Origin: Cryoendolithus antarcticus
Taxonomy: Eukaryota > Ascomycota > Dothideomycetes > Cladosporiales > Cladosporiaceae
Length of the DNA: 64,000 nt
Assembly: GCA_002077065.1 (NCBI GenBank)
Contig: NAJO01000027.1
Location: forward strand, 620,001-684,000
Direction: 5' to 3'
A program made the translations under genes and the position numbers. Below are positions 1-64,000 of this stretch, piece by piece. The notes under the pieces were generated by a model that had not been told where the DNA came from, made no database searches, and worked only from the letters and a program-made list of their open reading frames with translations. The first letter of the stretch is position 1, and each line of letters opens with the position of its first letter.

Positions 1-58
1 CCCCACTTTCCGTTGTCCCATAACACCATAGCTTCATCCTCCAACAGAGCAAATCCCC

Positions 59-2087
59 TTAGCTCCCAGCTGCGCGTACAGCTAGAGTAAGTTTCTCGTT
101 CCTCTCGACCGCAATATCCAGATCCTCATCCCCTTCAAGCCGGTAGTACTCCCCATCCCGCTCATCCCGATACTCAATCTCTAGGACCTCCTCCCCAGCT
201 CCTCGGAATTCCAGTTTCCTCCGCTCCACGATCTTCTGGTAGAGCGAGGCGAAATCGAACTGCCCCCGCGGAGGAAGGCGGAGCACGACGCAGGTATCTC
301 TGTCGAACCAGGCTTTGACTTTGACGGGTTGCGTGGAGTTGGGCTGGGAGGAATTGGGTTGGGTGGAGGTGGCGGATTGTTGGGAGGGGAGGGTGTATTC
401 GGAGGGAGAGCGGTAGTGTTGTTGTTGGCCTTGCTGCGGTTGCTGTTGTTGTTGGGAGAGGTTATTTGCAGATAGCGAAGGCTGGCCTCGTTGGTGGGTA
501 TATGGCGTATTCGAAGCCTGGCTCTGGGAATGCTGATGCGCGCTCACGACTGAGCCTTGCCGTGAGTGGTCTTGCGATGCTGCGTCGCCGTTGCTGTAGG
601 GGTTTTGTGAGGCTTGGGAGTATCGTTGCTGGGGTTCTGAGGGTCTTGCGTGCTCATCCAGGTCTGCCACGCTGGGATCGACTTCGTAGTCGCCTTCTCG
701 GGGCGCGAAGAAGTTCCGCACGAGCGAGGAGGTTGTGATGTGTTGTTGCATGTTCAGCAGATCTCGCAGATACTGGTCCAGGTTCTCCCTCCGCCCTTCG
801 CTGATATTGTCTGTGACGAACTTCACGGGTCCAGGCATATACGGCAGCGTTCTTGACTTCCCGGACACCTGCCCGGCCTCCTCGGGAAATGCGTTGATTA
901 GGTTGATTTGCAGCTCGTAGAAATCCTCATATATCCTCGACAGATCCCAGTGCGTGTTATTCGACAGCTTGCACTCCACGACAAAGTGGAACTTGTCGTC
1001 TGCGAACGTATGAGTTGGCACGCTTGCTCGTACAGGCGCAAAGAGGTTCTGCTGCTGTTGTTGCTGGTACGCGTAATTGCTCGGTGTCCGCTCGTGCCCG
1101 TGTCCTTGGCCATACCCGTTTTGCAGGCTCATCCTCTCCATGCCCTGCGCGACTGACTGCGATTGCTGCTGGCTGCTCGACACTGTCCCGAGCGGTATAC
1201 TTGTGTTCTTGTACTCCGCAGCCATCTTCTTCCACTCCTCCACTCTCGGTATGCCTGCCTTCTGCACCGCCGCGATTGGATCCTCCGCCGCCTTTCCTGT
1301 CGTCATATCTCGAATCTCGATGAATGACACAGGTATCAACCCCGGCCCTCCAAGTCTCGTGATTGGCTTCGCGACAAACCACTCCGGGTTCGACTGCGCA
1401 ATCACAATGATCGCCTCTCCCTCCTTCGCATCCAACTCATCCGGCCGCTCAGCATTGAAATCATAGCTCACGATCCCATACACTCCCGCCGGTGACCGTC
1501 CCCCAATACTCTTGCTCACTCGATGTCCAGGCATAGGCGGCGCATTGCCACTCGACATGGCGCTATTCCTCGACCCGGCAGCCACGCTCCTCGAAGGCGT
1601 CGAGCCCTCTGCGTACCCACTATCGTGCGTCGTGCCCGTAGACTTCGTCGAGTCCCCGCTATCCCTGACAGTTTTGCCCACCTCCTCAAAGTACTTCACA
1701 GGCACCAGTCCGCGGGTGTTCTGCAGCGGATTGCAGGCTTCGTACCAGTCTGGATCGTTTTCGCGGGAAACGACGTGGAGGAAGTCGCCGGCGGAGAAGG
1801 AGAGATAGTGAGGTGGATCGATCGGGGCCGTGTAGTCGTAGAGCGCTTTGATTACCTGCACTTGTCAGTATTTGCGCCGAGCTCGCAATTCATTCGTATC
1901 CTCACCTTCTTCGGCGGTTCTATGGCGATCGCGTCTTTCTGTGGTATGCTGATCTGGACTGGTTTCGCCGAGTCATGCTTGCCTCCTACGTCGCTTTGAC
2001 GAGAGCGCCGAAACTGCACCAGGCAAGCCAGGGTTAGCGAATCCCGGTGTCGCATAGATGGCAGAGCCGTATTTTTACCTTCACCAT
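59..2087 (-). CDS. bem1: Bem1/Scd2-type polarity scaffold (SH3-SH3-PX-PB1)
   Basis: Scaffold that links activated Cdc42, its exchange factor Cdc24 and PAK kinase at sites of polarised growth. I read three coding exons: 2079-2087 (only ATG GTG AAG), 1906-2013 and 59-1855. They are separated by GT-AG introns of 65 and 50 nt, the second with a CTGAC branch site. The joined protein is about 637 aa. In order: basic N-terminus (MVKFRRSRQ), SH3 at about 40-100 (starts VIKALYDYTAP), SH3 at about 165-222 (YGIVSYDFNA), Gln-rich linker, PX at about 323-437, a second Gln/Ser-rich linker, and PB1 at about 553-635 with the acidic run EYRDERDGEYYRLEGDEDLD. The PB1 is expected to bind the Cdc24 PB1. Domain order and length fit the family. 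The 9-nt first exon is inferred from splice sites and from memory of relatives that begin with a short basic peptide; the rest is secure. Confidence 0.93.
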
Positions 2088-3198
2088 TCCGCCTGGCGCT
2101 GATCGTCGTGATCGATCTGCTTTATCTGAAGCCCCCCCTTGTCGCAAAGCTTGTCGTGTCTTTTAGAAGGCGCTGTCGGAGATGCCTGGTGGTAGTTGAG
2201 AGTCGCCCGTCGCATTCACTGTTTCTCCGTATTGTTGACGCAGTGCCTGTGCCCGTATATGCTTAGCCGGTGAAGTCGATGCGCCAGTGAAGTATCAGTG
2301 AAAGGGTAACGAGCGTGTGGTATGGCGATCTCTTCGTTGTTTCCCTCCCCACATGCAGCCTCGACGCAAAGAGAGAGGGCACGCCACGTGACTGATAGCT
2401 GACGCGCCTTGGCACGACCGTTGGATGGAACAAGGGAAGTATGTGGGGCCGGAAACCCTGGTCACGACATCTTTTCTCCGATTATTGACATGGATTCTTG
2501 GGCTACTGTAGACATACTCGGTGACAACTATTAGGCCCGTCGACCGCGATGGACTGCCAGCGCGTCTCGTTAGCAGAAGTACGCACATCAATCTGGCCAC
2601 AACACCGGCCGCATGACCGCGAGGAATGAGCATCGCACCGAGGAGATTGCGATTCGAGACACCCCAGCCTTGTGAGACAAAACGGGGTGAGACAATCGGG
2701 ATGGGATCGGGTGAAGCGGGTTCGGGATATTGACGAGAACAGGGAGCAGGCTGTAGTCGAATGGGTACCATGAAAGTGACTGGAACGTGTTGGATTATCA
2801 AGACGTGCAACTACAGTACGCTCTTTGTGACTTGATATGAATCCCGTGCCTGTCCCCCTCTGTCGAAGCCTGGCTTGAGCTCCGAACACCACCTCGACCT
2901 CAGCGAGAACGACCATTTATACGAACCCGCTGCCGCCCTCCCCGTCGTCGCTACTGTCGCTACCGCCACCGCCATTGCACATTCGGCTCGCGGGAGGGGA
3001 ATTGGGTTACCTTTGCCATCGTTCATCTGTCCATCTCTCCGTAATCGCAACAATGGGCTTACGCTGACGTACGCGCGCTCGCGCCATCGAGTGTATATCG
3101 TTCGCCAGTCCGTTGAAGAGAGCGGTGCGGCTCTCGCAGATTAGCTAATTGTCTTGAGCAGTGAGGAAAGTCGAGTGATTAGTATGTTGGGGAGCGCT
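2088..3198. other. intergenic, bem1 upstream region
   Basis: About 1.1 kb between the bem1 start and the 3' end of the Thp3-like gene. Short open frames exist on both strands, but none shows a recognisable domain or convincing splice sites. It presumably holds the bem1 promoter and 5' UTR; I see nothing else. Confidence 0.5.
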
Positions 3199-4737
3199 TC
3201 ACACTTGACCCTTCAAGTCGACGTTGCCTTTGAACGCCCGCTGCTTGGCCTCTTCGAAGAGAAGGCCAGCTTTACTAGTGAGAAATCGGACTGCACCGTC
3301 GTCTTTCTGTTGTATCAGGTGCTCCCCATTGTGCTCGGCGATGAACTCGACGCATAGGCGGCGCGCACCATCTGCGTCATCTTCGTCCTCAGGTTGGAAG
3401 CCGAGCTCGGTCACGATGAAGTCGAGGCTGACGTCTTGTTTGTACCTGTGAACAGTGTCAGTAATGTTGCGAGGTATGACATTGACAGGATGTACGCACG
3501 CTTTGCAGATCGTAGCCAGTGCAGCCAGGCGCTGTCGAGGCACAATCTGGTCTAGCAGATACGGGCCCAGGTATGGCGCAGTCTGGTAGAGTCGGAAGAA
3601 TCTGTGGTAGTTACCGCTCGCCAACGCAGCATGCACCTGCAGTGCATGCTTCACACTCTTCATCTGCTTTTCTGCTGAGGTTAGATCTGCCAAAACATCG
3701 TTCAAGTCCGCCTGTTTGCGCGTAAAGACGAAGTAAAGTATGCGATATCCCGTAAACTCATCCCGCTTGCCACTCAAGCCCATCTTGTACAACGACCGTA
3801 ACTGCGTCTGACACATATTGTACTCACCAACATCCCCCTGCTCGAGCGCGATACGGGCATGTGTTTCATAGACTACGACAACGAAGTCGTTCTTGAAGTG
3901 CTGTACGGTCAGATCTTGCCGAATGGATTTCAGCTGGTCTTTCGTGTAGTGATAGTTGTGGTCCAACTTCCACTTCTCGCGGACGAGAGCGAACGCCTCC
4001 TTGAGTACTGACAGCGGGCGGACCTCCTCTGGCTTTGGCGCAGATGTCAAACGGAAGTAGTTCTTCTCCAGCTTCTGGCAAGTTCCGACTACAGCGCCAG
4101 GGGTGTCTACAGGCGGTGTCTCATCACGTGAATGGAAGGGGGAAGACTGAGGTGAGACATGACCGAACCGCTCTCGTCGCCTCCGCAATGCGTCACTGTC
4201 CAGCAGTACGGAAGTGTCATTCTGGAGAGCCTTTCCTTTCTTTTGTTTCTTATCCTGCTTCTTCTCCCTACCAGTGACGCGATCCTCGAGTGAGCCTTTG
4301 CTTTTCTTCCTGGGGGGCGTGTCCAGTCCATCGTCCAGCAGGTCCAGATCCGAGCTTTTACGTTTGTGCGCGCCGATGACATGAGAAGGAAAAGATAATG
4401 GGGTGAGGTTAGTGTTGGTCATGCTCTGAGCGAGGGCTGCAGCCTGTCGCTGCTGCTGTAACATTTGCTGTGGAAGTGGGTGAATAGCCCAGTCTATGGT
4501 ATCGATAGCCCCGGATGCTGTTACAGAAGGAATATAGTCGAGTAGTTTCGCTCGCCAATCTGGTTCTGAAATGCCTGGCACCGCATTCTCGGGCGCGAAA
4601 GCGCGCTGCACCCAGTTTCTTACAGCGTCTGTGAACTTCTTTGGCTCTTCTACAGCGGGCGCAGGTTGATGCATAGCCACCGGCCGCGTCAGAGTATGAC
4701 GCGCCGTGACTGAGGTGTACGATGGCATTGCAGCCAT
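3199..4737 (-). CDS. SAC3/GANP-PCI family protein, Thp3/LENG8-like
   Basis: Nuclear SAC3/GANP-family protein; the yeast relative Thp3 pairs with Csn12 in transcription elongation and mRNP work. Start chosen at the ATG at 4737 (MAAMPSYTSV) because the open frame upstream is not protein-like. A 54-nt intron at 3446-3499 has no stop and keeps frame, so a naive ORF hides it; splicing gives ICKAYKQDVS, the expected helix. Predicted 494 aa. The N-terminal half is disordered, with the basic nuclear signal PPRKKSKG and a KKQDKKQKKGK tract. The SAC3/PCI region starts at the hallmark KLEKNYFRLTSAPKPEEVRP and runs to the C-terminus. It is divergently transcribed from vps36 across about 530 bp. Confidence 0.87.
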   Translation of the reverse strand: MAAMPSYTSVTARHTLTRPVAMHQPAPAVEEPKKFTDAVRNWVQRAFAPENAVPGISEPDWRAKLLDYIPSVTASGAIDTIDWAIHPLPQQMLQQQRQAAALAQSMTNTNLTPLSFPSHVIGAHKRKSSDLDLLDDGLDTPPRKKSKGSLEDRVTGREKKQDKKQKKGKALQNDTSVLLDSDALRRRRERFGHVSPQSSPFHSRDETPPVDTPGAVVGTCQKLEKNYFRLTSAPKPEEVRPLSVLKEAFALVREKWKLDHNYHYTKDQLKSIRQDLTVQHFKNDFVVVVYETHARIALEQGDVGEYNMCQTQLRSLYKMGLSGKRDEFTGYRILYFVFTRKQADLNDVLADLTSAEKQMKSVKHALQVHAALASGNYHRFFRLYQTAPYLGPYLLDQIVPRQRLAALATICKACVHPVNVIPRNITDTVHRYKQDVSLDFIVTELGFQPEDEDDADGARRLCVEFIAEHNGEHLIQQKDDGAVRFLTSKAGLLFEEAKQRAFKGNVDLKGQV

Positions 4738-5263
4738 GAGAGTGATGGTGTTGGGTCGATCGGAGCGGTGAGACACGCCCTTTTGCGCCTCGCAGACAAA
4801 GACCGCAAGCGTCAAAACCGGCAATAAGCAGCGATTGTTGAGTGTGCAATCCACACGCAATTGCTTTGGTGTAGTCCTTCGATGAACGTGATGAAAAACG
4901 TGATGATTGATCGCGTAAGAGCGGTGGTGAAGAGGAGGAGGCAGGAGCCTGCCCGCACGAGGCAGGTGCCAAGCACTTCAACATGTCATCACGTGCCGTT
5001 GACTTCACTTCCTGGAGATGGGTCTCTTCTGGCTGGAGCATGGGTACACTACAGGCAAAGCTTTCACGGGAAATCGCGTAGACACGAAAGACCTCTGGCA
5101 TCGACGGCAATAGCATTGGTCTATCCAAACTTCAATCGAGAAACTCTAACGGCCGCAGCAAGGCATCACTATTCACCGCTCTCACCGACCAATCGAGGAC
5201 CTCTTTCATTGATGCAGTCAAGCACATAGAAGCACAGACACCGTATCTCGATGTCTGAATGGA
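4738..5263. promoter_or_regulatory. shared divergent promoter region (Thp3-like / vps36)
   Basis: About 526 bp between two divergent start codons, so both promoters must lie here or overlap. An ATG at 5251 lies just before the vps36 start in another frame and could act as a short upstream ORF. No specific factor site was recognised. Confidence 0.5.
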
Positions 5264-7180
5264 ATGTTCCTGCGCCAGCTCGATCTCACGCCTGCACTGC
5301 GGCCCTCGCTGTATGACGATGAGACACTTCTGTTCGTGCAGGATGCCGTTGGGCTCTACGAGGGCAAATTCAAGATAGCAAATTATCAGATTGGTCACGT
5401 TTACCTGACATCCCACCGGATTTGCTATGTCGATAACGTAGAGCCACGTACATACTCTATAGCAGTCAACCTTAAGGATGTCGACCACACTGAGTTCTAC
5501 GCTGGCTTTCTAAAGTCAAGCGCGAAGATCACCTTATTCCCCAAGACGCCCAAGAACGCACTGCGAAGTCCAGTGCCGAAGTATGCGTCTCCCAGCGACG
5601 CACTGGTCAGACCTGGCAACTCTCCTGCGCGCTCACACGCACCGTCACCAGCTCCCGCACCTGCGAGAGACATCAACGCCACTTGGATCTGCCCGATCTG
5701 TGGATTCTCGAATGCTGTGCCTACCAACTTCGATCCGGCAACAGCAAATCAACACACCAAACTGCCTGCTTGTCAAGCATGCGGAATTCCACCACCACTC
5801 GTACATATGGTGAAGGCTGCGATTGCCGCCATCAGCAATCGTCCAGCCCACTCGTCCTCCAAGACGGGTGCATTATCGAATGGGACGAACGGTCGAGGAT
5901 CATTTGACGTTTCAAGCGCCAATGCCAGCGACGAGATCATATGTCCTAGATGCACGTTCGGCAACCATGCATCGCTCTCGACTTGCGAGATCTGCGGTGC
6001 TTCTCTTACAGCAATGAACAACAGGCACTCGCAATTGATAGGTGACAGCATCGCACGTCCGGAGTCACCTGGTCCAACCCTTGGTGGAGAAAGCATCATC
6101 GGCAATGACACGATCGAGACCATCAAGTTCTCTTTTCGAGCAGGAGGCGAGAAAGTCATGCTCGAGCGACTGAATGAAGCCCTCGTGCAGCGCAAGTGGC
6201 TTCTGCAAAGTGCGCCGCCAGTACCGAAGCCAGGATTGGCCAATACCAACGGCTCCATCAGCGATCTGTACTCGACTCCGCCTCCACCTCAGCGAGTTGT
6301 AGGGATTGCTGGCCTCGAGCGGCGAGGCGCTGAGCTGCGTAAAAACAATCAGACAGTCATCGGCTCCGCCTTTGAGGACCTTGAAGCACTGATGACCTCG
6401 GCCAAAGAAGTCATAGCCATGGCAGAACAATTCCGCTCACAGAATGCTTCGTCAGACTCCGTTACGCCCGAAGCACGCGCACTACTCACAGACTCTGCAT
6501 CCGCGCTTGGTCTCTCGACGACACGCGATATGCTTGGCACTGGCTCGTCATCTGAGACCCTCTACATTACAGAGCTCGCACGCAACCTCGCTGAGTTCCT
6601 GACCGATGACCGCCGCGGTGTGCTCCGCCGAGAAGGTGGCATCATCTCACTCGTCGATCTGTGGGCTGTCTTCAATCGACTGCGCAATGGCATTGAGCTT
6701 GTCTCTCCGTTTGATTTCGAGAAAGCTGCGAACATGTGGGAGACGCTGCACTTGCCTATCCGCTTACGGCAGTTCAAGTCAGGCCTACTGGTAGTGCAAG
6801 ATCGAAGTCGCACAGACGAGAGGACTATCGCTGCTCTCTTAAGCTGGCTACGGCAGCTCGTACCACCACAGCTCAGCAGTGACGGATTCGAACAGCTACC
6901 TCCCGCAGTGCCAGCTGGTCTCGGCTTCGGTCACGGCGCCACGGCCCAAGAAACAGCTGAACGATTCAGCTGGAGCGTTGGGGTGGCCGCCGAGGAGCTA
7001 GAGATGGCGGAAGACACGGGTGCCTTGTGCCGAGACCAGTCGCTCGATGGGACGCGTTACTGGGAGAACTGCTTTGAGGACTTCGTGGTGGCTTTAGGTC
7101 TGAAGGTACCAAGTGCAGCGAGTGTGGAACAGATGGAAACCGATCAGATCATGAAGAACCTGGAGAGTATGGGGTTCTGA
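5264..7180 (+). CDS. vps36: Vps36, ESCRT-II subunit
   Basis: Subunit of the endosomal ESCRT-II complex that sorts ubiquitinated cargo into multivesicular bodies. One exon, 638 aa. The N-terminal half of a split GLUE (PH-like, phosphoinositide-binding) domain is at about 1-95 (GKFKIANYQIGHVYLTSHRI). Two NZF-type zinc fingers are inserted in it: the first from about residue 143 (WICPICGF, then CQACG), the second from about 226 (ICPRCTFGN, then CEICGASL). The second GLUE half follows at about 275-315 (IKFSFRAGGEKVMLERL), then a long linker and an EAP30/winged-helix region to the end. The double NZF insertion is the fungal form; animal Vps36 lacks it. Convincing full-length gene. Confidence 0.95.
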   Translation: MFLRQLDLTPALRPSLYDDETLLFVQDAVGLYEGKFKIANYQIGHVYLTSHRICYVDNVEPRTYSIAVNLKDVDHTEFYAGFLKSSAKITLFPKTPKNALRSPVPKYASPSDALVRPGNSPARSHAPSPAPAPARDINATWICPICGFSNAVPTNFDPATANQHTKLPACQACGIPPPLVHMVKAAIAAISNRPAHSSSKTGALSNGTNGRGSFDVSSANASDEIICPRCTFGNHASLSTCEICGASLTAMNNRHSQLIGDSIARPESPGPTLGGESIIGNDTIETIKFSFRAGGEKVMLERLNEALVQRKWLLQSAPPVPKPGLANTNGSISDLYSTPPPPQRVVGIAGLERRGAELRKNNQTVIGSAFEDLEALMTSAKEVIAMAEQFRSQNASSDSVTPEARALLTDSASALGLSTTRDMLGTGSSSETLYITELARNLAEFLTDDRRGVLRREGGIISLVDLWAVFNRLRNGIELVSPFDFEKAANMWETLHLPIRLRQFKSGLLVVQDRSRTDERTIAALLSWLRQLVPPQLSSDGFEQLPPAVPAGLGFGHGATAQETAERFSWSVGVAAEELEMAEDTGALCRDQSLDGTRYWENCFEDFVVALGLKVPSAASVEQMETDQIMKNLESMGF

Positions 7181-7908
7181 TAGGCGGAAACGTTGTACAT
7201 AAATTTCCAGTGCGATTCATAGATGAATATGACCATCCACTTGCTCAGAATACTCTCACATCTTCAACTGTGTTTTCCACCCTGCCAGATTTGCTGATTA
7301 CTTGACCAATCCACGCCCGGCAACCACAAGGACGAGCTGACAATATCCTGAATATAAGACCGTAACATCTGTCATTTCATAATCCCATTCCGCGACCTGG
7401 ATTTGTCGCTCTAGGTTGTTGATCTCGAGTGCTCAACTGCCAAATGTGTGGTTCGGGTTATCAACCCTAAACCCGGAGCAGGATAACGGGCCGAGCTCGG
7501 CTTCGCCAAGAAATGTCCCACCAATGAACTGCGTTCGGCGTTTGACGCGTTTTGACCTCGTGAACCATAACACACATTTATCGTGCGTTCTTCGCATATC
7601 GGTACAACGATGTAGCGAACCATACCACATTTTGCGTTAGGACCTCGTGTACCTGCAGCTCGGATCATGTAGGTAGGTTCCTTTCTAATCTGCCACTTTA
7701 CCCAGCGTGCAGACCATCCTTTCCTTTCCAGATCCCTCAGTATCTAGAACAGTCCACATTTCTCTATCGCTTGTCAGCGCATTCGGCAACTGCACGTCCA
7801 CCAACAAGAGCCATTCGTGGGCACAACCTTCCCGAAGAGTGCGTTCCGAGCCCAGTGAAGTGTGGAATCGAGAGAAGAGCGTGGCGTAGAGCATTGAGCA
7901 CCGCGAAG
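7181..7908. other. intergenic, vps36 3' end and dehydratase promoter
   Basis: About 730 bp. The open frame of the next gene extends back to 7771, but that part (with RAWRRALSTAK) has no family counterpart, so I treat it as 5' UTR. No RNA gene or repeat seen. Confidence 0.5.
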
Positions 7909-9255
7909 ATGGTAACGATCACATCCTACTCCACTCGCGATGTGCGCTTCCCGACCTCCCTCGACAAGACTGGCAGCGATGCGATGAACGCTGCTGGAGA
8001 CTACTCGTCCGCCTATTGCATCCTCGGCACGGACACGTCCCACACCGGCCATGGCATGACCTTCACAATTGGTCGGGGCAACGAAATCGTCTGCCACGCG
8101 ATCAATCTGCTCGCAGATCGAGTGAAGGGTAAGAAGCTGGAAGATCTCGTGGCAGACTGGGGCAAGACGTGGCGGTATCTGGTTGCGGACTCGCAGCTTC
8201 GCTGGATTGGGCCGGAGAAGGGAGTCATACACCTCGCACTAGGAGCTGTGGTCAATGCTATCTGGGACTTGTGGGCGAAGGTGCTGGGCAAGCCTGTGTG
8301 GCGGATAGTGGCGGACATGAGCCCGGAGGAGTTCGTGAGATGTATCGACTTCAGATACATCACGGACGCGATAACACCTGAGGAAGCGGTGGAGATGCTG
8401 AAGAAAGAGGAGGCTGGTAAAGCAGGGAGGGTCAAGGAAGCAGAAGCAAACCAGGCTGTACCTGCTTATACGACGAGTGCTGGCTGGCTGGGCTACGGAG
8501 AGGCGAAGATGAAGGGCTTATTGGAAGAGACACTGGCGAAAGGATACAAGCACTTCAAGCTCAAGGTTGGCAGTTCACTGAAAGACGATCGGAACCGCTT
8601 GAGCATCGCACGAGAAGTGATCGGCTATGACAAAGGCAATGTTCTCATGGTCGACGCGAACCAGATCTGGTCGGTTCCGGAAGCAATCGAATACATGAAG
8701 CAGCTTGCAGAGTTCAAGCCCTGGTTCATCGAAGAGCCAACGTCGCCGGATGACGTCTTCGGCCACAAGACGATAAGAGAGGCACTGAAACCGTATGGAA
8801 TCGGTGTAGCGACCGGCGAGATGTGCCAGAACCGCGTCATCTTCAAGCAGCTTCTCGCGCAGGGAGCCATCGACGTCTGCCAAATCGACGCATGCCGGAT
8901 GGGTGGAGTGAATGAAGTACTCGCGGTCCTGCTCATGGCGAAGAAGTTCAACGTCCCGATCGTGCCACATTCAGGAGGCGTCGGACTGCCAGAGTACACG
9001 TCACATTTGTCGACCATTGACTACGTCGTAGTCTCGGGCAAGCGATCGGTACTCGAATATGTCGATCATCTGCACGAACACTTCGTCAATCCGAGTGTGA
9101 TCAAAGACGGATACTATGTCACCCCGATGAGTGCTGGGTACAGTGTGGAGATGAAGGCGAAAAGCATGGATCAATTCGAGTACCCGGGCAAGGAGGGCGT
9201 AAGCTGGTGGAAGAGCGAGGAAGCGAGACCGATCCTCGAGGGCGAGAAGTACTGA
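7909..9255 (+). CDS. lgd1: L-galactonate dehydratase (enolase superfamily)
   Basis: Dehydrates L-galactonate to 2-keto-3-deoxy-L-galactonate in the fungal reductive D-galacturonate (pectin) pathway. Single exon, 448 aa from the ATG at 7909 (MVTITSYSTRDVRFPTSLD), the start and length I recall for Trichoderma LGD1. N-terminal capping domain, then a TIM barrel with the superfamily residues: KxK (K217/K219 in HFKLKVG), metal ligands D249 (VDANQ), E275/E276 (IEEPTSPDD) and E304 (GEMCQNR), and the catalytic histidine H354 (VPHSGG). The other pathway genes are not adjacent, which is usual in fungi. L-fuconate dehydratase-like relatives (ENOSF1) share the fold, but the close match of the first 20 residues favours LGD1. 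Confidence 0.92.
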   Translation: MVTITSYSTRDVRFPTSLDKTGSDAMNAAGDYSSAYCILGTDTSHTGHGMTFTIGRGNEIVCHAINLLADRVKGKKLEDLVADWGKTWRYLVADSQLRWIGPEKGVIHLALGAVVNAIWDLWAKVLGKPVWRIVADMSPEEFVRCIDFRYITDAITPEEAVEMLKKEEAGKAGRVKEAEANQAVPAYTTSAGWLGYGEAKMKGLLEETLAKGYKHFKLKVGSSLKDDRNRLSIAREVIGYDKGNVLMVDANQIWSVPEAIEYMKQLAEFKPWFIEEPTSPDDVFGHKTIREALKPYGIGVATGEMCQNRVIFKQLLAQGAIDVCQIDACRMGGVNEVLAVLLMAKKFNVPIVPHSGGVGLPEYTSHLSTIDYVVVSGKRSVLEYVDHLHEHFVNPSVIKDGYYVTPMSAGYSVEMKAKSMDQFEYPGKEGVSWWKSEEARPILEGEKY

Positions 9256-9538
9256 GTAAAATACTCCCGAACATCTCGAGCAATCGAAGGATGTGCCAGT
9301 CGGAAAATATAGGCACTTATATGTATGTAAGGGACATACTGCACATGTCGTTGAAGGGACCACCGTCGCCAAGCCATCTTTAGCGACTTCATGTAGAGTG
9401 CCAGCCAGCCAATGCCTGAGCCATTGCTTGTATGACCGCACCGCTCATCTCGTTCACCATGTGACGTTCTTGCTCCAACTGTATATATGCATAACCCGCG
9501 CGCAAGTCTTTGACAGCAGCCCAAGTTACCTTCCAACC

Positions 9539-10460
9539 ATGGCATCAACCGAGCAACCGCTACCACCTACGAAGGAGACTCAGCTGCCGGAGTGGGAGCA
9601 TGAGCACGGCGACGCCCATGTCGCGCCACCGGCGAAGAGGAGGTCGCGGAGGGTTGGAGGAGGAGGTGCTGGCGTCTCTGCGAAGCTCGATCGTGTGCTG
9701 CCGCCGCACAGGAGATATCTGGGTATGAGCCGGAAGCTCTTCCTGATAGTTTTGCTGGCGGTCATACTTGCGCTCCTGGTGCTGATCATTGGGCTGGCAG
9801 CTGGACTGTCGCGCAAGTCGAAGTACGTACACTCCCCTCCCGCTTCTCCAAGCGACCGAGAATTGGGCAGAGCTGCTGTGAAGCGTCGCCGCAACTGGAG
9901 CATGACCCGCAGCCAGATGTTGGGGAGAGCACGACCGCCAGAGCTCCTCGGAGCCACTGCACAGTACTGTCTCTCAGAGAGACTGCATTTGGAGTCCTCA
10001 AGCTCTGTACATACGGATAGTGGTGCAAGAAGTTGGCAGGAATCAGGTAGCTAACGTCCCCAATAGGAACCAGAATCTGCCTCTCCCTACGAACACTGAC
10101 AAGCACGTGGGCGAATTCACATACTATGGTACTGGTCTTGGCGCATGCGGTGAGACGAGCGGGGATAGCGATTCGATCGTGTCAATATCCCACATTGTAT
10201 TTGATGCAGCTGGGAGCTCTTCCTCAACAGGCGGCAACTCGAACAACAACCCCCTTTGTGGTCTGATGTTACGAGCCTCGCGATTCGACGAAGAGGTGAA
10301 TGCACAAAGGAGCATCGATCTCAAAGTCGTGGACCGATGCACTGGATGCGCACCGAACGATCTGGATACGAGTTTGGGGGCGTTTGAGAAGCTGGCACCG
10401 AGCGCGAGTGGGCGAGTCGATATCACTTGGGCCTGGCTACAGCCTACGCCAACTGCTTGA
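9539..10460 (+). CDS. membrane-anchored RlpA-like double-psi beta-barrel protein
   Basis: Exons 9539-9822 and 10067-10460 joined by a 244-nt GTACGT...CAATAG intron, 225 aa. The first exon encodes a basic, Pro-rich cytoplasmic stretch and one transmembrane helix at about 66-88 (LFLIVLLAVILALLVLIIGL). It is a type II topology with no cleavable signal. The second exon encodes an RlpA/expansin-like double-psi beta-barrel: GEFTYYGTGLGACGETS at the start, VVDRCTGCAPNDLD in the middle, and the closing VDITWAWL. Fungal members are usually secreted or wall-associated; the activity is not established and the expansin carbohydrate-binding module is absent. The intron is longer than most here, so a different donor is possible. 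Confidence 0.82.
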
Positions 10461-11067
10461 CGCGCGTTGGATATTAGAGGACGTGTCAATTGGAAGCATT
10501 GCGTGAGATACCCATTATAGCGAGGTTGTACAATGTACAGGACAGACATCTGAGGTCACGAGGCCGAACAGATTGTTTGCTATGAGATAACCAGGTTACG
10601 AGTGTCTCTCCGCATATGCGCATGAGCTCTTCAGCTGCCGCCAGTCAACCCGCGTCACCAGATTGAACGTGTGCGCTACCACGGAGCGTATATGGAGCGT
10701 CAGTCTAGGAAGGTGATGTTGTACATGTAGGTCATTGCGGTTCTTATTGACGGCTCTCACTAACGCCGCACCTTTACTGTATTCACGTGTGGTGCGGTAG
10801 GTAGGAGCGTTGGAAGGTAAGTGTACTTGCCACAACTGACACAGAAGAGCAGCTTCACTCCTTCCTCGCCGAACTAAGCTTGCCACTTCTTAACACGACA
10901 ACACCTCCAATACGACACATCCTGATAATTCCGACATTACACAGCACTGTGCCACTCATCAACCGAATCACGCCAGACTGGGACCCATTACTACAGGTCT
11001 CGATTACCATATTCGACCAACCAACACACCACCCTGATGACCTAAGCATTGATTCGAACGCTCGAAT
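10461..11067. other. intergenic
   Basis: About 600 bp between two same-strand genes. Short frames only, no recognised signal. Confidence 0.5.
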
Positions 11068-11550
11068 ATGGGATTCTATGCTGATCTGAACGCCGAGAAG
11101 AGCTATCATCGGTGCATATTCCTGAGCTGCGCGCTCGGACTCGCGGGACTATGCAGCGTCTACCCACTGGCATGCTTCAAGAAGTTCTCTGGCAAAGAGA
11201 GGGCAAAGCTCAACAGGGAAGTGAAGGAGCTGGAGCATCACCAGAAAGAGGTCCTCGACAGGGAACTTCATCCACGGCGAGTGAGGCATCGGGATCACTC
11301 GGCACCCCGTACTTCACACCGTCCTCGACACCACAGCCGCCATTCTTCGGCGAGGCCATCGAGGGATCGCCGGCACGAGGACGAGGAGTACGACCAGCAT
11401 TTCCGCTCAGCAGAGCCCAGGAGACAAAAGACAACATCTTACGAGCGGCAGCTGGACCGCGAGAGGGCGGAGAGGCATGGAGGACATCCACCACCGCGCA
11501 GATATCACCACAGCTCGTGGGAGCCAGTGTTGGCTCCCATAGCGTCTTGA
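11068..11550 (+). CDS. small single-pass membrane protein, unknown
   Basis: Single exon, 160 aa. A short N-terminus (MGFYADLNAEKSYH) is followed by a hydrophobic helix at about 16-36 (CIFLSCALGLAGLCSVYPL), a coiled-coil-like charged segment (KERAKLNREVKELEHHQKEV) and a His/Arg-rich disordered tail. No known domain. A second reading frame is open across the whole gene and continues into the next gene. The membrane-protein frame has the more natural composition and a good start, so I take it as real. It may be the 5' part of a larger gene whose frame changes near 11550. I could not find an intron that would make that join. Confidence 0.55.
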   Translation: MGFYADLNAEKSYHRCIFLSCALGLAGLCSVYPLACFKKFSGKERAKLNREVKELEHHQKEVLDRELHPRRVRHRDHSAPRTSHRPRHHSRHSSARPSRDRRHEDEEYDQHFRSAEPRRQKTTSYERQLDRERAERHGGHPPPRRYHHSSWEPVLAPIAS

Positions 11551-11831
11551 CCAACTCGTCAGACCAGACCGTTCATCAAAGTGTCCTTCCTGCTTTGAGC
11601 ACCGCGCCGCTCCAGGATGCCACTCCGCTATCAGCCACAAATCAAGACACACAGCCGAGGCGACCTGATTCTGCTGTCGACACTGGCGACGTTAGCGAGA
11701 TACACTTCGAGAAGTTCAAGTTCAAAGACTCACCTCCCAAGACGCCAAGCTCTGATGAGTCTGGACTCGACAACAGCGTGCATTCTTCTTCAACCAGTAT
11801 CGCACATCAGTATCGTCACGCCCGCTCGGAT

Positions 11832-13343
11832 ATGGCACTGTTCAATAAGCACAGTAAGCCGCTTGCGCATCGGAAGAAGAAGGAGCTGGTGTACACCGAG
11901 TCCGTACAGCCTCTAAGATCTCCCACTTACGGCAAGCCCAAGGTCATTGAGGACAGTCGAGACCAGATGGAGGCAGAAGACCAGATCAACAGCTTGCAAG
12001 CCTCCCTCGAGTCCACGACCAAGCGACCGATCGGGCCACTCAAATTACCGCAAACGAAGCAGCTTCGTCAGGCCAAGTCAAGCGACTCGGGCGATCGAGG
12101 ATCCCCAAGCAGAGATCAGTCCAGATCAAGCTCGCCGAAGACTGCACCGAAACCCGCGGCAGCACCTAAAAGACCTGGCATACTCCGCTCATCATCGTCA
12201 CTCGACGTCACAAAGGCTCCAATTTCGTTCAAGCATGTGCAGACCGGCTCTCATTCTCTTCTCGGCTCTCGACGGCGCGCCCAGCATGACTCGTCCGAAC
12301 ACACGACACCGGCTAGCGTGCCCACCCCGAAATCGCCATTCCACTTGAGTCTGCCTAAACGAGAAAGTCCACGCAGCACAGAGCCAAGACAGCATCAGCC
12401 GGAAGACCACTACTTCTCCAGTCTCCGTCTGAGCATGTCGAGTCGAGCTGGTTTCACACCAACGCTCGCACCTCGATCGCCGGACCAGCCAACTCCATTG
12501 AGCCCACGTGATACGCCTGCGATCTCCGTAATACATGAAATACAGCAGACTGCGAACACAAGTCCCGGCCCAGTAGAGCCTACACAAAGGCGAACGAGCA
12601 TTTTTGCCATATTTGGCAAGGGTGCAGTGCCGAAGGCGTCAGCTTCCTTGCAGCAAGAAGGCACTCTATCTCCAGACGAAGCTGCAGAGAAGGCTGCATC
12701 ACTGCTGGGTCCTATGTCGCCGCCGATCTCGCCTCTGACCGATACAAGAGACCCCATGGAAGCCAGCATGCAAGTTCGCGGTCGCCGCCGGACATCGCGA
12801 CTGGACGACCAACAGGCGACAACGCTGTTCGTGCCACTCACGCCTCTCCGAGAAGACTTCGACCGCACAAGGCGTGTATCCATTGAGGCACCGGTACACG
12901 AAGGCAAGTTTCGTCCCGATGACACGCCGCGACCTTCACCAGGCGAAGCACCAGCGGAGGCTTCTCAGCTGGTCAGTCGCTCCGTGGCAGGACTACGCGC
13001 TGAAAGCCCGGAGGCTGCGAGCAAGGGCCTTGTGAAGAAGCTCAACCCGCATGCACGGCATCAGATCATCGGGGCATCTGCGCCCACTAGCGCTCTTCGG
13101 ACGGAAGTGAAGGCCCGACGATCTTCAGTCATCGAAGAATTTGTCGCCGAGCTGCGTGGTGTTCCCAGTATGCGTAAGCTCACTTTCATCGACGATGGCT
13201 CCAGTAGGCTCCTGAAGAAACGCCGCTCTGGCTTTTCGGGCAATTCGCAGCCTTCACGACCTAGTCTCAGAGCTTCATTGAGCTTCAAGCGCAGCGCCAC
13301 CGCTATGGCGCAGCCAACTAGATCCTTCGACCCGCAGAGCTAG
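11832..13343 (+). CDS. large disordered fungal protein, ends at an in-frame TAG
   Basis: First ATG in frame after the upstream gene is at 11832 (MALFNKHSKPLAHRKKKEL); the frame is open and protein-like already from about 11640. To the TAG at 13341-13343 it encodes 503 aa, almost wholly disordered and rich in Ser, Pro, Arg and SP/TP sites (for example SPLTDTRDPMEA), as in cytoskeletal or signalling scaffolds. No enzyme domain. The same frame continues without a stop for 127 more codons that look conserved (next entry). The annotated end may therefore be a premature stop. No splice pair of correct phase removes the TAG. Function unknown; the start is also uncertain. Confidence 0.6.
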   Translation: MALFNKHSKPLAHRKKKELVYTESVQPLRSPTYGKPKVIEDSRDQMEAEDQINSLQASLESTTKRPIGPLKLPQTKQLRQAKSSDSGDRGSPSRDQSRSSSPKTAPKPAAAPKRPGILRSSSSLDVTKAPISFKHVQTGSHSLLGSRRRAQHDSSEHTTPASVPTPKSPFHLSLPKRESPRSTEPRQHQPEDHYFSSLRLSMSSRAGFTPTLAPRSPDQPTPLSPRDTPAISVIHEIQQTANTSPGPVEPTQRRTSIFAIFGKGAVPKASASLQQEGTLSPDEAAEKAASLLGPMSPPISPLTDTRDPMEASMQVRGRRRTSRLDDQQATTLFVPLTPLREDFDRTRRVSIEAPVHEGKFRPDDTPRPSPGEAPAEASQLVSRSVAGLRAESPEAASKGLVKKLNPHARHQIIGASAPTSALRTEVKARRSSVIEEFVAELRGVPSMRKLTFIDDGSSRLLKKRRSGFSGNSQPSRPSLRASLSFKRSATAMAQPTRSFDPQS

Positions 13344-13727
13344 GATCTCACGGTTACTGACTTCTACCAAACATCGTTCATACAGCGATATCACGACACC
13401 CGCCGTCATGAACAGAACATCATGCGCGGCCACTGCGAGAGGGTGCTAGCATCGGATCATCCAGCAGACAGCCATACGATCATCTCTTACGATCATGATG
13501 TTCCCGATCATTTGCCTGGCAGTCCACTGTGCCCTGTGGAGTTGAAGCACAAGATGAAGGGTCAGGGCATCTGCCCGTTGCATGGAAGAAGGAGTGAGGT
13601 TGTTGCTGCAAGGGGTAGGGCGGATGCGAAGCGATTGGGGAGCCTGGCTACGGCTAGGCGAGAGCCGGAGATTGTGTTTGATAGTGGAGTAGCTGAAGGA
13701 GACGAGCATCAGGGTCTCGGTAGCTAG
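13344..13727 (+). pseudogene. C-terminal tail stranded beyond the TAG
   Basis: In the same frame as the preceding ORF, 127 codons follow the TAG before the next stop. The segment begins DLTVTDFYQTSFIQRYHDTR and holds DVPDHLPGSPLCPVELKHKM followed by GQGICPLHGRR. I recall this kind of block (paired Cys, KHK, CPxHGR) as the conserved end of uncharacterised ascomycete proteins. Either the allele is truncated, the stop is read through, or the base call is wrong. A separate gene starting at the ATG at 13422 is less likely, because the conserved part starts before it. Confidence 0.55.
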
Positions 13728-13971
13728 GGTGAGAGATAATGATCAATGAACGACCTATGATGGCAATTGTTCCGCTCCAATGTTCTGCACAGATACCCGC
13801 GAGACCCTGCTGACCTATGAAACCTCGACGTAGCCACACATTCGAACAACCTCAGCACATTGCCCACCCAGCTGTGTCCCTACCTCATGCGCCCCTGATC
13901 TTGATTCAACCTCAACAGCGCCCTTCCCTCGATCGCTCCATTGACTCGCGACTTACGACCTCAACTTCTTG

Positions 13972-14744
13972 TTAGCTACTCACAGCACCATACCCTCGTT
14001 GCTGTTGCTGCTGCAAGTGTCGTGGCTGCGGGCCTTGAGGTGAAGGCAGCTGTCCAAAGAATTGGAGCGCGCACTCGGCAGCGTCCTCGCGGGCGTTGTT
14101 GACGTATTGGCCGTCGTACCAGAAGCGTGCTTGGATGTTCTGGCCGCCGACGGAGACTTGACAGGACCAGGCTGTGCGACCGCCTGCATTTAGACTGGTT
14201 GTCAGTGGCTGCTCGCATCGATGGTGTGGCAAGCGAATGACAAAAGAAGCGCACCACTCGAGACGGCGTCCCGGTCAATACTGCTATTGTATGCGACACC
14301 GCGACAGCGAATTACTGCTAGCGTTGCCTCGGAGAGCTCTTGAAAAGTGTAACCTTCCCTCTCACCGACAGCGTAGCTGCGTATGCACAGTCGTGGTGCC
14401 GCATGCATCAGCAGTCTCGTTGACAGAGAGTCTCTGGGCGGTCCGGACCATCTGTCATACGCGTGCATGGGCAGCGGTCGGACACCGGATCGATGGGAGT
14501 GATCGAAGAAGGGGATGTGGAAGCTGAGTAGACTGACCTCTGCGATCAGACAGGATCTGGAAGGAGGGCGCGCGACCACCTAAGCTGCGACACCAGTCTG
14601 CATCGCGTCAGTTCAATGCTCATTGATCGATCTCGATGGTTGATTAATGGACTCACTTATCAGCTTCTCCTGATAAGGCGACGCTGCAGGCGTAGCCGGC
14701 GACAAAGGCACACTCGGCGCCGGAGAGAGAGTGGGTGTCGACAT
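13972..14744 (-). CDS. small double-stranded-RNA-binding-domain protein
   Basis: Assembled from three short exons: 14657-14744 (MSTPTLSPAPSVPLSPATPA), 14538-14597 and 13972-14183. The introns are 59 nt (GTGAGT, CTGAC, CAG) and 354 nt (GTCAGT, CTGAC, CAG), and all phases agree. The 119-aa product is a Pro/Ser leader plus one dsRBD-like fold: YQEKLINWCRSLGGRAPSF (helix 1), ILSDRRGGRTAWSCQVSVGG (strands) and NAREDAAECALQFF (last helix). A Gln-rich tail ends the protein. A GTGAGT at 13983 could start another intron, so the C-terminus may differ. Fungal single-dsRBD proteins of this type are uncharacterised. The usual KKxAK RNA-contact motif on the last helix is replaced by REDAA, so binding to dsRNA is not assured. 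Confidence 0.72.
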
Positions 14745-17128
14745 GCTGACTGCCCGCACTTTCAATCTTCGCCACTAGTTCGGGGTCCGGTCCGCTCCCT
14801 GGAAGCCAGGTGGCGATGGAGTCGAACAGCAGGGTACAAGCTAGGAAAGGGCCGTCGTCCGTTGATGCCGTCTTTACCCAACTGCCGACGATGAGCTAAG
14901 CGGGGAACCGCGATCACAGTGGATCGAGGCTGAAGCGAAGCTATGTCGAAAGGAGCAACAAGCGGTGACGAGCCAGGCGACGTTGGACGAATGAGGAGCC
15001 GTATGTCGCACCAACACAGCAAGAGGTGCTCGTGACAGAAGGTGATAAGCTGGGTGGTGGTGACGATGACAGGACGAAGGTCGAACGTAAAGGGAGTCTT
15101 GCCTCAAGATGCAGGTCGCAACCTTAGTCGGTCCAGATGCGCATTTTTATACGCTCTGCATGCGACGCATAGCGCATGGTATCGTGTCGAAGTCGTTTGC
15201 TCGCCCCGTGCTGTTTTGAAATAACTGGTCGGTGACGATACAAGCAGAACAGGAGAGCCCAACGATCGAGCATTTGGAGCCACGTTGCGAGACGGAGACG
15301 AGCAGCTCCCGCAGCCGTCAGCTGGTGCTGAATATCGCTGCTTGCTTGCTTCGGGGCCAGTAGAGTGAATGCGGTCATGCAACCGCCCTGCCCGATCATG
15401 GAGCAAAGAGAGTGAGACCCGCTCGTTTGCCCATTGGAAACGGTCAGAGGTGGTCAATGGTGTGGAAGGAAGGTTTGAGAAGGTGTGTTCGCTGCCCGAA
15501 GACGCAGGCGATATGAGGCAAACAAAAGGGTGTGCGCTGTACCAATTTGTTTCGCATGACTGCTTGTCTCTGTCTGATGATGCGATGCACGCGGATAGGC
15601 TATTAGCGTATCCACGTTGGTGGGATAGACGGGATGAGAGCGTGGTTTCAAGGCCCGGCGCGATTGCATTGGGCCGCACCGTGAGCGTGGACGCATGGAT
15701 GTGTGTCACTCACGGCTCTTGCATTCGATACGTATCGCAGCTGATAAACCAAGCTGGCTAGAGCATGACATGGATTAGAGCGTCGATTCACACGTGGAAG
15801 CCAAGCTCACCCAGTTGCCGCCCGAAATACCTACCACCGCGTCGTCGGGACTACTCATGCAAGTCTCGTCTAGCTCGGGAGCCAGCTGCGTGGGGCTGGC
15901 TGCGGCTATCCGTGGCCTTACAACATGCATTCGTGTCTGTCGGCGACACGCGATTGACAAAAGAAGCGGACCTCTCAGCAACACAGCAACATCGACAATG
16001 CCGTGAAATACCGCCCCGCAAGTGCATGTGTGTGGTCAGGCTATCAGCGAGAGAGCGGTTTCTCCGACATCTCTCCTAGGCAGCGTTAGTGGTATCTTGC
16101 TGTGGCGGTGCATTCTATACCACCAGTATCGACCACACGAATCTCTGGAGCGTTTCGCTCCTTCTGTCACTCGCGTGGGGAAGTACCTAGGTAACATTCG
16201 GAGGATTTGCAGCAGTTCATGCAAGGCATTCGGCCGGGTATCTCAGGGATGATGGGCGTGGAAGAATCGGGCTACGAACATTACTTCGCAAGCAGCGACG
16301 CTAGTGCATGTTGAGGGCGGCCTGCAGCTGTGAGTCGTCCTGATTGCGTGCATGTCTGCCCAGCTTCGTCGTCATTACAGCGCTGAAGCATGTAAGAGGC
16401 GAAGCTGTCGAATCAGCATCGCCTGACGCGGTGTGCTGACGTATTGAGATGTACTTCGCAAGATGGGCTTCTCCATATGACTGTGAGCACCCGCCGGGCC
16501 ATGCATGCGAGGTCGCGCTGTTTGAGGGTTGTTTGTCCCAGGGGCAATGTTTGTGAAGACAGGCCTGTTGTACAGATACTGGTGATGTCGTCGGGTTCCT
16601 GCACTTTGACACGTCCCGAGGCTACACCCGCAGACCCGATGGCGTCGGCGCGTGGAGCCCGCAGGCATGGACATGGATACAAGCACATGACGAGGAATAC
16701 GCTGGCGATGACTTGCATGAATGAGGCTGAGACATGTGCGAAAGCGCGATATTGCACTGATGTGAAGCGGCAGTTACGAGGTCGTGACTGCCCAAAAGCA
16801 TAAGTCACGTCTTGGCACCTCGTTGCATGCCCTACATGTACTGCTGCTCCAGAAGATGCTTGAGGAAACGATCGCAAAGCGCCACTATGACAGCCGAGAT
16901 CGTGATGACATTTAACCATCACTCGCCAGGGCACAGTGTACCCGCCAGCCATACGTCCTGCAGCACAGATGCGAATCGCTTGGTGGACGCCTATCAGAGC
17001 TAGCACTCGCACGGTCAGGCACCGAACGACCACTGCATCAGCACTCCCAATCCTTTGTGTAGCCCGAGAACAGACCCGAAACTCATTTCTGCGATCGAGT
17101 TTGCCACATATGCATGAGCAATCTCCTC
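14745..17128. other. gene-poor stretch
   Basis: About 2.4 kb with many overlapping open frames on both strands, the longest about 200 codons (15104-15709 and 16413-17033, both minus). Their compositions are shadow-like (runs of Arg, Ser, Cys, His) and lack domain motifs or clean splice sites. No tRNA, repeat or transposon end recognised. Confidence 0.5.
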
Positions 17129-18651
17129 TCAGTAGCTCACCTGCCTCACCGCTTTCGCAGGTACCTGCAGACTGGGCGTCCTGACGTGGCGGCTGTCACC
17201 GCTCTGCGATCGCGCATGATGTTTGCCATCGCCAGAATCACGACGAAACATCTCGTTGATGAGACGTTTGGGACCCACATACTCGACCTTGGGCAGGAGA
17301 ATCTGCTTTGTCGTCTTCGAGTGGAAACGTTCGCGGATGGTGTTGTCGACCAGTGCTAGGAGACCGGCAGAGACAACAACGCTAGGGTGATGTCAGTTGG
17401 CTGTGCAAGTACCATAGTGAGAACCATTACTCACTCTGACACATCTTTCTGGCTTCTGATGATGCGTTCGTCGATGAGTTGCAGAGTACACGGCGGTATC
17501 CACCCACCCTTCAGCTCCTCCTGGCGTGCTTGTGCTCTTGTGAGGGGCACTGGCGTGATATGGGCAAGCGGCTGCTCACCGCTTGCTTTTGTGAGGTGAA
17601 ATGACACTTGCTTAGTATCTCCATCCAGTTTAATCACGCGCTTCCAGGAGTATATCGTGCCCCAGTACTCAAATTCGTAGCGCTTCGAGACACCTGCACC
17701 GACTCGCGTGACATCCACTTGAGCATAATTCGAGAACTCCATCTTCATGGTGTGACTCATTAATTGCTCATTCTTCGATGCATTGCCCGCGGATCGAGGT
17801 CGTTCTTGGGTATCGAAGTCGACGGAGTGCATACTGCTATAGCCAGAGTCATTGCGTCGTAGACTGGCCAAGGTAGGTACCTTGACCTCGGACTTTGGTC
17901 GCATGACACTCAGCGCATTGCTGAGGGATCGCTGGAAGCCAGGACGCTTCTGAGGCTCGGCAGGTTGGCTTTTCCATGTCGAGTGGCACACCTCGCGTCC
18001 AGAGTCTCTGCAGTATCGACGTAGAGAAAATTCGCGGTTCTTCAAATCATGCATGCGTAGATGGAAGAGTGTCAGGTCGAAGACCGCACCATCAGACTGT
18101 ACCTCGGTGTCAAGTCGTAGGTTCATGTTCCCATCCTCAGTCGCGTCGTCATGCCTAATCAAAAGTCTTCGACTTGACGGGAACAGTGCAGAGAAGTCTG
18201 ATGGTGATGCTGCCTGCACGCCAGACTTGTACGGTCGTGCAGTGTATTCAGGCAGATCATATTCGGGCATGTCCTCCTCAAGCTCATGCTCACTTGGTGC
18301 GGTGGAGGCGTACGTCTCAACGGACGCGCGTGGACTCGACTGAGGCTCTTTCTCCGGAAAGAAACGCTCTGGCGAGTGTTGGAGGCGGCCTTCGCAAGTA
18401 TACTGATGGTGTACGATGGGTCTGCTTGCCAGACTTGCCGAGTACTCTGTAGGCTGTGTCTGGTACGAGCGATCACTGTCAGAGCGGCGCTGGCTGTATG
18501 ACTGGCTGCTGCTCGAAGCCGAGTGGTGCGATATGCTACTCTGGTATGCATTGCGCATATCGTAGAAGTCCGATCGCTGACGAAGCGGATGGGGTTGGGA
18601 GCCCATGTTGCGGTCGAAAGGGACGAGACTTGGTCGCTGTGGTGTCGCCAT
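17129..18651 (-). CDS. conserved fungal protein of unknown function
   Basis: Two exons: 17435-18651 and 17129-17381, joined through a 53-nt intron (GTGAGT...CCCTAG). The second exon is short but clearly coding: joined, the protein reads SQKDVSDVVVSAGLLALVDN and goes on through LLPKVEYVGPKRLINEMFRR. About 489 aa from the ATG at 18651 (MATPQRPSLVPFDRN). The N-terminal half is Ser/Gln/Tyr-rich and disordered. The C-terminal half is a folded region that includes YEFEYWGTIYSWKRVIKLDG. I know the pattern as a conserved Pezizomycotina protein but have no function for it. An upstream in-frame start at 18732 is possible. Confidence 0.8.
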
Positions 18652-20916
18652 GTCCGCAGATATAATATGGGAAGTGTGCTGTCTTCGTACTACGATCGCC
18701 GCGTCCGATTGCGACAGTCTAGCAGGATACACAATGCGTGCGAAATGTCATCAACGGCGTCCTGTTGTCCACCTTCCGCTCGTGCCTGTATCCTGGGCGG
18801 TCTCGACTGCGCGTTTCGCCTCCCGTTCTTATATCCTTTCGACCATGACGAATATCACTGTCATCACAAACAGGCAGTAAAAGGCAACAGACGGAAAATG
18901 AATGTGATCAGGGCGAGTCGGGCGTTGCAGGAACAGAAATGATGCTCATCACCCAACCGCCTTCACATCGGTTCATCACTACTGATCCCGGCAAAGTCTC
19001 CGATCGCCTAAAGTCGCGACAAGGGGACTGAGCGTGACCCTCGATCGCTGATGTTCCAGTCCGGACCGCCCCACACGGGAACAGCTTGAGGTTAAACGAG
19101 CTGCACGTCGCTGCACCTCCATCCAGTAACGACAACGTCCCACACTACCCACAGCGAATCGCTGCAGCTGGCCACGCCCTACCTGCAGTCTGTGATGCCT
19201 AGCCACCGCAGCGCCTGTGTGACAGCCAGTCGACATGGAGGGAACACCACCTTCGCAACAGCACGGCCTTGAGGTCAAGCGATGATCATATGGTGATATT
19301 CACCTCAGCATTGATCGTCACACATCATAGTCGTGACCAGATACAGCTCATAGCGACTGTCACATGCGAATATTAGAGTGCCTGGCTCGCACGCTGATGG
19401 GTGGTCAAGCGCTGTAAGACATCTACTTTGGTGTTTCTCACGGTCATCAGCTCAGCCACTTCGGGTTCTCAGCTGGTCTTACCTGAGCATTGGTACCCAA
19501 CGCAAACTCCTGGGAGCACACAGCCTTACGATCTGGTCGTTCCTGAATCCCGATATACACGTCTGGTAGCCTTCAGGCAGACTTGAGAGGGAGCCCACGC
19601 CTCGAGTACTTGCATGCGCTAGACGGCACATCCACGGCTTGTACCCAGAGTATCTGCAAGTCACCCCACGCCTCGTGGATGAAACGTCCGCTGGCCATGC
19701 ATGACTAGTGTGGGCGAACACATGATAGACGGGTCGATCGCAGTTCGCCCGTCACCGCGAGGATCGATCCGATCCAGTGGAAGAAGTTTCATGGCGATCC
19801 TGGTGACCTCCTGAGCAAGTGACCGTGAAAAACGGCACCGCAGTGTCCCAAGGCGACTTGCAGCTTTGGGCATCAACGATTGTTATGACATGAGGCGAAG
19901 TAGTGCTGCAACCCGCTCGCACCAGGCGTCCACGTCAGTCTCACTCTATCCATTGGCTGCCTGCGTCCCCGTCCGCAGCGGCGGTCTTGGAGGCCGCCAA
20001 TGGCCACGCGAGCGGGATCACCTGGACCGTAAGTATTCTGCTGGAGTCAAGATGCACACACCCGGAAGATCCAGGTAATGCAAGATCAGCCTGAACGAAA
20101 GTCTGTTGGGTCCACGCACTGTCGCAACACAAAGTCCTTGAGGATTTTATGGAGTACGCGTCGTAGGGATCGATGAGAGCCGCTTCCCAACAGTAGATTC
20201 CCATAGCCGTGGATCAACGATAGCTTTGCCCAATTTGCTATTTCCAGGCTGCTGGATCAGACCACTTACCAGGCATGGAGCTTACGCCAGCTGCATTTGC
20301 CCTGCGATACTCAGCATCATGGCGACTTGTGGTGAGGTCGTCTACATTCGCGCAGGCACCGAATCGATGACGCGGGTCAGTAATCGGAGGTGTGCAGGTG
20401 TGAAGATGCCAACCAACGATGCAAAGCGCTACCCTGAGGTCGCAGCTTTGTTTCCTCTCTGAAGTATCAAAGTAAGCACTCGATTAGTAAGATTATGAGG
20501 CCGTCGAGCTTCAACTGATCAATATGGCAGACACACAGAGATCCCCAAGGCTCATTGACCCCGTGACCATGTACTGGTCTCGGCGCGATCTCCTCTTAAG
20601 GCAAGTAGTTCCTGTACACTATCTAAACAAGTCATATGACTCTCTGAGCGCGTCGGCGACACGGAAAACGATTGCTTTTCCTGTATCGTAGCAGTCGTTC
20701 TGGTGATCAGCGTTGTAATCTACATCATCGCAGCCAATGATCCGCATGACTGAGAGGCGCGCGAGTGGCTTTGTACACATGAGTCTTGAAGCTGCACGGT
20801 CTCGTAGACCACCTCTTGTCCCCTTGCCGGCTTCGTATATCGCGGATTCCGCTCCCTTCAAGATGATCGTCCCAGCTCCTTCAATCCAATCCGGCAACGC
20901 CTACTGACCAGTCCGC
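18652..20916. other. gene-poor stretch
   Basis: About 2.3 kb with only short open frames (under 100 codons) and no recognised motif, RNA gene or repeat. A minus-strand frame at 20619-20897 could be a lost or alternative 3' exon of the next gene, but no splice pair supports it. Confidence 0.5.
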
Positions 20917-21639
20917 TCATCCAACCCAAATGTCCTTCTCATCCTCCACCTGAAACACCCTCATGACATACAAAGAAACGCCCTTCAACGCCAGACTAGC
21001 CAACTTCATCATCTCCGCCCTCCACAGATCGTTCGGCAAATGAACAGGCACGCCCCACCCCTCTCTCACAGTATTCTCGTCTTTCGTCCCCTTGCCGCCA
21101 CCCACTTCCCACTTCATAGTCAATCCAGCACAGCACCTAAGAACACCTTCCATCAGCTTCACCCTTTCAAGATCCCCTTCGTCGTGCGCGAAAAGCCGGT
21201 TCAACATCATTCTCGCTCTACAGGGATGTAGATGTACCAAGTCCTCGGGATCGGCTGGGGTGCGCTCCGCGACGGTGAAATGCTTCCAATCCAGCTGATG
21301 CGGATGTATGTCCCACGCTTCCTTTGATTGCAGGAGATGGACCAGCATCTTTCGCCTAAGCAAACACAATGCGCTTTTCGCGTACTTCAACCGCACTGCA
21401 TCGAACTCCTCCGAGCGTTCGTAGAGAAGGACTGAAGGCGCGCCAACGACGTCCCATAGGAGTTGGCGGGCGTTATGGATGTGGTCGGCAACGGTCCTGG
21501 GACCTTTCTCAGGTCTCTTGCGCGGTGTGTCCAACACGCGATCGTAGTTCTTTTGGAGGACGTGGAGATGAGCTACCTCATCTTCCGACATGTTGTCAAG
21601 TTCGCGATGGGAGATCCATTGACTGAGTACCGTCGGCAT
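20917..21639 (-). CDS. hypothetical protein, 240 aa
   Basis: Single open frame from the ATG at 21639 (MPTVLSQWISHRELDNMSED) to 20917. Soluble and mostly helical, with ADHIHNARQLLWDVVGAPSV and KYAKSALCLLRRKMLVHLLQ in the middle, and no known domain. Even composition and lack of low complexity argue that it is real. An upstream exon is possible, because the frame is open a little further and the region 21640-21780 is not obviously promoter. Function unknown. Confidence 0.55.
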   Translation of the reverse strand: MPTVLSQWISHRELDNMSEDEVAHLHVLQKNYDRVLDTPRKRPEKGPRTVADHIHNARQLLWDVVGAPSVLLYERSEEFDAVRLKYAKSALCLLRRKMLVHLLQSKEAWDIHPHQLDWKHFTVAERTPADPEDLVHLHPCRARMMLNRLFAHDEGDLERVKLMEGVLRCCAGLTMKWEVGGGKGTKDENTVREGWGVPVHLPNDLWRAEMMKLASLALKGVSLYVMRVFQVEDEKDIWVG

Positions 21640-22124
21640 CCTTGGAATAGGAAGGCGTAGCGAAGGGGAGTGAGTGTTTCAAGAACAGCGCTTCCAACAT
21701 TATATTATTCTCTCTGCAAATTTTGTGGCGGATTGAGATGTCATTCAGGACTTGTGTAGGATCGACAAAGCTTCTACTCACAAAGATAGAGTCGTTGAGC
21801 GCGTCTTGAGAAAGGTGACTTTGTACTTAGTCAATTGCTTGTCTACGGCGTTGCGTGATGAGGCAGGTGCGAATGACACCTTGCGAGTTGGATCTACTCC
21901 CACACTGTGACGACAAAGCCGATCCTTCGAGCGACGCCGCCGCAACGAACCTCGACATCGCTGTCTCAACGCAAGAAGAGAAGTCATGAGATGTAGCGCA
22001 GGCTAAGTGGTCGTGCGTGCTCTGTCGGCGGAGGGGCGTTGACCTCCAGAGGTATACGCCGTATCTCGCCGTCTATATCTCGCCCACCCGGGCTGGTATC
22101 GAAAGCTCAGGCCATTCTGTACGT
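21640..22124. other. intergenic
   Basis: About 485 bp between two minus-strand genes. It presumably carries the upstream region of the 20917-21639 gene and the 3' UTR of the CoA-binding gene; nothing specific seen. Confidence 0.45.
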
Positions 22125-22610
22125 TCAGAGCTTTCCGTCGTTCTCAGCAGCTTTTTTTGCCTTCTCCCCATCGACGAGGATACACCACCCCTCGCCTCCC
22201 CGTGTACCCTTGTCAAATCCACCTACGAGTGCACCCGGCCATGCTTCCCTCGCCCAAGCCAGGATACTGTCGTCGAATGTTCCAGGTTGCAACCACACAC
22301 TTCTGATGCCTACATCCTTAGCCTCCTTCAACAGTTCCTTGGTCACAGCTGGGGGCGTGATGACGCTCAGAGACGTGCTCTTGGGATCGGAGAGCTTGGC
22401 AGGAGAAGAGACTGTTGCAAAATTTTGACCGCTGATGTTGACTGAAGGAGACGAAGGGTTGATCGGAGTTGGCACCAGCTTGTGAGCGAGGTACCAGGCG
22501 AATATGCGATAGCCGAACTTCGAGGAATTCGAAGATGCACCTGCTACCGCTATGTTTGTGGACGTGAAGAAGAGGCGAGCTGCGGACTGCATGTCTGATG
22601 TTGAGGTCAT
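22125..22610 (-). CDS. CoA-binding domain protein (YccU/CoA_binding_2 type)
   Basis: Single exon, 161 aa. Rossmann-like CoA-binding fold: strand and glycine-rich turn NIAVAGASSNSSKFGYRIF, then LVPTPINPSSPSVNISGQNF where bacterial YccU has VIPVNP, then SLSVITPPAVTKELLKEAKD, and the closing RSVWLQPGTFDD. The size equals that of bacterial and yeast stand-alone members. The family resembles the CoA-binding part of succinyl-CoA synthetase but lacks its catalytic domain, and no activity is established. The start at 22610 has a good context. Confidence 0.88.
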   Translation of the reverse strand: MTSTSDMQSAARLFFTSTNIAVAGASSNSSKFGYRIFAWYLAHKLVPTPINPSSPSVNISGQNFATVSSPAKLSDPKSTSLSVITPPAVTKELLKEAKDVGIRSVWLQPGTFDDSILAWAREAWPGALVGGFDKGTRGGEGWCILVDGEKAKKAAENDGKL

Positions 22611-23160
22611 GATATCAACAGAGAGGTGGGCAGGCTGGAGAGAGGAGTAGAAGGTAATACCGGTTCAGAGTGCGCAAAGTGACAAGAAACGTGTATTTCA
22701 GCGACACATGGCTATGCTGCTATCAGTCAACTCGATGCGGTCTACACATTGAATCTGTTTCCACGGAGAGATAACTGTCGCAGCACGTGTAAGCAGAGCA
22801 GTATGGCGTCAACTGGTTCTGGTTACATCGACGCGCAGTCCGTCCTCGGCCAGGCTTTGCCCGAGGTCGGTCCAGCCGCTTTCGCGACGCCAATTATTGA
22901 CGGCAAGGTCGACTACATACAGCACCGATGAACATATTCAGGCATGCAAATAGCAAGAGGCCTCGTACACGGTGAACCTCCTGTGCGAATGCGTCGCCCG
23001 TTGTCGGGGACCCTGCCGTCCCTCAAGTGATTATAATGATTGCATATAAGCGTTTTTGATCTCAACAGCCGCCACCACTGCACAGGTCAATCTCAGAATA
23101 TAGTACAGTGTTCCTATCATCTTAGTAGAGTGATCGAACCCAAGCGTAGTATCCGCAGTC
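22611..23160. other. intergenic with a doubtful 42-codon ORF
   Basis: About 550 bp between divergent genes. A plus-strand ORF at 22803-22931 (MASTGSGYIDAQSVLGQALP and on) has coding-like third positions but no known match or intron. It may be a small gene, a relic or chance. Confidence 0.35.
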
Positions 23161-24117
23161 ATGGCGACATTCGCGTAAGTATCAGCTTCTCTCAACCAAG
23201 TCCAGGCACCTGACCTTTCCTCTAGCAAGTCAGCCTTCAACACTGCTTCCTACGCTGCCTTCCGCCCTGTCTACCCGGAGTTACTCTACAAGTTCGTGCT
23301 TCAATATCACCGCGGACCCAAAAGGCTCTGCGTCGATCTCGGCTGCGGTCCTGGTATCGTCACTCGTAAGCTGAGCAAGCAGTTCGACAAGACCATCGGC
23401 ATTGACCCCAGCGGTGGCATGATTCGCCAGGCTCGCGAAGGCGCACAGCAGGATTCATTCCGCGACATTGAGTTCTGGGAAGGCTCTGCCGAGACTGGGA
23501 CGGTAGCGATCGACGCGGGGAGTGTCGACCTGGTCGTTGCTGCTCAGGCGGCGCACTGGTTTGACCAGGCAAAGTTATGGCCTGAGATGCAGCGAATTGT
23601 GCGACCGGGCGGCACGCTGGCGTTCTGGGGCTACAAGGATCATGTCTTTGTCGACTACCCACACGCGACCGAGGTCATGCAGCGCTACGCTTACGATCTG
23701 CACCCGGACAAGCTGGGATCATACTGGCCGCAACCTGGACGCTCCATCCTACAAGACCAACTGCGGGCGATCAAGGCGCCAGAGGAGGATTGGGAGCACA
23801 TTGATAGAGAGCTGTATGAACCTGACACGAAGGGGCCGTATTCTGGTGAGGGTAAGAACCTCATGGCGTACGAGTTGACCGTGGGGTCATGCAAGAGCTA
23901 CGTACGCACTTGGAGTAGCTATCACGGCTGGGCCGAGGCGCATCCAGATGCTGTGGCGAGAGATAAGGGCGGTAAGGGCGACATCATGGACGAGATGTTC
24001 GATGAAATTGCAAAGAAGGACAAGATCTTCCGCGATGATTCATTTCCGGTGAATGTGGAGTGGGGGAGTGCTGTGATTAGGGCGAGGAAGAGGGGTGGGC
24101 CACCACCAAGCGAGTGA
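23161..24117 (+). CDS. class I SAM-dependent methyltransferase (Tmt1-like)
   Basis: Exons 23161-23174 and 23226-24117, with a 51-nt intron (GTAAGT, CTGAC, CTAG) just after codon 4; 301 aa. Methyltransferase_11-type Rossmann fold: motif I CVDLGCGPGIVTRKL, an acidic residue at GIDPSGGMIRQA, DLVVAAQAAHWFD and RIVRPGGTLAFWGY. The layout resembles yeast trans-aconitate 3-methyltransferase and its many fungal paralogs, whose substrates are mostly unknown. The N-terminal AFNTASYAAFRPVYP is typical of the group. Substrate unassigned. Confidence 0.88.
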
Positions 24118-24476
24118 AGTGAGCGAAGTGATGACTTGGGGACGATGGACGTGAGCAGCGTGAAGGAGGATGCTGGAACTACTGTCTATCCGCCCCATGT
24201 CCTCAATGCGAGGGACTGAGACTGAGGGCGACACTTCCGATGCGGTGGTGTAAGATATATATACTCGTTGTTGTGCTCGGTTGTCATGCGGCAACCAATT
24301 TTTGCGTGAGATGAGTATGCATGAACGTGACTACACTCTCTCCGTGACACGACTCTCACATAACGCGCACCTGCAGCTACACGTACATTACCTGTGTCGT
24401 TTGAGTCAATCCATCGAGAGAGCGCAACTGCAACAAGTACTTTCATACCCATTTCCACCGACCAAGTCCATCAGCA
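24118..24476. other. intergenic, cdc4 promoter region
   Basis: About 360 bp between two plus-strand genes; no specific site recognised. Confidence 0.4.
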
Positions 24477-25181
24477 ATGGTACGTACCCCTCGAATCCTG
24501 CCCCACGAGCGCAAAAGCGCGTCAACCGCTACTCGCGCGAAGTCAAATCAACACTTTGTCAACAACCGCAGTCTTCTCCTGGGAACCACAGTCTCATAAT
24601 CGGCAATACTGACTATCATGGCGAATGCACAGGCGCAATCCACAAACTTCAAGGAGGCATTCTCACTCTTCGACAAACGTGGCACCGGTCGCGTCGCTCT
24701 ACAAGATCTCGGAGACCTCCTACGCGCATGTGGACAGAACCCTACACTAGCTGAGATCAAAGATCTTGAGTCCTCGGTTGGCGGAGACTGTGCGCTTAAA
24801 CCCCTCCCTGCTCCCACACAGCCGCGAAACTGACGCATCGCAATAACAGTCGACTTCGACGCCTTCTCCCGCGTCCTCAACCGCCCGGGCGGCTTTCGCG
24901 ACCCCGGCGAACCAGAAGAATACTGCCGCGGCTTCCAAGTCTTCGACAAAGACCTCACGGGTTTCATTGGCGTGGGGCAGTTCAGATATATTCTGACGAA
25001 TTTGGGGGAGAAAATGAGCGATGAGGAGGTGGATGAGCTGTTGAAGGCGGTGGATACTAGTTCGGGGGAGTTGAATTATATGGGTGAGTCTGCCTGACAT
25101 ACTCGGGCGGGGAGGAGGTGGGTTTGAGAAGATGGGCTAACGCGAGGCACAGATATGGTGAAGACGATACTGGCGAACTAG
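24477..25181 (+). CDS. cdc4: Cdc4/Mlc1-type myosin essential light chain (EF-hand)
   Basis: Contractile-ring light chain that binds IQ motifs of type II and V myosins. Exons: 24477-24479 (ATG only), 24633-24789, 24850-25083, 25153-25181; introns 153, 60 and 69 nt. The first intron has GTACGT, TACTGAC and GCACAG. The 140-aa product starts MAQSTNFKEAFSLFDKRGTG; S. pombe Cdc4 has 141 aa. Shared landmarks are DLLRACGQNPTLAEI, RVLNRPGGF, GFQVFDKDLTGFIGVGQFRY and the C-terminal ILAN. EF-hand loops lack several Ca ligands, as is normal for essential light chains. A later ATG at 24618 would give an unspliced start (MANAQAQSTNF). I prefer the ATG-only exon because its intron has a near-perfect branch site and fungal calmodulin genes also have a very early first intron. 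Confidence 0.92.
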
Positions 25182-25602
25182 AAGTAGCGCGTGTCATGAG
25201 GGGACGGCGGGAAGGTCTATATCAGGGATGAAAGGTGCTGGGCTGCACATACGGCGTTCTGGGTTACTGGGGATAAGACATGTCAATGGCTGTCTCGCGG
25301 CAGAGGTCACGTGCAGCAGGGCAATCTCGTTAAGGAAGTGATGAAGCCACTCCACGTCTTGTAGTCCAGCTTCGAAACTCTGCACCACTTCGATTTGCAG
25401 AGGACCAATCGTGTCCAGAAGAGTGCTTGATGGCGATCTGGCTAGGGCGGCAGGATTTCGCTCTATTGAATACTGATCTACTTGCTACACTGTTTAGGAG
25501 GCTCTGAGCTATTGTAAACGACCTACATGCGGAGCATGTCGAGAGACCACGGCTAGGGACACTGACGACAACCTCCCAGCCACTGGCGCTCGCGACATCA
25601 AC
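25182..25602. other. intergenic, convergent 3' ends
   Basis: About 420 bp between the 3' ends of cdc4 and the RTA1-like gene. Terminators and UTRs expected; no distinct feature seen. Confidence 0.4.
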
Positions 25603-26620
25603 TCACACCTGCGACACCTCCTCAACACTACTCTCACCACTACCGCCCTTCTCCGGCCCACTCCTTGGTGACACCGTAGTATCTTGCCCGATCGCCTGCT
25701 TCGGGAAGCACCACCCCGGATGCCAGATGTTCAGAACAATGCTCGCGATTGCAACCGGAACGCTATCAAGTCCGATGAACAACGCCTGATTGCGCATGAT
25801 GTAGTTCTGTCCGCCCCTGCAAGTCAACGTCAGCGGAAGTCGGCTTTGTCTTGCGTCGTTGATAGGACCCTCACCATCCCCGACACAGCTCAGCAACCCT
25901 ATAGCAGCACCGGATCAAGATTCCGAAGTACGCTACCCAAAGCGCCATGAGGAATAACTTGAACATCTTCGACCGCCTGAGTTCGGCCGTTGCCTGGTTG
26001 AGCTGATGCTGATTCTTATAGACCTTCCCTCCGTACTCCGCTGCCAGCGCTCCAAAGATGACAAGCGTGACAACCTGTGTCGCCAGCCCCGTGATCATGA
26101 TATCGTCCCCGATATCGAGAATGAACTTGTTCCAGCTGATACTCGCCACGACGCCACCGGAAGCCTGCAGCAGAATACTGATCACGTCGCATGTGATGAA
26201 CACCCTCGTGTACCATATCGGCCTCACGCGCGACAGCTCAACGGAGAACGTAAGGCAGATATGCTTCAGCGTATAATAAATCCCCGCTGCATAGAACGCC
26301 GGCGCGAAAGTCAACAGCGTAACGCTCATCTTGAATCCTGCATCCGAAAAGGGGTCCTGCCACAGCAGCATTTTGGCGACGTAGCCGAGGACTTCGGAGA
26401 AGCAGCCTAGCGTCATGGCGATGGTGAAGAACCATGTTTTGGTTTTGTAGCCTTGGTAGATGTAGGTGAGGCCTGAGAAGAAGAAGAGGAGGAGGAAGAG
26501 GATGGTGGCCGCCAAGGAGGGTTGATAGCCGTAGACGGACCAGATGTAGGTGCAGGTTGCCTTGGTGCAGGTGCCGTTTGCGTTGCCGCGGCGGAGAAGG
26601 GGGTTGAAGATGTCGAGCAT
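25603..26620 (-). CDS. RTA1-like seven-helix membrane protein
   Basis: Exons 25875-26620 and 25603-25816, with a 58-nt intron (GTGAGG...TTGCAG); 319 aa. RTA1/RSB1 family of fungal seven-transmembrane proteins linked to lipid translocation and resistance to lipid-like drugs. Hydrophobic helices include ATILFLLLFFFSGLTYIYQG, an internal TIAMTLGCFSEVLGYVAKML and MSVTLLTFAPAFYAAGIYYT. The conserved end of the core reads IRCCYRVAELCRGW, then across the splice GGQNYIMRNQALF. The tail is short and charged (PEKGGSGESSVEE). Full length with all expected helices; the transported or sensed molecule is unknown. Confidence 0.9.
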
Positions 26621-27866
26621 CTTGACGGGGTGGGACGGTTCCGGGGAGAGGGAGGGAGCGCGCTGGGCAGGAGCAGATGCGAATGCGAGCGCAACGGAGC
26701 AAAGTCACTGCGCAACGAGTTGGAGATGTGCTTACCTGCTATATAGACATGAATGGCAGAGAGTCCATTCATCGAAAGGCACGATTGAGCCGCGCCTACA
26801 TCAGGAAATCATTGCGCAGCATGGACGAGTAGATAAATTGCGCCAAGTCTCGACAGGATCCTATACAGCAACCACTTCGTTCGCTTGAGTGTCCGCGTCG
26901 CCGAATGGGAGTACATCTGTCCAGCTACAGTGCAGTGAGGCCTATCGCGGATAAATTGGGCAGAGGATCACGGCACGAGTACGACACACGCGGCGCACGC
27001 AATCGCTGGGTAATCTCTGCGATGGCCTAGAATCCCTCTGAAGTGTTGTGAATTGCGTCAACTCATATCGAGCCACCGTAGGGCTGAGCGCGATGCATGC
27101 CGGATGCGGGATCCATCGCGCTCGCGGACTGCTGACGGAACAGCGGTACCAAAAGCCGGTCGATTGGGAGGAAATCGTCGTGGTGCTCTGGCACTGCTGA
27201 CTATTTGACGGGCTCCGATCGAAAGGCACGGGCGGCATGGTCGGCAAGGTTGAACGATGGACGGGCTGGAATTGCATATTCTTACTCGCGAAGTATGAGG
27301 TCCGGGAGACATATCTGTACCTTAATTATTCATCCATGACTCCGTGATGTCAAGCATCATGACTGTACAGCAGCAGCAAGTAGACAGGCGAGCGATTCCT
27401 GTCATCGTAGAGGCTTTCAGACTTGGCGAGTACAGAGGATCAGCCCTTTCGGCCTGCGAGTGAAGACTGGCGAAGTTGCGTCTGAGGGCGATGCGTCAGT
27501 GAGAGCCGGCACTGCGCTTGACTCACGCACGTTGGAGAGATCGAGCTCTCCGTACATGCAGTGCAGTGGTTCCGCAAGTGCAGTCCGAGTCGTGAAATAC
27601 TCGCAAGCACGAGTGTTTGGAGGAGATGGAGGTTTGCGTACTGTGTTGTCGCCTCAAGCGAGACAACTCTCAAGGTTTAGCGCTAATGCAGGTACAACCT
27701 TATTTCTCCAGCTTCGACTCTAGCCTCTCGAGCTCACATTATTCCAGCCTTGTTGCGACAACTCATTTCGCGATTGAATGCAGCTGTCTCTCCAGAAACG
27801 TAATCGCCCCAACGCTCGTTTATTCTGCACCTGTGATCCCTCTTACTACACACATGATCAAGGAGC
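26621..27866. other. intergenic, divergent promoters
   Basis: About 1.25 kb between the RTA1-like gene (-) and the BTB gene (+). Several short frames on both strands look like shadows. The last part before 27867 is pyrimidine-rich. No repeat or RNA gene seen. Confidence 0.45.
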
Positions 27867-28736
27867 ATGGCCGACCCAGAAGTTATCGTCGATGTAGACG
27901 ACGCTGAAGAGACAATGCCAGATATCACAGCTGAGGAGGAGGCAGGTGATGAGGAACCCACAGCACTGGAAGGCATTGAACCAACGATCGCGGAGCGCAC
28001 AGGTTTCATCGAGTGAGCGCATCCATTGTAGCACGCGCATCGTCGATCAAGCTCATAGCGCAACAGCTACCTCAAGTCCCCCATAGTTGAGCTCTCAATC
28101 GGCTCAGGCGACGACCACGTAATCCTCTCTGCCCATCAAGGTCTCCTCGAAGTCTCCCCCTACCTCGCCGGTGAAATCGCCTCATTTCCCTCCAATGGAC
28201 CCCGCCGAATCGCAATGCTCGAAGACGACGTCAACGCCGCCGCCGCAGTACTAGAATTCATCTACAAAGGCGACTACTTCCCTACGCTCTCCAGCAGCGC
28301 CCTAGAATACGATCCTACAGTCCCTTCGCCAGACGACTCTGGCATAGCGCTACTCCGTCATGCACGTGTCTACACGCTCGCGCAGAAGTTCGGCCTCCCG
28401 CAGCTTTCAGCGCTGGCACATAAGAAAATCCACCTCACTGGCTCCACAGCCAAGGGCGAAATCGCATACGCGCGCTTCGTGTATAAGGAGACGGCTACCT
28501 CTGATGACCAGATCCGGAGGCCCGTGGCAGCGTTTTGGGCAACGCGGAGTCATGTGCTCAGGCATGAAGCGGAGCAGGAGTTCAAGAGGATGTGCTTGGA
28601 GTTCCCGCAGTTTGGATACGATGTGCTTAGTCTTTTGCTGGATGCGCAGGAGAAGCGGAGTCAGCGGCAGGAGAGGCAGGATTCTAGTCAGGTTGGAGGG
28701 ACGAGTGGGAGGAAGAGGCAGAGGACTGGGGCATGA
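27867..28736 (+). CDS. BTB/POZ domain protein
   Basis: Exons 27867-28012 and 28067-28736 with a 54-nt GTGAGC...ACAG intron; 271 aa. An acidic N-terminus (EETMPDITAEEEAGDEEPTA) precedes a fungal BTB domain at about 50-170: YLKSPIVELSIGSGDDHVIL, SAHQGLLEVSPYLAGEI and VLEFIYKGDYF. It continues into a helical BACK-like part (HARVYTLAQKFGLPQLSALA) and ends with a basic nuclear-type tail (GRKRQRTGA). Such proteins often recruit Cul3 ligase or act as nuclear scaffolds; partner unknown. Confidence 0.85.
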
Positions 28737-29093
28737 GCATAGGGACAGGCAAGATTGCGGAGGTGTACGAAGTATTGCTGGGTGTAAGAGGACATACTAT
28801 GAATACAGCGGAGTCCGGCTTCTCGATGGCTGGCTCTCCTTACTCACGGCCTTACTACGGAGGTCACATGTTAAGATCATATCGCTGCAGTGGCAGCGGG
28901 AGAGAAGTGCGAGTGAATCGTAGGTCTGCCCAGGTGACTTACAACAAGGGTCCAATCCAGAAAGGTCTCACGAGCGCGGTGTCTGTCCTTGGGGCATTCA
29001 CCTCACACTACAACGACGCAGTTCTGCAAGCAATATGTACTCTCGCTAAGCAGCTTGAGAGTCTAGATCTCATCCTTCTAGCGTTATTGCAAA
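28737..29093. other. intergenic
   Basis: About 360 bp between two plus-strand genes; a 125-codon open frame overlaps it but has no protein-like features. Confidence 0.4.
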
Positions 29094-29909
29094 ATGGTCC
29101 GACAGCCTAGGAAACCTCCTCCGGCGGTACTACCGCTCTTCTCCGACGACGAGAATGATGCTCGAGAAGATGACGGCGGGGATGCCTTCGTACCACCACG
29201 CCGAGAGCCGATCGTGCCAAATACAGTTGCCACCGCGACTGGACGCAAGACGAATAATTCGCTTGCCGCGCTCCTGGACAACGCGAAAGACAGTGTAGCT
29301 GTTTCCCTCGAAGCGGGTGCGCAGAGGGACAAACGTCGAACACTTGGAGCACAGCGACGGAGTTCGAAAGCAGATGGCCGCCACAGCAGCGGTACTCTAG
29401 ATAGCCAGGACCCTGACGCTCGCAGCGACGCAGACGCCAAGACCGAACGTCCTGACAAGGATGATAGCTTCGAGGATGGGAGTGTTTCGGCGAGTGAACT
29501 TGTTCGCGAGAGTGATAAGGTAGAGAGGGCGTTTCGTCGCGCATCCACGGGATCGCTGATCGTTGTGCGCCCTCGGCGCGCAGTATACTCACCTGAAGGA
29601 ACTGAGCACGGCGTAACTCAGACTGTGAAGCCACCGCACAAGGCGAGAAATCAGTCACGAGCTTCCAGTTCAGGTGCGGGTGAAGCTGCCGTCTCTGATG
29701 TCGAGGGAGACTCTGATGTGGAAGAAGAGATCCCGCACTCGCCACTGAGTCCGACGAGTGAAGATAACTGGCCAGACTACATGCAACGGCACGAGCTTCC
29801 ACTGCCACGGCGCCACAGCGGAAGCAGGCGATCGATCACTTCACCAATAGGATCAGCAGAGACAAGGGATCCAGAACCACACAGCTTCGCCGCAGCACTC
29901 GCATCATGA
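29094..29909 (+). CDS. hypothetical disordered protein, upstream ORF of an ATGA pair
   Basis: 271 aa from a clean ATG (MVRQPRKPPPAVLPLFSDDE). Entirely disordered: acidic/Ser patches alternate with basic ones (EDGSVSASELVRESDKVERA; SDVEGDSDVEEEIPHSPLSP). No domain. Its TGA stop overlaps the ATG of the next ORF by the shared ATGA at 29906-29909. Similar composition in both ORFs suggests they are two parts of one nuclear-type protein. No intron of the right phase was found that would join them. Confidence 0.6.
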   Translation: MVRQPRKPPPAVLPLFSDDENDAREDDGGDAFVPPRREPIVPNTVATATGRKTNNSLAALLDNAKDSVAVSLEAGAQRDKRRTLGAQRRSSKADGRHSSGTLDSQDPDARSDADAKTERPDKDDSFEDGSVSASELVRESDKVERAFRRASTGSLIVVRPRRAVYSPEGTEHGVTQTVKPPHKARNQSRASSSGAGEAAVSDVEGDSDVEEEIPHSPLSPTSEDNWPDYMQRHELPLPRRHSGSRRSITSPIGSAETRDPEPHSFAAALAS

Positions 29910-30793
29910 GCTCGCCAGAGGAGCTGACCACCACATACTTCCAAGCTTTGGCTCCACGGAACGCGAAGGTGAATGCTGTTGCGCAGATGAAGGCGCAGGC
30001 GCGGCAGGTCGTCCAAGTAGACGAGCACAGCGACTCAAACTCCGGCAACAGCGAGGACCATTCTCGTGTCGATAGTGAGGAAGAGACGATGAAGAAAACA
30101 CTGCCTCGGTCTGTCAGAGATCCGCGCAAGACCAAGAGCAGACGGCAGCGTGCGGAAGGTGATGTCGAAAGCCAGGATGAAGAAGATGACAGTCCAAGGA
30201 GCGCCAGAAACCAGATACCTTTGAGCGATGATGAGAATGAGCTCGACGCTGGTCGCCATCAACCAAAGCGCCAGGCGAAGCCAAACAAGAAGCCCAAAGT
30301 CCCACTCAAGACGTCCTGGGTCCGCGAATCCCTAAGCGCGAGTCCAAGCAGAGGCGAAGAGTCTCCTGGTACTGTACCGAGAGAGAACAGGCCGTCACTC
30401 TCAATCACTGCATCGCCCGAGCGGAATGGCGCGCTCCCTAAGGCCTCGCATCCCGACCCAGCAACGGTGCTCAGCGTCCTCAAGCGTCTACGAAACATTA
30501 CCGAGTATCTCGACCTGTGGACATACCGATGTGAGATCCTCGCAGACGAGGCGAGGTACCAGGGAGAACCACAAAAGGAGTCCGAAGCGGTGCATCGGCT
30601 GATGGAGCAGGCGAGGAGGAACTGGCAGGCGGTGTCGCATGATCGCATCGGAAGGCTCGAGATGATACGGCACCTGAGTCCGCAGGAGGTGATGCTGTGT
30701 AAGGATTGGAGGGAGTTGCTGGCGCCTGTGACGCTGTTTCAGGAGATCGACATCGATGCTCCGGAGCAGGAGGCTGAGGAGCTGGACGATTGA
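29906..30793 (+). CDS. hypothetical protein with helical C-terminal domain, downstream ORF of the pair
   Basis: 295 aa in the -1 frame relative to the upstream ORF, starting MSSPEELTTTYFQALAPRNA. The first 190 residues are disordered and charged, with nuclear signals (RKTKSRRQR; KRQAKPNKKPKVPLK). The last 100 are helical and look folded: LKRLRNITEYLDLWTYRCEI, then EAVHRLMEQARRNWQ and MLCKDWRELLAPVTLFQEID. I do not recognise the domain. Either it is expressed by reinitiation or -1 shift after the upstream ORF, it has its own transcript, or a base is wrong and one 560-aa protein is meant. Confidence 0.6.
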   Translation: MSSPEELTTTYFQALAPRNAKVNAVAQMKAQARQVVQVDEHSDSNSGNSEDHSRVDSEEETMKKTLPRSVRDPRKTKSRRQRAEGDVESQDEEDDSPRSARNQIPLSDDENELDAGRHQPKRQAKPNKKPKVPLKTSWVRESLSASPSRGEESPGTVPRENRPSLSITASPERNGALPKASHPDPATVLSVLKRLRNITEYLDLWTYRCEILADEARYQGEPQKESEAVHRLMEQARRNWQAVSHDRIGRLEMIRHLSPQEVMLCKDWRELLAPVTLFQEIDIDAPEQEAEELDD

Positions 30794-32191
30794 GAGCCAC
30801 CAAGCCATGGGTCTCCGAGTAGCGCGGTAGCAAAGCATTAGCCCCTCCCCTCCCCTCCCTCGACCCACCTCCCACGCCACGCCACCCGCCTCCCCCAACC
30901 CTTCAAAAACTCTTCCGCCCGTCAGCGGAAGAGAAACCACGCCATACGGCAGCCACCGGCGCGCCGGATCTGCCGCACCCCAGTTTTTTGTCCCGCGCCC
31001 TCCGCGCCCTCCCTCCTTCGCACCTTCCGTCTTTCTTGTCTTTTCTCCCCGCGCACTGCTAACGCACCTGGCACCTCCTGCGGCCGCGGGGTGATCAGCC
31101 CCGCGGTCGTCGCTGTGTTCGAACTCGCGCCGTCGCTGCAGAGTTACCCTTGCCTGCGGTGTTTGAGCGGCGGATGCCAACCACTTCGACAAGTGCACGA
31201 GGCCGCTCAGGGATGCGCTGCGATGTGTTGGTGCATTTATATATTGTGAGGATCATGAACTGGTGGAGACCTTTTTGATGCTACGTGTGCGCGATATTCC
31301 TATAATGCTCATGTCAATCTGGATGATATTGTCACTTGCGGTTGTTGTCGTCGACGCACTGTGTGCAAGATCATACTCGCTTGCCCTCGTCGTCGCTGCT
31401 CTTGCAGGACTGACCACCAAGCACTCAGCAAGCCCAGAGTGTGCTCCATTGATCGTGAACACTGCGCATCAGCGGCGCCCTAGTCGGGTCTACGTCGAAA
31501 CGGCCGATTGCTGGCCGCCGTGCGATTTGTATGAAGTCCAGCATATCCAAGCAGCGTCTATGCACGGTCAAACGGGCTTACCTCTGCTGAAGCGTCTCCT
31601 TTTGAACATCGACAAGCAGACCACCACGGTCATTGGGCCAGTATTCCACTGACACGGGCACAGACACGATATGGAGGAGCCGTGGCCACGTCGGCGAGTC
31701 TGCACGCGCGTGGGTCAATCGGCCAGGTTAGCCTTCGGATTCATCACGTCAAGGTGAGCAAATGCGATGACAGTGAGACACGGAAGTAAGTAAGGCATCA
31801 ATCGCTCTCGCAAAACAGTACGAAACAACGGAATCTGCGATCTCACTGGTGAATTCTTGGTGCTTCAGCTTCCGTTTTATCGGCCCCGTCGAAGACAACA
31901 TTTGGTGTGGCGTCTATGAGAACAGCAGCGGATCGTAAAAAGATGTCCACAAGGTCGGCACCTCTCACTGATGCAGCAGTGATCATTCCCGCTCTCGCAG
32001 TGCCAAGGACAGTAGCATGAGCATGTGATCGTAATTCACGTGAGAGAGAGAGAGAGGAAGTAAAGTCAACGGACACCAACCAGCCTAAAGCCGGTATGTC
32101 CGAGTGGAATTCTTAGTGGATGAAGCTATTGACTTCGATCATTTCTGTAGCTTGACTTGCGCCGCTTTTGTCCCTAGCACAAAGCGCTACG
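30794..32191. other. intergenic
   Basis: About 1.4 kb. C-rich on the plus strand near 30840-30910. A plus frame at 31263-31652 starts with a hydrophobic stretch but has an unnatural tail and no domain. Holds a short GA microsatellite and the rrp8 promoter. Confidence 0.45.
32042..32055. repeat. GA dinucleotide microsatellite
   Basis: About seven uninterrupted GA units in the intergenic region upstream of rrp8. It may vary between strains; no other significance seen. Confidence 0.7.
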
Positions 32192-33703
32192 ATGTTCGCC
32201 GTCAAAGGGTGGAAGGTCGACCCCTCGACGCTCACGAAGCAGACGGAAGTCTTCAAGTCTGCAAAAGCGCTCGAGAAGGCAGAGGACAAGGCGGACAAGA
32301 CACGGAAGCGCAAGAGAAGACAAGATGCTGGGACCGTCTCAGAGGTAGACTTGGGTAAGCAGTGGGAACGACATGTGGAAGGGAAGAAGGGCACTGGGGC
32401 AAATTCAGGAACTGTTGGCGTCAGGGACAGGAAGAAGCAGAAGAAAGAACCTGCCGCAGAGACTGAGACTGGGACAGTGGCAGAGGAGACTGCCAGGGCC
32501 GTAGCAACAGAAAATGTGGAAGCTACGGGACCTGAGAAGGACAAGAAGAGCAAGAAGAAACGCAAGGGCTCGACACCGTCCAACGATGCCACCGCCACTC
32601 CTCCAGCTGTACTCCCCAAGGCACTACCTCCTCCACCCACAATCGCAGCCTCCGCGAAGCTGACCCTTATGCAATCCGCCATGCGTCAAAAGCTCGTTTC
32701 AGCCCGCTTCCGCCACCTCAACCAAACCCTCTACACCGCGCCCTCTGCCGAAGCCCAAGCGCTCTTCACCTCCGACCCCAAAATATTCGAAGACTACCAC
32801 GCGGGCTTCCGGCAGCAGGTGGACGTCTGGCCCGAGAACCCCGTAGATACTTTCATCTCAACGATCCGGCAGCGGGCGAAGATTCCGCAGCCGTCGCGGG
32901 CGGCGAAGGCGAAGGGAGTGGAGAGCGGAGGGTTGACGCATCTGCCGACGACGAAGGGAACGTGTATCATTGCTGATCTGGGGTGTGGGGATGCGAGACT
33001 GGCGAGAACAATGACGACGAGTAATGAGACGAGTATTTTGAATTTGAAGCTGCACTCGTTTGATTTGCACTCGCCTTCGAAGTATGTTGTGAAAGCGGAT
33101 ATCTCGTCGTTACCGCTGGGGGACAACAGTGCGGACGTTGCGATCTTCTGTCTGGCACTCATGGGCACGAACTGGATCTCGTTCATCGAGGAGGCCTACC
33201 GGATTCTGCACTGGAAAGGCGAGCTTTGGGTTGCGGAGATCAAGTCGCGCTTCGGCAGGGCGGGAAAGAAGGGCAAAGTCGTCGAGCATAGTGTGGGGAG
33301 CAAGAGAAAGACTGCTGCGCTCGCGAAGGTCAAGGAGAGCAAGAAGAAGGAGACCGATGGTCAGAACGAGGACGCCGTACTACGAATGGAAGTGGACGGC
33401 GTCGAGCCCGCGGTGCAGCAGGAGACTGATGTGTCCGCGTTCGTGGAGGTACTCAAAAAGAGAGGCTTCGTCTTGAGAGAAGGCGAGGGTAGCGTGGACC
33501 TGGGGAACAAGATGTTCGTTAAGATGGAGTTCATTAAGGCTGCTGCGCCTAGTAAGGGTAAAGGAGCGAAGCAGGAAGAGCCGGGAAGAGAGAAGAGGCC
33601 GATGCACGCGCAGAAGAAGTTCCTTGACGAGCAGAAAGAAGAAGAGGTCACGACGGAGGATGAGGCGAAGGTGTTGAAGCCTTGTCTGTATAAGATACGG
33701 TAG
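32192..33703 (+). CDS. rrp8: Rrp8, 25S rRNA N1-methyladenosine methyltransferase
   Basis: Nucleolar enzyme that places m1A in helix 25.1 of large-subunit rRNA and aids early pre-rRNA cleavage. Single exon, 503 aa from the ATG at 32192 (MFAVKGWKVDPSTL); the frame opens 24 nt earlier, but this start matches fungal relatives. The N-terminal third is Lys/Glu-rich with nucleolar signals (KDKKSKKKRKG). The methyltransferase domain begins at about residue 165 (LTLMQSAMRQKLVSARFRHL). It contains CIIADLGCGDARLAR (SAM motif I), KADISSLPLGDNSADVAIFC and the diagnostic LALMGTNWISFIEEAYRIL, then LWVAEIKSRFG. A Lys-rich insert of about 60 aa precedes the final strands. Secure. Confidence 0.95.
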   Translation: MFAVKGWKVDPSTLTKQTEVFKSAKALEKAEDKADKTRKRKRRQDAGTVSEVDLGKQWERHVEGKKGTGANSGTVGVRDRKKQKKEPAAETETGTVAEETARAVATENVEATGPEKDKKSKKKRKGSTPSNDATATPPAVLPKALPPPPTIAASAKLTLMQSAMRQKLVSARFRHLNQTLYTAPSAEAQALFTSDPKIFEDYHAGFRQQVDVWPENPVDTFISTIRQRAKIPQPSRAAKAKGVESGGLTHLPTTKGTCIIADLGCGDARLARTMTTSNETSILNLKLHSFDLHSPSKYVVKADISSLPLGDNSADVAIFCLALMGTNWISFIEEAYRILHWKGELWVAEIKSRFGRAGKKGKVVEHSVGSKRKTAALAKVKESKKKETDGQNEDAVLRMEVDGVEPAVQQETDVSAFVEVLKKRGFVLREGEGSVDLGNKMFVKMEFIKAAAPSKGKGAKQEEPGREKRPMHAQKKFLDEQKEEEVTTEDEAKVLKPCLYKIR

Positions 33704-33882
33704 TGTATCGGCAATAGCAACATCCAATAATCCACCACCCTGGAGACCAGCAAGTCACCAACCCTTCGTCTCTCACTCCCCACCTTCCCCACGAGTTGCA
33801 CCGCCGACCTGACTTCCAAACTCTCACCCCATATCCTTCCGCCATCAGTCGCCCCCTCCATCGTCTTCCATCGCCCAATCTC

Positions 33883-34329
33883 TCACATCAACAACCACCC
33901 CATCGGTCTCCACTCACGCGTCCCCTTCCTCTGGCTCCCCTTCGCCCTCTCTGCCACCTTCAATTTAGCTTTCTCAGCTTCCCTTGCCTTCCTCTCCTCA
34001 GCAAGCTTACTCAGAAGCCTGGTCCCGGCCGCACCGTCATCGGAGAAGATCTTGGCTTTCGTCTGCATGGCCGTGACGAGGTCCTCGACTGTCTCGTCTG
34101 TGTTGCTGGCCTGGGAGGCGTGATCGTGTGAGGCAGCGAGTATTCGAGAGAATTGCCAGAGAGGCGATGGTGTTTCTGATAACCGAGCCGTCGAGGGGTC
34201 GGATATGGTGAGGTGGGGACGCGAAAGCATGCTGGATCTTGAGTTGCTAGGAGATGAGGAGGAGGTAGCGACGTTCTTGTTTGAGCTGGTTTGATGGGAG
34301 ATGTTCTTGTGTAAAGTGGAGCGAGCCAT
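33883..34329 (-). CDS. hypothetical protein, 148 aa
   Basis: Single frame from the ATG at 34329 (MARSTLHKNISHQTSSNKNV). A Ser/Thr/Asn-rich N-terminus is followed by a short helical region (WQFSRILAASHDHASQASNT) and a Lys/Glu/Ala-rich helix (LLSKLAEERKAREAEKAKLK) ending REWRPMGWLLM. No known domain. It converges with rrp8 across about 180 bp. Probably real, since the helix has coding-like composition, but an intron or a different start cannot be excluded. Confidence 0.45.
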   Translation of the reverse strand: MARSTLHKNISHQTSSNKNVATSSSSPSNSRSSMLSRPHLTISDPSTARLSETPSPLWQFSRILAASHDHASQASNTDETVEDLVTAMQTKAKIFSDDGAAGTRLLSKLAEERKAREAEKAKLKVAERAKGSQRKGTREWRPMGWLLM

Positions 34330-35442
34330 GTTTGGCAGGGCTAGTGTTGCATTTCCGGTGCAAACACTTGATGGTGGTGGTGGTGGTGATGTGGATGTGT
34401 TGCTCTTTGATGGTGGAGTTCTGAGATGGGATGGGATGGATGCAAGAGAGGGAGTCGGGGATGCGCAGATACAGCGACGGACTGGAGGTCGAGGACGCGG
34501 AATCTATCACTAGCTGTGACTGGCGAGACTGCCGCGATGAGGACGTCTTGATGGCAAATTTTGTGTCCTCATCTCTGCAACACAATGGTTGATGGAAGCA
34601 ACGGCAGGAGTCGCTACAGGAAATTACTTCGTCCTTCCGTCGCCGCCTAAGCGTCTCGCATCTTCGGCGCTTGATCATTGTCGCTCGCGTGGTCATTCTG
34701 CTACTGCGCTTCATAGCGCAGCAGTGTTATGGTAGCATTGCGGCAAGTGGGTTGCAAGCGGCCCATACAGCTGGCGCAGCGCGGTCAGCAACAATACGAT
34801 GGACTCCGCCCACACCCCCACGCCATGAAGAATATCAGATCGAACTAGATTGCCTGCTTGCAGCTTGCGTGACGAAATCCTCGGATGCAGGAAAAGTTGC
34901 ACATTGATTTTCTCGGTATACACTTGGAGCCTGTAAATCGTTCTATGTATTTATCCAACAGAGCTTGGCCCGACAGGAACCAGCTTCGAACCTGATTGAT
35001 GGCGCCGTAGCTTCGTCCGAGACCCATCAAATAGGGGAGAGGTAGGGCTGACTGCAGGGGAAATGCGGTCCATCTGCCATCGATGTCGAGAACAGGAGGT
35101 GATCGCCCGATGCGCAAACGCTGTGCGCACCGTGGCATGGCGGGATAGGTGCAGCGCTGCAAGTGGCGCATCGTCGGCTGGACCATTCTTGAAATAGGCG
35201 CGGAAATGCTCTATGGCTCGCCGTACGCTCAAGATAGCGCCCGACGCTGCTCCCTCGGACGTACATTGGTCGACGCATTAGCAAGTGCGCCCGCTGCTTA
35301 GCCGCATGACTTGCCACTATGAGTGGCTGAGCGTCCGAGAAGTCCGGCAAGCATCTATATGCTCTCCCGGCGCGGCGTGTGGTGCACTGGGATTCTCTAG
35401 AGGAGGAGTTGAGCTGTGGGTAGGACCAGTGTGTCCACACTT
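34330..35442. other. intergenic
   Basis: About 1.1 kb between the 34329 start and the 3' end of msp1. Only short shadow frames; no RNA gene or repeat recognised. Confidence 0.45.
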
Positions 35443-36759
35443 TCACGCCGGATCGTCAAAGTACTCAACCTCCTCCGTACTGCCACTGCCCGTGCTCCCA
35501 ACTTCACTGCTGTCTTCAACCGTCTTCGAGCTTGCCCGGCTTGACTCTGTTCGCGTTGATGGCGCGGCACTTCGTCGCCCAAAGAAGTCATCCGTCTGCA
35601 GGCCTCGCACCTCCTCGTTTGGCGTAGCAGACCCTCGCTGGCGGTCCCGCCTGTCTCGCGGCTTCCTCTCCTGCCCACGTGTGCTCTTAATATACTCCCT
35701 CACCGGCACCATAGCAGCATCTCGACATGCCTCTTTGATATCACTGCCACTCATGCCAGCGCTCAGTCGGACTAGCATGTTGAGATCCAATGCCTTCTTG
35801 CCGTCTGGCAGCGTTGATTGATCCAAGCGGGTATCTTTCAGCGTCAACTCGAAGATCTGCCGCCGTTGCTTCGCTGTAGGTAAGTTCACCGGAAACTTCT
35901 TCGGCAGCCTTCGAAGAATCGCCTCGTCGATGTCCTGTATGCGATTCGTAGCTCCAAGTATGCATATTCGCTGCGCGCCTGATTTCGTGGTCGAGCTCGC
36001 CAGTCCATCCCAGTGCGTCATGAACTCTGCTTTCACCATACCACTCGCCTCATGCTCGCCTGATCTACGTTGTCCAAGTACTGCGTCGATCTCGTCGATG
36101 AAGACGATCGTGGGCTGCAACTTTCTCGCGAGCGAGAATACTGCTGCCACAAGCTTATTACTATCGCCGTACCACTTCTCCGTCAAGGTTGAGATGTGCA
36201 GGTTGATGAAGCAGGCGCCACTCTCCCGTGCCAGTGCCTTCGCCAGCATAGTCTTGCCGCAGCCCGGAGGCCCATAGAGCAAGACCCCCGACGGTGCGGA
36301 GAGTAGTGAGGAGTGCGCAGAGTACAGATGTGGGTGCGTCAAAGGATATATGATGCTCTCCCTCAGATCATCGATGATACTATCGAGTCCTCCGATGTCG
36401 TTGAACGTCACAGGTATCTCCTCTGGACTCACGACCTCCATAGCGATCGTCTGCTCGTACGAGCTGAGCACCAAATCCTCCTTCTCGGGCCTAGCACCAC
36501 TTCGATCCCGTCCATCGTCCTCTTCGTCGGATGAGTAGGCGTCATCGTCCTCTATTTGCTTCTGGTTGCCCCCAAAGATACTCTGCAGGCGTGCTGAAGC
36601 AGCGAGTGCTTTCTTCTGCGACTCGGCCTTTGCGCCAGCGTCGGGATCGAGCCGTGAAAGCAACTGTCGGGCGATGTAGAAGCAGGAGATGAGTGTTCCA
36701 GCGCCGATGATGACTTCCTGAACCAGATGCGCCCAGTGTCGGTTGTCGCTGGACGCCAT
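35443..36759 (-). CDS. msp1: Msp1/ATAD1 AAA ATPase of the outer mitochondrial membrane
   Basis: Membrane-anchored AAA ATPase that extracts mislocalised tail-anchored proteins from mitochondria and peroxisomes. Single exon, 438 aa. N-terminal transmembrane helix at about 15-35 (QEVIIGAGTLISCFYIARQL), acidic linker at 70-90, then the AAA domain: VTFNDIGGLDSIIDDLRESI, Walker A GPPGCGKT at 163-170, aromatic pore-loop segment TEKWYGDSNK at about 193-202, Walker B IVFIDEID at 218-225 and sensor/arginine-finger region ILGATNRIQDIDEAILRRLP. The last 80 residues are a Ser/Arg-rich extension longer than in yeast. It is divergent from the thymidylate synthase gene 264 bp away. Confidence 0.95.
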   Translation of the reverse strand: MASSDNRHWAHLVQEVIIGAGTLISCFYIARQLLSRLDPDAGAKAESQKKALAASARLQSIFGGNQKQIEDDDAYSSDEEDDGRDRSGARPEKEDLVLSSYEQTIAMEVVSPEEIPVTFNDIGGLDSIIDDLRESIIYPLTHPHLYSAHSSLLSAPSGVLLYGPPGCGKTMLAKALARESGACFINLHISTLTEKWYGDSNKLVAAVFSLARKLQPTIVFIDEIDAVLGQRRSGEHEASGMVKAEFMTHWDGLASSTTKSGAQRICILGATNRIQDIDEAILRRLPKKFPVNLPTAKQRRQIFELTLKDTRLDQSTLPDGKKALDLNMLVRLSAGMSGSDIKEACRDAAMVPVREYIKSTRGQERKPRDRRDRQRGSATPNEEVRGLQTDDFFGRRSAAPSTRTESSRASSKTVEDSSEVGSTGSGSTEEVEYFDDPA

Positions 36760-36945
36760 CTTGTACTGTGTCTCTCGATCGTCGGGACTGAAAGACGAAA
36801 CTGCTTAAAGAACACGACCCGTGTTGCTTCATCGCATGTGAGAGAGATCACCGAGAGGACAGGTACGCCACACAGCGCCACAGCGGCAGCAAATTTCGCC
36901 GAGGTACGACTCGACTTCACCGTGGCACACTCGCGATGTTGATCG

Positions 36946-36960
36946 ACGCGTGCTGACGCG
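36946..36960. promoter_or_regulatory. MCB-type cell-cycle boxes (ACGCGT and ACGCG)
   Basis: ACGCGT at 36946-36951 and ACGCG at 36956-36960, about 65-80 bp before the thymidylate synthase ATG and inside the 264-bp promoter shared with msp1. MBF (Mbp1/Swi6 type) binds ACGCGT, and yeast thymidylate synthase CDC21 is a classic MBF target at G1/S. The match is short, but two copies in the right place in front of this gene make regulation likely. Confidence 0.6.
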
Positions 36961-37023
36961 ACCACTTTATACCCGAACATTCAACGTCGGCTATCTTCCA
37001 GCTTCAAGAAAGCAGACATAGCC

Positions 37024-38052
37024 ATGGCACCAGTCGCAGTCGAAGATATCGGTCCAGCGAGCGGACCAAACGTCGACCTTAAAGTCAAGCCAACAGATCA
37101 AGTCACCACTTTACCTTCGTTACGAAAATCGCACGAAGAATACCAATATCTCGATCTTATCCAAGATATCCTCCGCAATGGCGAGCACCGGCCAGATCGC
37201 ACTGGCACCGGCACTCTCGCAATCCCATTCCCGCCTCAACACAGATACTCGCTCACATCATCATCCGGAACGCCAATTCTCCCACTTCTAACAACGAAAC
37301 GAGTATTTCTCCGCGCAGTGATAGCAGAGCTCCTCTGGTTCGTCTCCGGCGATACCTCAGCCAAGACTCTGCAAGACCAGAATGTAAAGATCTGGGACGG
37401 CAACGCCTCGCGGCAGTACCTGGACTCCGTTAGTCTTACAGACCGGGAGGAAGGCGACCTAGGACCAGTCTACGGCTTCCAGTGGCGGCACTTCGGCGCT
37501 GAGTACCAGGACTGCCGTGCAGACTACGCTGGCAAAGGTGCGGACCAGCTGACCACGGTCTTGCATCAGCTGCGGAAAGATCCCTACTCGCGACGAATTA
37601 TCCTGTCTGCCTGGAACCCTGCGGATCTAAGTAAGATGGCTCTGCCGCCCTGCCACATGTTCGCGCAATTCTACGTCTCGTTCCCGGCTTCTGCGCCAAC
37701 GCGGGAAGATGGCAGCAAGCAGGGGACGCTTCACGGACTGCTCTACCAACGATCTTGCGACATGGGACTCGGCGTGCCGTTCAACATTGCCTCGTACGCG
37801 CTACTTACACACATGCTCGCGCGTTGCGCGGACTTGATCCCTGGCACGCTGACGCATACCATGGGCGATGCACACGTATATCTCGACCACCGCGAAGCGC
37901 TCGAGCAGCAGATCACGAGGGTGCCGAGAGCGTTCCCTGAGCTCAAAATTGCGAAGGAAGCTGGTTGCGATGTTGATGGGTGGAAGGTCGAGGACTTCGA
38001 AGTTCTTGGCTATGAGCCGCATAAGGGCATCGCGATGAAGATGAGTGTATAA
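37024..38052 (+). CDS. thymidylate synthase
   Basis: Converts dUMP and methylene-tetrahydrofolate to dTMP and dihydrofolate. Single exon, 342 aa; a disordered leader of about 35 aa precedes the fold. Signatures: [19 protein letters not shown] at the start, [58 protein letters not shown], active-site Cys210 in [12 protein letters not shown], and [20 protein letters not shown]. It ends [14 protein letters not shown], the standard C-terminal cap. MCB boxes lie directly upstream. Confidence 0.97.
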
Positions 38053-38983
38053 TGCTGCTCGCATGTACTAATACTAGCTCGATACCTGAAGTTAGCAAAA
38101 CTTCGCACATCGCCTCGCGGCATGCCAAGTGGAGACACGTAGTCACCGAAGGTCACAGTAGACGCTGAAATTGCAGCTGACGAACGATTACGTCGAAGTG
38201 CTTCTTTCGTCCTCCCACTGTCGCTGCTACGGGTCACAGATCAGCGGGGATGGTGCTCTTAGACAGCGTCAAAGCATCCTGTGGCAATAGATCAAAGCAT
38301 TTACCGCCGCGATCTCGTAGCAGTGCTGTGGGATCACTCTTGTCTCGTTGGTCATCTGCGTGGATTTCATAACATGCTGTCGACAATAGTCTGATCAGTA
38401 GCCGGAGTATCAACGAAGCGGAACATCATTCATCGTCAGCCTCGTGAAATCAGCAGCACTACGCAGACCATGAGACCATGGTAAGAGCGCGATGTGTACG
38501 AGCTGTAGCACACGAGATGATGGCTGGCATCACGAGGGTCAGGAGTCGTACAGGTGCGTCGGCCGCTGAGCCGAGACAAAGGCGAAGGTCTTGCAGGCAG
38601 CAGTGCGAGTGGAGTCACGTTGTGACACAGTGTAGAGCAGCAAAGTTACAAATGAACCGATGTCTCGATATTACTGTGCTGCTCTCCCTCACAACTTCGG
38701 CGATATAGTCATCACGGCTCGCTATTGGTCGGAGTGTGATTGTATTGGCTGCTATTATCACGATCGCTAGCGCGTAAGAAACGTTGTACTTTATCCAAGC
38801 CACAACGACTCCCTGCTCTCCGATATCATCGACACAAACATTTTATTCGACACGTTCCTTACACATACTCACATTTCGTCCGATCATCATCATCTGCATC
38901 GCCATCTACGACACGACATTCGATTCGGCAGGAGGCATCACTTGTAATCGGCCGGCCTTCTCGCGACCTCTACGCGTGGCAAT
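38053..38983. other. intergenic
   Basis: About 930 bp. Nothing recognisable beyond short frames. Confidence 0.45.
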
Positions 38984-39136
38984 TTGGACAATAACAAAGT
39001 CCAACTTACCGCACAGTCTGCTGGCCAGACGTGCATCTTCCCAGGAGACTCATCAACGATATCCTCGGACCGGTGTCGTGAACGCGTGGCCTTGGTAAGC
39101 ATGCAGCATGGTCTACATTCGTGTACATCGCCTAAT

Positions 39137-40108
39137 ATGATCCAGCAAACCCACTTGACCAAAATTATCGAAACCATGATGCGAAACCCGATCTCGATGC
39201 AGCCACGATCATGGCAACTCTACGACAGACCACAAGGTAGACGCGGTCAAGACGACGTCGTAATCCCCGTCTGTCTCCCAACGGACGCGCCCCCTCGTGA
39301 GATCCTGCTGCCAAGCCATCTCAGTCAGCTCCAGCGAATCCTGAAACGGCCCTACTTCACAGCACTGGACGCTTGCGCAGCTCAGGATGCCGCTGTCAAT
39401 GGCATCGCGTACGCCTCTGCTGAGCGCAGTGTACTCGAAAGCTCGCCTTCTGCTGCCAATACATCCTCACGACGAGACAGCTTGCAGGGGGATGAAAGTT
39501 GTGCTCCACCACCTCGCAAGAAGCTGAAGTCGCAGCAACGACAAAGTCTGCCGAACCCGCCCATTATCACTCCTGCCTTGTTGGCACTGAGCGCGGGCGC
39601 GAACGAGGGTCTGCCTGTGCTGCCTGTCGTTAAGGTGGCAAAGAAGAGTATTGCATCATCAAAGTTGCCTGCTGCGTCACTGATGCCTGGCCCGAAGTCA
39701 TCGCGATCATCGATTGCGTCTGCAAGTCCGGCACCATCCTCTGTGCGAAATCGAACATCGCTCACACCAAGAGCTGAGAGTGCCGCTCCAAAAGCAGCAA
39801 CAGGCACAGAAGCACCAAGCTTACCGCAAGTTCCCTCGTCTGAGGCAGAACTGTCCAGAGACCCTGACAATCACGACGGCATGATCCAGATGTACCGCGT
39901 CAGGGGGACATGGTACGAGGTCATGGGCGGTGAGCCCGAGAAGTGGCTCAGCGAGACGAAATGGGTACTCCCTCCTCCGAGATCAAGCGTAACAGGCATC
40001 ACGCCTGGCAAAGCGACATTCGATGCTCCGATACTGGAGGTAGATCCAATAGTCGACTCTCGAGGTGAGACTGAAGATGGGAGACGAAAGTCGACGCGGC
40101 GAGGCTAG
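39137..40108 (+). CDS. hypothetical protein, start unsettled
   Basis: The open frame reaches back to about 38984 without an ATG before 39101. Candidate starts are 39137 (MIQQTHLTKIIETMMRNPIS) and 39176. A GTAAGC...TCCAG pair at 39095-39145 would make a 51-nt frame-keeping intron and put the start in an upstream exon I could not find. From 39137 the product is 323 aa. It reads SWQLYDRPQGRRGQDDVVIP and LLPSHLSQLQRILKRPYFTA near the N-terminus, then a Ser/Pro/Ala-rich linker with a nuclear signal (PPPRKKLKSQQR). A short folded-looking block follows (MIQMYRVRGTWYEVMGGEPE, then KWLSETKWVLPPP). No family recognised. Confidence 0.6.
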   Translation: MIQQTHLTKIIETMMRNPISMQPRSWQLYDRPQGRRGQDDVVIPVCLPTDAPPREILLPSHLSQLQRILKRPYFTALDACAAQDAAVNGIAYASAERSVLESSPSAANTSSRRDSLQGDESCAPPPRKKLKSQQRQSLPNPPIITPALLALSAGANEGLPVLPVVKVAKKSIASSKLPAASLMPGPKSSRSSIASASPAPSSVRNRTSLTPRAESAAPKAATGTEAPSLPQVPSSEAELSRDPDNHDGMIQMYRVRGTWYEVMGGEPEKWLSETKWVLPPPRSSVTGITPGKATFDAPILEVDPIVDSRGETEDGRRKSTRRG

Positions 40109-41609
40109 CAAATCTGCGCAAAGTCTTAAAATGTAGCATAGTTTGGTTTTGTATCCACAACATAATCAGCAAATTGCCATCTACTGTTCGGCCAGCTTTA
40201 CCGCAATGATACATCTGATCGGTGTATAGTCGAGAGAATGCTGCGTTTGCTTATATGGCTTCTCCGGAACTCTGCATGCACTTCGAATGGTTCGTTGCGG
40301 ACAACCTGAGTGGTTTCGCATTCGGGCGAGCCCTCAAGAGATCTGCCTTACTTTCGGGACGATGTGTGGTTGTTCTCGCGAGACGGTGTTTTCAGGGTCG
40401 TAATATCAGAAGCTGGACCCGGCCATGGTAACGAGATTGAGTACCTACTTCTAGCCATTCCAACAGCCATCGATGGTTGGCTTTGCCGGTCAGTTTATTG
40501 CAACACTTACATCGGAAATGTCCTGAGCCAGCTCCTGTGCAGCCTTGTCCGATCCCTGGAAGGCTATCGCACAATGCCAACCAGCAGGCTGCAACAGATT
40601 TGTTTCAAGGAGAGCGAGAACAAGACGCCGGGAGTGCTCACTCCGTCGACCGAAAGTCACCGATCGAGTCTGGCACATTGAGAGTGCTACCGCAACCGAG
40701 CTCGTCTCGCCTCAGTGCAAGGCGGGAGTCATCTTGGTACGAGATTGCGCGAGCATCGCGCAACACAAGATGTTGTGCATTTCCACGACGATGCAAACTT
40801 CGTCAGCCACCTTGACACTTCTTTCGTTAGTCGATGAATCGGTCCGCTGAATAGCAGGGCACATCTACGCTCCGTGATGCGATTCCACAGGCTCTCGGCG
40901 CCCTCCGATAGCATTAGGGCTGCCGACCATTCAAGCCAATCGGATGTGACTTTTGCCACGCGCCGACAGCCGCACCAAAGCCTGCCTTATCTTTGCCCAC
41001 TGATGAGAATCCGTCTCCACACATTGTTGCAGTCGTTCATATGCGCCCGAGTCGAGCATCAGTGTCTTCATGGCGCTCTTGGCGACGCAGAGATGCGGTC
41101 GGCGCTGTCCATCATGCTGATAACAACATCCTTTGACCAGGGACTGTCAACTTCCAGACCGCAGGCAACGTGAGTGAAGCATTGCACTTCCGTGTATTTA
41201 TCCTGCGCTCCATCCACAATTGAGTGAAACTTTCCTACAGCATCAAAGCATCTCCTGCCACTATTTCACAAAGCATAGAGACTGTTCTCGCTTATCTCAC
41301 TCGCCTACACGTCCCACTCGGGACTGATCTACATATACTCCCTGGACGTATCACTTGTGGCAGTACAGCTAAGCTTCATATCTCTGGTCACACCCGCAAC
41401 GCCAGTTGAAGAAGCAACGACAAGTCGAGGAGAACTTTGGTCCTTTCTGTCCCCGGTCTCCACTCACAGTAGTCAGAACATTCCACGCACCGCGTATGAA
41501 CTACGAGGACAACACGCCCCACGACTGGAGAATTCTCTCGGTTCTGAATTGACCAAGCACACGCCGGCAGCGCCACCTCGCAATACCTCTTCGCGACGAG
41601 ACTAACAGC
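40109..41609. promoter_or_regulatory. 1.5-kb upstream region of the purine permease, two GATA-type sites
   Basis: No gene recognised. AGATAA (as CTTATCT) occurs near 40989 and at 41291-41297. HGATAR sites bind AreA-type GATA factors, which control purine and nitrogen uptake genes in Aspergillus. Six-base matches occur often by chance, and no UaY-type CGG...CCG pair was seen. Confidence 0.3.
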
Positions 41610-43524
41610 ATGTCTCACTCGTCGCAAGATGTCAAGGACGATCATCCAGATCAGATCGCGCCAGAGACCCAGCCTAAGCGCACCTTCGCTGAACGCGGGC
41701 GAAGTGTAGTGCACACCTTCACCACGAGAGATGGGCTCATCGGCAAATACGACTATGCCTTCCTCTTCAAACCCAATCTGCCCTTCATGAAGAAGGAGCG
41801 ACGAGCCGCCCCCTTCTTCGGCCTCAATGAGAAGATGCCATTACTTCTCGCGCTCCTACTCGGGTTCCAGCACTCACTCAGTATGCTGGCTGGCATCATT
41901 ACCCCGCCCATCATCCTCGCGAGTTCAGCAAATCTTGGATCTGAGCTTCAGAGCTACCTTGTCAGCACTTCACTCATTGTCTGCGGCATCCTTAGTTCGG
42001 TCCAGATCACTCGCTTCCACATCATGGGCACACCATATTATATCGGCACCGGGCTCATCTCGGTTGTCGGAACATCATTTGCTACAATTCCAGTTGCGAC
42101 TGGTGCTCTCAGCCAGATGTATGCCACCGGCTTCTGCCCTTCGAATGCGGACGGAACCCCTTTGCCGTGTCCCGATGGATACGGAGCGATCTTAGGAACA
42201 GCAGCTTGTTGCGCACTACTGGAAATCCTGATGTCCTTCACGCCACCGAAGGTACTGAAGCGAGTGTTCCCACCTCTTGTCACTGGTCCGACTGTGCTTC
42301 TGATCGGCGTCAAGCTGATCGCAACCGGCTTCCAGAACTGGGCAGGTGGATCTGGCAGCTGTCAAACGCGACCCGAGTCCGGCATCTTCGCCCTCTGTCC
42401 CACGATATACGCACCTCATGCTCTGCCATGGGGAAGCGCCGAGTTCATCGGGCTTGGATTCACGGTATTCCTTACGATCATCTTGTGCGAACGCTTTGGC
42501 AGTCCGATCATGAAAAGCACAGCAGTGGTCATGGGCCTACTCGTCGGCTGCATCGTAGCCGGTGCAACGAACTACTTCGATCGATCTGGCATTGACAGCG
42601 CGCCTGTAGTCAGCTTCATCTGGGTCCACACCTTCAAGCTGAGCGTTTACGGTCCAATCGTTCTACCTCTGCTTGCAGTCTACATCGTCCTCGCCATGGA
42701 GTGTATCGGCGACGTTACTGCGACCTGCGATGTCTCACGCCTGCAAGTCGACGGTCCACTCTTCGATTCCCGCATCCAGGGGGGCGTGCTCGCCGACGGT
42801 CTCAATGGCATCATTGCAGCGCTCTGCACCATCTCACCGATGTCTACATTCGCGCAGAACAATGGAGTCATTGCTCTAACGCGCTGCGCGAATCGCAAAG
42901 CCGGCTACGCATGTTGTTTCTGGCTGCTGATCATGGGCATCTTCGCCAAATTCGCTGCTGCGCTTGTAGCGATTCCCAGTGCGGTGCTGGGCGGCATGAC
43001 GACGTTCCTCTTCGCCGCTGTGGCCGTCAGTGGTATTCGCATCATTTCGACAACGCCTCTCACGAGGCGTAACAGGTTCATTCTCACTGCATCACTGGCA
43101 CTGGGCTATGGCGCTACACTGGTGCCAAATTGGTTTGCGTAAGTCATCACTGCAAAGCTCCTCACTGCACTTAGCTTCACTGCACTAGCCTCTATCCGCT
43201 TCGCCTCCTGCTCACATCACCCTCAATCAAATCTCACTCTATCATTCACTGACACCCCATCACAGCTTCGTCTTCACCTACTCTGGCCCCAATCGCGCCC
43301 TCCTCGGGTTCTTCAATGCTATCGAGCTTGTGATGGAAACCGGTTTCGCTGTCACAGCCTTCCTCTCGCTCTTCCTGAACCTCATTCTCCCAGAGGAAAT
43401 CGAAGATGAGGAGACTCCAGAGTTGACAGCTAATGCTGCGGATGACAAGCAGGATGGCGAGGAGTGGGATCGAATTCAAGGCAAGGGAAAGGGGCCAGAG
43501 ACCGAGGTCGAGCCGAAGGTGTGA
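41610..43524 (+). CDS. NCS2 purine permease, UapA/UapC type (uric acid-xanthine)
   Basis: Proton symporter of the nucleobase-ascorbate transporter family in the plasma membrane. Exons 41610-43138 and 43266-43524 with a 127-nt intron (GTAAGT, CTGAC, ATCACAG); 595 aa. About 14 hydrophobic helices from LLLALLLGFQHSLSMLAGII onward. Family marks: QHS in helix 1, and the signature QNNGVIALTRCANRKAGYA, which in UapA carries the substrate-contacting Gln and Asn of the purine site. The second exon encodes the last helices (FVFTYSGPNRALLGFFNAIE) and an acidic cytoplasmic tail used for endocytic turnover in UapA. Xanthine/urate specificity is inferred from the close match around the signature. Confidence 0.93.
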
Positions 43525-44056
43525 GTTAAAGGAACAGTATGAGACATTACGTGGGTCGACGGCCCGATTCAGTGTATGTGTAGAGGCAGCGCAAGATACC
43601 GCTCTCCTGAGCTCTAGCAACTTGTGCTCGAGTCCTCTGATTGGCTAGGTTCTTGGGTGCTGCAGCAGCCGTCTTCTAGGAAGCTCCAGCATTCACAACG
43701 AAAGGATATTGACTTTCGGCGTAGGCGCGTGAGTAGTCTTGTTCAGCAAGAAGTATGCTAATACTAAGCCATAACATACATGCCCTCCCATGACCACGGA
43801 AGATGTTGAATGCTCCTCTTCGATAGGGCCGACCAAAAGCTTGAAGCAGTAGAGAATAATCAAAACGATCTGCTCAAGAAAGCCCACAGCTCCACCCAAC
43901 ACGACCTTCGTTAGCCTGCAATTATAAGTGTGGCTGCAGTAAAGTATGCTCTTGTATCTGTGGCTAGTCCAACTGAGAGCATCTTAATTGGGTACAAGGT
44001 CATGCAATCGTACCCAACAGCAGATCAAATGACAGCAGATCAAATGACAACCACGC
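43525..44056. other. intergenic with a possible membrane-protein exon relic
   Basis: On the minus strand, 43780-43915 is bounded by a possible acceptor (ATTGCAG) and a GTATGT donor. It reads in frame LTKVVLGGAVGFLEQIVLII and YCFKLLVGPIEEEHSTSS, with coding-like third positions. No start or further exons were found. It could be a leftover exon, perhaps of the adjacent broken gene. Confidence 0.3.
44018..44047. repeat. 15-bp tandem duplication
   Basis: Two perfect head-to-tail copies of a 15-bp unit starting CAGCAGATC, 44018-44032 and 44033-44047. They lie just beyond the 3' end of the broken secreted-protein gene. Confidence 0.85.
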
Positions 44057-44853
44057 TCAAGAAAAGCAGAGGACCCTATGCTCACTAATGGCGGTCTTGC
44101 CGTTGCTCTGAGGCACGTAGATGTCCACAGGTACCGGACCATTGGGCGAGAAACCACCATGGTAACGCGTGAAGCGAGGATACCAATACAATGTGTCAGT
44201 CTGATCCTCCTTGCAGTGATTGATGATAGTCTGTTCCGTTGTGGTAGTGAAGCTCTGCTCCCAGGTGGTAGAGATCGATGCACTGACGGGGAAAATCTCG
44301 AATCGGCGTTGAGGCTGGCTGAAGCTTCCACCTTGTCACTTTGCGTTTGAGAGTTCGTGAGCGTACATTGGGATCCACCGGGTTGGGCGTCCAGCACTTG
44401 TTGGCGGTACTTCGATGGTGCCGAGTTCTCGATGGTAAAAGCCGTCGACCATGTAGACCCGCCACGAGACTGGATGATCGGAGGGGTATTGTCGATCGCG
44501 GCCCCTCCAGGCTGCAGCATTTTGCTCGAAGACTTCCCGGAGCTGTAAATCGAGACGCCCATTCAGCCGTCGTTGTTGACTGCGTTTCCTCCGGCATCAC
44601 TGGGCGTACAGTCGGATGTGGTGCTGTCGATGGCAGTGACGACTAGAGGGTTCTGTTCATTCGCTTATAGACCTTCTTGCCTGCGAGGACGGTTAGTACA
44701 TGTTGACACTCGATCGAGAGGAAGACCCCTACAATCGCCCCAGTCTGGGTTGCGCGCCGCGTTGCATGTCATCTGGTAGCTGATGCTACGCTTCTCAACG
44801 TGCGCGGGGATCGCAGAGGTGAGCGCCATGAGGGCACCAGAAGCGAGAAGCAT
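44057..44853 (-). pseudogene. broken gene for a secreted protein, family unknown
   Basis: Exon 1 (44733-44853) encodes a signal peptide (MLLASGALMALTSAIPAHVE) with a KR cleavage site, then a Cys-containing segment (SYQMTCNAARNPDWGD). A 52-nt intron (44681-44732) has a perfect TACTAAC branch site. Beyond it the coding signal passes through three breaks: a frame change near 44650 (TAG at 44643-44645), an in-frame TGA at 44563-44565, and a second frame change near 44300. Pieces in their own frames include VVTAIDSTTSDCTPSDAGGN, QCTLTNSQTQSDKVEASASL and TLYWYPRFTRYHGGFSPNG. The composition (Thr/Ser, few Cys) suggests an extracellular beta-rich protein. Sequencing errors could explain the frame changes but less easily the TGA. 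Confidence 0.6.
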
Positions 44854-46153
44854 CGCTGTCGTGATCAACGGAGTTGTCTTGAAGGAGAGATGATTAAGGA
44901 GAACGGGCTGAGGAGGATGTCGCCGATGAAAGTGGTCCAGTCGTGCTGAGCTGACAAGGGTTGGAAGTGTCGATGACCGGACTGGAGAAGCAGGCCTTGA
45001 TGCGTCCAAATATACGGCAGAGATGCCTGCTACGAGCCTTGCTGTCAGCTGTCACGTACACTATCTATAGACTCATCGATGTCGCGCAGCGGCGCTGTCA
45101 TGCTCTGGGGTTCAACGACTCGGCCCTCTTGATCTCTGTTGTCCGGATGTTTATCACAAGCCTGCCACAGTCCGTCAAAGAAGCCTTAGAAATAACCATC
45201 GGGCCAGCTGTGGGAGCGTTGTTCTCGCGCACAGTTGGGGGTCATACCTTCGCTTATGGCCGCACAAGGCTTTGTTTCGACGTGTCGTATATCTGGCCTT
45301 ATGACTCACGGTCGAGGACGCAAGGACTTCACGTTGGAGTATCAAAGAAAAGAAGTTTTGCATGCCGGTGGAATCCAAAGCAGGTGGTCATGTCCTTAGG
45401 ATCAAACTTCAGTATGAGCCGTGGGGCAAGCCTGTGGCCAAGAAAACGACGATCCGACGTGAGACACCATATACTGCGATACACGAAGGACCCCATGATC
45501 TTACCTATTCTAACGCTGTCTCGCAAGTCCCCTGGCCTTCCTCGTGTTCGCCTCCACGGCATCGAAAGCGTAACTCACAGCCACGGTCATGTCAGAGAGC
45601 TTGATCCAGCGTAAACAGTCCGTAGCCACGTACTGGCCTCATCACTGCACAAAGTCAGCATTAATCAGCTAAATCGTAGCCGCCTTAAGCTGAGATATTC
45701 ACGCTCCTAAGGCGAGGGCTGTAGCATAGGTGTTCGAGATAGTATACGTAGTGCAATTCTCTATACTAAGTACAGTCGCACTCTCACGAGATACGCATTC
45801 GATATCGATAAACATCACTTCCCAAACTCCCAGCCATCGTCGCAGAAGCAGATCAGCCGGACAGATCAGTGCAGGGCCCAAGGCGGCGCAGGCTCCACGT
45901 CACTGATCCGCTCGCCTGAGACGGCTCTTGTGTGTCCCGTTGTCTATACTCTATATTTCGTTTTTCGTTGACCCAGCAAAGCCAGTCTGTGTCTTGCACA
46001 CGCTCCAAAGGCTTGCGATCCGGCGCAGTAGCAAGAGAATGAATAGTCTTCAACCGGCCTCTCACACCAGACCACCAGCAAGCCAGATCATCACCAGCAC
46101 CCCTCCTATCATATACGCGTCGCCACTCCCTACCACCCCAAGCCAGCACTCCA
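44854..46153. other. intergenic
   Basis: About 1.3 kb. A plus-strand frame at 45362-45604 starts MPVESKAGGHVLRIKLQYEP and keeps coding-like composition for some 55 codons without recognisable function. The longer overlapping frame 44961-45614 looks like a shadow. Possibly decayed coding DNA. Confidence 0.35.
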
Positions 46154-49100
46154 CTACACCCCGCTCAGCCCCTCCACTCCTCCATAAGCTCCCCCATCCC
46201 AAGCCCGAAACAACAACTTCATATCAAGCGTCAACTCATCCCGCCCATAATCATCGCTGATATCGCCCACACTCCCAATCTCGCGGCCATACTGCGCCGG
46301 ATCCCCAGCAACAAACTGCTTAATTCGCTTCAGCAGCCCCATGACCTGGCTGAAGCGCACGTTAGGAGGTGCAGCCCAGTCGTTCGGCCGGTTGGATTGA
46401 ATGAAAGAGCGGCCAAGGAAGAAGAAGTGCACGCCGTCTCTGCTGAAACCGAAGCGTCGTAGGCTGGAGGGGTTCGTTGGAGCGGGAGTGTATTGAAGGG
46501 ATGTGTCGGTGTCCCACATGCGTTTCCATTTGTCGAGTGCATAGTTGAGGCGTTTCTTCTCTTGCTGGGCGTGTGCGGTCTGGATGTTCGGTCCGAAGCC
46601 ATCCGTAGGCGTGACGTGGCCGTTACTGCTGCTGCCGTTGTTGCCGTGTTGATCCAGCCAGTCGTTCTGCGAGAGTGGTGTGGCGGGTCCAGAGCCGCCG
46701 AAGCTCGCGCCGAAGCCTTGAAAGTTACCTTCCGGTTGGAAGAGGACTTTTTGGCAGGCTATGATGCGGACTATGAGGGCATGAATGAGGATGAATTTGG
46801 AGTAGACATTTGTTGTGTTCTGGGGAACGTTGACGTTGAGCTCGATAAGGCGGCGAACAGACTCGCGCATGCCTGCTTGGCGCATCTGGCGGGTTCCGGT
46901 GGTGTTCCTGGATTGAGCATCACGGCCATGGAGACCGAGCGCTGCGGCGCATTCGTTCTGGTCTTTCGCATCCCATGCAGCGTCGTCAGCAGGTAGTGGA
47001 AGACGGATCTCCAGTGGGTCCAGCTGAGGTGAGTTGTTAAAGTACATGGCCACCGCGGCGTCAGTCAGGAAGAGATGGTAAACCGCGCGATTGCGCTTCT
47101 CTTGTTCCAGCCAGCTATGCCAGTTCCAAGCGTTCGCCTCATCTTGCGTAGAGTTCTTACCCGAAGTGTGATGAAGTACGCTGTGGGCGTAGTGACCAGG
47201 TGGCGCAGTCTGCAATAGACCCATTGCACGGGCAACGCGGATCGTATTCGGATGATCGTTGATAGCGATGTCCCTCAGCTCCGGCGTACCATGCCATGTG
47301 TATATCGTGTTCAGCATGAGCAGAGCCTGGAGCTCATCGACTTCCCAGCTCTGATTGCCAAGTCCTTGCGTCTGGTTGATGCTGACCCTTTGATACACTG
47401 CAGAGTTGCTCAGTATGGTGGCTCTTACAAAGGTCATCATCCGTCGAGACTGCACGACAGTCATTTTGGGGCTGTAGATTGCGCCAATGCAAATGATGGC
47501 CAGCACCAGGGAGTTGCCAGCATCCGTAAGCTTGAAAGTCGGCATATGCAGTATCGGCCAGTGTCCATGAAAGGAAGTGTAATGCTCAGCAAAGTGCTTC
47601 ACGTTTTCCACTGTCAGGCAGGCCTTGACAAGATCCGCAGCCTCCGGATCGTGCACAGCAGGATGCCCACCATCCGGGAAGCAAAACTGGAACAGCTGAT
47701 CGACCTTGCCCTGCAAAGGATCGTCCAGACTCCAGTTCGGGAAGCCAGGTATCCCGTTCTCCTGCTCCGTCTCCTCGCCCCCATAGCCGCTAGGGTGCGA
47801 GTAAAGACTACCTAAAAAAGAATCGCTCCCAGTTTCATTGAACGGCTTCGAATCATCCTCGGTCTTGATATTCATCCCCTGAGAGCCCGCGTTCGCAGGA
47901 AGGTTTCCGCCGATGAAACCATCCTGGCCACCCTGAGTGAACATGCGGCTCCAGTCCATGGAGTGGCCGCCGTTCGTCAACTGCTGCTGCTGAACAGGAC
48001 TATTGGTGTGGCTGTTGTTGAACCGCGAGCTCTGCTGGCCTAAAAAAGACATCTGCTGGGGTTGTTGGTGGTTGTTGTACATGTTGTTGCCGTTCATGTG
48101 TTGTGGGCTGTTCATATGCTGTGGACTGTAGGGATTAGCGTATCCAGGCTGCATGCCACCGCCGTTTGTGCTGTTATGCAAGGCGTATGTGTGTAGGTTC
48201 GGCTGGTATGCCTGGGACGTGCTCATCTGCTCTGCGCCGGAAGCTGCTGTCCCCAGTATGCCTAGTCCGGCTATACTCCCTCGATGACTGTTAATCGCAC
48301 TAGGGTTGATCAGACTGTTGGCACGAGACGATCGAACTGAGCCATCTCCTTTGACTGTGGGACTACTGGTTGCGTTACTCATTCCGGGGTACGGATTTGG
48401 CCCAGCGACATCACTGAGACCAGCAAGCCCGATTGGTCCGTCCTGTTGGCTCATTGAAAGGCGGTTACTCGAGTTGTTCTTTCGTTGATGCGCAAGGTGA
48501 TTGGCTCCAGTTGGGTTCCCTCGGCGGATCGAGCACTTCTGGAAATGGCGTTTCAATATGTCACTTCGCGAGAAAGTATCCTTGCAGAGATGGCACGAGT
48601 ATGGCCGGTCACCAGTGTCTGCGATATGTCAGTAAAACGTCCTACCTCTCTCAAGATATGAGCTACTCACGTCTCAACATATGTCGCTTCAAATGCTTCG
48701 CGTGCAAATACGTCTTGTTGCAATGCGGACACGGGAACTTCCCATCGGCATCCTTCTGCGGTATCATGTTCTTGCTCGCCGTGCCCGTACTACTGGCAGG
48801 TACATTGGGTCGTCCAGGTGCGCTAGGCAGTATCCCACGCCGACCCTGCGATCCAACCACATGCGTAGGCGCCTCCTCGCCCTGTGTGAATGACGTCTGC
48901 TGTTGACCTAGTTGCGATGACGGCAGCCCAGACATGTTATGCGCCGAGCTGCTCATCCCGCCTGGAGGCATGGGGCGGATAGTTGTATGAGGCGCGCCGG
49001 CAACATTTGGTGGGAGTGAAGTCGCGGTTGATGACGGGAAGGCAGCCGAGGAAGTCATGGCCCAGGATGGGTAGGCGGGCGGACCCATGGCGTTGGCAGG

Positions 49101-49454
49101 CGATATATGTGTGTATGCATTGGACGCGCCGCCAGCCATCGAGGCGGACGTGGGCGTGTGCGGTGTTGTCGGCGTGTGGCTCTGACTGCCTGGGTGCGAC
49201 GCGTAGGACATGGACCCGAATTGCGCATAGCCGCCATTCTGTCCAGCGGGTTGTTGTAGCGGTGGAAGTGTAGTGTGGTTGTTCGAGTCCTGGTGCTGAC
49301 CATGGCCGGGCAGGTTGCCGTACGAGTTGTGCTGTTGCTGCTGGTGGTGTTGCTGCTGCTGCTGCTGCTGCTGTCCAGGTTGCTGATGCTGCTGCTGTTG
49401 CTGGTGGTGAGGCGGATATGGCATGTAGCTCTGAGGCTGAAAATGGTTGTCCAT
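46154..49454 (-). CDS. C2H2 zinc-finger transcription factor with fungal_trans domain
   Basis: Exons 48671-49454 and 46154-48618 with a 52-nt intron (GTGAGT, CTGAC, CGCAG) that splits the first finger's HTGD linker; 1082 aa from the ATG at 49454 (MDNHFQPQSYMPYPP). The N-terminus is polyglutamine, Pro and Ser-rich. Two adjacent C2H2 fingers follow at about residues 240-290: FPCPHCNKTYLHAKHLKRHM and YSCHLCKDTFSRSDILKRHF. After a long Gln/Asn/Ser-rich linker comes the fungal_trans domain: CLTVENVKHFAEHYTSFHGH, WPILHMPTFKLTDAGNSLVL and a helical remainder to the C-terminus. The C2H2 plus fungal_trans combination is that of Klf1/AmdX-like regulators; targets unknown. An in-frame ATG at 49547 is a less likely start. 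Confidence 0.9.
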
Positions 49455-51125
49455 GGTTATGGGGAGGGGCGCCGACTCCACAATCAAGTGGAGAGGACGA
49501 GGGGAACTGGAGGCTGTGGCGACCAGTAACCGCGCATCAGACCCCACGGTCGGGTAAGGGAGACGTCAGCCCGTGGCGCGCCGCTGTACAGGAATATGTA
49601 TAAGCGCGTAGATGCAGATGTGTTGTTAGAATAGAGTACTGCGACCCGCTGATAGCGAACACTCGCGCAAAGACGCCTGTGCAGCAGTGATGAGATGAGC
49701 GGCGGCTTCAGTGCCGGATGGCGGGTATTCCTCGGCGAGGGCAGGAAGAAAAATCGGTTGACCGGGCGAAAACTTTGTGCTCTGCTGGTGTGACCACTGC
49801 GTGCATGGGCAGATATAGTAAGCAGGCCTGTCGTTTGTCGGGGTAGTATGCCAGCTAGCAATACTGCTGTTGTGTCGCGCGTGTAGTGGGACACCCTCGA
49901 AGCAACGCAATGATGCTCTGCCCTACAGTACCGGCTATGTCGAGGGGATCTACCCACTAGAGAGTGTGGGCCGCGGGAGGTGGAGCAGGACTCAGGAACA
50001 CCCACGAAGCGCAGAACTGATGCACGTAATCGCAGAATAGCGGGTCCCGTCAGCCTCAGTGGGAAGAGAAGAAGTAAGACTGCGCGCACGACGAGTCTCG
50101 AAGGCGATGGCGACACATCATCATCACAACATTGGATTGACAAGACAAGTATTCGGATGCGAGAGCCGGACATGGAGCCGTTGAAATCAACGGACTCGCC
50201 TGCTGGGGCTGCGTCATGTCCTATCGGATCGCGCCTTATTGCCGCATGGCGTGGCATTTGGCTTTTGGGGGGAGTGTGGTATTGTCAGCAATCTTGTTGT
50301 TGATTATACCTGATTATACTGCAATTCCTGCTTATCATATTGCCCGCTGAGAGAAAATCGAAACCACGACAATATCTCATCATCAATGATCGAGCATCGC
50401 CGTCACCCTTGCGCGATGCTCCCGTCGATCTGGGTGTCGGCAGCGAGAGCCAATTGGCGGAGCCGGAGCTGACGCCGTGACCATGGTGAACTTCGCGCGT
50501 CTACGAAAGTGGCATCGCGATTAAACGCGGCACGAAAGACTCGAAAGCCTTCCAATGACAGTGCCGATCGACCTTGTCGAACATGACCGCGACCCGGCGA
50601 TCGAAACTACCCTGTGTGAAAGTGATCTCTCACTGCAAATGCCTGTAGATAAAGATGGCTTCGATGTTGCATTGAGCCGAAGACCGACCACGGCGGAGAC
50701 TCGGAAACAATGCCCTAATGCTACTGTACCATAACGCATGGCGCCACGATGTCTCACGCACCAGCCACTACCCATGAACGATGATCACTCGTACAAATCT
50801 GGACATTCGAACGCAAGATCTGGCGTACTATCTGCAACAAACCACAATTCTCCTGCAATACCTTTTAAGTGTTTAAGATCAGACGATATCTCAATCCTCA
50901 GCTGCGCTGGAGACCGGTCGCTGTGACACCTTACGACAACAGAACATGACTCTTCAGATGAGCTTCGAGGTACTGTCCACATCGCCATGAAATCTCTACA
51001 GGCGGTGCTTGAGCAAGTGTAAGACACCGCTGTCGGCGTCTAGCACAGAGGCTCCTACAGCCCAAGGTGATAGTATCTCAAGCTCAAGCTCAGCTATCGC
51101 CAGCAGGTAGTCGAGTCCTCATCTC
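49455..51125. other. long upstream region of the C2H2 factor
   Basis: About 1.7 kb without a credible gene. Open frames on the minus strand to 50257 have shadow-like composition. Long upstream regions are common for fungal regulators. An AT-rich patch lies near 50285-50345. Confidence 0.45.
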
Positions 51126-51725
51126 TCATATCTTCTGCCCCCAAGCCAACCCCCTCTCAATCCCATCCTCGCTGTTCTGACTACTCCTCAAACTAACCCT
51201 CACCTCCGGCTTCTTAACAATAGTCTGCAGCACAACACAATACCTCTCAGTCAGCTTCCCCAACTTCTCAATCTTATCCTCGTCCACCTCCGCCCCATCC
51301 TCAAGCTTGATCTCAAACCCCAGCCTTATCCCCTGAAACCCCACCGGCGCTTCACGATCCACGCCCATCGTGCCCCGGAAATCGAGGTCGCCTTCTGCTG
51401 TTACGGTCCCGCTCTTGATCGGGATGTCGAGAGCCGTAGCAACAGCTTTCAGCGTTACCCCAGCGCAAGCCACGAGTGCTTCGAGCAGCATGTCGCCGCT
51501 GCAGAGCTCACCACTGATATCGGGATCATCGCCGCCGGCTTTGGGGTGCAGGCCAGCGAGTTTGGCTTTTGCGCCTTGTATTTGCCGGCCGGTGTCTAGC
51601 TTGCAGGTTATGGAGCTGGAGTCTAGGGTTCCCTTGGAGCTGAGGGTGACGAGGGCAGAGGAAGGGTCGGATTTGTAGGACGCTTTGATTGGGGCCTGCT
51701 TTTCGCGGAGGGCTGCGGAGGCCAT
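51126..51725 (-). CDS. OsmC/Ohr-family protein
   Basis: 199 aa from the ATG at 51725 (MASAALREKQAPIKASY), which has an excellent context; the open frame runs a little further up without ATG. OsmC fold: early strands with the segment ITCKLDTGRQIQGAKAKLAG, then GELCSGDMLLEALVACAGVT with the first conserved Cys on the central helix. A second Cys follows in GKLTERYCVVLQTIVKKPEV. Bacterial OsmC/Ohr proteins reduce organic hydroperoxides with such a Cys pair. In this protein the extra Cys and short tail resemble the fungal branch, whose substrate is not established. Confidence 0.88.
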   Translation of the reverse strand: MASAALREKQAPIKASYKSDPSSALVTLSSKGTLDSSSITCKLDTGRQIQGAKAKLAGLHPKAGGDDPDISGELCSGDMLLEALVACAGVTLKAVATALDIPIKSGTVTAEGDLDFRGTMGVDREAPVGFQGIRLGFEIKLEDGAEVDEDKIEKLGKLTERYCVVLQTIVKKPEVRVSLRSSQNSEDGIERGLAWGQKI

Positions 51726-52845
51726 GGTTGAATAGTAAGCGTATGGCACGTATCGATGTTTTGGGACGTGTCTTCTCCGGTTGATTGAGAGGGGCCCAGA
51801 GCTACTGTAGAGGTGGCTACTGAGGTGCGCAAGCTCGCCAGTCTACTCGTGAGAAGCCGAGTTTGGTAGGAAAGTACGACTGGACCTGGAGACCGTCTCT
51901 CGGGGGCAGAACAATGTCAAGTTTGCTGTTCTGGACGTTGACAAGAGCTGAGGAGTGCTCGGAAAATGGCCAAGAAGTGAGGAGAGTTGCAAGATACAAG
52001 AGGAAGATACCCACTCTCCAGTCTCCGCGACAGTGCATGGGTTTGGCCTCGTAGCGCCGGGCGAGCATCGATACTATCTCAGTGACAGACGCGTCAATGC
52101 CACATTCCCTTTGCCCCGCATACGCGTTGTTCTCGTTACCCCTCTATCTCTGCCCACGAGGCCGCTACACCGAGACGTCCCGGACGCTCGGTGAGAGGTG
52201 TGCATGATCTTGACAGTACTGATCGGGTGTCAATGAGCATCGTGAGGGTACGATCTTCTCTTGTCACGAAACCAGCTGCAGCGTAGCGTAGAGTCAACGG
52301 GGGTTCTGTGCAGTCGGCCTGTCAAGTACCCCACACATCGAGTTGGGTGTCCACTTGCTTCACCGGATTGCTTGATGTGGGCATCCGCACTATCTGCCTG
52401 ATGGACAGCTCCACGTGCAGGCAAACACTGAGAGCTTCTATGATAGTTCCCACTTTCGCCGAGGAACGGCAACCGCCCGTAAGCTATGCCAGATGCTAGC
52501 ATGTACATGTGAATGTCTGGCGGAGCAACAGCTAGCTCTTGCCGCAACATATGCAGGTCGTCGTCACTTTCACCTTGCCTGCGATCCCAGGACACATATC
52601 ACTGCCATCCCTTGGAATCTGAACTAGTGACAGTACTGCTACCAATTTTATTGTGTGAGCGGAAGATAGCAGTTCCTACGTCAGTAAGAGGAAAGCAACT
52701 CCACGGCCCATAGACTAGGCAAAACATCACTTTTCGAAGGCACTGTAGACCTGACGCGTTGTCTTGAGCGCTTTCATAACCGCCCAAGGATTTCCGCGGT
52801 CGTGGAGAAGCAGAGCATCCCATATCAGGCACGCAACTCATCACA
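51726..52845. other. intergenic, divergent promoters
   Basis: About 1.1 kb between the OsmC gene and the DhaL-fusion gene. Short frames on both strands only; no repeat or RNA gene seen. Confidence 0.45.
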
Positions 52846-54396
52846 ATGGCGGTCGTCGTCGAGCAGACAGTTCCCTTCGATGCCAGCGCCCTCGACCTCA
52901 AAAACCCTACGAGATGGACCACCATACTGCCCTTGATGCGACCCAGTGTGCGGGCCACAAAGACACCCAAGAACCAGACCATTTTGATCGATGAAGCTCA
53001 AGCCGAGAGCAAATCAGTCGGCATAGCCGCCATCGGCAATTTGGGAAATTTTTCGAGCAAGCTCCTCGACGACAAGCAGATCACCGCCATCGTGACCGAT
53101 CAGCGGGGAAGTGGCGTGCTCACCGCGCAGGATGTTGACTACGCGATCAAGAAAGCTGGATTGAAGCTGGCTCACGGTCTTGTCGTCGTGCGCTCGGGCA
53201 AGGAGATGCATGTTGAGGTGCACGAATCGGACTTGGTGGAGATCGAAGTAACGAGTGAAGTCGAGATGGATCATGTCATCCACTTGATCAACAACGCAAC
53301 AGACTCCTGCCGAGCCTCCGTTCATCGCACTACTGAGCTGCTGAAGATCTTCGCGAAGCAATCTAGCACTGCGTACTCCCGCTTCCACGTCGAGAAAGCT
53401 GATGGAAATCCGGCCATTGTGCATGCTGGAGGGCAGACGCTCGGCTTCCAGAAAGCCAAGCATGCCATCGAAAGGGACCTGAAGCATGTCTTGAAGTTCC
53501 GCGAGCCCCAGACCGTGCAAGTCACAGTGTCAGTGCACTACTCGGATGTCAACGGACTGAGTCGACTGGAGAACTACATCTTGGCGAAGGACATTGCAGA
53601 GTATCTAGAGTCGAAGCTGATCCCATACAGGCTGTCGCACTCGACTATACTCGATCATAAGGAGCTGGCGAGAGGCTTTGCTGTGTCGATCTGTCCATTG
53701 CCAGTGGAGCTACTGAGTGCACAGCCGAAACCAAAAGCGCATCAAGCGGCAGCAACCTCTGAAACGTCCGGACGCAGTACTGCAGCAGTGGCATCCAGCT
53801 CGAAGATGACTTTTGACGATGCCCAAGTCCGGCGACGTATTCAAGCTGGCTGTCAAGCTGTGATCGATGACGAGCCAAGGATCACGGAGTACGACACCAT
53901 AGTCGGCGATGGCGACTGCGGGTATACCCTCAGAGACGGCGCAAAGCAGGTACTGGCGTTCATCCAAGACAAAGATCTATCTCAGCTGCCGCAGGTGGTT
54001 GGAGACCTCGTTCTTGATCTCGAGGTCAACATGGGCGGCACTTCAGGCGCGCTATACTGCATCTTCTTGACAGCGCTTGCTGCATCGCTTGCATCAGAGG
54101 ATAGTGTGCCAAAGGCCTTGCAGAGCGCGCTGACCCAATTGATGAAGTACACCCGGGCACGGCTTGCCGATCGAACAATGATGGATGCGCTCATTCCTTT
54201 CATCGATACACTGAACAAGTCGAATGATGCGGAAGCTGCTGTGGCGGAAGCTGAGAAGGGGGTCGAAGGAACCAAGAAGATGGAGGCGCAGCTTGGGCGG
54301 AGTGCGTATCTAGACGAGAGCACCACACAAGGTGTTCCTGATCCGGGTGCATATGGGTTACTGGTATTGTTGAAAGCAATGAGTAGTGCCGCTTGA
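52846..54396 (+). CDS. kinase-like fusion: decayed DhaK domain plus intact DhaL domain
   Basis: Single exon, 516 aa. Residues about 321-510 are a complete DhaL (ATP-binding) domain: the metal-binding Asp triad D350/D355/D357 in YDTIVGDGDCGYTL, then NMGGTSGALYCIFLTALAAS, RTMMDALIPF and PDPGAYGLLVLL. Residues about 50-310 can be threaded on DhaK: ITAIVTDQRGSGVLTAQDVD where DhaK has GEIFASP, and RLSHSTILDHKELARGFAVS near its end. But GGGSGHEP, NYTGD and GIHGEPG, which hold substrate, are all missing. The protein should therefore bind ATP-Mg but not dihydroxyacetone by the known mechanism. A DhaK-only gene with those residues intact lies 4.5 kb away. It might be that gene's partner, a kinase for another sugar, or a regulator. 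Confidence 0.82.
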   Translation: MAVVVEQTVPFDASALDLKNPTRWTTILPLMRPSVRATKTPKNQTILIDEAQAESKSVGIAAIGNLGNFSSKLLDDKQITAIVTDQRGSGVLTAQDVDYAIKKAGLKLAHGLVVVRSGKEMHVEVHESDLVEIEVTSEVEMDHVIHLINNATDSCRASVHRTTELLKIFAKQSSTAYSRFHVEKADGNPAIVHAGGQTLGFQKAKHAIERDLKHVLKFREPQTVQVTVSVHYSDVNGLSRLENYILAKDIAEYLESKLIPYRLSHSTILDHKELARGFAVSICPLPVELLSAQPKPKAHQAAATSETSGRSTAAVASSSKMTFDDAQVRRRIQAGCQAVIDDEPRITEYDTIVGDGDCGYTLRDGAKQVLAFIQDKDLSQLPQVVGDLVLDLEVNMGGTSGALYCIFLTALAASLASEDSVPKALQSALTQLMKYTRARLADRTMMDALIPFIDTLNKSNDAEAAVAEAEKGVEGTKKMEAQLGRSAYLDESTTQGVPDPGAYGLLVLLKAMSSAA

Positions 54397-54741
54397 GAGA
54401 TCAGTCACTGCTTGCAGGGAATTGCAGTGTTGGGGTGGAGAAGTTTGACCGAGGTGCTGCATATGCTACTGGCGTTGACGCGCTGTATTCGGTCGAAATT
54501 GTACTGGTAGTGAAGTTACTCCGGATGCTGTACTGTTGATGTCATGTCAAGCCTCCAAGTCAGCGACTGAGAGCGAATGCGTGCTATCGCTGCTCTTCAA
54601 AGCCCAGGTCTCCTAGACATGGCCACGGTAGATGCAGCCACCGTCGCGTGTGTCAGTGCCTGCGGCACTACACAGCTGTGGGACCCTCACAGTTCTGCAT
54701 TGTCGATCACGAGTCCTCTCGTTGAATGTTCGCCAGCTTCA
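54397..54741. other. convergent 3' ends
   Basis: About 345 bp between convergent genes; nothing specific seen. Confidence 0.4.
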
Positions 54742-55710
54742 TCAGGTGATCAATCTCGGCATCGACAAAGCTGAACGCACAATTTCGGAGCATCTGGAAT
54801 CGCCAGACGACACAAAGCGGTATCTTTGACCCTGCTGCTTCCACTCGACATCGAGCTGATCAATGCCGCGTAGCTCGAGAAGAGCTTGTACCCCGTTCGT
54901 GATCCACAATGGTGCCCAATCGCCAATAAGTCTTGGCCGGTCAAACCTCAACGTGAGCATAGACAACTTCTCGCAAGAGGCCAGCAAAGCGAAAGAGATT
55001 GCGTCGCATCGTTGACCACATGCTACATCGACAGAGCACAATAGCTGGCGTCCTGAGTGTCCGATCTGTCTGAGGAAAAGGTATAGGTCTCGTGAGGAGG
55101 TAAAAGCATAGGTCACGTTGCGGAAGAGTAGATCAAGAGCCTCCGCATGGATGGCTTTGCAAGTCGAGAGCAATCTTGACAGCGTGAGATCGCGATGTCC
55201 AGGTCGATGAAGACCACGCTCGGTGATCATGCGGTTCGAGTCGCGGTTGAGCTGGACCATCTTCGTAACGGGACTTGCTGGAGGGATGATGTATGAGTAT
55301 ATCTGTAGCCGCAATTCTGCTGGAAGGGTGAAGAGACCGCTGGATTGAGGTGTGTCTGACGCAGGCGGAGCTGCCTTTCGCTCCCATCGATCCCGAACTT
55401 TCGCGAAGTCGTAGCGACCAATGTCTGGCTTGAGGGATTCGAACGGGAATCGCAGCTGTAGGTGAGTGCACTTCGGGTGATGTAATGAGAGTCTTCCATT
55501 CGTGAGATCGACCATTGGCCCTTCCAAGATAGCGACGCTGGTCGCTTTCGGCACAAATCTGCTGCACTCGATGCATCGGGAACCGTCTTCGAGGCTTTCG
55601 AGTGGCGGTCTGTCGCAGGTGTGGCCCATTGATGCCAACTGGCGGCTTGAGGTGATGTTGGAGTTCCAGTGCGGGAGAAACGTCTCGAGGCGGGTGGCGT
55701 AGGTGGACAT
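54742..55710 (-). CDS. fungal 2EXR/F-box-like domain protein
   Basis: Single exon, 322 aa from a good ATG (MSTYATRLETFLPHW). After a Cys-containing N-terminal part (CIECSRFVPKATSVAILEGP) comes the fungal 2EXR/F-box-like motif FTLPAELRLQIYSYIIPPAS, followed by LLSTCKAIHAEALDLLFRNV and a long helical/strand region (LTLRFDRPRLIGDWAPLWIT). These proteins are greatly expanded and lineage-specific in Dothideomycetes, with no assigned function. Its presence marks the stretch as accessory. Confidence 0.8.
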   Translation of the reverse strand: MSTYATRLETFLPHWNSNITSSRQLASMGHTCDRPPLESLEDGSRCIECSRFVPKATSVAILEGPMVDLTNGRLSLHHPKCTHLQLRFPFESLKPDIGRYDFAKVRDRWERKAAPPASDTPQSSGLFTLPAELRLQIYSYIIPPASPVTKMVQLNRDSNRMITERGLHRPGHRDLTLSRLLSTCKAIHAEALDLLFRNVTYAFTSSRDLYLFLRQIGHSGRQLLCSVDVACGQRCDAISFALLASCEKLSMLTLRFDRPRLIGDWAPLWITNGVQALLELRGIDQLDVEWKQQGQRYRFVSSGDSRCSEIVRSALSMPRLIT

Positions 55711-56641
55711 GGTGGTATAGTGAGAGTCGTGAGGGTACTTGAAGGCTTGCTCGTGCCGGTGTTTGGTGGCAGTGTTACTGCGCCTACCGTAGATGTCTTT
55801 ATGATGGTATCTTGATGCCTATGAGATCGCGCAAGCCGCGACTCGGGCAATTGGGTTGAAGCAGGCAATGCGTGTGGTGGCACTGCTGATACCTTTGCAG
55901 CCTGATGATCCAGTCAGCTGTCTACATCAGCATCACAGCGAGTTGCCCATGTGCCTTTCGTCGAGCATGTCTTGATGTGTGCTGGTGATGAGTTGTGGTA
56001 GTGTTCCATAGCAGCAGAGTTCGATGTCTGGAGAGGAGTGGAGTGGAGCGCGGGTGCGTCCGACACGACCTCACGTCTTGGCAGTTGGCCCTATGGAGAA
56101 GGTACACGACAGATATACAGTGGCCGCCTCCGCGGCGATACATGCAGAGCCAATCGCTTGACGCGGTAAGTGAGTTTCGTCTTCGGTGTCGTGATTCGCG
56201 CGTGGAAGTCAGAATTCGGTTTCTGTGCGGATGTCAAAGTTTCACGTGCTCTTTCCGCTTTCGGTCAGCAAGAATCTTTTCTTTGGGTCCATGACCAATG
56301 GTCTCTTTCTATGTCTTCGATGAAAGAGCTATCGCAGGAGAGATGTGGAGATGCTGTGCGAGGCTGTTAGCGGCGGCCCGCGCTGCGGATCCGGGTTCTG
56401 GCATGGTGTGCAAGGAATTTCCCTCAGAGCGCCCCTCCACGACCCCGCGGCCATTTGGAAAGCTGCAAAGCATGCAAGGGTCAGCAGAATACGTATCGAA
56501 GGCTTCTGATACGTTGTGCTGCGCTGTGTGTCATCTGTGGAGACTGGCAACGCCCACAGACCTCCAAACCCTCCCGTAGGGTCCCCTTGTCCATTCTCGA
56601 CTTATTACATGTACGACTATGACGTCGCTGGGCTCAACAAT
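55711..56641. other. intergenic, upstream of the tRNA gene
   Basis: About 930 bp without a recognisable gene. Short frames only. Confidence 0.4.
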
Positions 56642-56677
56642 GGCCCAGTGGTCTAGTGGTATGATTTTCGCTTCGGA

Positions 56678-56705
56678 GATTCTCCAGGAGCTCTGCTCCC
56701 AAGAT
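56678..56705 (+). other. canonical anticodon-loop tRNA intron (28 nt)
   Basis: Lies directly after position 37, the normal place for eukaryotic nuclear tRNA introns cut by the SEN endonuclease. It contains C-rich segments able to pair with the CGG anticodon. Confidence 0.8.
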
Positions 56706-56727
56706 TGCGAGAGGCCCCGGGTTCAAA

Positions 56728-56782
56728 GTCAGTACATACCGAGAATCCCTCCACCCTCATCCTTCACTAACGACTCGCTTAG
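56728..56782 (+). other. 55-nt spliceosomal-type insert in the tRNA T-loop
   Basis: Starts GTCAGT, contains CACTAAC with its branch adenosine roughly 15 nt from the end, and ends CTTAG. Exact GT-AG excision rebuilds the T-arm. Length and signals match the mRNA introns of the neighbouring genes (mostly 50-69 nt with CTGAC/CTAAC). I found no clear bulge-helix-bulge that would make it a SEN substrate, though I could not fold it by computer. Confidence 0.75.
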
Positions 56783-56811
56783 TCCCGGCTGGGCCCGTCC
56801 ACACGTTGTTC

Positions 56812-56815
56812 TTTT
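56812..56815 (+). terminator. Pol III terminator of the tRNA gene
   Basis: TTTT 16 nt after the discriminator base of the tRNA-Pro gene, the normal RNA polymerase III stop. Confidence 0.7.
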
Positions 56816-58185
56816 GCGCTTCCTGTGCCTCCTGAGTGTGGTCTAAACCTTTGCGCAATCGTTGGCCAGATGGGGCATCCATGTGTGCAGCCATCGGAGT
56901 TCCCACGGTTGAGTGCACCTTCATTTTGGCTGCTCCACTTCCCCTACGATCCTTTGAGCAGTGGCGAGCAGTGAACATGAGTCTGCTTCAATGTTTCACA
57001 GGCGTTACAGCGCAGGCTACAGCTTGTACGAATATCAGCTTAGGGCGCGGGGAATCCCACAAAGCCGACACGGAAGGGTCGGAAGCCCATTGAACGAGGA
57101 ATGTCACCGCTCCATGATCAACATGCTGCCGCATGAGGCACGCAAGCGCACTTCGAACAAGGCGACTTGGCTCGAGCGCTCCCCGATCTTCAACGGACTT
57201 CCAGCCTGGAGTATCCTATGTCACCCTGGGATGCCTGACCATTCGTTCACCCCAGTTTTCGGCAGCGAGCGAATTCAGTTGCTATCTGCATAATCTTATA
57301 GAACACGGCAGTCGTTGGCGGCATCACTGGACTACAAATGCTCTGCAGGTCGGTAGCATCTGTTGCTGCTGGCGCTGCTGGCAGCAGCCGCTGGCCACGA
57401 TATTACAGTCAGTGTCCGAAGAGTAACACTCTCCGGCCGGCAACGTCAGCTCGCTGTCGACATTATCAGGACGGTGCTACGTAGACAAGCTACCACTCGG
57501 CTCACCAACATCCAGAAAGTCATGCCATCTCTAGTTCTGCGTCCTGAGAGTCCAGGGGATACACACTCGAACCTGGGCCCTCTCGCAACCTTGGAAGCAG
57601 AGGTCCTAGGATCTGGGCATTACCAGTAACGGCAGAACATAGATATTCATATTTTGTGGGAGCACTGACATGGTATGTCCTGACAGCGCCAATACATACT
57701 TTGCACACCGGGATACTGCTCGCTCACAAGCATGATACCCCGAGCAGATAGTCTGTTGTACCAATGAGTCGTCATAATGGGGGCTGCGATACTGAGAGTG
57801 TGTGCTCTGACCCCCGACGTTACCGTCAAGCTCCCATCCCTCACGACACCACGGTCTAATCCAAATGCTCCTATATTTGTCGTCTCTACGCCGACTGCCA
57901 TGGTACGGAGGGCTGTTATGACACAAGGCATCACTATACGCAGGGCGAAGCCATATTCACGCTACACTCACGTCAGTGACTGCTTCTTTACAGTCATTAT
58001 GTATTATGCTCCTAACGAAAGGTAGGGAGTCGCAGCTTCGGACAGCTGTGACCCCAACAATAGATGGATCGCACCTTCCTCATGCCTCGAGCAAATCAAG
58101 TTGTTGGTAATGCCCGCCACTTTCAACACAACTTACACTACTGTACTACATCCTGCTCCCCAGACAAGGCCATGATCCCGAAGCC
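56816..58185. other. intergenic
   Basis: About 1.4 kb after the tRNA with overlapping short frames but no recognised gene. It could contain further decayed copies of accessory genes. Confidence 0.4.
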
Positions 58186-58747
58186 ATGGATCAAGCAACC
58201 ACTGCCCATATTATAAGTATGGAGGAAGACACGATATACAGGCGACAGTTCCTTACCGCAGCCGCTCTCATGGATGCGTACAAGTGCCACGAATGCCTTA
58301 TGAACGCTCGCGCCAACCTCGTTGATCCGTTTTTGCCCCTATCCTGGCAGTCGAAGAACATGCCTCTGGTTGCAGCTTCTCACGACGAGTGGTATCCTAC
58401 GGAGCGTGAGCGCAATTGCATAGAGAAGCTGAACGTCGCCACCGAGCGGCTCATTGATCCGGAAGTAACATCCCGGCGACTGGGCGTCGCTTCTCAGTAT
58501 ACTCACGGATCTTGAAGAGGTTCGACGGCAGCAGATCGAGCAGGCGCCTGAGGAGATAGATCCGTATTACTGTCTCCATAGCGAAGTTAAGCCCGACGAA
58601 GAAAAAGACGAAGACGTGGAGCGCGACGGTAGCGAGGGAGGCAACGCTGACGGCAATGTGATGAGCGAGGATGTAGAGCTGGAGCAAGAGGAAACGGATT
58701 CGCTCAAGGAAAGGGTGACTGCACTCCCTCGCAGATTCTCGGAGTGA
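58186..58747 (+). pseudogene. frameshifted relative of the gene at 60889-61509
   Basis: Begins MDQATTAHIISMEEDTIYRR. KNMPLVAASHDEWYPTER aligns with KNMLLVAAALDDWYPAER of the gene at 60889-61509, and flanking positions agree too. After about residue 95 the first frame turns to an unrelated short tail and stops at 58515. From about 58490 another frame carries the expected continuation, LLSILTDLEEVRRQQIEQAP, then an acidic tail ending at the TGA at 58745-58747. No intron of normal length joins them. A single base loss or gain is the simplest reading; an error in the sequence is the alternative. Function unknown. Confidence 0.65.
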
Positions 58748-58858
58748 TCGGTGGTCTCCATTTTTCGGTGGCTGGGCAAACACAGAATTAAACAGCCAAA
58801 GGCAAGTCTACATTGTCCCAAGAGCATTTTCCGTCTGGCCGAGCTACGAATCAGAAGA

Positions 58859-60034
58859 TCACTGCCGCCACGCCACTACGTCTACTCGCGAGTCCCACAG
58901 ATCCAGTGCCTCCTTCCTCGTATTCGCCTCACCACTATCAGGTGGTAGCCTCCACACTGTGATTCCGACACCACTCATCTTCAAGCTCGTTACCAAAGGA
59001 CCCAGCGTCAGCCGACTGACCTTAAAACCACGCTTCTCCAGATCCGCCACGGCCAGCTCTGCAAACCTCGCAAGCACCTCATCGCTTGTACTGCCCAGCG
59101 AGTTGAGCAGAAGGACGACCTCGTTGTCCTCCTTGGGATTTGTAGATGCAGAGAACGGGATGAAGGCTCGATCCTTGTCAGAGATGTCGAGGAGCAAATC
59201 TAGCATTTGCGATGTCAGAGCCTCGGGCGACGGAACAGGCGAGATCTGCCGAAGACCCGGTTCGCCGTGTGCGCCCATGCCCAGCTCTATCGTGGCTGGC
59301 GGGAGAACTTGCAGGTCTGTGAGAGTAGCATTGGGCAGAGCGACGCTGTGGCCGAGTCAGCATTGCACCTGGGACGTCAACGTATCAGGGGATTTGTACC
59401 GATCAAACGCAACACCAATCGTCCCCACATTCGCCGCCACATACTCCATCACCTCGCTCACCCTCTCCAGCCCCTCCCCTCGCTCAGCCAATGCACACGC
59501 AGACTTCAGCGCCACCAAATGCCCACTCAACCCTCTCCGCCCAACCTTTCCGCCCTTCTTTCTCCCCACTGCCACATCATCTCCCACGGGGGTAAAGTGG
59601 ACATTATATCCCGCGGCCTGCGCCCTCGTAATGGCAAGCCCAGCATTCAATATATCCCCCGTGTAGTTCCCACACACCACCAGCGTTCCCTTACTCTGCT
59701 TCCCGCCCTTCGGCTGACATAGCTTGATCGCCTCGAAGATCTGGGCTGCCGTTGGCGAAGCGAAGATGTTTCCTGAAACGTAGGCGGAAAGGTAGTTGTG
59801 GCCTACGAAGCCGCCGAACATGGGCTCGTGGCCACCGCCGGCGAAGCCGATTGTCGTTACATGATCGGCGCTGAAAGCTTCGAGGTCGTTGCGATAGATT
59901 GTTTTATAGGCGGCGTTGTAGGAGAGGTCGGGTTTCAGGTAGGTCAAGCCAGTAAGGGCTTCATTGATGGCGTCGCTCGGGTTGTTGATGAAGTGAAAGG
60001 TCTCTTTCGCCGTGGTCTGGGTGGCAGTGGACAT
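58859..60034 (-). CDS. DhaK-only dihydroxyacetone-kinase-like protein
   Basis: Exons 59400-60034 and 58859-59345 with a 54-nt intron (GTACAA, CTGAC, CCACAG); 373 aa from the ATG at 60034 (MSTATQTTAKETFHF). It is only the substrate-binding DhaK domain; fungal dihydroxyacetone kinases are about 580-600 aa with DhaL attached. The sugar-site residues are present: H69 in FAGGGHEP, D127 in GNYTGDILN and the covalent-adduct histidine H238 in GMGAHGEPG, where the usual Ile before His is Ala. GDDVAVGRKKGGKVGRRGLS is standard. Without DhaL it has no ATP site. The DhaL domain 4.5 kb away, fused to a decayed DhaK, is an obvious candidate partner. C4 or C3 ketose phosphorylation is inferred. Confidence 0.87.
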
Positions 60035-60888
60035 AGGGGCGACGATACAAAAGGAAAAGGAGGCAGTTTGGAACAAGCAGTGGAAGATTGAGGTTTAGTC
60101 GGGACAGATGAGAGGCAGAGGAAGACCGGAAAGCTTCGTGCAGTGCATAAGCGAACGTGAATACTCGCGTAATACTTACCGGTTCATTGACTATAGCTGA
60201 CCGTCCGTGTCCGTCGACGTACTACGAGGTCTACTGCGAAAGCTCTGCGGGGTTGAGTGATGTAGCTGATCGGGAAGGGAACTGGTGGGCAGGTCGAGTG
60301 GATTGGTGCCGGATTGCCCAAATAGTAATCCCGAGGTCAAGGACGACGGTTGCGAGGAGCTGCCACATTGGTAGGTTGCACCAATGTCAAGAGTCCACTA
60401 GAATTGATAGCTTTCGTAGACGCGGTAGCTCATCTGCTGAAAGCCCGGATGACAAGTTGGCATGCTCTTCACGCGTGCCATATCTTGCTAAATTGGCAGC
60501 ACTAGGAGTACTGGGATAGTATGAGAGAAGGGAATGAGCCTGTATCAGACTGCTTTTGACTATGATACAGATGCGTAGTCTCATGGCAGTCACACATCGC
60601 GACCCATTTGAAACCGCCAACGAAATCTGTCCCGCTGTGCCCCAGTCGGAAACAGCCCTTCGAGTATTGTCCATGTCTCTCCGCGAGCACGGACGAGGAC
60701 CCCCAGCTGGGCGATTGAGTAAGGTGCCAACTCGCTATCGGTTCAGAAGATAGTGGAATGACAGACTTCGCTCCCATCGCTGGACGCTAATTATGGCCAA
60801 AATTAATCACGGGTGATAGACCAGAGAATGCGGCGGCTTGACCGAGTATGCCATTTCGCTGCGATTGAGAAAGATCCCGTCCATCAGC
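60035..60888. other. intergenic, DhaK promoter region
   Basis: About 850 bp with short shadow frames; presumably the DhaK promoter and the 3' end of the next minus-strand gene. Confidence 0.4.
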
Positions 60889-61509
60889 TTATTGGAGGCG
60901 ATATGGTAGATCGGGTCCTGACGCCACGGGAGACGTGCCTTGGACGACAGACTGGACAGCACCGACCTCGGCTGGGGATCCCATGGTCGCAAGAGCATCG
61001 TCAAGAGTTGCAGACGGGGCGGGCTGCGAGTCTGCGAGAGTAGCCTGAGCATAAGGCAGTACAGTGGCATCTGCTTCAACACAGTCCGCAGACACCGAAT
61101 CATAACCCTCAGCATTATCCCCATCCTCGTCCACCTCGTCGCCACTGCCATCTCGAATGCGGTCTTGATCCACTGGATCAGGCGCTTGGGATTTCAAGAT
61201 CGCTTGCAGCTCGTCCAATCCCACTCGAATGTCCGCCATTGCCGCTCGATCTTCGTCATCATCCGGGTCGCAGAGTCGTTCGGTGTGCTTCCACCATCCC
61301 TCAATCTCAAGACGCATACGTTCAGCCGGGTACCAATCGTCCAATGCTGCGGCGACGAGTAGCATATTCTTCATTCGCCAATATCGAGGGATGTAAATAT
61401 CGGCGAGGTTTTCTTGTGCGGCCGCAATGCCTTCTTCCCATTGATCTGCTTTGATCAAGGCCACGGCAGCCGTGTACTCCTTCTTGAAGCGTGAGAGATC
61501 GGCTGCCAT
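60889..61509 (-). CDS. unknown protein, intact relative of 58186-58747
   Basis: 206 aa from the ATG at 61509 (MAADLSRFKKEYTAAVALIK). The open frame continues upstream to 61680, but that part has a different character. The first 100 residues are helical with several Trp and Tyr (DIYIPRYWRMKNM, AALDDWYPAERMRLEIEGWW). The rest is acidic and disordered (DGSGDEVDEDGDNAEGYDSV). The same helix-plus-acidic-tail plan is seen in the broken copy on the other side of the DhaK gene. No family recognised. Confidence 0.65.
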   Translation of the reverse strand: MAADLSRFKKEYTAAVALIKADQWEEGIAAAQENLADIYIPRYWRMKNMLLVAAALDDWYPAERMRLEIEGWWKHTERLCDPDDDEDRAAMADIRVGLDELQAILKSQAPDPVDQDRIRDGSGDEVDEDGDNAEGYDSVSADCVEADATVLPYAQATLADSQPAPSATLDDALATMGSPAEVGAVQSVVQGTSPVASGPDLPYRLQ

Positions 61510-61676
61510 TGCTGATGCTGCGGTTTCGTGGACGGAGTCTTGTAAGATTTGGAGTGGTTGGACTATCTGCAGGATTTCGCGATGAGAGGTATAGCTGAGT
61601 TTCTCGCCGTTCCCGCAGAGGCAGGTGCGATGCAAGTAGAGGCTCAAACCAAAATCTACAGCACATCCAATCCAGC

Positions 61677-62033
61677 TCACTCAATCCACATCAACTCCTC
61701 CAGCCCCCTCCACCACCCCTTCGCATCCACACTCCCAGTGCTACCCTCCACGAACGTCTTCTGCATCGCATCGGTCTCCTTCCACCACCTCCGCACCTCC
61801 TCGTTGGCCTGCATCTTCTCCATATCCGCCTCCCAGTCGCTGCCGGTGTACTTCATGACTGCGAACAGCATCATGGTCGGCTCATCGAGGAAGATACTGT
61901 AGTCTACGATATTGCAGTCCTTGATTTGCTTGAGCACTGCAGGCCAGATGGCTGCGTGGAGAGCTTTGTAGGCCTCGAGAGAGGAGCGGCGGAGACGGAT
62001 CGTCTGGGCGATGCGGCGAGGTGGGTTGGCCAT
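61677..62033 (-). CDS. L-rhamnose mutarotase family protein
   Basis: Single exon, 118 aa. RhaM fold (dimeric ferredoxin-like barrel) that interconverts alpha and beta anomers of rhamnose; the bacterial enzyme has about 104 aa. Matches: RIAQTIRLRRSSLEAYKALH with the likely catalytic His26, AAIWPAVLKQIKDCNIVDYS with the conserved Trp and Tyr, LFAVMKYTGSDWEADMEKM and RWWKETDAMQ. The last 20 residues form a fungal extension. In fungi such proteins often sit beside pentose, tetrose or rhamnose genes, as here between the DhaK and dehydrogenase genes. The sugar it acts on is not shown. Confidence 0.9.
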   Translation of the reverse strand: MANPPRRIAQTIRLRRSSLEAYKALHAAIWPAVLKQIKDCNIVDYSIFLDEPTMMLFAVMKYTGSDWEADMEKMQANEEVRRWWKETDAMQKTFVEGSTGSVDAKGWWRGLEELMWIE

Positions 62034-62573
62034 GGCGAATACCTACTAATGCCCGTGGGTGTGGTAGAGCTCAAAATCACCAAGACCTTGTCAGCGAAAT
62101 ACACGCCCTCATCGGCTGCTCGGATCATCAATGCCCCGAACGCGCTCTCGTACTGTCGGCACTCCATCCGTTTAACCTCCTGTACGCATCAACATCATCA
62201 ACCCATTGGATGTCACGAGTAAGTATATGATGGTATGCGGCCATCGATCTCACCTCATCATACTATGCGCCTGGTTTGTTGAGCAGAGTGTGCAGCAAGA
62301 TCCCCCAACCTCACTCGAACGCATTCGCCGCACTTACGTTCATCCGATTGCTTGTTCCACTGGCAACTCTGGCGGTAAATCTGCTCGGGTGAAGTGGACG
62401 TCACTTCTCGGGATATGAAGATATAGGTGGCATGTGAAGGCTCAATCTGATCGATGGATGCTTCACCACTCTCATCATTAATCGAAATTCTCACTACATT
62501 CTCCTTCATCGACGTGCCATCACTGTCTCATGATCTAGCGAGCAACTTCATTCCCCACTACCTCACTCACAGC
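62034..62573. other. divergent promoter region (mutarotase / dehydrogenase)
   Basis: About 540 bp between divergent genes, which could allow co-regulation. The dehydrogenase frame is open back to 62454, but that leader has no family counterpart. No specific factor site recognised. Confidence 0.45.
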
Positions 62574-63857
62574 ATGACTTCAGCAAAGCCAACGATCGCC
62601 TTTGCCGGCCTAGGCGCGATGGGCGGCGGCATGGCAAAGAATCTTGTTAAGAATGGCTTCACGGTCTACGGTTTCGATGTGTATCAACCACTCGTCGACA
62701 GCTTCGTACAAGCTGGTGGTAAAGCGGCCAAGACGCCTCGAGAAGCCGCCTCAAATGCAGACTTCTTTGTATCAATGGTCGCAAACGCCGCACAGAATGC
62801 TGCACTACTTTTCGACGGCGACGACGCAGCTATACAAGGTCTGAAACGCGACACGACGTTCATCCTCTGTTCCACGTGCCCCCCAGCCTTTGCCATCGAA
62901 CTACGAGCTCGCCTCGACAAGGACTTCTCTCGATCTGATGTCAAGCTCCTAGATTGCCCCGTCTCAGGCGGTACAATCCGCGCAGCAGACGGTACTCTGT
63001 CGATCTTCTCTTCCGGCCCAGACGCAGATCTCGACAATGCAGCTGCAGTCCTGGAGACAATGTCCGGCAACCTCTACCGCATGGGCGAGATCAGCAACGG
63101 CACGAAAACAAAGACGATCCACCAACTCCTCGCAGCAACAAACATCATCTCAGCCTCCGAAGCCATGGGTCTTGCAGCAACTGTAGGTCTCAATACCCAG
63201 GCAGTCATGGAACACGTCAACAAATCCGACGCAGCATCCTTCATGTTCGAGAATCGCGCCCCCCACATGCTAAAGAACGACTGGCACCCTTACTCCGCCC
63301 TTGCAATCATCCTCAAAGATGCCGGCATTGTCACTGACACCGCGCGGAAAGAACAATGGCCTACTCCTCTTGCATCAACAGCCGAGAACGAGTATCTTCG
63401 AGGCGTGCAAGCTGGGTTTCTCCGCGATGATGATGCAAAGCTTGTGCAACTCTACCTGCCCAAGTCACAAGGCGACCTCGTAGCCAAGTGCGTAGATGCA
63501 GATGTCATGATGACTGCCTCGCATCAAGTAAGTAAAGACACGATCGTCGAGCTACTCTCCGGTATCCACCTCGCGGCTTCCGTAGAAGGCATGGCGTTCT
63601 GCAAGAAGCTTGGAGTGGATTCGAAGACGATGTACGAGATCATTTCCAAAGCTGCCGGCTGGAACGCGATGTTCACGAAGTGCATACCTGCAATGCTGGA
63701 GAAGGACTCGTGGAGTCTGGCGGATTGCAAGGAGGCTGTAGAGGTGGGGAAGAAGCTGGCGGAGGCGGTGAAGAAGTGTAGTCAGATTAATTACCCTTGT
63801 CCTATGGCTGCTAGTGCGCTGCAGCAGTTCTCGTTTGCTGTGCAGGAGAAGAAGTAG
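62574..63857 (+). CDS. 3-hydroxyisobutyrate/L-threonate dehydrogenase-like protein with doubled C-terminal domain
   Basis: Single exon, 427 aa from the ATG at 62574 (MTSAKPTIAFAGLGAMGGG). Beta-hydroxyacid dehydrogenase: NAD-binding GLGAMGGGMAKNLVKNG at 12-28, substrate motif DCPVSGGTIRAADGTLSIFS, and the catalytic-lysine helix GTKTKTIHQLLAATN (K178/K180). After the usual helical C-terminal domain a second copy follows, with DTIVELLSGIHLAASVEGMA and AGWNAMFTKCIPAMLEKDSW, making it about 130 aa longer than single-domain enzymes. In bacteria LtnD-type members oxidise L-threonate. In many fungi related domains are fused to a DUF1537 kinase and an aldolase; here they stand alone. Its place beside DhaK and the mutarotase fits sugar-acid breakdown. 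Confidence 0.88.
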   Translation: MTSAKPTIAFAGLGAMGGGMAKNLVKNGFTVYGFDVYQPLVDSFVQAGGKAAKTPREAASNADFFVSMVANAAQNAALLFDGDDAAIQGLKRDTTFILCSTCPPAFAIELRARLDKDFSRSDVKLLDCPVSGGTIRAADGTLSIFSSGPDADLDNAAAVLETMSGNLYRMGEISNGTKTKTIHQLLAATNIISASEAMGLAATVGLNTQAVMEHVNKSDAASFMFENRAPHMLKNDWHPYSALAIILKDAGIVTDTARKEQWPTPLASTAENEYLRGVQAGFLRDDDAKLVQLYLPKSQGDLVAKCVDADVMMTASHQVSKDTIVELLSGIHLAASVEGMAFCKKLGVDSKTMYEIISKAAGWNAMFTKCIPAMLEKDSWSLADCKEAVEVGKKLAEAVKKCSQINYPCPMAASALQQFSFAVQEKK

Positions 63858-64000
63858 ATGGAATCTGTATAGACTGTACGCGACTCTTCGATCAATCTAC
63901 ACGTTCACAAGCTCAATACAACCCCAGAACTTGTCCTTCATGTCGAGCTAATGCATTACCATCCAGGGCCTCGATCGCCGCCTCCTCTGCGACCAATACC

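Follow-up and report, generated by a model that had tools for sequence, protein, structure and literature searches.

The window analysed here, a stretch of 64,000 nucleotides from Cryoendolithus antarcticus, contains a tRNA-Pro(CGG) gene whose T-loop is interrupted by 55 nucleotides, which raises the question of how such an insert could be removed from a tRNA precursor. Nuclear tRNA splicing, as it is taught, uses the SEN endonuclease plus a ligase and acts at position 37. Our sequence analysis suggests that in this rock-dwelling black fungus the mRNA-splicing machine also finishes tRNAs. The insert is very probably a U2-type spliceosomal intron, to be removed by the spliceosome, and its host a live tRNA-Pro(CGG) gene that Pol III transcribes. 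At least 25 such introns were found in 23 tRNA genes of the genome. The gene is organised as follows:

56642..56677, + strand: exon 1 of tRNA-Pro(CGG), with the acceptor 5′ strand, D arm and anticodon CGG (direct reading, ARAGORN)
56649..56659, + strand: A box, TGGTCTAGTGG, named by what we take to be the A-box consensus (sequence reading)
56678..56705, + strand: canonical 28-nt tRNA intron in the anticodon loop, position 37 (ARAGORN i(37,28) after removal of the T-loop insert)
56706..56727, + strand: exon 2, from the 3′ side of the anticodon loop to T-loop base 59 (direct reading)
56720..56730, + strand: B box of 11 bases, core GGTTCAA in the exon, final 3 bases in the intron (B-box scan)
56728..56782, + strand: putative 55-nt mRNA-type (U2-type) intron at 59/60, 5′ splice site GTCAGT and 3′ splice site TTAG (excision test; same site in the second copy, L002)
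56767..56771, + strand: branch-point-like CTAAC, its A at 56770, 12 nt from the intron end (motif scan)
56783..56795, + strand: exon 3, with base 60, the T-stem 3′ strand and the acceptor 3′ strand (direct reading)
56796, + strand: discriminator base, C
56809..56815, + strand: Pol III terminator-like TTCTTTT (direct reading)

The original prediction, that this is a real tRNA-Pro gene, is borne out by an acceptor stem paired at 7/7 positions (GGCCCAG/CTGGGCC), a T-stem paired at 5/5 (CCGGG/CCCGG), the A box and the TTCTTTT lying 3′ of the gene. The anticodon stem (TTCGC/GCGAG) is paired with one G-T included. The cloverleaf within 56642-56795 requires omitting both 56678-56705 and 56728-56782, as expected from the predicted combination of a position-37 intron with a 55-nt T-loop insert, and ARAGORN reported nothing for the uncut gene but called tRNA-Pro(cgg) after the insert was cut out. 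Exact GT..AG removal had been said to restore the T-loop; when 2121 excisions of 45-65 nt were tried, 37 restored a tRNA, and just one of these, 56728-56782, has GT..AG ends. The 5′ splice site is weakish. The proposed match to mRNA-intron length holds roughly, in that mRNA-intron-like motifs in the window, which are motif matches rather than cDNA-confirmed introns, peak at 50-54 nt (12 vs 4.2 in shuffles). Across 40-120 nt these motifs are fewer than in shuffles (37 vs 71.3), which leaves the length peak as the one informative signal.

A second copy of the gene allows the insert to be compared. In the 46,965,068-base genome, Pro(CGG) was found at two places, the window (contig C70) and L002 on contig C61. 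The exons of the two copies are identical and the flanks match at 64/100 positions upstream and 67/101 downstream, whereas the inserts match at only 26/55. The L002 insert nevertheless keeps GTAAGC, CTAAC and a final AG (its 3′ end reads AAG) at the same places, indicating that the splice signals of the window insert are more than a chance motif match. Exons and splice signals are thus conserved in the Pro(CGG) pair while the remaining intron drifts. Two fragments, L002:486-537 (+) and L001:2428-2466 (-), are 83% and 87% identical to the stretch spanning the Pro(CGG) anticodon intron and exon 2; in both cases the Pro(CGG) gene is roughly 0.8-1 kb away, and the fragments are perhaps relics of copies.

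The insert is not a one-off, and its occurrence is wider than originally claimed. The 47-Mb genome holds 25 inserts outside position 37 in 23 tRNA genes of 13 anticodon families: Pro(CGG), His(GTG), Arg(TCG), Arg(TCT), Asp(GTC) and Ile(AAT) with two genes each, Arg(ACG) with three, Gly(TCC), Thr(TGT), Ser(TGA), Leu(TAA) and Pro(AGG) with one each, and Lys(CTT) with three genes carrying five introns. They reduce to about 14 independent gene sites at ten tRNA positions, given here in our own base numbering of the exons:

8/9 and 68/69: Lys
51/52: Asp
55/56: Arg(ACG)
59/60: Pro(CGG), His, Arg(TCG)
61/62: Gly
62/63: Ser
63/64: Thr
65/66: Ile
68/69: Leu, Arg(TCT)
69/70: Pro(AGG)

By the same numbering, none of the 25 inserts lies at 37/38, the canonical SEN position. 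They share one anatomy: all 25 have GT...AG ends and a length of 51-58 nt, 24 end in YAG, 24 carry G at intron position 5, and all 25 contain CTRAY with its A 9-12 nt from the end, which shuffled interiors pass in 2.3% of cases. Before excision ARAGORN reported nothing in 18/23 genes and already called five (both Ile genes, Leu, Pro(AGG) and the Asp gene on contig C119); after excision it gave the right isotype in 22/23. The remaining gene, Asp on C119, was read as Phe after the chosen excision and as Asp only after others. Insert boundaries were set by hand with structure and paralogs in view, and an alternative GT..AG excision also restores a tRNA in 9/19 single-intron genes. Within the class, acceptor stems pair at 7/7 positions in 19 genes and at 6/7 in four.

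These counts come from one genome surveyed by several routes. RF00005 marked 61 tRNA places at E up to 10 (58 at 0.1), and D-arm patterns with DNA queries added 23 further clear genes, giving 84 recognisable genes under mixed scoring methods, with about ten odd tRNA-like loci left out. Interrupted genes make up 16/61 of the former set and 7/23 of the latter. As RF00005 missed intact Cys, Trp, Gly(GCC) and Pro(TGG) genes found otherwise, absence from its set is weak evidence. The four D-arm patterns gave 65 vs 46, 58 vs 28, 11 vs 11 and 15 vs 3 matches against control, and they would miss genes with an interrupted D arm; 20 matches chosen by eye from the 65- and 58-match patterns comprised eight clear tRNA genes, five odd tRNA-like loci and seven places with no tRNA. 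Phe, Glu, Asn, elongator Met, Lys(TTT) and some other tRNAs were not found by RF00005, D-arm patterns or DNA queries, and may be interrupted or simply missed. The tRNA model R1 served as a locator only, since in its alignment the Arg(TCT) row ends inside the intron and the Pro row contains a surplus base. With the composite GTRNGTTCRANYCC there were 50 matches vs 36 in control, two being U6 genes and 13 lying in known tRNA genes; 29 of the other 35 were compared with the tRNA model, and none of these fits it at E up to 1. A further pattern, GGTTCRANGTNNGT, was rejected because its 34 matches vs 65 in control are mostly chance; they include the window Pro gene and both His genes. The odd tRNA-like loci (L100, L112, L114, L115, L117, L122, L134, L136, L137, L139) have an A box and a T-arm, several have a pairing acceptor, and most have very long anticodon-loop inserts and unusual triplets at 34-36; L122 is Trp-like, its anticodon being ambiguous.

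Comparison between gene copies shows inserts present in one and absent from the other at exact boundaries. The Ser(TGA) intron present in L106 is absent exactly from L033, and matching Asp(GTC) loci (L094 and L103) differ by exact intron presence or absence. The same holds for Lys(CTT) L037 and L107, where the matching flank is downstream, and for Pro(AGG) L140 and L138, whose flanks are alike only near the gene. Intron-lacking paralogs of Ile, Gly, Arg(ACG) and Leu show the same exact joint. Lys(CTT) L037 (contig C73) has the mRNA-type intron and lacks the position-37 intron, and its counterpart L107 is the reverse. Based on the tRNA order and flanks that they share, the paired contigs are probably homeologs or diverged haplotypes. 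The available excerpts of two genome reports give an R. antarcticum assembly of 47.4 Mb with 18,781 genes, after removal of contigs aligning at 95% over their length (PMC5502844), and a 24.6-Mb assembly of another Rachicladosporium sp. (PMC12560822); to the extent of these excerpts, the two sizes fit a duplicated genome. A permease encoded in the window shares 99% identity with an Oleoguttula sp. CCFEE 5521 protein, and the window Msp1 shares 98% with one of Rachicladosporium sp. CCFEE 5018, both Dothideomycetes. These matches place the DNA near Rachicladosporium and Oleoguttula strains, and a Trichosporonales origin, which the paired contigs had suggested, was rejected.

In eight compared tRNA pairs the exons, position-37 intron included, are 94-100% identical (99-100% in six), and the mRNA-type introns 47-98%. 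The His (L132/L133), Arg(TCG) (L104/L105) and Ile (L051/L052) introns are 93-98% identical between copies; the upstream flanks of these copies are 42-50% identical, and their downstream flanks 82, 79 and 44%, respectively. The near-identity of these introns could stem from gene conversion or recent copying, or from a function of the intron. Given this near-identity and the reduction to about 14 sites, the 25 introns are not independent. An all-against-all comparison of the introns showed no introner family; the stretches they share are short and lie mainly around CTAAC and at the 3′ end.

Intron-lacking copies also invite the explanation that the interrupted genes are silent, or pseudogenes in decay, with intact paralogs doing the work. 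Such copies exist for Ile, Gly, Arg(ACG), Leu, Asp, Ser, Lys and Pro(AGG), and the two Pro(TGG) genes without an mRNA-type intron (L130 and L131) might read CCG by wobble. However, searching the genome with the spliced Pro(CGG) sequence, a search that a diverged gene might escape, returned only the two interrupted genes; intact Pro(CGG) copies, which the original prediction had named as evidence that would count against it, did not appear. The same applies to tRNA-His(GTG), for which two genes were found, both interrupted at 59/60, and no intact gene appeared in a search with its own spliced sequence, with the proviso that a diverged gene might escape and that parts of the genome may be missing from the assembly. 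The argument that splicing would be needed is stronger for His, since Pro(TGG) might serve CCG codons. Use of both codon sets is ordinary in nine window reading frames, at 13.0 per 1000 codons for CCG and 14.8 plus 10.1 for His. In addition, the high exon identity between copies, the paired acceptors and the conservation of splice signals amid drifting intron sequence are not what decay would leave, making this explanation improbable.

The promoter elements point to functional genes as well. The B-box core GTTCRA is present in 23/23 genes, 44-74 nt from the A-box start. It is exonic in 18 genes and intron-borne in five, where the intron precedes or splits the B box. The Arg(ACG) introns split the core after GGTT and start with GTGAGTTCAA, GTACGTTCGA or again GTACGTTCGA, by which the core is rebuilt, and the Asp(GTC) intron precedes the B box and holds GTTCGAT near its own start, the exonic box lying 47 nt further. 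The Lys 8/9 introns precede the remainder of the A box and detach its first base; the genes that carry them have TTATA at -37. A T-run of at least four starts within 50 nt of all 23 interrupted genes. With a cloverleaf after excision, a B-box core and a T-run, the interrupted genes look like functional Pol III tRNA genes.

Both U6 genes found carry the same type of intron. They lie at L127:151-222 (+) and L128:186-287 (-) and are interrupted after GGATGACA by introns of 56 and 58 nt. Both introns read GTGAGT...CAG and start with GTGAGTTCGAACCCC, placing the Pol III B box in the first intron bases; CTRAY occurs in one of the two, and the copy on contig C1 reads TTGAC. Taken together, the common anatomy of the 25 tRNA inserts, the presence/absence pairs and the U6 parallel strongly support, at the sequence level, the spliceosomal type that had been proposed for the insert.

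These observations also bear on whether the inserts are instead ectopic tRNA introns of the kind found in archaea and some red algae, excised by SEN with the exons then ligated. Fungi have SEN, and it would cut the anticodon-loop introns also present in many of these genes. A bulge-helix-bulge (BHB) was found at 0/25 junction pairs, in a strict, low-power test covering 23 tRNA and two U6 introns, with the Arg(TCT) introns left out and no positive control; as shuffles gave 0.06, this result adds little. The uniform spliceosomal signals weigh more against SEN, which gives no reason for shared GT/AG ends, CTRAY and a length of 51-58 nt, and U6 hosts the same intron type, so that cutting by SEN is highly improbable. 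Nothing was found to favour a misassembly, or the insertion of a mobile element with no link to splicing, and either has a negligible probability given the same site on two diverged contigs with differing insert sequences, and one anatomy at about 14 sites.

For the spliceosomal reading, we infer Pol III transcription, spliceosomal catalysis and the order of steps as follows. TFIIIC would bind the A box and the B-box core, whether kept in the exon or rebuilt in the intron, and Pol III would make the tRNA precursor. The spliceosome would then take out the 51-58-nt GT..CTRAY..AG intron as a lariat, and SEN the separate position-37 intron where one is present. End processing and T-loop modification would come last.

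The evidence as a whole makes it likely that spliceosomal introns have come to reside regularly in the tRNA genes of this lineage, and that their gain or loss was recent enough for the two copies of a duplicated genome to differ in them. On the same reading, the spliceosome would be indispensable for translation because every tRNA-His gene would need it, and introns that split or precede the B box would survive only with a new B box, so that one short stretch would act both as the region of the 5′ splice site and as Pol III promoter. The whole class would escape standard annotation. A second system appears to mature tRNAs at ten positions other than 37. The presence/absence pairs make intron gain testable, as exactly bounded insertions in abundant structured RNAs, and reverse splicing and the action of the spliceosome on uncapped Pol III transcripts in general become testable too.

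Eukaryotic tRNA annotation may miss such genes, and isotypes missing from fungal tRNA surveys merit a re-check. For example, the excerpt available of a 2026 survey of Trichosporonales lists His or Asp tRNAs as absent in some species (PMC12820176), and it is speculation, within the limits of that excerpt, that hidden introns explain them. In the portion available, the description of tRNAscan-SE 2.0 presents its noncanonical-intron search for the archaeal mode (PMC8450103), and words beginning with "spliceosom" are absent from its main text. The word tRNA is absent from the R. antarcticum genome paper (PMC5502844). Open-access titles and abstract starts, among the matches listed and with subscription papers and preprints outside this scope, held no description of spliceosomal introns in nuclear tRNA genes, nor did the available parts of PMC6461891 and PMC11782384 hold a case. 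Spliceosomal introns sometimes interrupt non-coding RNA genes, according to the part available of PMC2586383. What appears to be new here is the host, tRNA, a class of RNA for which we found no described case; the presence of such introns in non-coding RNA genes is known.

Several known systems resemble the one proposed here. Archaeal noncanonical tRNA introns, which have a BHB, have in common with the window insert the T-loop site 59/60; here spliceosomal signals were found and no BHB. In the portion seen of one source, 673 noncanonical introns are counted in 217 archaeal genomes (PMC8450103). Canonical nuclear tRNA introns (37/38, SEN) are present in the same genes, as at 56678-56705, but differ from the mRNA-type inserts in position and enzyme and lack their shared GT/AG ends and branch motif. 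U6, U2 and rRNA genes are already known as hosts of spliceosomal introns. Such introns reportedly occur in ascomycete rDNA (Bhattacharya et al. 2000) and in Rhodotorula U2 (Takahashi et al. 1993); as here they interrupt non-coding RNA genes, although, as far as the parts of the sources seen go, in other RNAs made by other polymerases, with no tRNA among them. A further parallel is U6 of S. pombe and some other fungi, where a U2-type intron interrupts a short Pol III transcript. In S. pombe U6 the B box presumably lies inside the intron, an arrangement seen here in U6 and in five tRNA genes. Unlike the known U6 introns, those described here are hosted by tRNAs of 13 anticodon families, often with a SEN-type intron in the same precursor.
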